A stretch of 64,000 nucleotides of DNA, from NCBI RefSeq assembly GCF_023343835.1, contig NC_064447.1:8014001-8078000 (forward strand). The letters are read 5' to 3'. Positions 1 to 64,000 of this stretch are shown piece by piece. Both the position numbers and the translations under genes were made by a program. The stretch is from Lagopus muta (taxonomy: Eukaryota > Chordata > Aves > Galliformes > Phasianidae). The notes under the pieces are model-generated. The model did not search any database. It was not told the DNA's origin and worked only from the letters and a program-made list of their open reading frames with translations. How positions within the stretch are numbered: position 1 is the first letter of the stretch; each line of letters begins with the position of its first letter.

Positions 1-3000
1 ATAACCTCCAAGCCCAGAGCCTGTCAGGTACACGTACTGGTTAGTGAATGCAGCACACCTCAAACCTGTCAGAGCCATCTACCTGGCACCTCTGTGGGCT
101 GCTCACAGTGCCAGGAGTGCTCATTTCAGGGCAAACCACAGCCAGCGCAGAGCTGGCTTTCACAGCAGCTGTCCATAGCACTAAAACAAGAACAAGGGCT
201 GATTAAGACTCTGAGCCAGGTGTGGAAATTCTCCCTCCCTCCCCCTTCCCCCCCCCAGAAGGCAGTCCAATGCTTCCTCACCCTGTTAACATTTTTGCTG
301 CTGTGTGGGTGGTTTACTGCAAGTGAAACCAGTAGTGGCTGAGCTGGGGAGAAGCAGCCAACCCCAATCTTCTGCTTGTGTCAAATTCCCCTACGTCTAA
401 GAGCTGGGGAAACAGCAGCAAGTAGGAAAGTCCCAGCAATATGTTAGTCACTGCCTCAGTTACCTCCGACCACACTGCTCCAAGTGCACTGCTCTTACAC
501 AGCAGGGGACAAACACAGGTAGGAGCACGGGAGCAGCTGATCCATCACTGAGCTGGGCAAAGAGCTCCTTAGGAGACCTGTCACAGCCCTTGGACTGGGG
601 GAAGTCTAATATGTCATCACCGTGCAGCTAAACGTGCCACAGCAATCAGTTCTCTGCACTGTTCGTTACAAAGCTGCAGTCAATTTTCTTTCACCTTAAA
701 GTTTTGCTGGTGAGGTGAAATAAGGGTGTATTGAAATTCTGTGCTGTAGAAAGCCATAGAAGGGACCAGACAGAAGTAGGACAGCACAAGGGAGAAACAG
801 GGGAAAGATTTTAGCCAGATAACAGCAGAGACATAAGTTTCCTCTCACCATTGCATCCTCAGCTCATCCAATAAAGAACTTTGAGAGAGACCAGTAAGGA
901 CAACAGCACTGCAGCTGAGAACTCCACCAGCGCATTAGCCCCATTCCTCTGCCACTGAGGGCTGAGCTGGGGCTTTGCTCCTGACCCTGCCACCACAGCT
1001 TGGATGGGGCCTTGAAGGCTGTGTGCTGTGGCTGCAAATAATGAAAATCTGACAGCATGGGATGGCTGCCTCAGTCATAACAGGGGAAAAGAAAGACAAA
1101 ATGCCAGATTATGTGATCATGATACATCACCATGTGGCAGAGCTTGTACTCAGTCTACAAAGGTGGGGAAGTGATGCGTGCATACATACATAAATGCATG
1201 CATTGCATGGGCACAGTACCCTGAGAATTAGCCCAAACCACCTACTATATGTGAAAGCACCTGCTCATAAATTTACAAACATTGGAAAAAAGCACCTCTG
1301 CCAGAGCACAAACTGCCAGAAGTCATGCTAAGGAGTTTCCTAAAGAAAAGGCATAGTTAGGAGAAAGCAAACCATCCTCTCAGTCTCTTTCCACTAAGGG
1401 GTTATGTCATACAATAATTTCACAGCCAGAGATGAGGTTAGAAAAGGAGGGTAGGGCAAGTCACAAACCCCTTATTTGCTTCTCTCACCTTCTGGCCATG
1501 TTGCTGCCAGAAAGTGACACCTAGCAGCACTTGTTTTTCTTTGATAAAGTTTATAGCTTATGATGGATAAACATTTATATGTTCTTACACCCTGCTTGAT
1601 CAACACAGGTTCCATAGCAGGATGATGCCACAAGCTCTTACAGAAGCTCACAACATGCCTCTGCCCTGGGTTAACACATGTCACAGGTCTGTTTAACCCC
1701 ACAACCCACACTTCTCTCACTCCCCTCTTGGGGTTATTGTGTTTTCCAGTGACAAAACTCTTGACTGATAGGAATTTGAATGCAACTGCTCAGTTCAGCT
1801 GCTTGTTTCTAAGATGCTAAAAGATGTTTAGAAGGAAGGAAAAGAAAAACCCACATAGCATTCACTGTAGAGGAAAAACAGTTTATCAGAATGAGTTCCT
1901 CCTGAACTGTGAATACAGCTGCTTTTCTCAGGAACCTGCTTCACCCACTCAGGATGGTGAGTCAGGCTGCCAACTCTGGGTATGCAAACAGGTAAGGATG
2001 ACACAGAGGTGGAACAATTGTGAGTTAGTAATGAACGGCTGAAAGTCAGCACAAGTCTCCATTTGCACTTCAGTCTCACAAAACAAACCGAGAAAGACTG
2101 CAAACACACTTAACTGCAAGAGGCAGCTCTCCGTCCTGATAGGAGCAATCTGCTAGCTAAAAAGGTTGGAGGACCCCAACCTTTAGGTTTGAAGCTCCTC
2201 TCCCTCCCAAACACAGATCAGCCCCCAGGAGGTGTGGCTCAGGTGCATACACATTCTGGAAGTCCTAAAAGTCAGAACTCTCACACCCTCTCAGCAGATC
2301 TTAATCTTAAGCCTCAAACTTATCATTTGAAATGTAGCTACGGCCCAGCAGCCTATAGCAATAGCTCTAGATTGCAGAAGTGGAGGAAGTGGGAGATGGA
2401 ATGCTGAAATCACACTTGAGTCACACACATAGTGTGCCTCCCTTAGCACAGCGGGTGGGCAGGCCGGCTGCACACAGTCCTGATGTTTAAACACCAGTCC
2501 TGGGTTCTGCCGAGGCAGGAGAACAGGGCTCCTCCTTCCCAAAGGGATGCAGTTTGATTTCACCAGAGGGCTGATGTAGAGTACTCAAGAACACAACATC
2601 TCCCAGTGGAAAGGAGCAGACAGGAAGGTGCAGCTATGTTGGGAAAACATAAATAAGTTTGGGGAAAAAAAAAGTGAAAACAAAGCTGGGGCTCAGCAGA
2701 AGAACTGCTGCAGCAAACAGCCTCCACGCTGGCATGAGCAGAGCTCTCTTGGCTGTTCCAGCCACATGCAGGCATTCCTGCATCCCCAAGAGCACATGGA
2801 TGAGAGCACAGGCAGAAGGGGAAGAAAACAGCACTGACAGCACCATGCCTCCCTTCACACCCTGCAGCACTACCGCAAACAGTGAGTAATCCATTCTGGG
2901 TAGCTGCAATAACTGGGGGCTTTTGCTTAAATATTTGTTAGGATTTAGGGAAGTGAGTCATCTTAATCAGGAGGCAGATTGTGGCCTTTGTGCATGTTCT

Positions 3001-3740
3001 CATCCCACCATTTTAGTGAGTTTGCTTAGAGTCCTGCAAAGCCTCTTCACTTTCATGCCCCGCAACCTCACAGTACAATTCATCCTCATAGTTTTAATTA
3101 AAAAAAGAATGATTACCATGTTCATCAGCGCTTCATTTGGCTCCACCACACATGTTAATCGTCACATGCAAATACAGACACTTCACTCTGAGTCTCCTTT
3201 CTGGGCTTATATACCACTTTTTACTGCTCCGAGAGTGATGTATGAACACCTCTGCTGCTGAGCCAACCTGGAATTTGAAGTGTAGCTGGACACAAATCTT
3301 ACAAAATGTGTCAAATGAGTTCCTGTGTAGCAGCCACCTGTTATCTTTCCCTCTTCATGATTGGCAACAGGGTTTTCTAAATAGGTACATATATAAAATA
3401 ACAGTCCTTAATTATTTTATGCTGCTGCCAACATACTGAGGTGGAAATTACAGTACCAAAATACATAATAATGCCCTAGCAAAATTCAGAATCATGAGTA
3501 TGACTTCTGGAATAGCTGCCCAACCAGAGCTTAAAAGCAGCAGGCATGGTTTCCATTGTGACTGGACAAAAAGCAGCAGCGAAGGAACAATCCATGAGTT
3601 TACACAGTCTAACCACAAACCAGTAAACTTGCAGAGAAACTAATTTAGAAACATGCGATTCTATTTACAACAGTGTAAGTATAAAATATCTGTTTACTTC
3701 CAAAATAATAAACTGAGCATCAATAACATAATTTCTTTAG
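1..3740. other. Intergenic DNA downstream of IL4R, no gene seen
   Basis: Only short open frames occur here, none resembling a known protein and none with a convincing exon chain. There is a polypyrimidine stretch near 231-259 and an A-run near 2664. Conserved vertebrate synteny would put IL21R further left, outside the window. No cytokine-receptor exon (WSxWS, Box1) was recognised in this stretch. Confidence 0.5.
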
Positions 3741-3757
3741 ACCAAATGATGGTAATA

Positions 3758-3763
3758 TTTATT
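3758..3763 (-). terminator. IL4R: Candidate IL4R polyadenylation signal
   Basis: On the minus strand this reads AATAAA, about 570 bases past the IL4R stop codon. It is the first canonical hexamer I found downstream of the stop. If used, the 3' UTR would be about 0.6 kb and would include the CR1 fragment at 3888-3922. Transcript evidence was not available. Confidence 0.4.
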
Positions 3764-3887
3764 TCATATCTCAATTGAGCAAATACAGAAACATACCACA
3801 TTCTGGTGCCACGGACACAGGACATCCCCAGCAAACAAATATTTGAACGTGCAACGCAATCTGCACAAATCAGCCACTTCCTCTTCA

Positions 3888-3922
3888 AGGTCCCTTCCAA
3901 CCCAAACCATTCTATGATTCTA
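3888..3922 (+). mobile_element. CR1 LINE 3'-end fragment inside the probable IL4R 3' UTR
   Basis: The stretch contains ggtcccttccaacccaaacc followed by ATTCTATGATTCTA, the typical 3' terminus of avian CR1 LINEs with its 8-bp terminal repeat. Only the last few tens of bases survive, which is usual for 5'-truncated CR1 copies. It lies between the IL4R stop codon and the candidate polyadenylation signal, so it is probably transcribed in antisense orientation as part of the mRNA tail. Confidence 0.75.
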
Positions 3923-4333
3923 CCTCACCTCCAGGTGCATCAGCACTGTTGAATCACCTCGCTTGCTTCCCAAGCAACATACAGAACCAGAGCAACAAGC
4001 ACAGGAGATGTGCTGAATAAGAACGCCAACTTGATGCATCTCCTGCTCACTTGCAGAGAACGACCACCACCAGAGAAGCCTTAACACTGGCTTTGCCTCC
4101 TTAAGTGTGCAGTAGCTCCGTGTGTTAGCTGCTAGCCCCTTCTGTACCCAGGGGTCTGCCTCATGTACCAGCTGCCAGTCCAGCAGCAAGCATGAGCATT
4201 ACAACCCAGCAAACCCATGTCTGAATTGTAGTAACCATCACTGTAGGCAAGATTGGAATAACAAAGCACTTTATCAGTTTGCCTTACAGTTTTTTTTTTC
4301 CAAAGGTTGGTTTGGCTGTCCTGGTAAATATGG

Positions 4334-6307
4334 CTAGGCAACCTTCATGTAATAGTTGTCCTCCTGGGCAAGAACCTGTAGAAATTCAACTTTTTTCTCA
4401 TTCTTCCTGTTGTTTTCCATTAATAGTTCTGATGATCTTTTTCTAACTGCAGGTGCCAGTCCAGAACTCTCATTGTGAGTGGTGCGAGAATCAGAAAGAT
4501 GAGGGTTATCTGCACAAACAGCAGCTGACTTGTCTGAGACCAAGAGCTCCAGAGGCTCTTCTGCAGTTTTTACAGTTAGCCCCATGCCATCCAGCAATTC
4601 ATCAGGTAAGTTTGCTGCTGAGCAACTACACCTGTTTGCCACCTCTTTATTTTCCTCTGAGTTTCCAAACATCCTCAAATGGTTGCATGGGGCACACTGG
4701 AAGTCAGTACTTATTCTGTCACTGCTGCCCCCTGGCACTCCTTCACCACAACAGTTCAAGTCATTATGTTTTGTTCCCTTTATAGCTCTCTCTCCATTAA
4801 AATCTTGACAGTTCAGCTCCAAGAAATGCAACAGCTGTTTGTCTCTGCTGGTGTTTTCATCTTTGTTATCACTCAACAGCTCATGAGAGCTGACAATTGA
4901 AAGGCTGTCATCACTACTGCATGACACTTTCTCACGAGAGCCTGCACCCGGGGCAATGCCAGAATCAAAGTCCTGTACAATCAAACACTCACGGCCATCA
5001 GGCTCATGGGTTATGTTATATGGAGGTGTTTCTTCCAGGCTGTTGTACAAAAGATGAACTAAGGGTTCGTACAGTGACTTTGAGATAAACTCACTGCTAC
5101 TGTCAAAGTGTGCACCACTACATTTAACTGCAGCATCAAAAGACTTATAACCAGATGGCTGAGGTCCAGCAGGGCAAGCAAGCACGCTGCCTTCCTTTTG
5201 AAGATTTTGATACACTGCCTGCTTATGAATTTCTTCCTCTGGTAGGAAAGCTGGAACTCCATCATTCACATGTGCCTCTGAAGATTGGGTTAAAGATGGC
5301 AACAAGCACATATTTTCAAAGTGCATATTCAAACTACTGCTAGCCACAGACTGAGACATTAAGGCATCAAAGCTCCTGTATGCAGAGCTACAGGGCTCCA
5401 CAGATGGAGACGCAAGGGTGTCCAAGCTCTTGTATGCAGAGCCACAGGGCTCCACACATGGAGACATTACAGCATGAAAGCTTTTGTATGCAGAGCCACA
5501 GGGCTCCACAGATGGAGACATTACAGCATGAAAGCTCTTGTATGCAGAGCCACAGGGCTCCATAGAAGGAGATATGAGGGTGTCAAAGCCCTTGTATGCT
5601 GAGCTGCTTATTCTGTCAAAGGCTGGTTTATTTAGAGATTCCCAAATAAGCACAGATGAGTCACGCTGACTTTCAGAACTGCACGTCAAAAGGCTTTGTT
5701 GAAGCTTACAGGGACTATCTCTTGCATCCAGAGAAGCAGAATTTGTGCTGGAGCTCCGATAGCCAGATTCAAAGGATTCTTCTGATTGTGCAGACTTCCT
5801 GCTGGTTGTACTGCAATTATACTCATCCTGAGAGGCTTCAGTAAAAGGAGAGTCTCTATGAGAACCAGCTGACTGCTGACTCTGGACAGCACTTTCTACT
5901 AGATTTTTTTGAGAAAGATTTTCTGACTCAAGTTTCTGAAAGATTTCACTTGTAATGATGTCTGGATCTTTATCATCTTGCATGCTTTTTTCATCTGCCA
6001 AGAGCTCCATGAACATGTTAGCTAGTGCATCATTGTGTTCAGCGTGCTCCCTCAGCATGCTGACACTGCCCTCACAAGGCTCAAATACGGTGATCTGGTC
6101 ACTGGTCTTTTCCTGGTTCTCAGCCTCAATGTCTGTTAAACGTTCACAGATTTCCACAGACTCTTCAACAAGAACAGTCTCAGGGGTTAAAACTGCATTA
6201 ATGCCTTTTGGAAACCACACTCCAGGCTTGCTGCAGCAACTGCAAGATTTCTCAATGTTTCTGATGTTATCTTTTTCCTTGAAGTTCTGGCTTGACAAAC
6301 TTTGAGC
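4334..6307 (-). CDS. IL4R: IL4R last coding exon: cytoplasmic signalling tail
   Basis: This exon encodes residues 282-938. The acceptor after ctgtcag at 6308-6314 (minus sense) is chosen because it keeps phase 0 with the Box1 exon and yields AQSLSSQNFKEK, aligning with AQGSQWEK in human. An acidic stretch (VEESVEICERLTDIEAE) follows a Cys-rich KSCSCCSKPG segment. STAT6-docking-like tyrosines are at 519, 537, 555, 573 and 591 (tandem repeat) and 668 (SGYKSF). Two ITIM-like tyrosines are at 694 (SLYEPL) and 702 (LLYNSL), followed by a conserved-looking VQDFDSGIAPG segment. The stop is at 4334-4336. Confidence 0.92.
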   Translation of the reverse strand, partial: AQSLSSQNFKEKDNIRNIEKSCSCCSKPGVWFPKGINAVLTPETVLVEESVEICERLTDIEAENQEKTSDQITVFEPCEGSVSMLREHAEHNDALANMFMELLADEKSMQDDKDPDIITSEIFQKLESENLSQKNLVESAVQSQQSAGSHRDSPFTEASQDEYNCSTTSRKSAQSEESFESGYRSSSTNSASLDARDSPCKLQQSLLTCSSESQRDSSVLIWESLNKPAFDRISSSAYKGFDTLISPSMEPCGSAYKSFHAVMSPSVEPCGSAYKSFHAVMSPCVEPCGSAYKSLDTLASPSVEPCSSAYRSFDALMSQSVASSSLNMHFENMCLLPSLTQSSEAHVNDGVPAFLPEEEIHKQAVYQNLQKEGSVLACPAGPQPSGYKSFDAAVKCSGAHFDSSSEFISKSLYEPLVHLLYNSLEETPPYNITHEPDGRECLIVQDFDSGIAPGAGSREKVSCSSDDSLSIVSSHELLSDNKDENTSRDKQLLHFLELNCQDFNGERAIKGTKHNDLNCCGEGVPGGSSDRISTDFQCAPCNHLRMFGNSEENKEVANRCSCSAANLPDELLDGMGLTVKTAEEPLELLVSDKSAAVCADNPHLSDSRTTHNESSGLAPAVRKRSSELLMENNRKNEKKVEFLQVLAQEDNYYMKVA

Positions 6308-9300
6308 CTGACAGTTTTTGCAACTGCTGTTTTAGGAAATAAGAAAGACAGAAACGTTTATGTAATAGAAAAATGTCATGCTGTGAAGCTGAGGTTCTCC
6401 CCTCACCCTATTTATCTTACTTACATTTGCTTTTCCACATGACTTGGCTTTGAATCATAGAAAGGGAACTTCATTTCATCAATATAGTTCAAGACTGAAA
6501 ACTGATAAAACAGAAGTGTTATGACACACAAAATATGTTTAGTATTTCCCACATTCCATATTCTATTCCTGGTGATCAGCAAAAGGTATATTTTGCAAAG
6601 CCCTTACAATACCTTGACATTTTTTACAACCAAATGGCTCTTTGCAGGGTTTGGGATTTGATCCCACCATTCTTTCTTCATTCTGTAAGGCAAGAATAAA
6701 AACTGTTTGCTTTAACTCAATTTTGGCTTGATCAGTACGCTTCCTGCTGCTGCAATACAGATTGCTAAGAAGGAGAGAAGAGCATAGAAGGAAGTGCCTG
6801 TTCTGCACATCTCCAGAAGCTGCTTTTCATAAACATATCTGCACTAACTTTGATTCATATGACTGCTCTACACAACCACAGTCACAAGTTCTTCCAATTG
6901 CCCTTAGAGTGACATGTGAAACAGATAGGCTCCCACTTTCATATTGCCACTAAAAATGTAAAAAGAAATGCACATATTTAACCATCATTACTGGAACTCC
7001 AGCAAAGATTGGGATTCAAAGCTAACAGACCCATAAATGCAGCCCATTTTAGTGCTGTAATAAGACCATTCTAGTGAGATTAGTAAAAAATACTCAATTA
7101 TCTTTTCAGAAAATGACAGAGTGCAGCAGATTGATGTTTAAAAGATGTTTGCTCACAGAGTTTGAGTTAAAGTTACAAAGGAAAATCCCGTACTACTAAA
7201 TGTTCAGTTAAACAACGGCAATACTGGCATCTGTGCAAAGTGCTAGTCTCTAAAACCCATGAGCAGCATGATACCTACTTGGTAAAACAGAAATAGCAAG
7301 TTACAGCTACTCCCATGATCAGGATGCAAGATATAGGAACAGCCATGTGCAGAATGTCTTCAGATGTCACTTGATAATCTGTTAAATAAATATATTTACA
7401 TACATATACACATACTGACAATACCAAATCCATCACCAAAAAATGCTACTTTAGAGGATGTGAAGTAAAGCCTTTGCAGATCAACAGCAGAACCAGTGGC
7501 AATGGCATGTGTCACATCTAAAGGCCAGTGCAGATCCTTCAGTTACCTACTGTCAGTGAGGCAGGAACTGGGATAGCCACGTGTACTGTGAAGCCATTTG
7601 TCCGCCCTCAGAAACAAACCCATCTCAGTCCCTGGAACGGAACTGTAGTGCAGCTGTGCTCTCACCCTCTGTGCTGCTCTTAAGAAATATTATTTTTAGA
7701 GCCTCACCCCTCTAATGGAAAATTGAGAGCTACTTCCACTTCATTCTCTCTTACTCATTTATATCCACTTGCTTTTATTATTATTTTTAAGTTTAAATGT
7801 CTCTGCTTCTACCAGGCTGTGATTAGTTATAATACTTACCACAGTGAAATTCAACTCCATCACTCCAGTCACTCCAGTAGACTGGGTAATCTGTATAGTT
7901 ACACCGTATACTTGCGATGTAATCATAGCCTCTCTGCAAGGAGCTTGCAGTAATTTCAAAGCTTTTGGCCTGGTAGTTAATTGATGTCACAGTAACCTGA
8001 AAAGAAGGTAAGACAGTAAGAGTTCACTGATTTTCTTATGGGGATTAGAGCTTGTGGCACTAATTAGATGCCAACTGTGTTGTACATTTCCGTGACTTCT
8101 CATAAATGAGCAAGTGAATGACTGTACAAATTATCTGCTACATGCTGTTGTATTGTGCTGTCACAAAGGGGTCGTATCTGTGACATGCCATCGCACATGT
8201 TCTTCCTGGGGCAGAATAAGCCCTGCTCTAAAATGCTGCAGAGATCAGGAGGGCGCTTGAAATGCCTCAAATGCTCCACAGTGTCACAGACTGCCTCCAG
8301 CTTCAGATGTCACTTCAGATGTAACAGAAGCACTGTATTTTCAGTCTCCGTCCTGCCTACTGTGAGCAGCTGGTCCCTTTGGGGTGGTAGTCAGGAAAGT
8401 TTCACTCCTTTAAGGCCTTGTTTGAACCGACTTGGGACTGACACCAACAGAAAGTGCATGCTCAGGAACACCATGGGGCCTGCCCTCACTGGCCCTTACA
8501 CCATTGTTCATGAAACAATTTTAAAGTCCTTCAGAACATTTAGACCTTGAAGCTCCAGAGATAGAAAATGAGGCCAGCTGTCCCTTACCTCTTCTGGGCG
8601 CTGCTTGCTCCAGTATTTTACTTCATAGATGACTGGCTGTCCAAAAAGCATGGATGAAGCAGCATAGCTCTCCTCCCAGCTCAAATTGAAATTACCATTT
8701 TCAGCTTTCTCAACAGCAAGATTTTTGGGAGGCCTGGGCTTAACTGTACATTAAAAAAAAATACAATTAAGGAGAATGTGAAAATGTAGAAGTGTTGAAT
8801 TAAAGAAGCAGGGACAAAAAAACATTAATCAGAAGCCAAAATGTCAGAGTCAATGCATTTCAGCCCTTTTCACTAAGCTCTGCAAGGAGACCAAAACAGC
8901 ACAACTGCGAGGTATTCATCAACAACCACTGAAAACCCAGGTTGGCTGAGCAAACTTCAAACTCTACTTTTGGTGCAATGAGTGCAGCTTTCAACCTGAA
9001 GAAGTGGTAACAATCCATGCCCTGACAATAACATGCTGTGCCATATGCTGGGCATACAGCTTCTGACCACCCTGCATTCAGACTGTCCTGCCTACCTGTG
9101 TCTTAGAAACTGATGCAGCCTCCTGATGAGTCTCAGTGACATCAGGTAGGAAATAAATCAGATCATCACTGCAGATGAATGTCTGCCCAAGGCACATGAA
9201 TGATTTCTGAGCCTTTGAGGCGACACAGTGTTACAAACTCTTATTAGTTTAAACAAACCAGGTGCTGACAGAGAAATAGGAACTGTATCTATGCTTTGTC

Positions 9301-12300
9301 CTGTGAAAGAGCAGGGTCATCAACTTTTTATCAGAGGATAACAGCGACAGGAATGAAAGAATTTCAGTAGGGAGAGCTTACTGTTCTAAGAACTGGAAGT
9401 AGCGTCTTCCTCTTCATCCTTGAATTCTATAGCAACAAGTGAAGTTCTCTAAATACACACTTAAGCCCCCAAATTGTAGATGGCTGGAAGCTGAGATGGT
9501 AAAGCTAGAGGAAAAACCATTCTGCTTGCCCCATTTCTTGTATTCTTTCCTTAAGAATCTACTCCAGGATCAGGTTTCTAAGCCAACCATGCTTCTCATT
9601 TAAGCCAGCATTACAAATGTCATGTTTTCACAGAATCACAGAATTGTAGGGGTTGGAAGGGACCTCCAGAGATCGAGTCCAACCCCCCAGCCAAAGCAGG
9701 TTCCCTACAGCAGGTCGCACAGGTCGGCATCCAGGCAGGTCTTGAACATCTCCAGACAAGGAGACTCCACCACCTCCCTGGGCAGCCTGTTCCAGTGCTC
9801 CAGTTTTCACATCTACTAAGAAAAAAAACTCTTCTGGTAGCATTAATGGGGAGTCAGCTAGAGTTGCAAAGCCTGAAACTAAATGTTCTAGTGACAAAAT
9901 AAACAGTTTCTTACCAACTTGGGCTGGTGTAACACTGGAATTCCACATATTGGTGCCATTGAACTGTAGAGCTAGGATATAGGTGAGACCAGATACAAAA
10001 TAATCAGGATATATTGTGCAAGTGCACATAAAACTCTCTTCTCCGTTCTCAGGGACACACACATTTCTGAAAAACAGGTAGAAAATTATGATTGTTCATA
10101 TAGCACAGCATGCTATTTCTTGAAAGTGTGGAACTAAGCTTACCAGTGTGTGGAGCCAGTCAAATCTGATACAGGCAAGTTCAGTTTGTAGAAAAATTTA
10201 GTCCAAACAAATCCAAAACAAACCCAAGTCCCTCTCAACTCCCAAACCCCTTGGTGCTGCACTAATGAAAAGCTAAGAAATGATCTAGAAATGTTAACCC
10301 TGAAAGCAGCCTTCACCACACTCCCCTTCTGAAGGAGCAGACTGATGCCCTACTAGTCCAGGCACAGTTTTACTGCAGTGTACAAAACAAGATTACCCAG
10401 AAGTCTCTCTGGAGAAATCACATGGAGAGGAAGAGGAAAGCTCAGATTTGTCTTCCTGTCAGAGATGGCAGGAACACTGCCTCTGCTGCAGAAGGCAGCA
10501 AACAGCTGTGAACAATGAGTCGCACTGCATGCTACAGCCTGGTAAATCATGCGTGGTTTCTCACAAAATGAAGGCTCAGTGCACTGATGAGAACACTACT
10601 GTTTCTGCAAGCACTACTTGACAAATGCTACGTACCAAGAACACGGAGAAGTTTGTAAAGGAGTCTACTGAGCAGATGCATCACCAATGAGTATACAGAT
10701 GTTATAATTAAGAAATGTACAGAAAAGTTAGGCTAAACAGGTTACCATGCTAAAGAAGAATGGATGGAAAGCTTACCCTTGTCCTGGGCTAGCTGAGGAG
10801 ACTCCAAGAGGAGCAATCTCCAAAAGGGATCCTTCCCTAGTGGCATTCAGCTCTTAAATGGGGTCTAGCAGAGGTGCAGCCAGGCTCCACCCCTTCCAAT
10901 AGCACAGAATTGTCTTCACCTGTGCTCCCAGGGCTGACTCAGGGCTCACCTCAGGTGGTCGATCTGAGATTCAGGCTGTGATTCAGCAGTTCCCATACAC
11001 TAGAGCATAATGTTAATTGCAGGACACATCTTCCTCCTGGCAATGAGGACAGCCCTGACTACGCCTTGTCCCAGGCACCCATGACAAAGGGATGGAATCA
11101 AAGCTGGTAATGGCTATAGAATATATAAAGTTCCAATGACAACAAAGGAAAGTCTCATTAAGCACTCACTCGGGAGGAAAAAATTCCTTCCTGTAGTAGA
11201 GCAGGAACTCTTGGGAGCAGTTCAGCTGTGCAGGCACCTTCCAGTGACAAATCAGCTTTTCGGCATAGTCAGTAAAGCATGCAAATTCCTGTATGTGTTC
11301 TGTAGCCATAACTAGGGAGAAGCAGCACGTAATGAGATGCATGAAAATCAGAAGAATTAACTGAACTAACCAGTAACATTTTGTAAAAATTGAATTCAAA
11401 AGACAAACTGCAGACAACGGTCAGCCCAAGCTCACTGCCTGCACGCCTGAACTTGTGTTTTATCTGCAATTGCTTTAAGCTTCCTAAGCTCATACCTTCT
11501 GCCTCCCTTGAGCAGCTCCTCACTGCAAATCTCTCTCTTCTCTCCCTCAATTCCTCCATTAAAACTTAGAGTAGCTTTGGTTGGTTTTCAGAATCCTTTT
11601 AGTTAGGATTTTTCTTGGAATTTCTTTACTTACCCTGCCAGAAGCTTTCTGTTGGCAATTATACAAGGGCCATATTGATAAATAATTTGGTTTCTCTGCA
11701 GTAAGTAAACATTTCTGCTCACACGGCCTAGCACATTACTAACTCTCCATTCTCATCATTTACATTGCAAATTTAAGACTAGTTGTCAACAATTCACATC
11801 CTGTAAGGCCCTTCAGCTATTGCAGAGCTTACTTCAGTGGTGCCTGTTTCAGATTACTCCTCCAAAGCAAAATCTTTTCGTAAGTACCTTACTTTGGTTC
11901 TATTCCTCCCATGTTTCTCCTTCTCTGTGGTTCCTTTATATCACGTTTTCTGATACAACTCATGCACTTTGATACAGTACACTATCTGCAAATGCAAAAC
12001 CTGTGATGGCCAGTTCCCCTTTGGGGTGCACCAATACAACATACAGCAGGATTTACCACTGCATCCTGTGGTACTTCAATAAAAACCTGACTCAAAGAAA
12101 CAATCATTTACCACTGCCAGCATGTGGTCTCTCACACTCATTTCAAATGTGCATCACTTTCGTTTGCCTTTCTACACAGCCTCCCATAAAACTTCATTAA
12201 CAAGGAGTCCTGGATCACTTGAGTGAACTCAAATGTTAATGAAGCTCACTTACACAAATGAGGATATACAACATTGCCAAAGAACCATTCATATTGTTAA

Positions 12301-14303
12301 TGAAAATCATGGTAGAAGTTGTCTGATACATCAACTGGTATAAGCTTAGAGCTGCTGGTTGCAGCTTGTGGTTTCATTGTTGTTCAGTATTTAGAAAGTG
12401 TTTTTCACAAGATAAATATCTTGCCCTCCGTTACTAATCTATGAGAGCTATCACTCAGATCCTCTCTGTGGCAGCACCGCATTTGCTCCCTCTTGTTCTG
12501 AATGGCCCACAGTTCTTCAAAGACAAACAAAACCAAAGGAAAACAAACAACAAAAAACACCAAACGTGTGCAGCAGTGAGACAAAAGCAAAAATCATTCC
12601 AACTGCAGCAAGTTGAAGACTCAGCATCTGCACTACTACAATAGTAACACTGCTCATTTCTTTCAAACACTATTTACTCTGTTCCTGTTTACAGTTTGTT
12701 GCCCTATATACTTTTACTGTTTCTGTCAGAAATCTTAAAGTAATACTAACATTCTAATCCCTTTAAAGATGAATTTTATCATTAACATATGGAAACATTA
12801 CATTTCACTTTCAAGAACACCTGAATTAAATGAAGCGCTTCCTGCTGCATTAAGCTGATCAGCAGCTTTATCTTGCCTTCCAGGGTCCTCGTGGATTCCC
12901 AGCACTCTGGATTATTTTCTGTACTCTCTTCCTGTGACCTTTCCCCCTTTCCTCATCTCTGGTACAAAGTTCCCTTTTTTTTTTTTTTTAAATAAAGTTT
13001 TTTTTAAAGATTCATCTCTGAGAATTTCCTTTAGCAACCACATTCCGTAAAGAATTCGTTTTCAGTTCATAGACTTAGAAAAGGGAACCGAAACACTGGA
13101 TTTCTTTTTTAATCCTCAACTGGAATATCATGATGAAAGAACTTAAAATATCCATTAATCAGGGAGGTGGACACCTGTGAAATTAAACCTTGATAACTTA
13201 GTGCAAATCTACCCAGATGAGATGACATACAAGATGTACTCTCACAAACTTTCATTCTTCTCATTAATTCAAACTGAAAGATTTCCCCCCCAGCACTAGG
13301 AGCATGTCTGAACTCATTGCATATAAGAAAATTGCTAAGAAATCTTGTTTTTTTGGACAGGCTATTTTTTATCTTAACTATTTTGGTTGGCTTTTTAAAA
13401 CCAGTGCCCGCACTAACACCAAAAAACCCTGCAGATTTTCATGACACAACTTAAAAGCTACAGAAAGTAAAATGGAAGACTCATTTTCCAAAGTATCAAG
13501 GTGGACCATCAGAAAAGCAGGGCTTCCTAAGTTACCTTCATCATGAACTTCTCGCTATGATGAACTTCAGAAAGCAGCCATTAACTAACAAGCAGCATTA
13601 AGACTTCATGCAGCCACACACCTTGCCAGAGCAATAGAGGTGTAATGAAGAACACACACGACACCACATGCTGTCCCTGCACAGGCACAAGGCAGGGCAC
13701 ACCACGGCTGACAGAGTGTCCTCAAAGCTGTTCAAATTCAGCCAACTCAGTCTTCCAACTTTGGAGAACACAGACTGACAGATGCCCATTGGTGGCAGAT
13801 CTAGACACTACTGCTTTTGTCCCCCATAGGTCTCTGCAGGTCTGCTGCTGGTGAGTGCACAAGGCAAGCAGTGGCAGCTATAAAAACAAATAAGAGATTC
13901 CTACGAGATTTCTACAGATGTTGGTGGGTCACTGCCAAGCATCCTGTTTGCAACACAGTGCTCAGAATAGATCAGACAACAGGGAAGCAGAGAACTGACT
14001 TTCCTAACCTCAGTTTCTCCTTACTGCAAATTCCTCTATTTTTTTCTTGCCTACATGGAAAAGGTCAAAAAAGCAAAGAGGTCTAAGACTTTACTACATG
14101 GATATTTCTAGCACTTGAGGTCGCAGATTTTATACTATTTAACATTAATAGTGCTGCCTGCTAGCTATTCCTAGACGTGAGAAAACGCTGTTAGGAAAGC
14201 TTAAGTATAATAATTTAAGAACATTGATAGATGTACCTTCCATTGTTGCATATGAAAAGAGAAGGATCCACAGGGTATGCAGCACGGGGAATCTTGCCAT
14301 CAT
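4334..14303 (-). CDS. IL4R: Interleukin-4 receptor subunit alpha (whole coding span, 8 coding exons)
   Basis: This type I cytokine receptor chain binds IL-4 and, with partner chains, IL-13, and signals through JAK kinases and STAT6 at the plasma membrane. The exons 14237-14303, 11170-11311, 9915-10066, 8589-8743, 7840-7996, 7279-7378, 6613-6682 and 4334-6307 join in frame to 938 codons plus stop. I see a signal peptide (about 1-21), the CHW motif of the N-terminal receptor domain, a WSDWS motif at 213-217, a membrane segment at about 234-256, the Box1 motif WWDQIPNPAKSHL at 263-275 and a long acidic tail ending in YYMKVA (human ends YMRVS). The tail carries five tandem 18-residue repeats with SAYK/R motifs. 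Human IL4R has 825 residues, so this protein is longer, mainly in the tail. Its neighbour NSMCE1 matches mammalian synteny. Identity is by recalled similarity to human IL4R. Introns hold CR1 fragments and otherwise nothing recognisable. Confidence 0.93.
5348..5602 (-). repeat. IL4R: Coding tandem repeat, 54-bp unit, STAT6-docking-like motifs in IL4R tail
   Basis: There are four complete units and a fifth partial one, 54 bp or 18 residues each, with consensus SAYKSFHAVMSPSVEPCG. The central tyrosine codons lie at 5594-5596, 5540-5542, 5486-5488, 5432-5434 and 5378-5380, spaced exactly 54 bases apart. The two middle units differ at about two bases of 54, which points to a recent duplication. 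The motif resembles the GYKxF/AYRSF phosphotyrosine sites that recruit STAT6 in mammalian IL4R. Position +3 is Phe in four units and Leu in one. Confidence 0.92.
6613..6682 (-). CDS. IL4R: IL4R coding exon 7: Box1 exon
   Basis: The exon runs from acceptor ttacag to donor gtattg and is 70 nt long. It encodes MKKEWWDQIPNPAKSHL and a few further residues, the membrane-proximal proline-rich Box1 that binds JAK kinase. It closely matches human KKKWWDQIPNPARSRL. Confidence 0.93.
7279..7378 (-). CDS. IL4R: IL4R coding exon 6: transmembrane segment
   Basis: The 100-nt exon has acceptor aacag and donor gtaggt. It encodes YQVTSEDILH and then a hydrophobic run (MAVPISCILIMGVAVTCYFC) of membrane-spanning length. 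Phases 1 and 2 at its ends fit the neighbouring exons. Confidence 0.9.
7840..7996 (-). CDS. IL4R: IL4R coding exon 5: second fibronectin domain, WSDWS motif
   Basis: The 157-nt exon lies between acceptor ttttcag and donor gtaagt. It encodes the C-terminal half of the membrane-proximal domain and ends PVYWSDWSDGVEFHC, with the WSxWS box of type I cytokine receptors at residues 213-217. Confidence 0.94.
8589..8743 (-). CDS. IL4R: IL4R coding exon 4: start of second fibronectin domain
   Basis: The 155-nt exon runs from acceptor gtacag to donor gtaagg. It encodes VKPRPPKNLAVEKAENGNF followed by LSWEE, equivalent to human VKPRAPGNLTVHTN, and ends KYWSKQRPEE. The frame continues into the WSDWS exon. 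Confidence 0.92.
9630..9815 (-). mobile_element. CR1 LINE 3' fragment in IL4R intron
   Basis: Reading plus to minus, cacagaatcacagaattg is followed by ggttggaagggacctccaga and then segments about tccctacagcaggtcgcac and caccacctccctgggcagcc. This is the reverse complement of a CR1 3' end, so the element is minus-oriented. It sits about 100 bases from coding exon 3 (9915-10066). Confidence 0.88.
9915..10066 (-). CDS. IL4R: IL4R coding exon 3: end of first fibronectin domain
   Basis: The 152-nt exon lies between acceptor tttttcag and donor gtaaga. It encodes NVCVPENGEESFMCTCTIYP and ends SSVTPAQ. Its paired cysteines resemble human TCIPENNGGAGCVCHL. Candidate N-glycosylation sites NGT and NSS are visible. 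Confidence 0.92.
11170..11311 (-). CDS. IL4R: IL4R coding exon 2: first fibronectin domain
   Basis: The 142-nt exon runs from acceptor ctccctag to donor gtgagt. It encodes MATEHIQEFACFTDYAEKLI, then CHWKVPAQLNCSQEFLLYY. The C-x9-C-x-W spacing is the signature of the cytokine-receptor N-terminal module (human CVSDYMSISTCEW). Confidence 0.92.
11312..14236 (-). other. IL4R: IL4R intron, no further feature recognised
   Basis: This is the 2.9-kb intron between the signal-peptide exon and the first receptor-domain exon. It is AT-rich unique sequence with a T-run near 12975-12989. Short open frames here have no recognisable product. Confidence 0.7.
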
Positions 14304-14344
14304 TTTCACTCTCTGGGCTCAGAACAGTGAGCTGTGCTGAGATT
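14237..14344 (-). CDS. IL4R: IL4R coding exon 1: start codon and signal peptide
   Basis: The exon has acceptor ttgttgcag and donor gtacat. Translation probably starts at 14301-14303, the first of two adjacent ATGs, giving MMARFPVLHTLWILLFSYAT, a short charged N-terminus and hydrophobic core typical of a signal peptide. Bases 14304-14344 would be 5' UTR. The coding part is 67 nt, phase 1. Confidence 0.88.
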
Positions 14345-16312
14345 CTGCAACAAGACGACAATAATATAAGCTTACATCAGTCCCAATTAAAGTAAGGGCA
14401 CAGTTCTTCTCTGCTGCTTTGCTAGATGTTAGGATTCGTATCCCTGCAATGCCCAATCCCCCCAGAAATCTGCTCTGTGAGAAGTGCAGGGGAATAAAGC
14501 TAATACAAATGAGCTAGAAGTGCAGAAAGCGCAAGGAAACCCTGCTGTGGCATAACCTTTTAAAGTAATTAGCTGAGACACTACTTAATGACCTTTTGGA
14601 AGCATGCATGTGAATGCCATATACATCTAAGAACGCAGAGCCCAAGGCGTGCTACCAAAGCCACATTCCCTCAAATAACTCATCTCAAAAACTGGGAGGA
14701 TTCTGAAGCGCAGCTGCTTTCTGCTTGCTGTCAGCCAGAATAAACGCAGGGAGGCAATGCCAACAAAACACTGATTTCTTCAACACAGTTAACAGTATGA
14801 GTACTTTATAGTGAATCACTGCTTTGGTACGCAAGTCAGCCCTGCGATAACCAGCTCATAACCCAACTGGCAGTGCTGATCAGAAGAGGTACTGTGCTTC
14901 TATTCCCACAAGTAATTGATCACTCTTTAAAACAAGCTTCAGAAGCTTTTGTTCTTACAGGTTCAGAGATAAGAACACTGAGTGAAAACAGAACATCAGA
15001 ATGGAAACTGTTTTGAGATCTTATCGGCAGCAACTACTGCTCATCCAGTAAAACACGACCAGCTTCAAAAGTAAGTTTCCCATAAATACTCAAGAAAGCT
15101 ATTACTCAAGAGCAGATCTTTTCACATTTGGGAACAGAAAACGCGGCTGAGTACAGCAATAACATTTTGGAAAAGAATACAGATGGTTTTGCAGCTGCTT
15201 GGAAGAAGAAATAAAGAGCAGACGAATGCAGCACAAGACATTGTTCTGCTCTTCCTCCCGTCCTTTTCAGGAGATGTTGTTTGCCTTCCAATCCATTGTC
15301 AAGTAATAAGAAACCCTTAAAACTCTGGCAAAGAATCCTGTATCACATAAGCATACATGAATCCACAGATGGCAGCAAAAAAAGTCCTTCCCTTGTAGGA
15401 AAAACACTCTGTGTACGTTGACAGAAAGGGAACAGCTTTGATGAAACAGTAACAAAACAGACTATAAAGTCAACACAAAGGGAGAAAATTCAGAAGTGAC
15501 CTTTCAACACCTGCAAGCTCTTAAGATTTTATGTCAGATAATGACATAAAAAGGTCAACCTTCATAAAATATGTAACACATACAGAGAATACCAAGTACA
15601 CAGCAAACCTATCGATCTCGGGATATATGAGGAAATAAGGTGTAAGAAGTTTAAGTGACTTTCCTAAAAACTATAAAAGATTTGCAGTGGGGCTGGAAGC
15701 AGCTTCATCTGTTGGCTTCTGTGCTGGAATCAGCAGATCAAATCATCCCTGTCTACAGAGGGAGGAGGAAAAGAAAAAAAAAGAAGGAGAAAAAGATGTG
15801 ATTGAAAAGATTTCATTCAATATCTAGAAAAGCAGTAATTTCAGCTGTAGGCCTTTAAGTAAAGTAGGATCATCTTTAATCTACAGGTGTAATTTGCAAA
15901 GCTTGTGCTCAAAGGGTGTGCACCCCAAATGACCAATGAAGGTCATTTCGACCTAGGGCTGCTCAATTTACTTTTGCTGCTATTGGACAGAGCCACCCTT
16001 TAGTTTTAAATTTATTAAAGCAAAGCCTGTCTTATTCCTCTTGGTTTAATATGCAGGCCATCATTGCTGCCAGCATGAGATCAACAATACAAAGCAACGT
16101 TCATCACCTGGTTTTGTATAAAAATGTGAAACAAAATTTGGAACCAAATGATAGTTTCTACATGCCAATACAAAGCAGCAGAGCCACAGAAATATAACTC
16201 CAAACAGCAGCTCTTGGACATGCAATGTGACATCAAATGCAACACGTGGTGAGAAGCGCGTGCCCCAGATGTTTGACTTAAGCTGGGGGTTCTGCGTTCC
16301 AATATATTTTCT

Positions 16313-16440
16313 TATCATAGAACCACAGAATTGCTCAGGTTGGAAAAGACCTTCAAGATCATCAAGTCCAACTGCAACCAATGGGAAAGACAAAACCTTG
16401 CAACCCAACCTGCAACCCAGAGCAGGAAGCTGAATGCAGT
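16313..16440 (-). mobile_element. CR1 LINE 3' fragment, diverged
   Basis: The stretch atcatagaaccacagaattg, then ggttggaaaagaccttcaag and atcatcaagtccaactgc, matches the reverse complement of a CR1 3' end. It is minus-oriented and diverged, and it fades into unrecognised sequence on the right. Confidence 0.8.
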
Positions 16441-16727
16441 GGGTCAAACCCCTGTTCAGAGGGAAAGCCCACAGTGGCTGGGCTTAACTCCACAGCTAAG
16501 AGACTCAGGAGCTGAGATGGATCTAGGGGAAAGGTGTAATGGAGACAATAGAAGAAAACAAAGAGCAAAACAGTGCATCATTTATCACCTAAAATGAACA
16601 CAGTGCTTGATCATAATTTGAAAAACTGCAAAATAAAGCACTAAGACAGTTTTAGGGATCTTCCAGCTCAGAGCAGCAGAAGCTGTGGAGAGTGCTGAGT
16701 ATGGACACCTGAATGGAATGCCAAGGA

Positions 16728-17245
16728 GAGTCACAGAGTTGTGGGGTTGGAAGGGACCTCTGGAGACCATCAAGCCCAACCCCTGCTAAAGCAGTTCCTA
16801 CAGCAGGTCACACATAGACATCCAGGTGGGTCTTGAACACCTCCAGATCAGAATCCACCACCTCTCTGGGCAACGTGCTCCAGTGCTCCGTCACTCTGAC
16901 AGATGAGAAGTTCTTCCTTGTGTTAGTATGCAAATTCTTGTGTTCCAGTTTGTGCCCATTGCCCTGTGTTCTATTGCTGCACACCACTGAAAGGAGACCA
17001 CTCCCACTGACTTGATTCCTGGACTTCAGGTGTTTATAAACACTGATGAGATCCCTTGCCAGCCTTTTCTTCCCCAAGCTGAACAGCCCCAGGTCTCCCA
17101 GCCCTCCCTCAGTACTGGAGATACTCCAGGCCCTCATCAACCCCCTGGTCCTCTGCCAGCTTGTCTGCAGGAGATCCCTGCCCTTCTTCAAGTGGGAAGC
17201 CCAGAACAACTCAGAGCAGAATGCAGTGCTACTCTTATAATTTAC
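16728..17245 (-). mobile_element. CR1 LINE fragment with remnant of the ORF2 C-terminus
   Basis: About 0.5 kb of minus-oriented CR1. On the minus strand 17209-16808 stays open and includes GLFSLGKKRLARDLISVYKH and later LPREVVDSDLEVFKTHLDVYV in part, the C-terminal region of CR1 ORF2 with substitutions. The 3' end (gagttgtggggttggaaggg on the plus strand) is near 16735. It is 5'-truncated and is not an active element. Confidence 0.9.
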
Positions 17246-17289
17246 AGTACAGTAAATCCGATTTTAAGCTCTAGGGAAGGAACTGAGAG

Positions 17290-17430
17290 AGGCTGTGAAG
17301 TTTCTGTCTTTTGGAGATCTCCAAAAGGGACATAGGGCTGGGCACTCTGCTCTGGGCAGCCCTGATAAAGTGGGGTGTACCAGATGAACCCAGAGGTCCT
17401 GGCCAACCTCAACCTTCATTCTGTGAGTGA
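17290..17430 (+). mobile_element. CR1-like 3' tail, plus orientation, low similarity
   Basis: The phrases ctctgctctgggcagccctg and cagaggtcctggccaacctc, then cattctgtga, resemble the terminal segment of a CR1 element in plus orientation. It is weaker than the other copies and lies next to an oppositely oriented CR1. Confidence 0.5.
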
Positions 17431-18118
17431 AACCCACCTTTTCCAGCCAGCTTCCTGAGCAGCAGCATTGAAAACATCACTTGGCCACTGCGTGGGGGGA
17501 GATAATCAACCCGTGCCCCTCCTTGACAAACAGGGAATCCACGCAGGCTGTCGGTGGGAGCTCAGCTCTCGCACGTATTTAGTTCCGTGCTGTCTTTTAC
17601 ACACGCGTCACTCAAACTCGCTCACGAAACCGAGCATGGCGGAAACTCATCATGGAACACAGCCAGGGAAACTCCGGCAGGAAAGGAACTGGGGCTCAGC
17701 TCCTGGAGCTGCTCACGCTGGTCCATCGATCCTGCTAGCCCGTTTTATAACTATCATAAATTGGCCCTAAGCTCTCTGAATACGCACGCACCAGGAATAG
17801 CTGTTAAAGAACGAAATCTGCGTTTCAAGAAAAGCTCACTCATCGTTTCCGAGCAGTTTCACGGCGGCAAATTCCCCGAACGCGACACACGTGTCCGGAG
17901 AACGCCGCTCAGTGAGCGCTCTGCCGGAACGCCCCGCGGGACAGAACTCCGCGAGCGATTAAGGAATGCCAACAGTGACGCACGACGCGGACCCACAGGG
18001 CTCCGAGCGGCTCAAACTCCGCCGTCACGGGCAGAGCCGAGAGCAGAAACGCAGAACCGCCGCCCCGGGACGGGTACCGACGGGTACCGGCACGCACCGA
18101 ACGCCTGCACGGACTCAC

Positions 18119-18500
18119 CACCCGCCGCAGCGACGGGACGGGACGGAACCGGACCCGACCCGCCGCCCTACCCGCTCGGCTCGGATCCGCATCCACCTCC
18201 CGCGAAGCCACTCCTCCCTCCGTCCCGCCGCGCTCCGCCTCCGCAACTCCCGCACTGGGCGCCGAGCGGCAGCCCCGCACGGACAGCGGGCAGGCGGAGC
18301 CGGGCCAAGTTTCACGGGAGGACACTGCGGCGCCGGACCCGAAGCGAACCTCGACACCCCGCCCTTCTTCCGCTGCCGGGTGTGGCCGGACCCCTCCTCT
18401 CCGTTCCGCCGGGATCGCCCGCTGCCCCCGCCCCCGTCCAAGCCCCCGCCCCTCGCGCCCGGCACAGCAGCGTCTGCCGCGGCCGCAAGGGGGCGCCATC
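18119..18500 (-). other. IL4R: Possible IL4R untranslated first exon (5' boundary unknown)
   Basis: On the minus strand a consensus donor (gtgagtccg) follows at 18118-18113, inside the CpG island, and could join to the signal-peptide exon at 14344. The 5' end shown is only a guess within the island. No coding potential is claimed; the long open frames here reflect GC-richness. Confidence 0.4.
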
Positions 18501-18589
18501 ACAGAGCTCGGCTGCAGGGCGCTGCCGAGCCGAGCCGATCGATGGCAGGAGGCCGCGGCGATCGCTGAGCTGATCGCTGGAGCCCGTGC

Positions 18590-18680
18590 GCTCTTTCAAA
18601 AGAGAACGGCCGGAGCTTCCGGCGGGCCTTCACGTCCGCCCTGGAGCCGCACGGAGCGCGGAGCGGCAGCGCGCAGTGCT
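18590..18680 (+). other. NSMCE1: Putative NSMCE1 untranslated first exon (5' boundary approximate)
   Basis: The donor gtaagc at 18681 follows a GC-rich segment without any ATG. Splicing to 19639 gives a 5' UTR leading straight to the ATG at 19665. The true start site could lie anywhere in the preceding 100 bases or so. Confidence 0.5.
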
Positions 18681-18892
18681 GTAAGCACTGGAAGTGAGGG
18701 GTGCGGGGGGGCAGCGGGCGGCGGCTCCGACCTCGCTTGGCCTCAGAGCCCCGTGCGGGCGGGGCTTCCCGGTTCGGTCCGTTCGTGGTCCCGCGGTGCG
18801 GGGGTTTCTGCTGCTTTGTTCGTCTCCTTGGTCAGGGAATGCCTTGAGACGGCGTTACTTCGGTCTTATGTTCTTCCCAGCAGACGCTGGGG

Positions 18893-19345
18893 AACTCTCA
18901 GCTACAAAACAGTTTTTCAGTGTAGTCGTCACCATTAGCAGTGCGTTTTTTGGCAGCGATGAACGAGAGCTGCGTGCTGTGCCTGTAAATCCACACCGTC
19001 CCCACTGTTGCCATCGCCTCTGCTGAAACACCCCAGCAGTGCCTTTGTGCCACAGCCTCTGTTTGGTCTCCATCGATGGTCACCAAGTGGCCATGAATGG
19101 CAGTGGGCACCGTTTTTTTCTGCACGGAGAAATTCAGCTCCACTTGTTTTGCTTTATCCGCCTTTCCAGGTCAGATGCCGTTGTGTCAGAGTGCCCCTCT
19201 GCTGCTGTCTGTCACACGGCAACAGCATGTCATGGGATGTTGGTGGGAAGGTCAACCTCTGCTGCCATCCTGAGCCACCTCTGCTGTTGTGGGCTGACAT
19301 GATAGAATAGGAGGCGTGACTTTTGGAGCAGCCCTCATACGAAGG
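18893..19345. mobile_element. Mariner-type DNA transposon remnant (Galluhop-like) in NSMCE1 intron 1
   Basis: The stretch starting ctacaaaacag is shared with a second copy near 31765-31990; both have a block like gatgaacgagagctgcatgcc and one like ccactgttgccatc. The right end reads aggaggcgtgacttttggag, like the mariner terminus known from chicken. Minus-strand translation of 19143-18898 shows an eroded ELNFSVQKKTVPTAIHGHL segment followed by a helix-turn-helix-like region, as in mariner transposases. No intact transposase is present. Family name is recalled, not searched. Confidence 0.6.
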
Positions 19346-19638
19346 ATTTTCTGTCCTAAGTGAGATACGCTGTAATTAGACAATGTCTTTGGATATGTGG
19401 CAGGAGGCAGCTGATGCAGAGCTATGCAGTGTTCTACAGATTAAAAGTGTTAAGGAAAATTAGTTGGACTTCTTTTGCATCCTTCCCTTAGAGCACTGCT
19501 CACCATCTGTGTTTGGAGAACAAGCTGGAAGATCTGCTTTTTAGCCCTAGTACTTGGGGAGTTTAATTGAAATACATGTGCTCATAATGTGCACTGTTAA
19601 TCTGCATGTGCATTAATTGCAGTTGATGTGTTCTGCAG

Positions 19639-19782
19639 CACTTGAGGCCTGGAGGAACATCGCCATGGCAGCTCAGATGTCCGATGCTCATCGACGGTTC
19701 TTGCAGATCCTGATGTCACATGGGATCATGGAGGGAGCAGAGGCCAGGAAATTACACAGGCGCTGCTGTGAAATCAGTAAAG
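19639..19782 (+). CDS. NSMCE1: NSMCE1 coding exon 1
   Basis: The acceptor ttctgcag ends at 19638 and the donor is gtgggt at 19783. Coding starts at 19665 with [20 protein letters not shown] and ends in EISK plus one base. Human has MTDVHRRFLQLLMTHG. Bases 19639-19664 are 5' UTR with no in-frame stop. Confidence 0.92.
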
Positions 19783-22700
19783 GTGGGTCTTTCTTCTGGA
19801 AAGAAATGTGGGGAGATGGGGGAACTCTTCTTTTTTTCATCGTGCAACTTGTAAATCATTACGTTTCTGAAAAGTGTATGCTAGCTAAATAAAGCTTCAA
19901 AACAATCCAGAAAACTTCAGTGGTGTGAGTTTTCTCTTTTTCCTAAGAGTTAACAAACAGAGCAAAACAAAACCTAACGACAGCACTTTTTTTCTCTGGG
20001 TATGTATTTAAAATAAATTGACAGTGATACTCAGTTAATGGAGAGCACAGTACTCTGTGCAAAATAAGCAAGCTTAGTAGCTGGGTTTCAATAAAGCACA
20101 TTTGAATAAATGGTTTCTGATCCAGTCAGTTGGTACAGCTTCCTGAACAAGAACTGTTTTGTAGGTGAAAGCTGTGCATTCTTGCAAATAGTAAAAGGCA
20201 TTCTGAGTCTGGGATTGTAAATAGATTTTTAACAGATCATTTTTGATCTCCTGGAACAGCCATTCATCTCAAAATGTTACAAAAGAGTATTGGTCTGTTA
20301 TCTTTTGCCTTACCCTTTTCTAGAGCTGTCATTAATTCTCACTGATCTTGATTAATGCAGTGTTTCTTGCTGGGAAGTGCCAGGCAAGACAATTTGTCAC
20401 AATTTTATGTATTTCAAAACAATATAATATTAATCTATTATTGCTGTTTAATTGTGCACTTATGGAGTCTTATTATAAATAAGACTAAAGAGCTTTCTGG
20501 GCAGGAATGTCCTGAGTGATGTTTTTGCATTGTAATGTACCATACAGTACAGCGGGGTTTTGAGTTTGGGGCCTCTGTCTGATGCCGTTACACTGGCAAT
20601 TGACTTTTACAGTTGCAAACAGTATAACTGGTAGCAGTTTTGAGATGTCAGTCTTTGTGAAGTTATGAGCTGTTATTGAATGCTCAAAGTCAACAGGAAT
20701 TTTGGCACTGTCATTTTGTTTTGGATGGAAACTTTGGAGAATGTGTGCTATTGCTGTGCAAGCATAAGCCACAGCACATGCTTCTACAAAGTGCATCTGA
20801 ATTATGTGTTTGATAAAACAACTCATACTGTTTCATTTGCTTATGGAGTAGGACACAAGATATTAACAGTGTAACTACAAAGCTACAGTGTTATCAAAGA
20901 AACAAGGAATTTGTTGTTGGTAAGTTAAAGAAATTAACTGTATTGTGTAATTGCACTTAATGGCCTGTTTGAATTCTGCCTCAGAAATTGCTAGCAATTT
21001 CACCTAGTTTAAGCAGATTAAACATAAAAAGGTGTTGGTTTTTTTCCTTCCCTCAGTGTTTTTTTTCTTATTTTCAGTCTACTGTGCACAAGATAAACTG
21101 GATGATTTCGTCAGTACCATCAACAACCAGCTACAGCCTTTGTTCATGCAGATCCGGAAAGGAATGTCTGAAGTTGATGGGAGAACGCATTATGCCTTGG
21201 TAAGTACGAGGTGCTGCCATCTCGTGGTTGCAGCTTCTCGTAACGAGTTGCATGCATGGGCACACCGCAGAGATTCTGCCACGTGTCTGATGTAACAGCA
21301 GCCATTCAGTCATGTGTTGATAAAAGCGCAATAAAGGTGAGTAAACCGGGCAGAGAACTGGAGCTACGTGTTATCTTTGGGTGTGAGTAAAGCTGATTTA
21401 TCTAGGATCCTTCCTTACACTGTAATGCAACTGCTACATGACAGCACAGAACAAAGGGCCACATCTGCCAGCATGAGCTGTGCCCTCAGCATGTCTGGAC
21501 TTTGTGTGGGGCTCTTCCACTGCCATGCTGACAATTGCTGTGGAAACTACTTGTAGAGCAGGGAACTGGGAAGATAAACTGCCAAAAGTGTGGGAAGGGA
21601 ACATGGCAGCAAAGCCCATAACAGCACCTGATTTATTTAGCAGGAACAGCCTCTGTCATGGCGCTTAAAGAAATGACATTTCTTTTAATTTTAAGATGAT
21701 GTATTCCTAACCCCAGAGAATCTTTTACTTTTTTCTTTGGTAGGTGAACATGGCAGAAACTGAAATTACTAAGATGGCATCTGACTATGCAGAAAATGAA
21801 CTAGAATTGTTCAGAAAAACAGTAAGTATGACTGATATTAGTTAGTAAATAACGTCGTTTGTGAAGGTACTCCCTTAAAATGAATGGAAATCTGAGATGT
21901 GTTTCAAGAATTAGTTGCCATCTTGCACAACTTCATTGAATTTTATCCTAAATGAAATGGGGCAGGGAGGGAAATGGGAATATAACAAGTAATGGTTCTC
22001 CTCTTGAAGGGAATTAGCTTTTTAAAATTTTGCATCCTAATTTTTTTTTAAATAAACTAGAAAGAGAGGTTATTTACTGTGCTGGGACAGCTGCTGAAGT
22101 GTCATCCAAACTGATACTATTCAGAATCCACTCTGCCAGTATTGATGTAGCACCTATACAGCTATGTTTGTGCTGCAGAGATGGTGTTGTCATGGCACAT
22201 ATTACTACTAGCACATCAGCTCTGCTTTCTGCTCTGTGATGATGTGCAGCAGGAATGTTCCCAAGGAGAGAATCTCTGAAAATTGGCAATGTATGCTTAT
22301 GTTCAGATGCTGAAAAGGCTGTACATTATTATAAGGTGCATCTATCTAATTGCACAGTCTTTGTAGTAACTGAAACTATTTCTTTCTATAGATGGACCTA
22401 ATCATTTTATCAGAAAATGGCTTTGCCTCTTCTACGGATATTTTAAACTGCGCTGACCAACTGAAGACAAAGAAAATGAAGAAAAAGGAAGCAGAACAAG
22501 TGCTGAAAAATTTTGTGGATGATAAGTGGCTCTCTGAGGTAACTGCTTTATCTTTGCAAGTGTCTGTGCTTTAATAGGTCCAGATGTTGTTTTCTTATGG
22601 ATGTGGTGGCAGAAGCCGGAGATGTTCATAAATGGGTGAGGGCAGAAATGGTTCTGTGGGGGCTGTGGTTATTGTTCCAGTCAGTGATTCTTACAGAAGA

Positions 22701-24902
22701 GCTGGTACATTTACAAGCAAAAAGTCCTTGGGTAGATGCATGCATGACAACGTGGTTTCTGTTTCCTCTATCTAAGCTAATGTGTGCATCTCTATTACAA
22801 CACAAAAGGCATTCTTTGTACAAAACAGCATGGCACATTTAAAGCTTGCAGCGAAAGCTGGGGAAGGCTCTTCAAGGGTGATCTGTGCCCTCAGTTACAT
22901 TTCAAATTGCCTCAAAAGCAGTAAAAAATAAAGTGTTAAAAACTCCTGAAGTGGAAACACACAGGCTGCTCTGCGTGTTATGGAAAAAATGGAGAAATTG
23001 AGATTAGTTTTTACCATGTGGAATACAGCAATGGTTTACCAAGACAATTGGGACCTGAGTCTCTCTTCTCCTGGCTGTCATCACATCATAGATTTCCATC
23101 CTGCTGCCACCCATTTCCTTATATTAGAGAGATTTAGCAGGGATTTTCAAAGATACCTGCTGCTCAGATTTTGCAGAAAACTGGAAGTTCCACTGATGTG
23201 CAAATGAAGAGTCTGCTAATGATATGCCTCTAAGGAGAGCATACTTGCTCATCTGTACCTTTCAGGGACTGTATTTGTTAGAAGCATGACTATTATGATC
23301 CTCCTTTGCCTCTTCAAAAGCATTTTGGCTTTGTGTTTTATCAGTGTAAGAATGCTTGTTTCATGATGGCGGAAAAAAAACCTCTTTAATGTCAAGTACT
23401 TGCTAGTACAAGGTGGTGAGAGAGGTCCAAAATGAAGAAAGGAACTAAGGGATATTGCTAATCTCAGTTGTTGTTTCCATAGAGAGATGGGGAATATACT
23501 CTGCATACTCGCTGCATAATCGAGATGGAACAGTACATTCTCAGCACCTATCCAGATATAGCAAAGAAGTGTAATATCTGTCACAGCCTTGCCATCCAGG
23601 TAATGCATCTGATTACCTCAGTATCTGCAAGTGGATTCCTGTCACAGTGGAAGTTTGAGACACTTTCACTTGAGTATTAGGCAGGCAGTGAAAATTCCAG
23701 TGTTGCAATCTGGTAATATTACTCACATTTATAATATAATACAATGCAGATTAACTGTAATCTTCCATATGACACATATTCATCTTTGGTTGTGGGATTT
23801 TGGTTCAGGAATTGACCGCCATGGACTTAAGAATGAATTTATTGATACACACTTTACTAAAGCACTGTGTGTTGATAGCTGGCAAGTTTCTAATTTGGTC
23901 TTGCACAAGAGATTACAACCTGAACTCCTGTTCTAGAACTTTTACATTCTCTTGCTCCTTGCCCTTGAATTTTCTCTTCATCTTCCCACCTAACTTCCTT
24001 CCCTAACATTACTTTTTCCTAATTGCTCTCCTTCACTGCAGCCAAGCAGCTCAGTATTTGTCTTTCAAACTAAATTATGTCCACATAGGTAAATGGCATT
24101 TCCTAGCTTCCAGGAGAATAATTCCTATTATGTTTTACCAGCCTTGATTTCTGAGTGTCCTTCAACTGTATCTTTTGAACTACTGTTAGGTATAAACTAT
24201 CGTTTATTTGTAGCCTTTTGTGACAGAGGGGCAAATCAGAAAGCTTTTCCAGTAACACTTCTGATTTCAGAGCCAAGCATGCGAAACCTGTGGAACTGGG
24301 ATGCATTTACCTTGCATTGGAAAGTACTTCAAAACTCAGTCTAAACCACGGTGTCCTCAGTGTAATGATTTCTGGCCTTATGAGATCCCAGGTACCAAGT
24401 AACATCTTTTTAAAAAGTGTAATATTTAAGGATGGACTGTGATATTCAATGGCACTGCCTGAAATGACTTATAATTGTAGCCGAATATTGGATATTTGTG
24501 ACTTCAGTTGTGTGTTTCTAAGTGAACCATACTCAGGCAACACTGAGCCCTGAAACTGCACAGGCTGTCCTGTGGTCATTAGCAGATCCTGTGCATACTG
24601 TTCATAACAGCACTAATGCTTGGGGGATGAGCAGGAGCACTAAAACTTTTGGAAATACCAAGTTTCAAAGAAAAGCACAAACTCGTTCAAGAATTCCTCA
24701 GTTTAACCAGATAAATTGGACATTCTGAGCAGGAACACAGGAACATTGAAAGAACTGTAAAAATCTGGAAGTCATACCATATCATCCTTTCTTTTTTGTG
24801 TGTCATTAACTTTGCTTTTTTCCTTTCTCTGTAGACAGGAGTCGGATAGATTCCCAGTCATCATCAAAAAGAGGGAGCAGAAGAGAGCTTCAGTCTTTGT
24901 AG
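19665..24902 (+). CDS. NSMCE1: NSMCE1, SMC5-SMC6 complex RING subunit (whole coding span, 7 coding exons)
   Basis: NSMCE1 is the RING-finger subunit of the nuclear SMC5/6 complex, acting with MAGE-family NSMCE3 and NSMCE4 in DNA repair and genome stability. Coding exons 19665-19782, 21078-21199, 21744-21821, 22392-22538, 23483-23599, 24271-24391 and 24835-24902 join in frame to 256 codons plus stop (human 266). The N-terminal winged-helix region includes [18 protein letters not shown] and [18 protein letters not shown], very close to human. The C-terminal RING-like domain has all eight ligands: C185, C188, C198, C201, H206, C209, C222, C225 (C4HC3). The start has a strong context (cgccATGg). 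The C-terminal tail differs from, and is slightly shorter than, human. Introns hold no other gene that I can support. Confidence 0.95.
21078..21199 (+). CDS. NSMCE1: NSMCE1 coding exon 2
   Basis: The acceptor is ttattttcag and the donor gtaagt. It encodes [20 protein letters not shown] and ends DGRTHYAL, matching human VDKLEDFINNINSVLE and DGRPIYAL. Confidence 0.93.
21744..21821 (+). CDS. NSMCE1: NSMCE1 coding exon 3
   Basis: The 78-nt exon has acceptor tttggtag and donor gtaagt. It encodes 26 residues including [19 protein letters not shown] (human ISKMATDFAENELDLFRKA). Confidence 0.94.
22392..22538 (+). CDS. NSMCE1: NSMCE1 coding exon 4
   Basis: The 147-nt exon has acceptor tttctatag and donor gtaact. 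It encodes [20 protein letters not shown] through KWLSE, part of the winged-helix region that binds NSMCE3 in the known complex. Confidence 0.94.
23483..23599 (+). CDS. NSMCE1: NSMCE1 coding exon 5: first RING ligands
   Basis: The 117-nt exon follows acceptor ttccatag, with donor gtaatg. It encodes [20 protein letters not shown] through [12 protein letters not shown], with the first C-x2-C pair of the RING (C185, C188). Confidence 0.94.
24271..24391 (+). CDS. NSMCE1: NSMCE1 coding exon 6: remaining RING ligands
   Basis: The 121-nt exon has acceptor gatttcag and donor gtacca. It encodes [20 protein letters not shown] and then [14 protein letters not shown], giving C198, C201, H206, C209, C222 and C225. 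Confidence 0.95.
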
Positions 24903-25070
24903 CTTCAGCTGAAGTTAGCAAAACTTGCTTTTAGTGATTTTTGTTTTCCCATTCTTTGGCAGAATAGCCAGACTGCACTGTATTCAGTAGTAACAGTGCA
25001 CTGTTAAATGTATTTATTTTTTCTAGAGTTTTAAGAAACTTACAATAAAACTGTCTTTGACCTTCCTGTT
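24835..25070 (+). CDS. NSMCE1: NSMCE1 last exon: C-terminal tail and 3' UTR
   Basis: The acceptor tctctgtag ends at 24834. The coding part, 24835-24902, gives [20 protein letters not shown] followed by SL and a TAG stop. The tail is basic and serine-rich. It is unlike the human KVFDPEKERESG tail in sequence. The 3' end is placed just past the AATAAA at 25044. Confidence 0.85.
25044..25049 (+). terminator. NSMCE1: NSMCE1 polyadenylation signal
   Basis: A canonical AATAAA lies 142 bases past the stop codon, followed about 20 bases later by a T-rich stretch (gaccttcctgtttttc). It is the first such hexamer after the stop. Confidence 0.8.
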
Positions 25071-25074
25071 TTTC

Positions 25075-26040
25075 TACACAATTATTGCCCAGACAACTTC
25101 CTAGGAGGTGGGTTTGTGTTTACAGTTCTCTGTATTTTGGGCTGGGAGTCTCAGTGCACATTTGTGAACAAAAGATAAATGTTCTTCTCAGTCCTGAACG
25201 CTGATTTATGCAAACGAATTATAATACAAAGCCTTTCTCAGCCGCTGTACTCCATATTTGTATGGTTTCAGTTGCAAAACTGAGAATGAAATCTGTTATT
25301 AGAACCACAGGGCTTGTAAATATTCCTCAACCAGTTCACCTATGTAACATTTTACATGGCTTTCAAGTAGCTGATCACACAGCACTTCAAGGTCTCTGCT
25401 GAATCCCTGATCAAGGCCTGGCTGGAGTCTGAACTTTCAGCTTGTACCACTGCTCGTTTTTTGTCTCTTCCTTTGACAGCAGAGTTCGTGTCATATGGTG
25501 AGGCCACAGGCAGATATGTTCAAGAAAAGATGGAACTTTTCCACAATCAAAACCAGTTACAAATTTCAGCTTAATCTACGAAGCATTAAAAAAAAAATCT
25601 AAAGATGATTTTTTTCCCCCACTGGTTTTTAGAACTAGTACTTCACACTGTTGTTTGCTGTAAAGATGCCTTATCCTTTTAAAAGTGACTTGAAAATGAA
25701 ACAAGGACTAAACGTTGCTAGATACTAGTGTGGAGTGGCATTGTATCTTTGCCTTGGCAGACAGCAGAGTCTGCAGTTCAGCTGACTCTTGATCAAAACA
25801 CAATTAAGCTTTCGATTATTTAATTGCAGTTAACTATTAATTAACTTAGTTTCATAGTCCTTACACTCAACTTTTTCCATATAGGAGACTGGTTTTTTTG
25901 TTGTTTATTTTTCCCTCCAGACTATTGAACCTTATGGTGACCCAACAGATGTTCTTTACAAGAAGGTTATATTAGAAACATCCACAAAAATAAAGTGGTA
26001 GCATTTATCCACATTCTTTTACCAAGCTGAAACAAGGCAT
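25075..26040. other. Intergenic gap between convergent NSMCE1 and KDM8
   Basis: About 1 kb separates the two convergent 3' ends. It is AT-rich unique sequence with an A-run near 25588. A further AATAAA on the plus strand near 25990 could serve a longer NSMCE1 transcript. No gene seen. Confidence 0.6.
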
Positions 26041-26041
26041 T

Positions 26042-26047
26042 TTTATT
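26042..26047 (-). terminator. KDM8: Candidate KDM8 polyadenylation signal
   Basis: The minus strand reads AATAAA 122 bases downstream of the KDM8 stop codon, the first canonical hexamer after it. Confidence 0.65.
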
Positions 26048-26168
26048 TATAGGGAAAAAAAACAGTCTCATGTTTAAATAGAATTCACTTCCGAAGCATA
26101 CCAGATGCTACTGTTCAGGATCTTTAATTGCTATTACAATACTAATAAACGTTATTCATGCTTCAGTG

Positions 26169-31293
<5,125 letters not shown>

Positions 31294-31759
31294 GGCACCG
31301 CAGCGCTGCCGGGCATGCGCAGGAGAGGCGGGGCGGGGCGGAGCTCCTCCGGGTTCTGAGGGCGGGAAGGAGCCGGGCTGCGGCGGGGTGCTGGGAGCGA
31401 CTGTGCGTTGTGAGCAGTCTGCCTCCAGAGGAGGAACAGGGCGTGAGAGCACGATGGGCTTTGCTAGCTTTCCTACTGCAATTGAGAGTAGACTTCAGTT
31501 TTAACGGAGTGCTTTTATGGAGTATTTTCGTAAAGAAGATGATGTTCCATCATCAGCGTATGGCATTTTGTGATACTTTTATGACCGTCTCGGTATTATA
31601 TAAATCCTGTATCTTAAGTGGTATTAATTCTGTGTACTTCTCATTAAGGTCACAGCATAGCTTGCTATGAGGCTGGTATGATTGACACATCCAATTTTTG
31701 GTTTGCCTGGGCCTCACTGAGTGAAGAGGATTTGTCACAAGCCATGTGTGCAGAGGCCA

Positions 31760-31995
31760 TACAGAAAGTAATGGCTCCTATCTGCCTCCATGGAAATGAC
31801 AACAAACAGAGCCCAATGACACTGTTTGATAGAGCAGATTCCCAGCTACAAAACACTTCAACACAGTCACCACCACCAGCTGTACATTTTTTGCCAGTGA
31901 TGAACAAGAGCTGCATGCCATGCTTGTAAATCCATACCAGCAGAGATGCCCCACTGTTGCCATCACCTCTGCTGAGGAGGGTGCAAGGGTGGAAT
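31760..31995. mobile_element. Mariner-type DNA transposon remnant (Galluhop-like), second copy
   Basis: The block begins near agaaagtaatggctcctatc, which resembles the mariner terminus, then runs through agcagattcccagctacaaa, gatgaacaagagctgcatgc and cccactgttgccatcacctc. The later part aligns by eye with the copy at 18893-19345 in the same orientation. The right part of the element is missing. No intact transposase. Confidence 0.6.
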
Positions 31996-34900
31996 TAATC
32001 TTTAAAAAGTATGGATGGAGGTCATCTATTAAAATAAACATTATATGATAGGCCTAGAATTTCCGTTACAAAAGCTAGTAGATTTTCATCTGGAATTTAA
32101 AGTTGATTTTATTAGTTTGTCCACTAGTTAGTCCATTGGTCCATCAGTTTTTACCTTAAAACTAAGGTAAATAGATCATTTCTGCTTCCAGGACTGTTGG
32201 CTGGTACCTCCCATGAGAATTACTTTCATTTAACATCTTCTGCATGGCAACAAACAAACAAGTAAATAAATAGAGAAAAGAAAATGAGAGTGTAATGTGC
32301 CCTGTGGTCCTCTGGTGAGAGTGTAAACTGATGATTGCCATGACAGCATTACCGTGGCTGACTTTGATTTTCCACTACAGACAACGAATGGTTGTCTGTC
32401 CGTCTGAAGAACAAAGGGATAAGCACATAAGTCTTTTAAGATTTTGAAAGTCTTCCCAGTTGTCTCTGCCTGCTCCCGTGGACAGGAGATGATTAATATT
32501 GACTAATAATATATCCAGAATTAATCATTACAGGAGAATTGTTTTGCTCAGATAAGCAAACTCTTCCTACTCGAGAGTGACAGACCCATGCGTTTTGATT
32601 GTATCTTTGAGTTGAGCGCTGCTGTAAAGCAAAAGTGTAATGATGGATATGTCTTTATCAAACTGTTCCCTGCACTGTGTTTTTATCGCTGCCATCTGCT
32701 CTGCTGAGAGTGGCAGCTGCCAGGTCTCACAAATAGCACTGCCATGTACTTTCGTGTAGAACAACATATTGTTGTAATTTCTGTGATATTATGAGATGGA
32801 ATAACTTTCCATGAGTTAAGGTGACATTTTGCTTGGCTCTTCGGGATGCATATTGCTGCAGTGTGTGTAGGACACACAGTGTTCTTTCTGGAGCAGGCTA
32901 TAAAAGCACACCCAGTTCCACTTTCAGAAATCATTGGAAAACGCTTTTTTTTCCCCAAAAATGTTATGAAACACCCATCTGGGACATAGGTGTCGATGCT
33001 AAGATGCAAATGAGACATATTCACTATTATTATAGCTTACTGTATGTAGCCTTAGTTACCTTTGCAGGATGGAACTTTTGTAAATCACACTGTTTTAAAA
33101 ATACAGTTATTTCCCTCCTTGCTTATATTGGTTTGAATCTCCTTTACATTTGCAAGCACGTTCCGACAGCTTCTTCAACATTAAAAGGAACAAAAAGTCT
33201 TTATGGCAGTAAGTACTCCTTGTGCTGTTACAGCTGAACCCGAGGTGGGGATTTAATTTGATTTCATGAGGTGTCCAGTGCCAGCTGCTCCTCTGGGCTC
33301 TTGAGAGATTGGAAAGAGATGTCTTCAGCATGGGCTTTTTCATAAGCTGATAGGTATATCATATCCTGAGATAGGATAGTTATGGTGGACAAGCAAGTGG
33401 AATACATTATTCTCTGTCGGTGTCTGTTTCTCTCCTCAGGCTATAGGAGGAAGTTAAAAGACTAACTTAGATGACCTCCTTGCTTTTCAGGCAGACAAAT
33501 GTAGGTGAGGTGAATCACATACTGAATACATGCCAAGGCATCCTCTGTGCATCTGTTTGTGCATTAAGAGTCGCAAAATATTTGGTATAGTCCATCTGCA
33601 CAGAGATGCATCTGCTACCTTTTCTTAAAAGTAAAGGGATGCATCCTCTTTTACATACTTAACTCATTTTTTTGGACAAAGATGACCAGAAAACCAGGCC
33701 AGAGAAAAGCCTCGTGGCATTTAAGTGAGGCTGTATACTCTAGAAATACTGGAAAGGTTGTATTTTGCTCCAGTAGAGCATTCCAATAGCTGGTAAGGGC
33801 TCCTGGCATCATCCTGATTTTGAGCTTACATTGGACCACCTTTTTATTCCAAGAGTAAGAAAGTCCTCTTGATAAACTACTCTTTATATTATGCATGTAT
33901 ACCTTGAGAAGAAGAATATATAAGTAAACAGTTTTTCCTTCCTCACAAGATTTACTACACCCATTGGAAACTTCTGTTTGATTTATCCCTCAGACTGGGG
34001 CTATAAATGCTGCATGAATTTGTTTTTGTACTTGTTTTAAGTATATTTAGAAGTGTACACAGTTATTTGAGCTCATACATCATATTCTTATTAATGAGCA
34101 CAGTATAATTATCGGTCGTATTGACTTTTGTTTCCGTGGATGTTTTAAAAAGATATTTAAAAGGCTATGCTGGAGTTTGCATCTGCTTCAGAAATTAAAT
34201 TTAGTCTGTGATTTTATTACCCTTTTTATTTAATTTATCTTAACTGTTGCTTTCAAGCTGTGAACCAGCTGTTGACTTTGAAAAAAAAAACATTGTTCAA
34301 TTTGAAAGGAACATTTTAAAGCTTAATGTAATGGCTGTAAGTAATCACTACAGCAATTATATTCTATGGTGTTGTGCGTCACTATAATAATACTGGAGGT
34401 TGTAAGAAAATGCAGGAGAGAAACACATCAAGCTCAGACTTTTCGGTGTTGCCTGTGATGCCTGCTGCCTCTCTGCTTTGTCTATAGGTTTGGTGCCACT
34501 TGGCTTGAATCACAGCAGAAAAACTGAAGCTCCACTCTGTCGTGGTGCTGTGTGTGCCCAGCAGGAAACAGGAGGCTTTTTCTTAGCCTTGTTCTCTGTC
34601 ATTATTTTCCAACTGGAAGTATTTTTTTCTTTCCCCATACTGGCAGACTGTAGATAGATGCTTGCTGCAATGGCAGGAATGTCTGCTGCTCTGCTGCCTC
34701 CTCCTGAAAAGATCCAAGATGTTGTATGTGACGCTGAGAGGAATTTGGGTTTTGTCTCTTCCGGAGCGATGCTGTACCCACCTTGCATGGTGCGAGTGGT
34801 AGCAGAGCTCCTCGTGAAGCATACAGGTCTGACCAGAGCTGGAGTACTTGGCATCTTGCAAAGTCAGATCACACTGCTATTTGCTCTGAAAATGAGCAGC

Positions 34901-36050
34901 TACTTGCCAAGGTGAGGAGAAATAATAGAAAAAGTTATAGTTGTGTTTTCACCCATGCAATGGAAAGAGATATCCTCCATTTCTGAGCTCTCTGGTTTAA
35001 GCCAGCTGGGCCTGTTGGGAAACTTTCTGGTCCACTGCAGAGAAGATAACAGAAGCAGCATGCAGTCAGTATCCCTTTGTGTTGTAACAAACCATGAAAG
35101 TGCTGTGCAAATTCCTCTGCCCTGGAAATTCTCCCCGTGGTGATTTAAAAGGAAATGTAATATGCATCATTGTTGGAGTGGGCTGCATTTCTCAGCGAGT
35201 GACCTCACTTTGTTTTCCACACAGCTTGTGTTTGGAAACTGCAGGCTGTGGTGATGCTCTAAAAAGGTGATCTCCCAGATTGCACAATGGAGCAGTGCCT
35301 TGCCCTTCCTCTGCTTTTGGCACTGTGTTTTACACGCAAATTCGAATCACCTGCTGGGCTAAACCATCAGTTCCAGATAACAGGCCCAGTAGGAAGGCTT
35401 TGGCTGAGCAATGCACTAAACCTTGCTGAATTCACTTTGTAGCGAGATCCTTAGGCAGAGGGATCTTTTGACAGCAAGATCTGAGTCAGTGCAATAATAG
35501 TAACAAGCATGCAGGGAGCTGCAGGCTTGGAACCTGGGACAAAATGGGAGACCAGGCACACTACTGAGGCGTGATCACTGGTGATAACAGTGCTTGGTTG
35601 CTGAGGAAGGACAGATGACACATTTGGCAGTTGGTTTTGTGATGGTACTTGCAATGGATGGTAGCCATGGTGATGCGATGGGGACGATCCTCCAAGAGCT
35701 AGTCCTGATTTGGTATTGGTAACACTTGGCTAGAACAACGTGTGCTTTACCTTAGAAAAAAGCAAGATTCCCACATGAGTGTAAGCATAGGCATAAGCAT
35801 ACCCACGTGTATCTGCATGTGTGTAGAACACATCTGCATGACATCAGCAGCAAAACGAACTTTGAAGTAGTTTCCCATTCCTCTGTCTATGTGTGGCGCA
35901 TAAGAAGACGAAAGCACTGATAGAGACCCAAGCACTCTTCAGAGATGAGTGCTTTCCCAGCAAGTGATGATCATGGATTTGGCTAAAAAAGAAAGGGACA
36001 GAATTCTGATTGTTGTGACAAGGCCAATTTGCCTCATGATTCACATCGTA
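31996..36050. other. Intergenic DNA right of KDM8, no gene seen
   Basis: Unique AT-rich sequence, short open frames only, none resembling a known protein. No convincing exon pair or CR1 end recognised. Confidence 0.5.
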
Positions 36051-36052
36051 TT

Positions 36053-36192
36053 ATTTAATATTAAAACATATTTATATATTAATTAATTATAATTAATTAG
36101 TAATTATATTATATGTATTATATTATATATATTATATATAATATTATAATATATAGTATATAGTATAATATATACTATATTATACTATATTA
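36053..36192. repeat. AT-only simple repeat / low-complexity tract
   Basis: About 140 bases made almost wholly of A and T, with repeated tatat, attatat and atagtatag-like words and many self-complementary stretches. It could form cruciforms and is probably length-variable. Confidence 0.92.
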
Positions 36193-37185
36193 AATATTAC
36201 AAATGTATAAACTAAACATTCAATGAAGTGCACTGCTAGGAGCTTCGCACAACGGCATGCCTTGGAAAGTTAAAAGCATATCCAGCATCCCAAGGTATTT
36301 TTTAATGTAGCAGAATGAAATTCTTTGGGTGCAGCAAATGAAGCCCATAAAGTGTAATGCGCTGTGAAATCACAAAGCTCTACTTTCAACAGATGGAAAA
36401 AAACAACTTTAATACAAAAGCAAAAATTGATAGACTCCGTCATATTCCAAATATCAAATTACACTTTAACAGTGGCCATTACTGTCTGCAGAGTGTATTT
36501 CAGTTATTACATGCACTTGCTGCTTTGTCACTGTACAGAATTTAAGGTGATGAATACTATATTCTTCTGTCTTCTTCACTCTAAGAAGTCAGACAAAGTC
36601 GGTGACAAATGGCTCCCAGGTTACACATGCTGCTTCTGACTGCTGTCTGCTGCACCTGTTCAGCTATTCTAAGCATGGAACCAAACCCCTTTAGCTTTAA
36701 TGCTGCTTTTAGGAGTCCCTGTGCTGGGGGATGTTGGGAGCTGCACAAATGGACAGAGATGATCTGCCTGTTGCCAGTGGCAGAACTGCGGATTGGAAAG
36801 CTACTGCCAGGAAGCTTCCCTGTGCCCTTAGCGAAAGGAACATTACCATGAGCACAATAAAGAGCTCACCTTTTCCTCACTGTGCTGCATCTGACTTTTC
36901 TGATATGCAGGGAGGAGCAGAGGTACCTATTCCAGCCGTCTCAGTGTGGCTTCAGGCAGCATTTCTTGGGAACAATTTGCTGTATACCCAGGAGATGTAA
37001 ATGCTAGTTTATGGGAAAGGTCCTTGTTAATTAGTCATTGTAACCTCACTAGGGAAAACCTGGATACAGGATGGATCTTGTTCTTTTTGGAATGCACAAA
37101 GTCAGAAGCACGTGATGCACCAAAGACATAAGACTTCTGCAGAGAAAGGTGACATCTCATAAATCTCTTGGAGACTTCTGAAGGA
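36193..37185. other. Intergenic DNA, no gene seen
   Basis: Unique sequence between the AT-rich tract and the ancient CR1 fragment. Open frames near 36357-37131 overlap one another and show no domain I know. Confidence 0.45.
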
Positions 37186-37189
37186 GGCA

Positions 37190-38165
37190 GCAAACCTAGG
37201 ATAGAAAAATGGATTTATGTATCTTGCTTGGATTTCCAGAAAAGAATTCAAGAAGGTCCCTGCTCAAAGACTTCTAAATAAAGCAAGCAGCTCTGGGTAC
37301 AAGAGGACAGGCTCCCAGATGGACACGTAACTCAAAAGGCATGGGAGTAAATGGCCAGTTTTCACAGCAGGGAGAGGTCACCAGCTGAATCCTGTGGGGA
37401 TCTGTGCTTCAGCTGTTTGACATACTCAGGTGCAGTCTGGAGAAAAGGCTGCACGATGACTGCTTGTTTGCTGACAGCACTCAGCTATTCAAGACAGTAG
37501 AAATAAGAGTTGAATGCAAAGAGCTGTGGAAATCCATCTGCATAACGAGTGGCTGATCTGATGTGATTCAGTGTAGATAAACATAAAGCGATGAACAGAA
37601 GGAAAAACAGCGCTAATTTTATGTGTACAGTAATGAGTACAGCAGAGATTGTTAAGTAACGAAGGAGACTTGGGGTTCTAAAATATGCTTCTGTTGCAGC
37701 ACTGGCCTGGAATCCAAAATGTAAATGATGTGTCAGGTCTAAGAGAAGAAGTACAACAGGTAACATGGTTACATCCTAGCATACATTGCAGGTGTTGCAC
37801 ACCTTGAACACTCTATGCTGTGCTGATCCTCCTTTCCAGAAAGTAAAGAGCAGAACTAGAAAGCATTAGACAAGTGACAAAGATGATCGCACATCTGGAA
37901 ATTCTTTTGGGGAAAGCTTTGCTTGGAAAAGGGACAGCTAAGATAAATATATGTGTATAATGTCATGTGGGGTAGGAAGGAATGATTGTTCAGTGCCTCT
38001 GTTTATGAAGGAGCTTGGGTGAAAGGAAGGACACAATAACACGTCAAATTCAGAGCGGAAAGGAAAGGGAGGTATTTTTCCACACTGCACACAGTGCAGC
38101 TATGGAACTCCTTGCTATGAGGTTGTGGTAAAAGCTAAAATAGTGGGAGTGTACACCTCTCTGGG
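37190..38165 (+). mobile_element. Ancient CR1/L3-type LINE fragment with reverse-transcriptase remnants
   Basis: Plus-strand translation, with frameshifts and stops, shows CLDFQKRIQEGP (from the CR1 motif LDFQKAFDKVPH), then an eroded NGQFS..WR-V-SG region, DDCLFADSTQL (FADDTKL) and ECKELWKS near 37500-37545. Further right, ggaggtatttttccacactg and tatggaactccttgctatga match the CR1 C-terminal LWNSLP region. The order fits one element reading to the right, heavily decayed. Confidence 0.75.
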
Positions 38166-38225
38166 GTATGATCTAAGCCTATGTGATTTTGGAGAGTACT
38201 CCTAATACTTGTGCAAGGGAGTAAA

Positions 38226-38790
38226 AATCACAGAATCACAGAGTGGGATGGGCTGGATTGGGAAGGACCTTACTGTCCTCCCAGCTCGACTCCCTGCTGT
38301 GCCCTGGCTGTTCCCCCCAAATCAGCCAGCTCACGGCCCATCTGTGTACTTGGGCACCTCCAGGAATGGGGCACCCACTGCTCTGGTCAGCAGTACCACT
38401 GCCTTACCATCTCTGAGTAAAGGCTTTCCTCCTCACATCTGATCTAAATCACCCCTCTTTCAGTTTAAAGCCATTCTTCCTTGTCCTATCATTATCAGAC
38501 CATGTACAAAGTAGGTTCCCCTCCTGTTAATAAGCTCTCCTTGAATACTGGAGGGCCACAGTGAGGTCTCCCTGGAGCCTGGCTAGCACTGAAGAACCCA
38601 GAAGGTCAGGAGGTTGTGACCCTTCTAGATGGAAATTTTCAATGGGCTCATGGGGCCCCCACCATTCCCATTCCTTTGCATGCTTTGTTGCTCTCTGAAG
38701 TGCAAGAATCATGGGGGTAAGTTCAGGGCTTCCTCCTGCTTCACAGCCCTGTTGCTGTCAGGATGGAGCCAGCTTTCCAGCTTTTCCTCA
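38226..38790 (-). mobile_element. CR1 LINE fragment, minus orientation
   Basis: Begins with atcacagaatcacagagtgg then ggctggattgggaaggacct, the reverse complement of a CR1 3' end, and continues through aaagccattcttccttgtcc and cacagtgaggtctccctgga, internal CR1 phrases. The right border is approximate. It abuts the older plus-oriented element. Confidence 0.85.
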
Positions 38791-41700
38791 GCAGGAATCT
38801 TCCCATTTACATGCCTCAGAAATAATTCCTGTGAATTTAATTAATCACAGTTTACATGGTAATAACCACTGAAATATTTTTTATGGGTAAATAATGTACA
38901 TCTCCTGCTGTGGAGGGATCTGCTGGTTCCAACACTCAATTATTGCATAATCTACTTCCCATTAAGTGATCATAGAATGAGACCAAAAATAAACAACAGT
39001 AGAGGGAATAATTAGCAGCTACTTTGTGTCCGGGGCACAGGACAGGTCTTAATGCTCCTTAGGAGCCCAAGCAGTTCAGGACAGTGTGGTTTTTTGATAC
39101 TACAGAGGGAATGTCCAGCTGGCAGCACACTGCCGTGCATAGAGACCTGAGCTCATCAGTATAGGAGGGCTTCAACATAAATGAGTGAGGCTGCTCAGCC
39201 TTTGCTACCTGATCGAGTCTTCCGTGTATGTCTGACTGTAAGCTATACTGTGAGAGGGCTGGGAATGCCAGGCTGAAAGGTTTTGTATGTCTGCAAAAGA
39301 GCAGGGCTGGGAACGGACAGGATCTCATTTACCTAGTGCTGGGAATTATCTGCTGATGCTGCAGCAAGACAATTATTTTGCTGAAATGGTCCAGGAACCA
39401 TCTGCTTAGGGCAGGCCTGGTATTTAGCCTTTGGAAAGGTGCAATGCCAGCCCATTTAGTAGCCACAGACAGTGTCACAACATGCACAGGGAGAACTGAT
39501 CCAAAATGAGGTGACGTCTGGCTGAGTCCTGGCCCCTCACTGTGATTGTTCTGAACGACAGTGTACTTTTTCCAATTTGTTTCCTTTTCCTCCCTTGTCT
39601 TTGCTGGTTTTACTTTTATTTAGTGTTGTATTCTACGTTGTAATTATTTCAATCTATAATGTTGCTGCTTGCCTGACTCCCCCAGCTCCTGGCTGCCTTG
39701 AGGACCAGCACTGTAAACAAGTCATGGTGTCTCTCAATAGCAAGGCTCTGGCTGAAATAACTCCCTAAATAAATAAAAGGCAAATTAGATATTGGAAAAT
39801 AACTTTAAATAACATCTGAATTCCTGGGGAGCTACATCTTACATCTCTGTTAGGGACAAATGGGTTCAACATAAGTAATACTTCCCTGGAATGAAAAATA
39901 AAGAAATGCAGCTCACCAGCCTCTACAGGCTGGAACGAGAATAGACTTTGGTGATAAATAAAAGCAAAATGCAAAGATGTCCCTGGGTGGCAGATGGGAG
40001 CAAAAGATTTAAACATCATTGGACTATAAGCACTATCTCTGAAATGTGCCTTAGCTTGCCTCCAGATATCAGCTTTGGATATGACAGGTCTAGCTTTTTC
40101 TCTTGTGTAATGGGAAGAAGCTTAAAGCCCTTCACTGAGGCAGCATTACTGGGAGCTCTTTGCAGTACGTGGTAGACTGTGACCTTCCCAGATAGAGCTG
40201 TGCCTTTCAAACACATACTTGTGCTGAATTCTAAACTGATTAATGAAACATAACTAGTTGAAATTCTCTGAATGGCTTTCTTTCTGGTCTTTCCTCATAC
40301 TGATGTAATGCTAAAATCTTCCCTTGTTCCCACTTCACATGACCTTTCTTGCCTTTTGATTGTTACCCTCTGTTGTGTGCGTTGTTTGATACTCACCCCT
40401 TCCCCATACCTACTTCAGGAGTTTATGACTGGACAAGGCCCAGACAGGTGTGTGCCTTTGCTCCTGGTGTCCTTCCTCTCCTCTGCATGAGTTTCCCGTC
40501 CCTTTGGTTCTGACACAACATACTCCTGTCGTTGGGTGGGCAAACCGGCTTGCTTTGTTACTTCCTGAGTCTCTGTCAAAGTAGGACCCTTCAGTGCCAA
40601 GTCTGTGACTGTGGTCAAGCAGCTGAGCTCACGACAGCCCGTGCCATCAGGGAATGTGCTGATATGTGCCGTGTGTGCTGCATCAGAGCTTGAAGCATGG
40701 ACTAATGCTTTTGCTGTTCTGCTCTCCTTTGTTCTGCACTTCCCAGTTACTGATAAAGAGCATAGCTACTGCCATCGCTGCCCCACTCTTCAACTTCCTT
40801 TGCTTATCCTAGGTGTGTGTCCTTCCTGAAGAAAAGCTGATTCTGTTTCAAATATCAGAGCACTTGGTGGAGTAGGGAAAGCTCTTCCTTTACAGGGCAC
40901 TGTCTTTACCTTCTGCTACTCAGGCCAGCGACCTGAAAACCTCTGCAGGGCTCAGAAACATGAGTGGTTTTGCTCCTTCTCTGCCAAAAGCACTCCTTAG
41001 CCCCCATATCAATGTGCTGCACTGTGCACATGGAGTGACACAGGGGAAGTGATTTCAGGAGCTTGGTAAGGAGTAAGTTGGGTAGCTGCTCTTAATGCCC
41101 TGTCTCCTTTATTTTCAGATAGAGATGACATTTTTCTTCTTTGTTAAAATGAAGTCCTTGATGGGCCTGCTAATGAAAATCAGCCTAAATTCTCTACCCA
41201 TCCGGCTTGTGCTGCAGCCTGGTAATGAATTAATAGCAGCTCCTGAAGAGGGCAGCATGGGTTAGCTGATGCTCCTTCTGTGAAATTGTACTTCGTATTC
41301 TAGCCATGTCTAAGGCAGGGCTGGTGAAATGTAGAAGAGCATTGAAGGAATTGGTACTAAAACTCTTGGCTCTGTGATAAGATGCCTGGACTGTGCAGAC
41401 GGTGTTATCCCCATTCCTGTTACCGTAGGAGAATATGCCGCTCACCACTAGCTGTGCTTCCTTGCCATGGGCTGTCTGACATGAAAATGAGTGGTGCTGG
41501 TGTGACCTGCCTGCAGAACGGTCCCTCTCTGTTGTCCAGCAGAGTGCACAGGCACAGAAGAGAGCATGTACGAAAGCCCAGCTCTTCGCTTCTGGTGGAT
41601 TTGATGATTCTAGAGTTAATTGTTGAGCACTGATGTAGTAATCAGCTTCTGTGGAATGTGTACAAAATAACAAAATGAAAACACAAAGCCCTTAAATCAA

Positions 41701-44700
41701 GGAGCTTGCACAGTGATGTGGTATGAGGCGCTTTTCACTAAAAGGAAGACGTTGGGAGACCCAAGGGAAAGGATCAGCTTAGTTAACGAGTGCTGGGACT
41801 TCCATGCCCGTCTGTTTTCAAGTAATGAATGAAAACCTTTTTTTCTTCAAAGCAGAAACCAGGATGGTGAAAGCATACACAAGGTCTGGAAGATCATGTG
41901 GAAGTATTTGTGACATTTACATTAATACCAGATGAATAATGAGGATTAATGTTCATGGGAGCAATAGGAGTGAATATCACAATGATTAGGCTATTATTGT
42001 AATGAGTTTTCAGGGGAGGATGGTGACAAATGATTTATACACTATACAGTGATTTCTTCTGTGTATTGAGAAGATAAGCAACTCTGGCACTTTTCTGCAA
42101 GAATTTGGGATGTTTTCTTATTCCTGAAGTTGGCCAGTTAGCTAGTCAATTTAGAGGACAGGAAGGAGGAGAGCATGGGGTAAAGGAAAAGGATGCTGTT
42201 TTTCCTTTCCTTTACTGGTGGGAGAAAGCTGTTATGAACCTGGCAGCCTCACTGAGAAAAGTGAGGAGAGCTCTGTCTGGAGATGTGAAATAGGGACAGT
42301 TTTACGAGCACCAAAATTCTCTCAGGCAGTAAGGTGTGAATGCTGCTTCATCACCAAGCTTTGCCTTTCTGCTGTTCAGGCACCAGCAGCTGTTTTCTAT
42401 TCTGGTTCTTGGAACACAAACTTCCAATGGTAAGGACAGTTTCCCACACAGTATATTGTACAGTATGTAGCTGCAGGAGGCCATAACTGTAGTGTGCAAG
42501 GAGTCACTGTTGTGTGTGATAGAGATTGTGCAGAAACAAAGGAGGAGCAGGTAAGAAAAAGCAGTTGCCATTCTGCATGCATAGCATTTTACCCTTTGCC
42601 ACCTTTTCCTGTCCTTCTAAGCACTGAATGTAATTGTTGCTATCTATGATGCTTGACCACTTCTCCATAGATTTTTCTCCCACGTCTGTAGGCTGACGAG
42701 TGCTGAGGCGTTGTGGTGTTCTTGTGCAAAGCCTGTTCCACCAGGTGACATCAACTCTTCAGAACTTACAGCAGAGAACAGGGAAGCTACCCAGTATCTC
42801 ACTGAGAATGCAAAAATGATGCAGCATTCGAAGCTCTCACTGTAGATAATGAAGTTCTTTTATTGGCTTATTGATAGAGTGACCAGGCCAACAGCTATAG
42901 AAATTCTTTTTTTTCTCCTTTCTCCTCTCCTATGGAATGACATTTGGATCCTTTTCAGATATTTTATGCTTTAGAAGCTATGTGGGTACCTGGTTCCTGT
43001 CTGCAGCCTCATTAGTTAACTGAACAACTTTCTACCTGTGATGCCTTCCTTGGGAAAGGCGACATGACATCACTTTTCGAAAATGAAATCAAATGTTTGG
43101 TAATACCAATAATTTTCATTATGAGCCAAAAAATGAAAATAAGTTCAGAGCGCTTCCATTATGGATATTTCAGCTCCTTCCCTCTCAACCAGGACTGTCA
43201 GCTTGTCCCATCTGCTGTGTGCTTTGCATGCTTACACCTGGGCAGCTAGTAAATGGGAGAGTGCTACATAGCCTGAGCAAGCCCTGCTCTCTCTAATTCA
43301 TGCAGCAAGCTAAGGCCGAATGATGAGTTAAAAAGCCAACTCTGGCACTGCTGCTTCATGTGTGTTTCAACCGTACCCATTCTGGAGTACAATGAAATCC
43401 AAGGTGTCATCTTTCAGGTGACAAAGTCCTGTGTGTCCTTCTGTTTTCAGACTGAGAAATGAGTTTGGAACAAGTTTCCAGGTAACAGTTGCCAGAAAAC
43501 ATTCCTTGGATTTCTGCATAGTTTTTGCAATCCATGAGCAGGAGCAGTATTTTGTCACAGCAAATAGCTCTGTGCTTTGCATCAGGTTAGCAGGCTCTTT
43601 TTTTTCCTGTGTAAATACTGTCATTACTTTCCTATCATCATAATTCTCAATCCTCAGATGACAATGTTGGTTTACCAGAACTCTGTCCAGGAAAGATGCT
43701 GTGTTCAGATTGCAGTCTGGCAGAGAGGTACTGTTCTCAGCCAATGCTGATGGTGTCCCTGGGCACACCTCCACCCAGGAACTGATGACAGATACAGAGC
43801 ATGAAAAGAGCATGAGCGGATGGGACGGGAGTGACCTTGTGCTGGCTGTGCTTGTTTCTGAATTCAGAGCAATCCAGACGAAGAGTTGGTCTGGAAATAT
43901 GAAACTGGAAATGTATGTAACCCTGGGCAGAAATACCTAGGGTTAAAATGCTATCAGTCTTACACCAGAGAGCTTTATTACATGCCATTCAGACACACAC
44001 ACTTTTGTGAGAAACGTCCCCCATCAGCGCTTCTGTTTTATTTAAATAACCCGAATCATGAAGGGCAGCTGGTAATCCACATTAAAGCAAGACTCTACAC
44101 TGCTACATTGCCACTTGAATGCTTAAATACCCCAGAGGTTTTTGTGTGGTTTTGTTCAGGTGACTGATCTGTATGTGCAGCTCTGAGGGTCTCTTGGCCT
44201 GGTCTAGAATGCAAGCCAGACTTGATTAACAATTATTTGTGTTCCGATCTTACTCTGATGCTCAAATCAGTCTCTTTTTAAAACTTTGATGACAGTTTTC
44301 AAATAGCTTCATGGTAAGGCAAGTGTTGGATTGGGAAGTAACTCCTGGTACAAGGAGAGCTTCTGTGTGAGGCACTCGTTTTGAGTGGGAGCACGTCTGC
44401 TACGACCACTGAGTTTGTGGGCAGGCAACAGTTGGTCTTCTTAGGTTTGTGATTTGATAATGTCCTGTCAGAGAGATTGTCTTGCCTCTTTCCTAGTGCT
44501 TCCTGATCTACAACTGTATTGCAGAACTGCCTGATTCAGTTCTGGATTAACTTGCCCTTTCCTTCATACTGCAATACATGTTAACCATAGATCTCTGCTG
44601 GGGAAATCCAGTGGAGCGCCCTAGTGGCAGATAACTGGGCACCTTTAGTGTCATCCTGCTGAAGCAACTTGACACCAGCAGCAGAACAATATGCTGCATT

Positions 44701-47700
44701 CACATCACACTGTTTGTTTTGCAGACAGAATAAGGAGGAGAGACCCTGCAGCAAGCACAGCAGGTCAGGAGCCTTTGGGCTGGGCAACCACATGCATCTC
44801 CTAAGAGACAGGGGTAGTAAAGGCCAGGGTTCTGATTGTAATGGCTGAGTAAGGCAGGGAGGCAAAGTGAGACTGTCCTGACAGTGAACAGAGAATGTCC
44901 TTGCTATGTGTAATTGTCTTGTAGCTCCGAAGAGCCTCTTCTGTTCCCTGCTCTCATCTGTCCTTGACTCCTGATCCTTGTGTCTGCCCTTGCTGGCCTT
45001 CTGCTTTTGTTCTGTTTCTCAGTTAATCATTCTTTGTCTTCTGTCTCTTGATCCTGCCATGTAAAACATTGGCTGTATATAATAAAATCAATGAAATTTC
45101 TACTTAGACATTACATGTCTGACCAAACAGTGGAGTCTGAGTAAGGCAAAGGCAGCCCATAATTAACCTCTTACAGACGTGCAGATGGGTTGTCTCACTG
45201 CACAAGGACTTGCTCTATCCAGACGGGCTGGCTCCCTCGCTCTTGCCTTGCAGGAGCCACTGAATTTTGTTGCTTGGAAGTCTTTCTTTGTATCTTTGTA
45301 ATGAGGTGCACAGCAACAACTTTCATCTCATGTCAGCTGGCAGTTTTAAGCCAGAAGACTGTGCAAGTTTTTCCAGGTGCCCTCAGAAAGAGGCTGAGTT
45401 TAGCAGCTTAAGCCATGCACTTTTCAGAATCAAACTGATTTTCTCCTGCATGCTCTATGCCTCCCAGTGGAGTCCCCACACTGCCTATAGACCCATGTGA
45501 TTTCGTAGGCTGAAGTTCTTAATCTGATTTCTGTCTTTTGTTATCTTCTAGCAAGTTTGAATGGATGTTCGAATTTATTAAGTTTGACTTTCCAGGAGTG
45601 GTTGCCAGTAGCATAATGAAACAGTTAACTAAATATATGAATGCAGCTTGCTTCAGTGTAATTAGAGACCTATAAAGTACATTTTAGTAAATTGAAAATG
45701 TTAATTAAGGCCCACATGCTTATACATTTTTAGTTTTGTAACATTATCTGTGATATTGGAGTGCCGAGACAAGGGCTAGACATCAATGTGCTCTTGGAGC
45801 AAACCAAGCCATCTCACCTGTTTTGCTGGCATTGGTGGGCCAAGCTGTGCTTTAACATAGCTAATAAAGTATGAGTGGGAAGATGAATCCACATGGTTGG
45901 TGCAAGTTCCAGAAGCTCCTGGTGCAGAATGGGCTGCAGTAGTGACTGGCTGGGCAGTGATGAGCGGCTGGTGGCGCAGTGGCTTGGGTGCTTTCCTGCA
46001 ACTTGAAAAATTCAGCTGTGTTGCTCCAGGCCTTGTGCTCAGGTTATGCTGAGAACATTGGTTATTATGGAGAGGAAAAGGAGTGAGGGGGGCAATGAGA
46101 TCATGGACATCAGGTGTCCCTGCCCTGCAAGACAGATGAGTGTGTGTGTCGTTCTGTCCTTCCAGCGTGTGGCTAATGCAGTTCAGGAAAACAGGGGTAA
46201 TGAAATGATGATGAGAGAAAAAGGAAGGAAACGTGGAAACTTTTTTATTCTAGTCTCTAGGAATTAATTCTAGCAAGTGAAAAACACTGAATCTTTCTGG
46301 TTTTGACTGTAGTAGTGCTTCTTTTACAGCACTTGGCCTTTTTGCCAGTTGAATCAGCCCTGTTTTTGTGCCAACTTTGGTGAGCAGGTTTTGAGGGGAA
46401 GCACTCATATTTAAGGCAGGTGAGCGCACTGAAAAACTCAGAACAGAGAAGCTCAGGCAAAACAAATCCAGAAGAGACCAATAGGAAGATGTTATTATAG
46501 TTGCAGTGGCTATCCCTGAGACAAGAGATGGAGGAATGTGATGCAGCTCAGCAGTCAGTGTCTGTACAGTAGGGCTGTTGGTCTTTCCAGAAGGTGCTTC
46601 AGCAGAGCAATGCGCTCTAGGCTATATGCAGCATTCTGGCTTGTGGAGGCAGAATCTATTGTTTCTTCTGTAGGCAAAATAAGCACTTCCTAAAATACAG
46701 ATTTAATGTGGTCTCCGTGAAAAATATCCACTCCTGTTACAGTGTGCATGGAAGAGTAAACTGTCCCTACTTGTGTCAGGTCAGCTGCACAGTGGGTATC
46801 CAGGCTGCCAGTGTACCCTGCCTGTGCCCTTTGGAGTAGCAGTGCACATCTCTCTGTAGGCCATAATTCTGCACAGTGTAAACAAGGTACATGAGAAAGT
46901 GTTCACTGATGCATCTACTTTTCATTGTCTTCTACAATCGGAATCTGTCAGTCTACTCTTTACACAGAGATGTTCATGCTTGGAAATGCAGTGTTCTGCA
47001 CTGCGTTGGCCTGGCAGACTGTTATGAACTCCTCTCTGCTCCAAGTGGGTCACATCCATTCGGGACTCCAACTTGCCTCCTCTTCCACTGGAAAGAATAT
47101 CTGTCTGTTTGTTCTGCCATTAAAAAAAAAATCTTCACCGGTTCCCAGTTTATCACAAGCTGCTCTTGACCATTTGGGTTTTCTTGTTTCATAGATATTC
47201 CCCCAAAAACTGAGGAAACAGCCAAGGAGTAAGGACATTTCCTAGGATAATGGAAATCAGCTTTTTGATGAAGTTCATGTGAAACCTTGGCTCCACTGCA
47301 GCTTAACAGAGCTGTGTCAAGGCATCTTTTCAACTTTAAAAGTATGACATTTATTCTCTCAGAGCTAACCTGACTCCCAGAATGTATGCACAAGTAGGAA
47401 ACTTATCAAGGGACATTCATTTTCTCCCAGTGGTCATGTTCTTGTGCAGTTTTGATTAAATGTGACTGTCTGAATGCAGTTAGACCAAGTGAGACACTGA
47501 CTCACAATGTCTTGGGGCCCTCAAAAGAAACCCTCATCGCATTGCCCCAAATAGCAACCTATCCAGACTCAGGTTTCATGATAGAGCAGTGAAGAATCGT
47601 GGGGAGTTTCTGGGTGTTTTGCTTAGCCAGATCAGAAAACCAAGGCTTAAGTGAACACCAGACACCTGAATGTCAGTGACACACTGCACAGGTAAAACTA

Positions 47701-50700
47701 TTCACAGTCCTAGATTCAGGATTAGGTGAAACATACTACATGGCAGACTTCAGGGTCAAGCATCCTGAGCAGACTGTCAGAATGCAGCAACTGGAGACCC
47801 CAAGGCTCAGTTTCCTGGAGAGGTTCTCTGTGCACCGAGACCAAAGCAGACATTACATCACCGTCTGTTCTTTGAGCCCTTGCAGTCATCATTGCTATTG
47901 CCTCAATGAAGGTTATGGAATGCCACCTTACACTGCTTCTGAGGCTTTCTCCTAATGAACAGGAAATCTCCAGCCTTGGGGTGAACCGGTTGTCTGCCTT
48001 TACTGTTAGTAGAAGACTTATAAAAGAGGCTCATATTTTAAATATGGTGCAATGACATCAATAGTAATAATTATTGCATGCATCAAAGCTTTGGAGATTA
48101 GCCACAGATCATGCATCTAAATAGCAAATGGTTATAATAGCTGTAGATGTGGAACATCAAAGTCTGAGGAAACGTTGCTCTGTTATAAAAAATACATCAG
48201 AAAGATCATCCCACTCCAAGCAAAGTGCAGAACTGTAGATGTGCATGGAACAAATGCAACATATTTCATACTCATTTGGGTGTTTCAACTAGGGGAAAAA
48301 TTGATTCCACAGCTCCAATTACCAATCCACAGTAAGTAAAGATTATATTGAAATTATAAGATTTCGCACAGTGTTAGGCTTACGTTGACTCCTCCTGGTG
48401 GAAATGTATTTGTAATTAGGGCCCAGAAAAGCAAGGAGTGGTATTTGGGGTTTTAATTTTTTATATGTGCCCTGGTAGAGAGGAGAGTGGCTGAGACTGC
48501 ACAAAATTCTTAAAACGGTGATGTTTCAAATATCCTTCTGCTGAGATGAAATGGTTTTCTTGTAGATTAAAGGAACTGCACTGCTGTTTTCTTTGTTAGG
48601 AGAAAATCATTCCAAAGCAAGAAAAACCCAGACGTTCACCACTGAGCCTCAGAACGGCTGCTGGAATAAGAAAATGCAAAACAGTCATTTGAACAACAGA
48701 ACCTCTGAACTCAGCAACTGGAATTCCCAATTACAGACATACTGCTGTTTCTCCTCCCTCAACACAGATGTTTAGCTTGATCACTCCCCCAGCCCCAGTG
48801 AGACAAACGCTGTGAAGGATGCAGAGCTGTGCATGCTCCGACAGCTACTTCAAAGGCCCAGACCAGCCTGTGCCTCAGCCACCAGACTGGAGGAAATCAG
48901 AGACCCTCATTAAAGTTTCAGAAAAACCTAACTGGTACGAGGACGGCACTCAAAAATGTATTCAGGGGAAAACAAATATTGTTTTAATGCTATTAATAAT
49001 TGATGAGTTGCCAGCAGAGATCCTCATAGCATTAGGGGAATTGAAAATTAAAGGCACAAAGGCACTACTTTAAGAAAACATTGTGGTAAATAATTAATAC
49101 AGAACAGGCCTATTGGAATCTGAAGAGTGTAGCTTTTAGTTTATCTTGTCAAACCTGTGCTTTCTAATACCACAGTTTCTTCCAGAATGAGAGTGTGGTC
49201 ATTTTCATTTCATATGGACAAAAGCTCTCGTTGTTTCTGCTGCTCAGTTGATATCATTAACAGGCTTCTGCATTGGTTGTGTTGAGCCCCTTAGCATCAT
49301 CCTGGGTAGCATAGCTAAGCACCCAAAGATTATGGCTTTTTGAGATCAAGAGGGGAAAAAAGATGCGTAATTATTTATAAAAACAGAATAGAACATGTTC
49401 CTGTGTCTGTCTCAGGGAAACAACTGTTTGTCAGGATCAGACTGGATCAGAGGAAGAAACCCTGCCAACGTGTGCTTAGCAAAACGAGGTATAAATAGCT
49501 GTGAGAAGCATCTTGGGATGTGTAACACTCAGGAGCAGTGACTGCTTCAGTTTTTGTGTCTCTGGAGAGATGTGTTTGCAATGGTGAGGCCAGTTGTGGA
49601 GGCTGCACCAAATAAATAATTCAGTGGCTGGCACCTTCCCTATGCATTCTTTCTGATAGGGATCTTGAGGACAACAGAGCAGCCCAGCACTCCACAGAGC
49701 ATAAGCCCATTAGAATGACTAAAGAAAGGCTGATCATAAAATGTATTAAAGGAAATAAATACTGAATTTTTGCATCTCCTTCCAAAGCAGTTCCCTACCA
49801 CCACAATGTGCAGAGTTGTGAGAGCACAGTTCAGAGACATGGCTGAAGAGTTCAACTGATGCACATTTCCTGGCATGGAGAGATAACGTAGATTCAAAAC
49901 AGAACAGTGAGCACTGTGTTAGCTAGCAGAGCTTCTGCTGTCTCTGAAAACCTGTGCTGCTGAAGGGCGCATGAGCTCTTAAAGCCCCAATTTATTCCAG
50001 TCTATTTCTATCCTTTAGGCTGTTGTAACGAAGCAGCTAGTAAGTCAGGCATAATTGCTGGCAGGCATTCTAATTTAGGGAACTGCACAAGAGCATCCAC
50101 AGAACTATATTTATCATTTCATTCCTTTAAATAAAGCAAAAGTGAATGTGGTTTCTTCATTACAAATGTCTGGGAGTGTCTTGCACGCGAAGGGCCTGTT
50201 GAGATTGATGGAATTCATAAAGACCCTTTATTTACTACAACAAAGTTAATAATTAAGCAGAAGAGAGAACAGTCACAAATGCTGTTATAAAATAATTCTT
50301 GCCCTGGTTCCAAGCAAAAATTTAAATGTAAATTAGTGATTGAGAACGCAAAGATGATCTGCTGTAACTATAAACAGAAGTTCATGTTCTCTATTCTGGA
50401 TGAAGTAAATACAGCAGTCTGACATTGCCTCAACACACTGCTGAGCGCACAACCACCCAGATGCCAGCTCTCAGTCTCACACAGCTGCTCCTTTTACCAT
50501 CTCCTGTGCAGGAACAACATTATGGCAGCTGCCCCACGCTCTGTCCTTTCACCTCTTTTCCTGCCCCATCTCCCTCTTGCTGCTCGGCCTTCCTGCTCAG
50601 AGGTTGGCAGGGTGAACTCCTCCTGCTTCCCACGCTGCCCTCTTGTCACTTAAAGATGCTTGCTCTGGGAGCTTCATCTCCATCAGGCAAAGCTGAGAGA

Positions 50701-53480
50701 CGGTCTGAGCCGACTGAGCTGAGCAGTGAAACAAGCCAGTTATCTCGATCAGAAGCAAAATCAAGGAGTGATTGGTTGCCTGAACTTACATTCCAATTAT
50801 CTGTGCTGAGTGGCTTCTGTACATCATTGCCCGTTTTTCTGAGTGTTTTTATTTAAGCTGATAATGGAAAATGAATAAAGCTTTAGTTCTGCTCTGATTT
50901 TAACACTCATGGAAAATGTCTGAAGATGAGCATTTTTGTGTTCAAAACAGTTATGATTAATATTTAATTTGCTGGCATCCAGCAAAGGGATTATTTTTCC
51001 TCTAATATTGCTCAACTTTGTAATTACGAGAACTGTCTTCTCCTGGTTTATACCTGATGTCCCAACATCACTGTGACCGCCGTCTCGCCGTGATGAGGTT
51101 ACCATCATCTGAAAGCTCTGCTCTTGGGAAGAGGTCCAGGCTGGGACCTGTTCCACATCTCCAGAGGACAGAGGAGGTCTGCAACTGGTGCATTTAAACT
51201 GCAAAGTGCAGCCATGTCGTGGCTCCAGGAAAGAGTGACATGTGCTTGCTGCTGCAAGTCCTCCAGCCGTGAGCAGATTCCAGTTCTGGGATCATACTGC
51301 CCTTCCTCTTTCAGCCTGATACCTGATAATTTCTCTGGTGTCTTGCGATTCCTGTGTTGTGAACGCAGGCAAGTGAACATTCAGTGTGCTCTGGTGATTC
51401 CTCCTGCTGGGGATTGCCCTCCTTTCTGGCTGGCTGTAGCTTCTGCCTGAGTTTTGTTGGATGCTGCTGAGGAGGGTGCAGGACTCTGCCTCGCAGGGAA
51501 ATGGAAGCAAGTGGCCAATTCACACCCATTCTTCCCAAGACTAAGCTCCCAATGCTTCCTTCACAAATAGGGCTACAACCTGTGCCTCAGTTGTCTAAGT
51601 GATTAGCCTTCCTATTTGCAAAATTAGGTCTACTTGCTCAGAGAACAGCTACAGCTTAGAATCGAATTCAGCCTTTAGAATTAACCCATCTGTAATGTCC
51701 ATTAAATCTGGATTCCCCTGACCAGTCATGCAAGGTAACGTCTCGTCTTAGTACCATATTCATCTTACTCTGTCAGTTTTACCCAGCTCCTAAGCACTCA
51801 GTAATAGCAAGACTGTCAGGGGGTAAGTTATTCATTAGTTTTCATTCACTTGAAGAATATATTGTTGCCATAATATGGCACATTGCACTGGGAACAAACT
51901 CCCAGTGCAGACGGGGCTTAGATTCATTTTTCAAACACTGCTGTTAATGCGTGCCTTGTTTGAAGGGAAAAGGTCTTGCTGGAACTTCATTTTAAACATT
52001 ACTTTGACAGAGCTTAGTGGGCAGTTTTCATGTCCTCTGATAGCTGCAGGACATACGGGTGCTGGTGACAGGGATGCAGAGCATTAACCCGTATGGCTGT
52101 GGGGCTAGTACTTGATGCTGAGTTTTCATTCGTGCATCTAAAGCCAATCAGATCAACCTCATCAAAATCCACTTGCTCAGCAGCTGACTACAATAGCTGC
52201 TGACAACTTAGCCTCCATTCCACGGCTATCAGCAGAAAGCCCAGGCTGAAACAAAGTTAGCAGTGATGAGAACAGCATGAGTATCACCTGTGAACTGAGG
52301 ATAAATAATAAGGCAAGACAAACATGAGCCACACAGAGGGTAATTAAAACTACAGTACCAAGGGATGCTTCTAAATGAGAAACATAATCTTCACAGTGAA
52401 ATTGCAGAATGATGCCTCTCAGCATGTTAATTCTGCCCAAATTAGAGCTGCTTAAAAAGAAGTGGTGACATCCTCAGCCATGTGCCTGCTTTTCCAGCTG
52501 CGAGCTGTTTGGTGGCTGCCATTTTGTTGGGTTATTCCTTCATGTTTAGAAGCAGGAGAATTATTGAAGCAGGTGAGAATCAGGATCTCTGTGGAGTTCA
52601 TGCACCTTTCATGGGAAGCTTGGAGAGCAAGCACAGAAATCTTCCAGGAGATAGGATCTTTTTTAATGATGTAGGATTGCAGTTGGTCTGTTTAATTCAA
52701 CCCGAGTGACATAATATCTTTCATTTGGACTTATTACTGGCAGAGCAGTTAGTCAGTTGGAAGCAGACCTAGGGCAGGGCATTTTGTCATTATTTTAAAT
52801 TTTCTCTATCTGACAAAATTGAAGGTCTTGAAGAGAGTAGAGCCATTGTAAAGGATAGAGCATCAGAGAATAGGTCACATAGTGTATTAAAGAATGAAAA
52901 TTGATTCATTCTTTCCTCTGTTGAATAAGCAGCTGTACTTTGGTCCCTGTGATCCATGAAATAAGCTGTCAGGGAAATAGGAAAAGTGCCACATTTGAAC
53001 TTCACTCATTGATTCTGTTCTGATCTGAGGTGCGGCATTAAAATACATTACAGTGGGTGCAGAAGCTGCAGCAGTGGCTGGGCCTAGCTTGCTAGTCAGT
53101 TGTCTGCATTACTTGTTATTAAATTAATCCGTGCTTTACAATGCCTGGACTCATTTACTTAGGTCATCTGGTCAGAGTCAGCTAACGAGGAATTTCTCCA
53201 AAGCGACGTTTATTAGACTTAAATAAACCCTGGGTACAGAGGAGACGTGGGAGGAGCGGTTCTAACAACATCTTTTGGCCTCCCTATCTGGAGAACTGAT
53301 TTTCAGGCAATTCAGATATCCTGACAGTGATCAATGTCTGAAGGTGTAGCAGAGAGTTCTGGAATGTGGGATTACTAGACAGAGCACGTCAGGCCAATTA
53401 GTGCCTGCAACTATAATATTCTGCTTAGCTGCAAAATTAAATGAAGGACGTTCACACCACTGAATAAAAATCACACTGAG
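38791..53480. other. Gene-poor intergenic DNA
   Basis: No coding exon chain, tRNA or rRNA recognised across nearly 15 kb. Open frames are short and overlap on both strands. Several AT-rich stretches with homeodomain-like TAAT cores (for example 38830-38900, 41920-42020, 45600-45770, 50200-50320) could be regulatory, which cannot be settled without alignment. Confidence 0.45.
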
Positions 53481-53484
53481 ATTC

Positions 53485-53498
53485 TTTTTTTTTTTTTT
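53485..53498 (+). repeat. Poly-T tract
   Basis: Fourteen consecutive T, with AT-rich flanks. No associated retroelement recognised. Confidence 0.9.
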
Positions 53499-55666
53499 AT
53501 TTAATATAGTGTAAGACTACTTATTCCTTTATTTGGAAACATCTGTTTCCCCCCCTCCAAATGGCCTCTTTGTGCTGTCCCAAAGTAGTGCATGGAGGGC
53601 TGTCTGGCAACTGTTTTTCCTACGTGAGGTCTGCTTCATCCACACAAAGTATCTTTTGCTTCTTTTGTGAGTTCTCACAAGTTTTATTAAATAAAATATC
53701 ATTTTTGCTGCCTTTGCTTTATTTGCCTTGAAATTGTGATACATAAAGATGGATTTTTATAATTAAGGTAGAAATGAGAAATGACCTGGTATATATAATT
53801 TAAAATGTTGAAATTATAGACACTATCTAACTTCTGCCTTAAATCACAGGAACAAACTGTTCCCCATTAGCAGCCCTAATTAAATCCATTTTTCTATGAG
53901 TCCTTGGCAAATTCCATTTTAGTAAAGCTGTATTAAGCCCTCTTTTATTTCCTCCTGCTTTGCAGAATTCTCTACTTGAGATGAATAATAGACTGAATAC
54001 GGTATGTGACGGCTCTGTAGATGCTGGAGGTATAACATGAAGAAGTACATTGTTCTGAAAAGCTGCCGTAAGAGCCCTGTTGCAGATTTGGAAGCATCCT
54101 GACTACCAGACAGATAGGAGTGCTGCTGTTCTGTCTTGGGGAGTGGCACAACGATTGAAAATGATCACTTACCAAGAGGCTGTGCAGAGGTGGAGAAGGC
54201 TTGCAGGAGGGGAGGAAAGGGGAAGTACTGAAGCAAGCAGCGTGCACGCACACAATGCACTGCTGAGCTCCCTTCTGCTCTCTACTGCACTGTTCTGGTG
54301 TTGTCGTCTTTACTGGAGGAGGAGAGCAAAGGAAACTTTGTTTCTGCACATAGATGAAAGCCTGCCCTGGGTCGCTGGTCCTATGCAGAGACCACTTTGT
54401 TAGGGTGACTGTCGTAGACCAGTTGACTCAGGAAGCAGTGTACAGAACAGAGAACTGACCTGAAATAGCCTCTCAGTTTGCAGTCCTTGTGTGTGAAGAT
54501 TAACTGACTCCCACTAACATGCAGCGGTCCCAGAGCAGCAGGCATGCTCCTATCCTCAAGCGGCTCCATCATTCATTGACTGTAACAATTGGTTTCAGCC
54601 TTCGATTTCCTCTGTGGAGCGTATTGGAAAGAGAGAGGCCGAGTTGTGAACATTAATAACAGTGAATAATAACGGTACGAGTTCCACAAGCTTTAACAAT
54701 CAAATGAATCAACAATCATGCAAGCTTCATTAATACATACTTGCTGGGATTGGATGACAAGGGAGCTGGTGCCAGAGGTGTGTGTATCAGTTGAAAGCAC
54801 TCTTGTGTGTGATCCAACTCTCTGCTCCTTTGCTTGCCTTGTGGGTGACAGGTTCTGCTGCATGGTCCACCATGCAGGGGCCAAAGGCCAGGAGGAGGAA
54901 AGGAGCAGGTTATGTTGCCTGGGTTATGTTGCTCTGTTGGTGTCACAGGGAGATGTGCTAGAGAGGTGGCTGCTGCTTCCTTCTCTTCCTCTACCTCACA
55001 TGCACAAGTCATTCTGAGGTGCAGCACCCCTGGTTCACTGCACGGTACAGGAGAGGGCTCATTACACTGAAAAGGTGATGGAGCAGTCTGCAGTGTCTTA
55101 TACCTCCTGAAAACACAGGCAGGATGCAGGTAAAAAAAATTATAATGATGTCCCACCATTTTGCTTATGGATGGAGTAGTTTCTTTGCAACTCAGGGTGA
55201 AACATTCCCTTTCTGAAGCCACCAGAGTAAGAGCTGTGAAAGACCTCTGAGGTTACCTGGCATTCCCTTAAGAACAGAGCGTGGGGTACAGGAGAGAGCT
55301 GTCTGTCTGCTGCTTTCTTGTTGGCTGGGCTGAAGCTGGGCTGGTTTATAACCCTTTACAGAGAGCAAATTCCTGCATGTAGGGAGCAGCCTTGACCATT
55401 AAGCTTTCACTATAGCAACAGTGAAGAGAAATGTAGGCTTTGTTCAGCATGGTTTGAAATCTAGTATAGAGCAATTGTATTTCAGTTAAGGAGGTTTGAG
55501 AACCAACTACTGATGTGTTCATTCATTTCAGGAAGAGAGAATGACATCTTCTGTAATAATGAATGATTAAAAGATCTGTTCATATCTTTTTCAGGTTTTC
55601 CTGTTACTATAAAACCAAGAGATGTGATTTTTCTCTCTGAAATTTGCAGCAAATATGTTGTTGGCC

Positions 55667-55685
55667 TTTTTTTTTTTTTTTTTTT
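55667..55685 (+). repeat. Poly-T tract
   Basis: Nineteen consecutive T. It could be the reverse of a poly-A tail, but the flanking sequence is not a recognisable retrocopy. Confidence 0.9.
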
Positions 55686-56061
55686 GGTCTGGCTGTTGGA
55701 AATAAATTTTGTGAACTTTTGTGCCATTTTCTAGTAGAAGACCTGATCCAAGGTGTACAATGCTGACAGAGAGAACAGTTGGTTTCAAGAAAAGTCATGG
55801 AGTTCAGAGGTAAAACAGAGCTTTCTACAATTGCAAGAAATCATGCTGATATTTATTGTGGTAGGGAACAGTGCAAGTCCTGCCTTGCAGGAAAAGATGC
55901 TTCCCTTATGAAGGCTACTCTAGAGAAACATCTCTATCCTATATCCATTCTGGTGGCAGACAGCAACTTCCTGAGCTTTGCCAGGCACTTCAGGGCTCTT
56001 CTTGGCACTGCTTCTTGCAGGACAACTACAACTTGCCCTTATACTCTCTGCATCCTTGAGT

Positions 56062-56094
56062 ATACCCATATATGCACTTGGCATATATGGGTAT
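56062..56094. repeat. Perfect inverted repeat (14-bp arms, 5-base loop)
   Basis: Left arm ATACCCATATATGC, loop acttg, right arm GCATATATGGGTAT. The arms are exact reverse complements, and one further T-G wobble pair extends the stem. It is too short for a typical miRNA precursor by itself. Confidence 0.9.
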
Positions 56095-59000
56095 GTGTGG
56101 GCATTTGGCACTTCCTAATACTTTTGTACTCTTCAGTTAACATTTTCCTCCACTCTCAATGGCCTTTTAATTCTTCATTAAGATTTCCTTTGTGCCATCA
56201 CATTCTAAATCTGTAAAGTATCCCAATCATTGTGTACAATAGAAACATTTTCTGTAAATAATTGTCTTTGGTTTGTCTATTTCGTTCTGGAACATTACAA
56301 CCAGATGGAAACTCTGGTCACAGGTGCTTCAGCCTGATCCTCTCTGTATGAAGCTCTGCTGTTTTGCACACCTGTCAGCTCACTTGACAGTGACAGCTAA
56401 CTCCTATTGTGCCAGTCCAGTGATGGCAGATGCAGCTGGCACACCAGACTGCAGCCTGGGAAGAATCAGTGCTGAGGAGAATTTGGCATACAGCAGAGAG
56501 GCTGTAGTGGACAGGAAACAGGACCAAACAGGCCAGACTGTGCCATTTGGTGGAGGGCTGGCAATATTTTGGCTATTTGTTGGTGAGGATGTCATCTGGT
56601 AAGATGACTGAGGTCTCCACCAATGCTGTGTTTCAGCTTGACTCTGCAATGCAACTCTTGCTTCTGGAATTCATGTGCTGGAGTCACCTGGCTGGTACTG
56701 CAGAAATCGGGTCCTTCTCCCAGAGTATGTGGGTCCCTGAAGGTTAACCTGCAGATACATGAGTGCTGAACTGGAAGAGATCTGGGATGTGTCTGACCAA
56801 GGATGTCTCAGGCTTGATAGCTCTGCACTGAGCTTTTTGTAGAGATTTAGGCTAAAACGCTGCTCTATACAATATGACCTCTTCTGCTTTGGGCTGTGCT
56901 GGCTGAGCTGGGCTGCTGTGCTGGCTGCAGTTAGTGTCAATGTGTAAGGTTCATCACCTCTCTCCTAAGGGTGAGAGGACAAAGCTCCTGGCAGCAGAAG
57001 GCAGGGCATATAGTCTTAGCCTTGATTCACTCTGGATCTGTTATCACTGGCAACAGGAGCACAGATCCCAAAGGCAAGACTTTTTCCTCTAGGAATATCT
57101 CTCAGGCAGATTCAAGAGTGACTTGAATGTGTAACGTCAGTTATAAGTGACCAATGCAGATAGGAATTATTAAATCTGTTAGCATAGAGTTGCCTTAATG
57201 AAGTGTCAAATTCTTCACAAAAGCAAATCCTATTAAAAAGACCCAAGATTGAAAGCAGAGTAGATTCTTAAAATGATGGAAAAGGAAAGAAATGAGAGAA
57301 CACAGTATTGATTATTCAGCCCAGTAATGTCTGTTTCTGTTTAGAAATATGAAAAACAGATTAATGAATTAATAATTCAGTATCAAAAGAGGCCCAGAGG
57401 GATTAAGTCTATTAAAGTAATGTGGCTGTGACTATAAAAACTGCAGCACCTTCTGGAGGTAAGAAGAAGACTGAGCAGTGGGAGAGGGATGAGAGGCAGT
57501 TACAAAACTCCATCAGAGACAAGTCAGGAAAGGGTTGTATCAGATTTTAATTCCATGTCAGTGAATGACCACTGAGGATCTGGGCTCTTGGGGCACTCAG
57601 CAGGCAGCACTGAGGTAAGGGATAACCAACCAGCTGCATCCTCTGCTAGGTCAGAATTCAGGTATTGCAGCAGGGCTGTTAGCCATGAAGGCAAGTCATA
57701 AAGAAGGCATGGCACAGACACTGCTGCATCTGGGAAGAATTTGTGTTCATGGTGAAACCTATGTGCAGTGTTGTGGCTTTTCCACACTGGAGCTTTTCAT
57801 TGCTTCAGCACAAATCATCTGCCAGGAGATCAGAATGTGCACTGCAGAACTGATATGATAGAAACTGGTAAAGATGTAGAAACAAGCTTCAGGAGCTTTG
57901 ATAGAATGTTTTGTTTCCTGGGATAACAATTATCAGCATTTCTGAGCACACAGCATGACTTTGTCTGTCTAACCAACACTCATTTTGAATCCACGTGAGC
58001 ATCTGTGTCTGTGCTTCTGAACAGGGGACCAGAAGTACAGAGAGACCCATGCTTTAGTTTGAGTCTTTTCTCCTGTTGTCAATTGACTTCAGAAGGTGTC
58101 TTGCAGACTACAGCTCTTGGGAAAAATATTTCAGTTGCCTGTGAATTCACTTCTAAAGCTTCAGCAATGCTTTTTCTTTTAACATTCTCAGTGTTTCAAA
58201 ATGCAACCCGTGAGCTTTGTGGAAAGGGGTGATACCTTCCATCCCTACGAGTGCAGATATAATCTTGTTTGAGAGCATCTGAGCTTATTTATTGTTAATC
58301 AAGGCACACACATGTAATTCTGACAATGCAAGAGTAACATTCACTGGTATTATTGCCTAGGAGGATACTCTGGGCGGCAGGAAGCGTAGTTGTTGCTCCT
58401 TCACCTGGTGCTGGTTTAATGCATGACCTCAGAAAAGTTACTTGACCTCCCAGTGGATCCTTTTATCAAAAAACAAAATGGGCATAAGGAAGATTGTCCG
58501 ATTCCATGTCTGCTAGAGATTTGCATTCAAGTGGAAGCACAGTCAAGAGAATCTGAGGGGAAATCTCAGAAATCCTGGTGTTTCAGTCACTGCTATGCAT
58601 TTGGCATAAATCTGTTAGGAAAATTCCATTAAAAAATACAATATATGGCATAGAACCAGAGCATTTGTTTGCTACTGGCATTAATGTGTTGAAAGCATAA
58701 GAAATGAATGTACTGTTGTTGTGTGGGGTACTTGTGCATCTTCCCATACCATCCATGCCATGAGCTGACAGAACCATCCAGAACATTCTACTCGAGTTAG
58801 GGTGATAATGCTTCATTTTGTGCATGCACACACACTGTTCTCTAATTGCTGTGGAATACTCCACATAAAGCTCTTTGAAATGTTTTCAGCAAGATCAAAT
58901 GATTTGTGAAAGCACGATTAACTTAAGCAGGGCTTTTGTCTGCACAGAACCAATCAGATCTTGCATCTCCTCAACTGCTGAAGGTTGGTACGCCTTGCCT

Positions 59001-59751
59001 CCCTGGCTGTGTGAGCTAATGGCATTGCTCTTCACACCTTCCTGTGCCGCACGTCCTGCAACATCTTTCTATACGTATGATTAAAAAGCAAAATTAAATT
59101 TTGGATAAATTAATCATGTTAGCAAAATGTTTTTTTAGAACACTCTGGAGAACGTTCTGTCAGCTTGACAGATGAAGGGAATGCCACAAAATGAATTTTG
59201 TTGACAAAATAATTTCAGGGTGTTGATAAAATGCAATTTGTCTTTAGTTTAAAAAATACCAGACTGACAAATACTATTGTCCTTAGAAGTGTTTTTCCAG
59301 CTGTCAATCAATTATTCCCCTTTTAAGGCAGCCAATGAGAGTTCTCCATCTCTGAAACGGCTTTCGCAAAAGATAGCGTAAAGCTCTGAAGGACAAAATA
59401 ATTAAACTTGGATTTGTTGCTTTCAAATTTAAAACAGCTTTGTTACTTTGATGAACAATGATTGGTTGCCTGCAAACTGGAAACAGGTGGTGAGCGTTTT
59501 GATGCAGATTTGACATGCACTGTAGAAAAGAGAGGGTGGATTTGGAGCTGGGTTTCTTGAAACAGCTGTTTATTGGGAAACTTATTGTTAGACAATTTCA
59601 GTGTGATGCAGGCTCCTACAATACCTTTCCTGCAAATTTCGCAAGCTGTTTGAATGCTCTTAAGAGTCTAATTTTTTCTTTCTCCTACTTTGCATTGTTT
59701 GAGAAGGTTTATGTGTGTTTAGTGTGTTTTCTGCTTGCTAACATGAGGTGT

Positions 59752-59935
59752 TAAGGAGGGGAGGTTCAGGCTGGATATAAGGAAGAAGCTGTTTATGCTA
59801 AGGGTGGTGAGGCACTGGCACAGGGTGCCCAGAGAGGTGGTGGTGGTGGTGCTCCATCTCTGCAAACCATTTTAGAGGAAGCTTGAACTCAAGGAGATAC
59901 AACCCTGGCAATGAAACATCCCTGTCTCAACACGA
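59752..59935 (+). mobile_element. CR1 LINE 3' fragment, plus orientation
   Basis: The phrases gaggttcaggctggatataa, ggaagaagctgtttatgcta and gtgaggcactggcacagggt followed by gcccagagaggtggtgg match the 3' part of CR1 in plus orientation. A small TGG repeat (about 59836-59850) has grown inside it. The very 3' end is not clearly present. Confidence 0.85.
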
Positions 59936-60111
59936 GACTATTTTTTTTTCTTCTATCAATACTGGCATAACTAATTGCATTAAAGCATAAATGACCTTGT
60001 TGTAACAGCTAATCTTAGTCAAATGAATATGCTGCTCCCACAAGTCACTGCAATGACACTTAGCATAATAGCTCCTTAATATGAGGAACATCTGTTCTTC
60101 ACTTTTGAAAT

Positions 60112-60220
60112 AATCATAGAATCACAGAATGGCTTGTAAGGGACCTTAAAGTCCATGCAGTTCCAACCTCTGCCCTGAGCTGGTTGCCCCTGACCAGATC
60201 AGGTTGGGATGTCTGATTAT
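60112..60220 (-). mobile_element. CR1 LINE 3' fragment, minus orientation
   Basis: Starts with aatcatagaatcacagaatg, then gcttgtaagggaccttaaag and ccctgagctggttgcccctg, the reverse complement of a CR1 3' end. About 100 bases survive. Confidence 0.88.
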
Positions 60221-63200
60221 TATTTACTAATTGAATTCCAACGAGTCGTGCTCTCACCTTCCATGCTGCCTGGCTTTAGCAGGCAGACAGTGGTCTGGCA
60301 TCGCCCTGCTGGGGTATGGAGAACAGGGAGAGCCAATGAACCTCTACTCATCAACCTTTGGCTCTCATCTGCCTTTTGGATTCTTGGTCCCATGGTACAA
60401 TCACAACAATACTAAAATAGTACCTTTAAACCAATCTTTTCTATGGGAACATACATACATAAAAGGTCTGACTGTCCGTGCACATATACACCGTCAGTGG
60501 CTATTATCCAATAAAGCTGTCAGACAGAGGAATATCACAGCATGTCTTTGAACAACATCTCCTCAGCTTTAAACAGAAAAAGCTCCTCATGATTCTTTTC
60601 CCATAAAAAATAAAGATGATCAATACAAGCTGAATGAATGAATCAAGATTGCTTCCTATCGGCATGGAGAGAAATAGGATTTGTGACCACAGGCCCTGGT
60701 TTTGGGAGATCAGCCACCTGGCCATGCAAATGGCAGAGCTGGCAAGAGCCCTCAACTGCTAGCAGCAGTGTTGACTGCATGCAGCAGTGTTTGGATCTAA
60801 AAGGAGCTGTAAAATACCCAAGTAGCTACTGAGGCAGGGGGCAGGCAGTTCAGATGCAGAGGAGGCTAGAGTGTCTTGCTGGAGGTCCCTTTGTACCTTC
60901 TGAAGGTAAGTTGCTTCTTCCTTTTATTTCTGTGCCCACAGCTGTTGCATTTGAACAAATCCTCTCTTGCTGCAGCCTTGGACCTTGTTGCACTTTTGTC
61001 ATTGCTATGCTTTCCATCACGTTACACCCACCAAGGAGAAATGCAGCTTTCCCATGAAGGTTATAAGAAGTGAATTTCCACCCAAAGAAGGTTCTTATTG
61101 TATGACAAATGCTGTGCAAAAATGTGACTCTGGAAGCAGCCAACAAGATGTGCCTTGGCCAGTGAAGGTGCCTGGTTCTCCCAAAAAGGTGTCTTGGCAG
61201 CAGTCCTCTTTCCTGGGTTGGGAATCCAAAGCAACTGAAGTGCAACATGAGATACAGAAACACAATATGTAGAACTCTTTGCTTCCTTTCTTATTATCAA
61301 ATGGGTTCAGATTTAGCCATGTCCCTCCACTGTCCTTGAGGCCAGAAGGCGAGCATGCCTGTATTGGGTCACCTCCTGCTTCTGTGTTGAGGGAACAGAA
61401 CTGCTGCTGTGAATGGAAACTTATTCTACTCCACTGCAGCAGAGTGTGCACGGTTCCTTCTCCCAGTCTCTACCAGATACATGCAGAACCTCGTAAAGAG
61501 CAGATGTAGCCAGCCTCCTTGTTGGTGCTGAGTGTCTCGCACCTGCAATACTATCTTATTCTAGTAGGATGCTGCTAATAAATGCAGGACCTGAAAGTGC
61601 CAGTCATAGTAATGAAATTGCATCATAAATGCAGCAAAGCTGCTGTTGTTCCCTGTTCAACAACTCAGCTGCGCATTCCATCTCATAAAGCTTTGAGGAG
61701 GCACCACAGATTTCCTCCCCCCACTCCATTCAGAAGAGTCCTGCCTGCTTTGAAAGCCTGCATTTTTCTAGAATATCAAGGGTTTCATTTCTGTGGATGT
61801 GTCTGCAAATCCAGGATGCTTTGTGTGTATTTCATAGGACTGTGGCCCTGCAAACAGGCTCCTCTGGTTTTCAAGCTAGACAGGCCCAGTTCATGCTCTG
61901 TTCTCTCTCCTTTTATATGTGTATCACTGTTCTATTACAGCAAGGTACTGCAGAGAGAAGATGAAAAGAAGCTTGGAAGTCTGCTTCTGCGAAAGCATGA
62001 ATTTATTTTCAAATCTCTTGAATTATTTACCTTGTATGCGTTTTTTAATGACAGGTGAATATGTTTATGGCTGGTTCTCTTTCCCAAGGTAGCACTTGGC
62101 ATGAAGGGAATTAATTACAAGCCGAGCAAATGCAGCTGGCTTTAATTTTCAAGTCAAGCTTCAGCTTTGTTGAAATTTCAGAAAGATATTAGTGTTTTAT
62201 AAATTAAACTCTGCTTTGTGGGCTTTCTTTTTTAAGATGTCTTGGCATTTGAACTGGCAGCAGGAACAGAAACCAAACACATTAGATGAGGGAAACTTGT
62301 CCTTAAGGGTGTATTCCTCCAGCTATCTGCAGGCAGCTGTGAGAGAAGAGTGTGGCAGCCTATCAACTGTATGCAGAGTGCAATAGACTCCAGCAGCATG
62401 TCAACACCTTTGGTAGGAACTGGTTTTAGTAGCAAATTGCTGGTTTGTGGCATGAGCTGCTGCTTTGAAGCGACAGGGTGATTAAACTTGTTGCTCCTTT
62501 CTGTGAGAGAATGCATGCCCCATACACTAGCCAGGAAACCTTATTCTGTTTCAAAGCAGTTCAGATACTGATAGCATCAGATCTTAGCTGAAATGGCCAT
62601 GTCTGCACTGTCTGTGCAGGTGTGCTGCTAGCAGAACAGGTGATTCTGTGGTTCTTGGGAAAATCAAGTCATCAGTAGCATACACTGACAAATCAGTCCC
62701 CTCTGTTGTGCCATTTGAGGCCATAGGTGGCATTCCTGATTCTTTCTCCAGAAGGCTGGAATGATCTTACATTAACTCTTGTGGTTCAGGAAGCCCCAGA
62801 AGTAGAGCCCTGGGGCTGGATAGGTGCAGTGTTTGGAGCAGTCAGGCTGTTCAGAGTGCAGGAGATGCCACATTGCCATTCAGCGTTGTGCCTGAGTGAA
62901 TGTATTTCTCTAGGCCTGGTTCTGAGGAGCAATGACCACTGAGAGCCCTGTTATTTTTTAGCTAAAGGGAGTGTGAAACAAACACTCGTGTCACGTTTCC
63001 TGCAGCTCATGCCCCCTGTCTGATGGTAGAAAGCAAAACGAATTTATGATTTAAAAGCTGAGAAGGTTAACTCCAAGGAATAATAATGAAAAGTTCAAAT
63101 GCAGAATAGTTATGTTGCTTTAGTTTGTATGGGTTCTATGTAATTCTAGCTACTTCTTTAAAAGACTTATTATAACTCAATGAGAAAATTGCGTTTGAAT

Positions 63201-64000
63201 CCTTTGAGCTTCTCTGCTGTGACTGAACTGGGATGAGGGGAGATGTAAGAAGGGGTTTTATAGGAATAGTCAGGCTGGCTGCCTGCTGAGGGAAGCATTT
63301 GATGACTTGTCTGTGTAGCCCCTTGGATGGAACGAGATGGGTCAATAGCAGAGTTGTTGAAAGAAAGGAAGAAACAACTATGCTCTTTGGGCCTTAATGC
63401 TGTGCTGATGGTACTGCAGGGGAGATCAAAGTGCACAGTGGCCTTTGCTTGCTGCTCCATCTCTGGGGTGGGATGTTTGATGGGAGCTACTAGGAAGAAG
63501 CAGCTAATCAGATAGCTTCTTACTTAGAGCAAGAAATAACGTGTGTTGTTGGTAACTCTATTCGCCTAGGACTGTTTAGCATCCAATACCTTGACTGTGA
63601 GTTCTCCCAGTAGGAAGGAGTACCGGTGAGAGGCCTTCTGGGGAATCTTCCTCAGACCCACAGCCATTGCTTCTGGCTCCATACTTAGCTTTGAGGTGTT
63701 TGCTTAGTTCCACAGCTTCTTAGAGCAGTCCCATGGACTTATACAGCCAAGATGTGGATTTACCTGTCCCATACGTGGTGCAGAGCATCATAACAGGATC
63801 CTGTACACAGGCAAGGCGCTTTGCATTGTCCTCCTGTGAGCACTGCATGGCCAACATCTAGAAGGCTTTGTGTCTGTGCCCATGAAGGGCCTTTGGTGAG
63901 AACTTCTGAGTAAAAAGGACCATTAGGACTCAGCTGTCTTTGCATAAATGACATTATGTATTATGCTGCAGCGTTAACTGCTCTGCCAAGTTTGCTTGAT
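60221..64000. other. Gene-poor intergenic DNA to the window end
   Basis: Only short overlapping open frames on both strands. No domain, exon chain, repeat family or RNA gene recognised. Confidence 0.45.

Follow-up and report, generated by a model that had tools for sequence, protein, structure and literature searches.

Does the cytoplasmic tail of a galliform cytokine receptor carry a multiplied set of STAT6-docking sites that are gained and lost as whole repeat units? The question is raised by a 64,000-nucleotide stretch of Lagopus muta DNA (NC_064447.1, positions 8,014,001 to 8,078,000; hereafter the window, to which all coordinates refer), in which a first-pass annotation had flagged a tandem run of STAT6-docking-like tyrosine motifs in a gene read as IL4R. 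A 52-residue lysozyme exon of the same genome is in keeping with a galliform other than chicken: its top-scoring PDB match is turkey lysozyme, with 2 differences, and it differs at 2 residues from a hen lysozyme chain as well.

That reading of the gene holds. Two exons on the minus strand match the IL4Ra_N profile (PF09238) above its cut-off, one at 11172..11297 (profile positions 1-42, E 8.1e-10) and one at 9919..10071 (profile positions 42-92, E 1.8e-11). They are followed in order, on the same strand, by WSDWS (7862..7876), which is the WSxWS motif of class 1 cytokine receptors, by Box 1 (KKEWWDQIPNPA, 6643..6678), identical in its letters to the human IL4R tail as given in PMC7444064, and by a long homologous tail. 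The last-exon frame that encodes this cytoplasmic tail (4334..6331, minus strand) is bounded by the stop before it and by its own stop codon, not by a mapped splice border, and comprises 665 codons. Against the human tail letters of PMC7444064 it reaches a local alignment score of 91, where 200 shuffles gave a mean of 44.3 (sd 5.1, maximum 57). Based on the two IL4Ra_N exons, WSDWS, Box 1 and the tail alignment taken together, the array-bearing gene is IL4R. Searched by itself against Pfam and the PDB, the tail returned no meaningful match, and a third PF09238 match, on C1, was discarded since it lies below the cut-off (E 0.56) and contains two stops.

Within the last exon, the minus strand encodes five in-frame units of 18 residues (54 bp), arranged head to tail in one open frame. 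Tandem Repeats Finder (TRF) reports the array at 5344-5604 with a period of 54, 4.8 copies, 83% matches and 0% indels, the top score among its eight rows for the window. The complete units occupy 5333-5602 and thus reach slightly further than the 5348-5602 assigned to the array at first pass. In reading order they are u1 (5549..5602, SAYKGFDTLISPSMEPCG), u2 (5495..5548, SAYKSFHAVMSPSVEPCG) and u3 (5441..5494, SAYKSFHAVMSPCVEPCG), all with YxxF; u4 (5387..5440, SAYKSLDTLASPSVEPCS), which has YxxL, lacks the Phe at +3 and fits the loose ITIM pattern S.Y..L; and u5 (5333..5386, SAYRSFDALMSQSVASSS), which has YxxF and is the most divergent. Their tyrosine codons are exactly 54 bases apart (5594-5596, 5540-5542, 5486-5488, 5432-5434 and 5378-5380), and at a lag of 54 the best 200-base segment contains 166 matches, the highest count among 100 shuffles being 72. 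S-A-Y is identical in all five units. The middle pair, u2 and u3, is separated by 2 of 54 bases, the remaining nine of the ten unit pairs by 10-18. The annotated spacing of SAYK/R tyrosines, on which TRF and the minus-strand frame agree, and the near-identity of the middle pair are therefore confirmed, and an array of head-to-tail, in-frame units without indels is a coding minisatellite, as had been proposed. A further motif, SGYKSF, is encoded separately from the array (5138..5155, minus strand). The annotation had described it correctly but numbered it residue 668, which we could not reproduce: the tyrosine lies at position 395 of the last-exon frame, and adding 306, the offset at which the sites upstream of the array match chicken numbering (see below), would make it about residue 701.

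A DNA search of the bird's own genome with the array returned at least one match, the array itself, and no second copy at the DNA level among the matches listed. The corresponding protein search yielded 20 matches, one of which is the array; the other 19 are weak, with 25-40% identity and a best E of 0.009 (on C41). In two collections of viruses and prokaryotes, 1 stretch (viral_contigs) and 14 stretches (genome_contigs) fit a pattern of the array, and none was confirmed as a relative. A DNA hairpin driving the repeat was considered and rejected, the fold of u2 being nothing special (z -0.14). Elsewhere in the window, TRF also reports an AT-rich tandem repeat at 36049-36199 with several overlapping periods.

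We then asked how well the units fit known STAT6 sites. The loose motif Y..F, entered as a STAT6 motif in PMC7444064, occurs in u1, u2, u3, u5 and SGYKSF, giving the last-exon frame five such sites; u4 reads YKSL, with Leu at +3. None of the five units has the full GYKxF, for which SGYKSF is the sole representative in the frame, and in all five the tyrosine is preceded by Ala, not Gly. For the three mammalian STAT6 motifs, we take human Y575, Y603 and Y631. As described in PMC5962649, the three motifs of mammalian IL4R share the consensus GYKxF, are separate from the I4R motif, and any single one of them recruits STAT6. In the human letters of PMC7444064 they read SGYQEF, AGYKAF and EGYKPF, so that GYKxF is matched exactly by GYKAF and GYKPF but not by GYQEF, and four of the seven human tail tyrosines are followed by ..F (AYRSF, GYQEF, GYKAF and GYKPF). 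With four Y..F sites already present in the human tail and five in the bird, the net gain is smaller than five new sites. Moreover, one of the human four, Y497 (AYRSF), is a described IRS site (PMC5962649), which means that Y..F alone is no proof of STAT6 docking. The genome does contain a STAT6 gene: two exon stretches on C31, located by STAT_bind and STAT_alpha profile matches and named by PDB matches, have STAT6 as their best PDB match (E 4.6e-31 and 8.7e-21). A single STAT6_C profile match was rejected as sub-threshold and interrupted by a stop. The annotated likeness to STAT6-docking sites thus stands for the loose motif in four of five units, alongside a STAT6 gene in the same genome, and fails for the full GYKxF; judged from motif content, STAT6 docking by the array units is plausible.

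To compare unit numbers with a second galliform, we used the codon tables of PMC3224688, in which chicken IL4R was resequenced and codons are given by residue and base position, together with those of six related birds. A window codon was counted as a fit if it equals the codon reported for any species of the table. Over the whole table, an offset of 288 fits 5/20 sites and 306 fits 11/20. Upstream of the array (residues 509-547), an offset of 306 accommodates all five sites, which none of 20,000 codon shuffles achieved. Downstream (residues 647-692), five of seven sites fit at offset 324; no other of the 201 insertion lengths tried fits more than 4/7, and 6 of 20,000 codon shuffles reach 5/7 at this offset. 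The shift from 306 to 324 is 18 codons, that is, one unit of 54 bp. Within the array, five of seven sites fit at 306 and also at 324, as expected if the units do not correspond one to one. When chicken unit numbers from 2 to 10 were tried, six units fit 6/7 downstream sites, followed by eight units with 4/7; the 6/7 figure depends on scoring the amino acid instead of the codon at residue 665, which was decided post hoc, and with the codons as printed six units fit 5/7. The two downstream misfits are residue 665 (ATG in the window; printed as ATA and called M) and residue 692 (Ile in the window; Thr, Ser or Asn in chicken), and at residue 679 the window codon equals that of the bamboo partridge only. 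Site 418 does not fit at offset 306 and was excluded from the later counts; an indel may lie somewhere between it and residue 509.

Because the flanking codons fit only with an extra 54 bp in chicken, the chicken reference most likely has six units, deduced from the codon table to span residues 550-657. The base positions of the table agree, in that residues 547 to 647 are placed at 12742 to 13042, 300 bases apart, the same distance as deduced (PMC3224688). That the chicken reference is one unit longer is thus a well-supported deduction, and it is very probable that the two birds differ in unit number, with five here and six in the chicken reference. A comparable array in an independent reference, as the table implies, also speaks against an assembly artefact. 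Four in-array sites also bear on unit type, as residue 574 (His) fits u2/u3-type units only, residue 594 (Leu/Arg) u1, u4 or u5 only, residue 628 (GAA/GAG/GAC) u1 or u4 only, and residue 647 (GCC/GTC) u5 only. If the chicken order is ? B A ? A C, as the table would suggest, against A B B A C in the ptarmigan, then the split was followed by gain, loss or conversion of units. The main text of PMC3224688 contains neither the word “repeat” nor “indel”; the array is undescribed and length variation unreported there.

The same tables hold several chicken variants in and near the array. Two of them, S590G with 173 samples and L594R with 174 (PMC3224688), are four codons apart, have near-equal counts and fall in one deduced unit, unit 3. 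Gly also stands at the place equivalent to 590 in u1 of the window, which makes conversion between units possible. S670Y (163 samples; PMC3224688, Table 3) corresponds at offset 324 to last-exon residue 346 (window 5294-5296), in the context LLP-S-LTQS (5282-5305) just downstream of the array. Given the same neighbours in chicken, Tyr670 would create Y-L-T-Q and with it the Y..Q STAT3 motif of PMC7444064. A stop allele at residue 665, reported in 1 sample (PMC3224688, Table 3), corresponds to last-exon residue 341 at the same offset of 324 (window 5309-5311); it would spare the array and delete SGYKSF and the remaining tail.

The array as a whole had been thought young. This does not hold if chicken has it too: being apparently common to both birds, it most simply arose before the ptarmigan-chicken split. 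At most the u2/u3 pair looks recent, and gene conversion could have caused that similarity instead. With one assembly covered here, the annotated suggestion that unit number may vary within the species is a conjecture.

On balance, we consider it probable from these sequence comparisons that the array is an IL4R coding minisatellite, located at the place of the I4R motif in this bird and likely in chicken, in which most units are putative STAT6-docking sites and copies are gained and lost. Its main rival is a neutral minisatellite, in which the tail tolerates in-frame changes of 54 bp, the tyrosine came along with the founder block, and signalling is indifferent to the number of copies. We regard neutrality as a real but lesser possibility. 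It would account for the variable linkers, for the loss of the +3 Phe from u4, and for a pooled pN/pS ratio among units of 0.63 (pN 0.19, pS 0.31; uncorrected, and from non-independent pairs). The finding that one of three mammalian motifs suffices for STAT6 recruitment (PMC5962649) also suits it. The motif third of the unit (codons 1-6) is quieter than the rest, with 5/18 variable bases compared to 20/36 elsewhere, which hints at constraint but is non-significant (Fisher p 0.08) and hence compatible with neutrality. Against a passenger tyrosine, S-A-Y is the same in 5/5 units and the frame is intact despite up to 18/54 base differences between units, and the codon table points to a similar array in chicken. 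The selection scan in Table 2 of PMC3224688, which lists 29 sites, does not single out the array: 7 of the 29 map inside it (residues 550-657), or 24% of sites for about 22% of codons (108 of ~490, the latter number being derived from the paper's “48 (9.8%) of the sites”), and so there is no excess. In a scan of this kind, units aligned by position can imitate positive selection through unit turnover, which bears on how those sites are read.

The position of the array complicates a simple multiplication of STAT6 sites. In the alignment to the human tail, u5 (SAYRSFDALMSQS) falls on NPAYRSFSNSLSQS, human Y497, and SGYKSF falls on SGYQEF, human Y575, in one colinear path. The string AYRSF is common to u5 and the Y497 region (NPAYRSF). 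When tyrosines were compared singly and without gaps, u5 was nearest to Y497 (32; Y603 26) and SGYKSF to Y575 (29; Y603 26). For the other units Y603 gives a slightly better score than Y497 (29/24, 22/21, 17/16 and 17/15 for u1 to u4), so the placement of the array rests on u5 and on colinearity. The array seems to lie at and just before the place of I4R and was apparently expanded there. In mammals, Y497 belongs to the I4R motif PL-(X)4-NPXYXSXSD, whose NPXY is recognised by the PTB domains of IRS proteins; these are recruited there independently of the STAT6 sites (PMC5962649). The annotated multiplication of a STAT6-docking motif therefore needs correcting, in that u5 aligns with an IRS-docking site and not with a STAT6 site.

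Two further readings follow from this position. One is that the galliform IRS site was converted and multiplied into a STAT6 array: NPxY would have been lost or never present, YxxF kept, and the five or six units would make a STAT6-heavy tail in which the number of docking sites changes by whole units, as opposed to one IRS and three STAT6 sites in mammals. We offer this only tentatively. The other, that the units dock IRS proteins as mammalian I4R does at the same position, could draw on the alignment of u5 with NPAYRSF, on Ser at +2 in four of five units and on Pro at -9 before u2-u5. It is very unlikely, since the NPxY core that IRS PTB domains recognise (PMC5962649) is missing from the entire 665-residue last-exon frame, which was the part of the protein scanned in full, and N-P is replaced by S-S or G-S in the units. 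Least credible of all is an assembly artefact in which the unit number is wrong or the array erroneous: tandem arrays are prone to mis-assembly and u2 and u3 are only 2/54 bases apart, but the other nine unit pairs are distinguishable at 10-18/54, the chicken table implies a similar array in an independent reference (PMC3224688), and if the genome is bLagMut1, it is a PacBio HiFi assembly with reads far longer than the array (PMC10320755).

If most units are indeed docking sites, a mechanism can be sketched. Unit copies would be gained or lost, presumably via unequal exchange or slippage, and four of the five copies here keep S-A-Y-K/R-x-F without an NPxY core. Upon phosphorylation by JAK, most units would be bound by the SH2 domain of STAT6, beside the separate GYKxF site, and having such tyrosines near one another along a disordered tail may increase STAT6 capture and re-binding as well as redundancy. 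The proposal that unit number tunes the signal step by step is speculative, because any one of three mammalian sites recruits STAT6 (PMC5962649), and the same property speaks for a shallow effect of copy number. If the units dock STAT6, the array would represent a natural change in the number of docking sites in a receptor of type 2 immunity, and birds with five and six units could show whether that number sets signal strength. The locus also raises the question of whether the direct IRS arm of IL-4 signalling is absent at this site in these birds.

What the locus holds is a real coding minisatellite in a known receptor and at a known docking place, and probably an old one. The receptor literature, covered by titles and abstract beginnings with subscription papers and supplements outside its scope, gave no item on such an array, and a literature search of the same scope found 0 papers with the strings SAYKSF, SAYKGF, SAYRSF, SGYKSF or AYKSFH. 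Compared to the mammalian IL4R STAT6 sites (PMC5962649), the bird units are alike in carrying Y-K/R-x-F in the tail and in being several related copies per receptor. In mammals these sites are scattered and a Gly precedes the Tyr; in the bird, 18-residue units stand head to tail at the place of Y497, and the Tyr follows an Ala. With the human I4R motif the array shares its aligned position and AYRSF in u5, and it differs in its substituted N-P and five-fold multiplication. Multi-copy phosphotyrosine chains are familiar from the YxxP repeats of p130Cas and the ITAMs of CD3 zeta, which likewise place many similar docking tyrosines on one disordered chain; to our knowledge, these are not tandem 54-bp DNA copies in a cytokine receptor. 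A coding minisatellite in a signalling protein is known from the 48-bp VNTR in exon 3 of DRD4. Protein and motif are different there, and for the IL4R array variation is deduced from a comparison between species, but both are in-frame repeats of a short-motif block with varying copy number.
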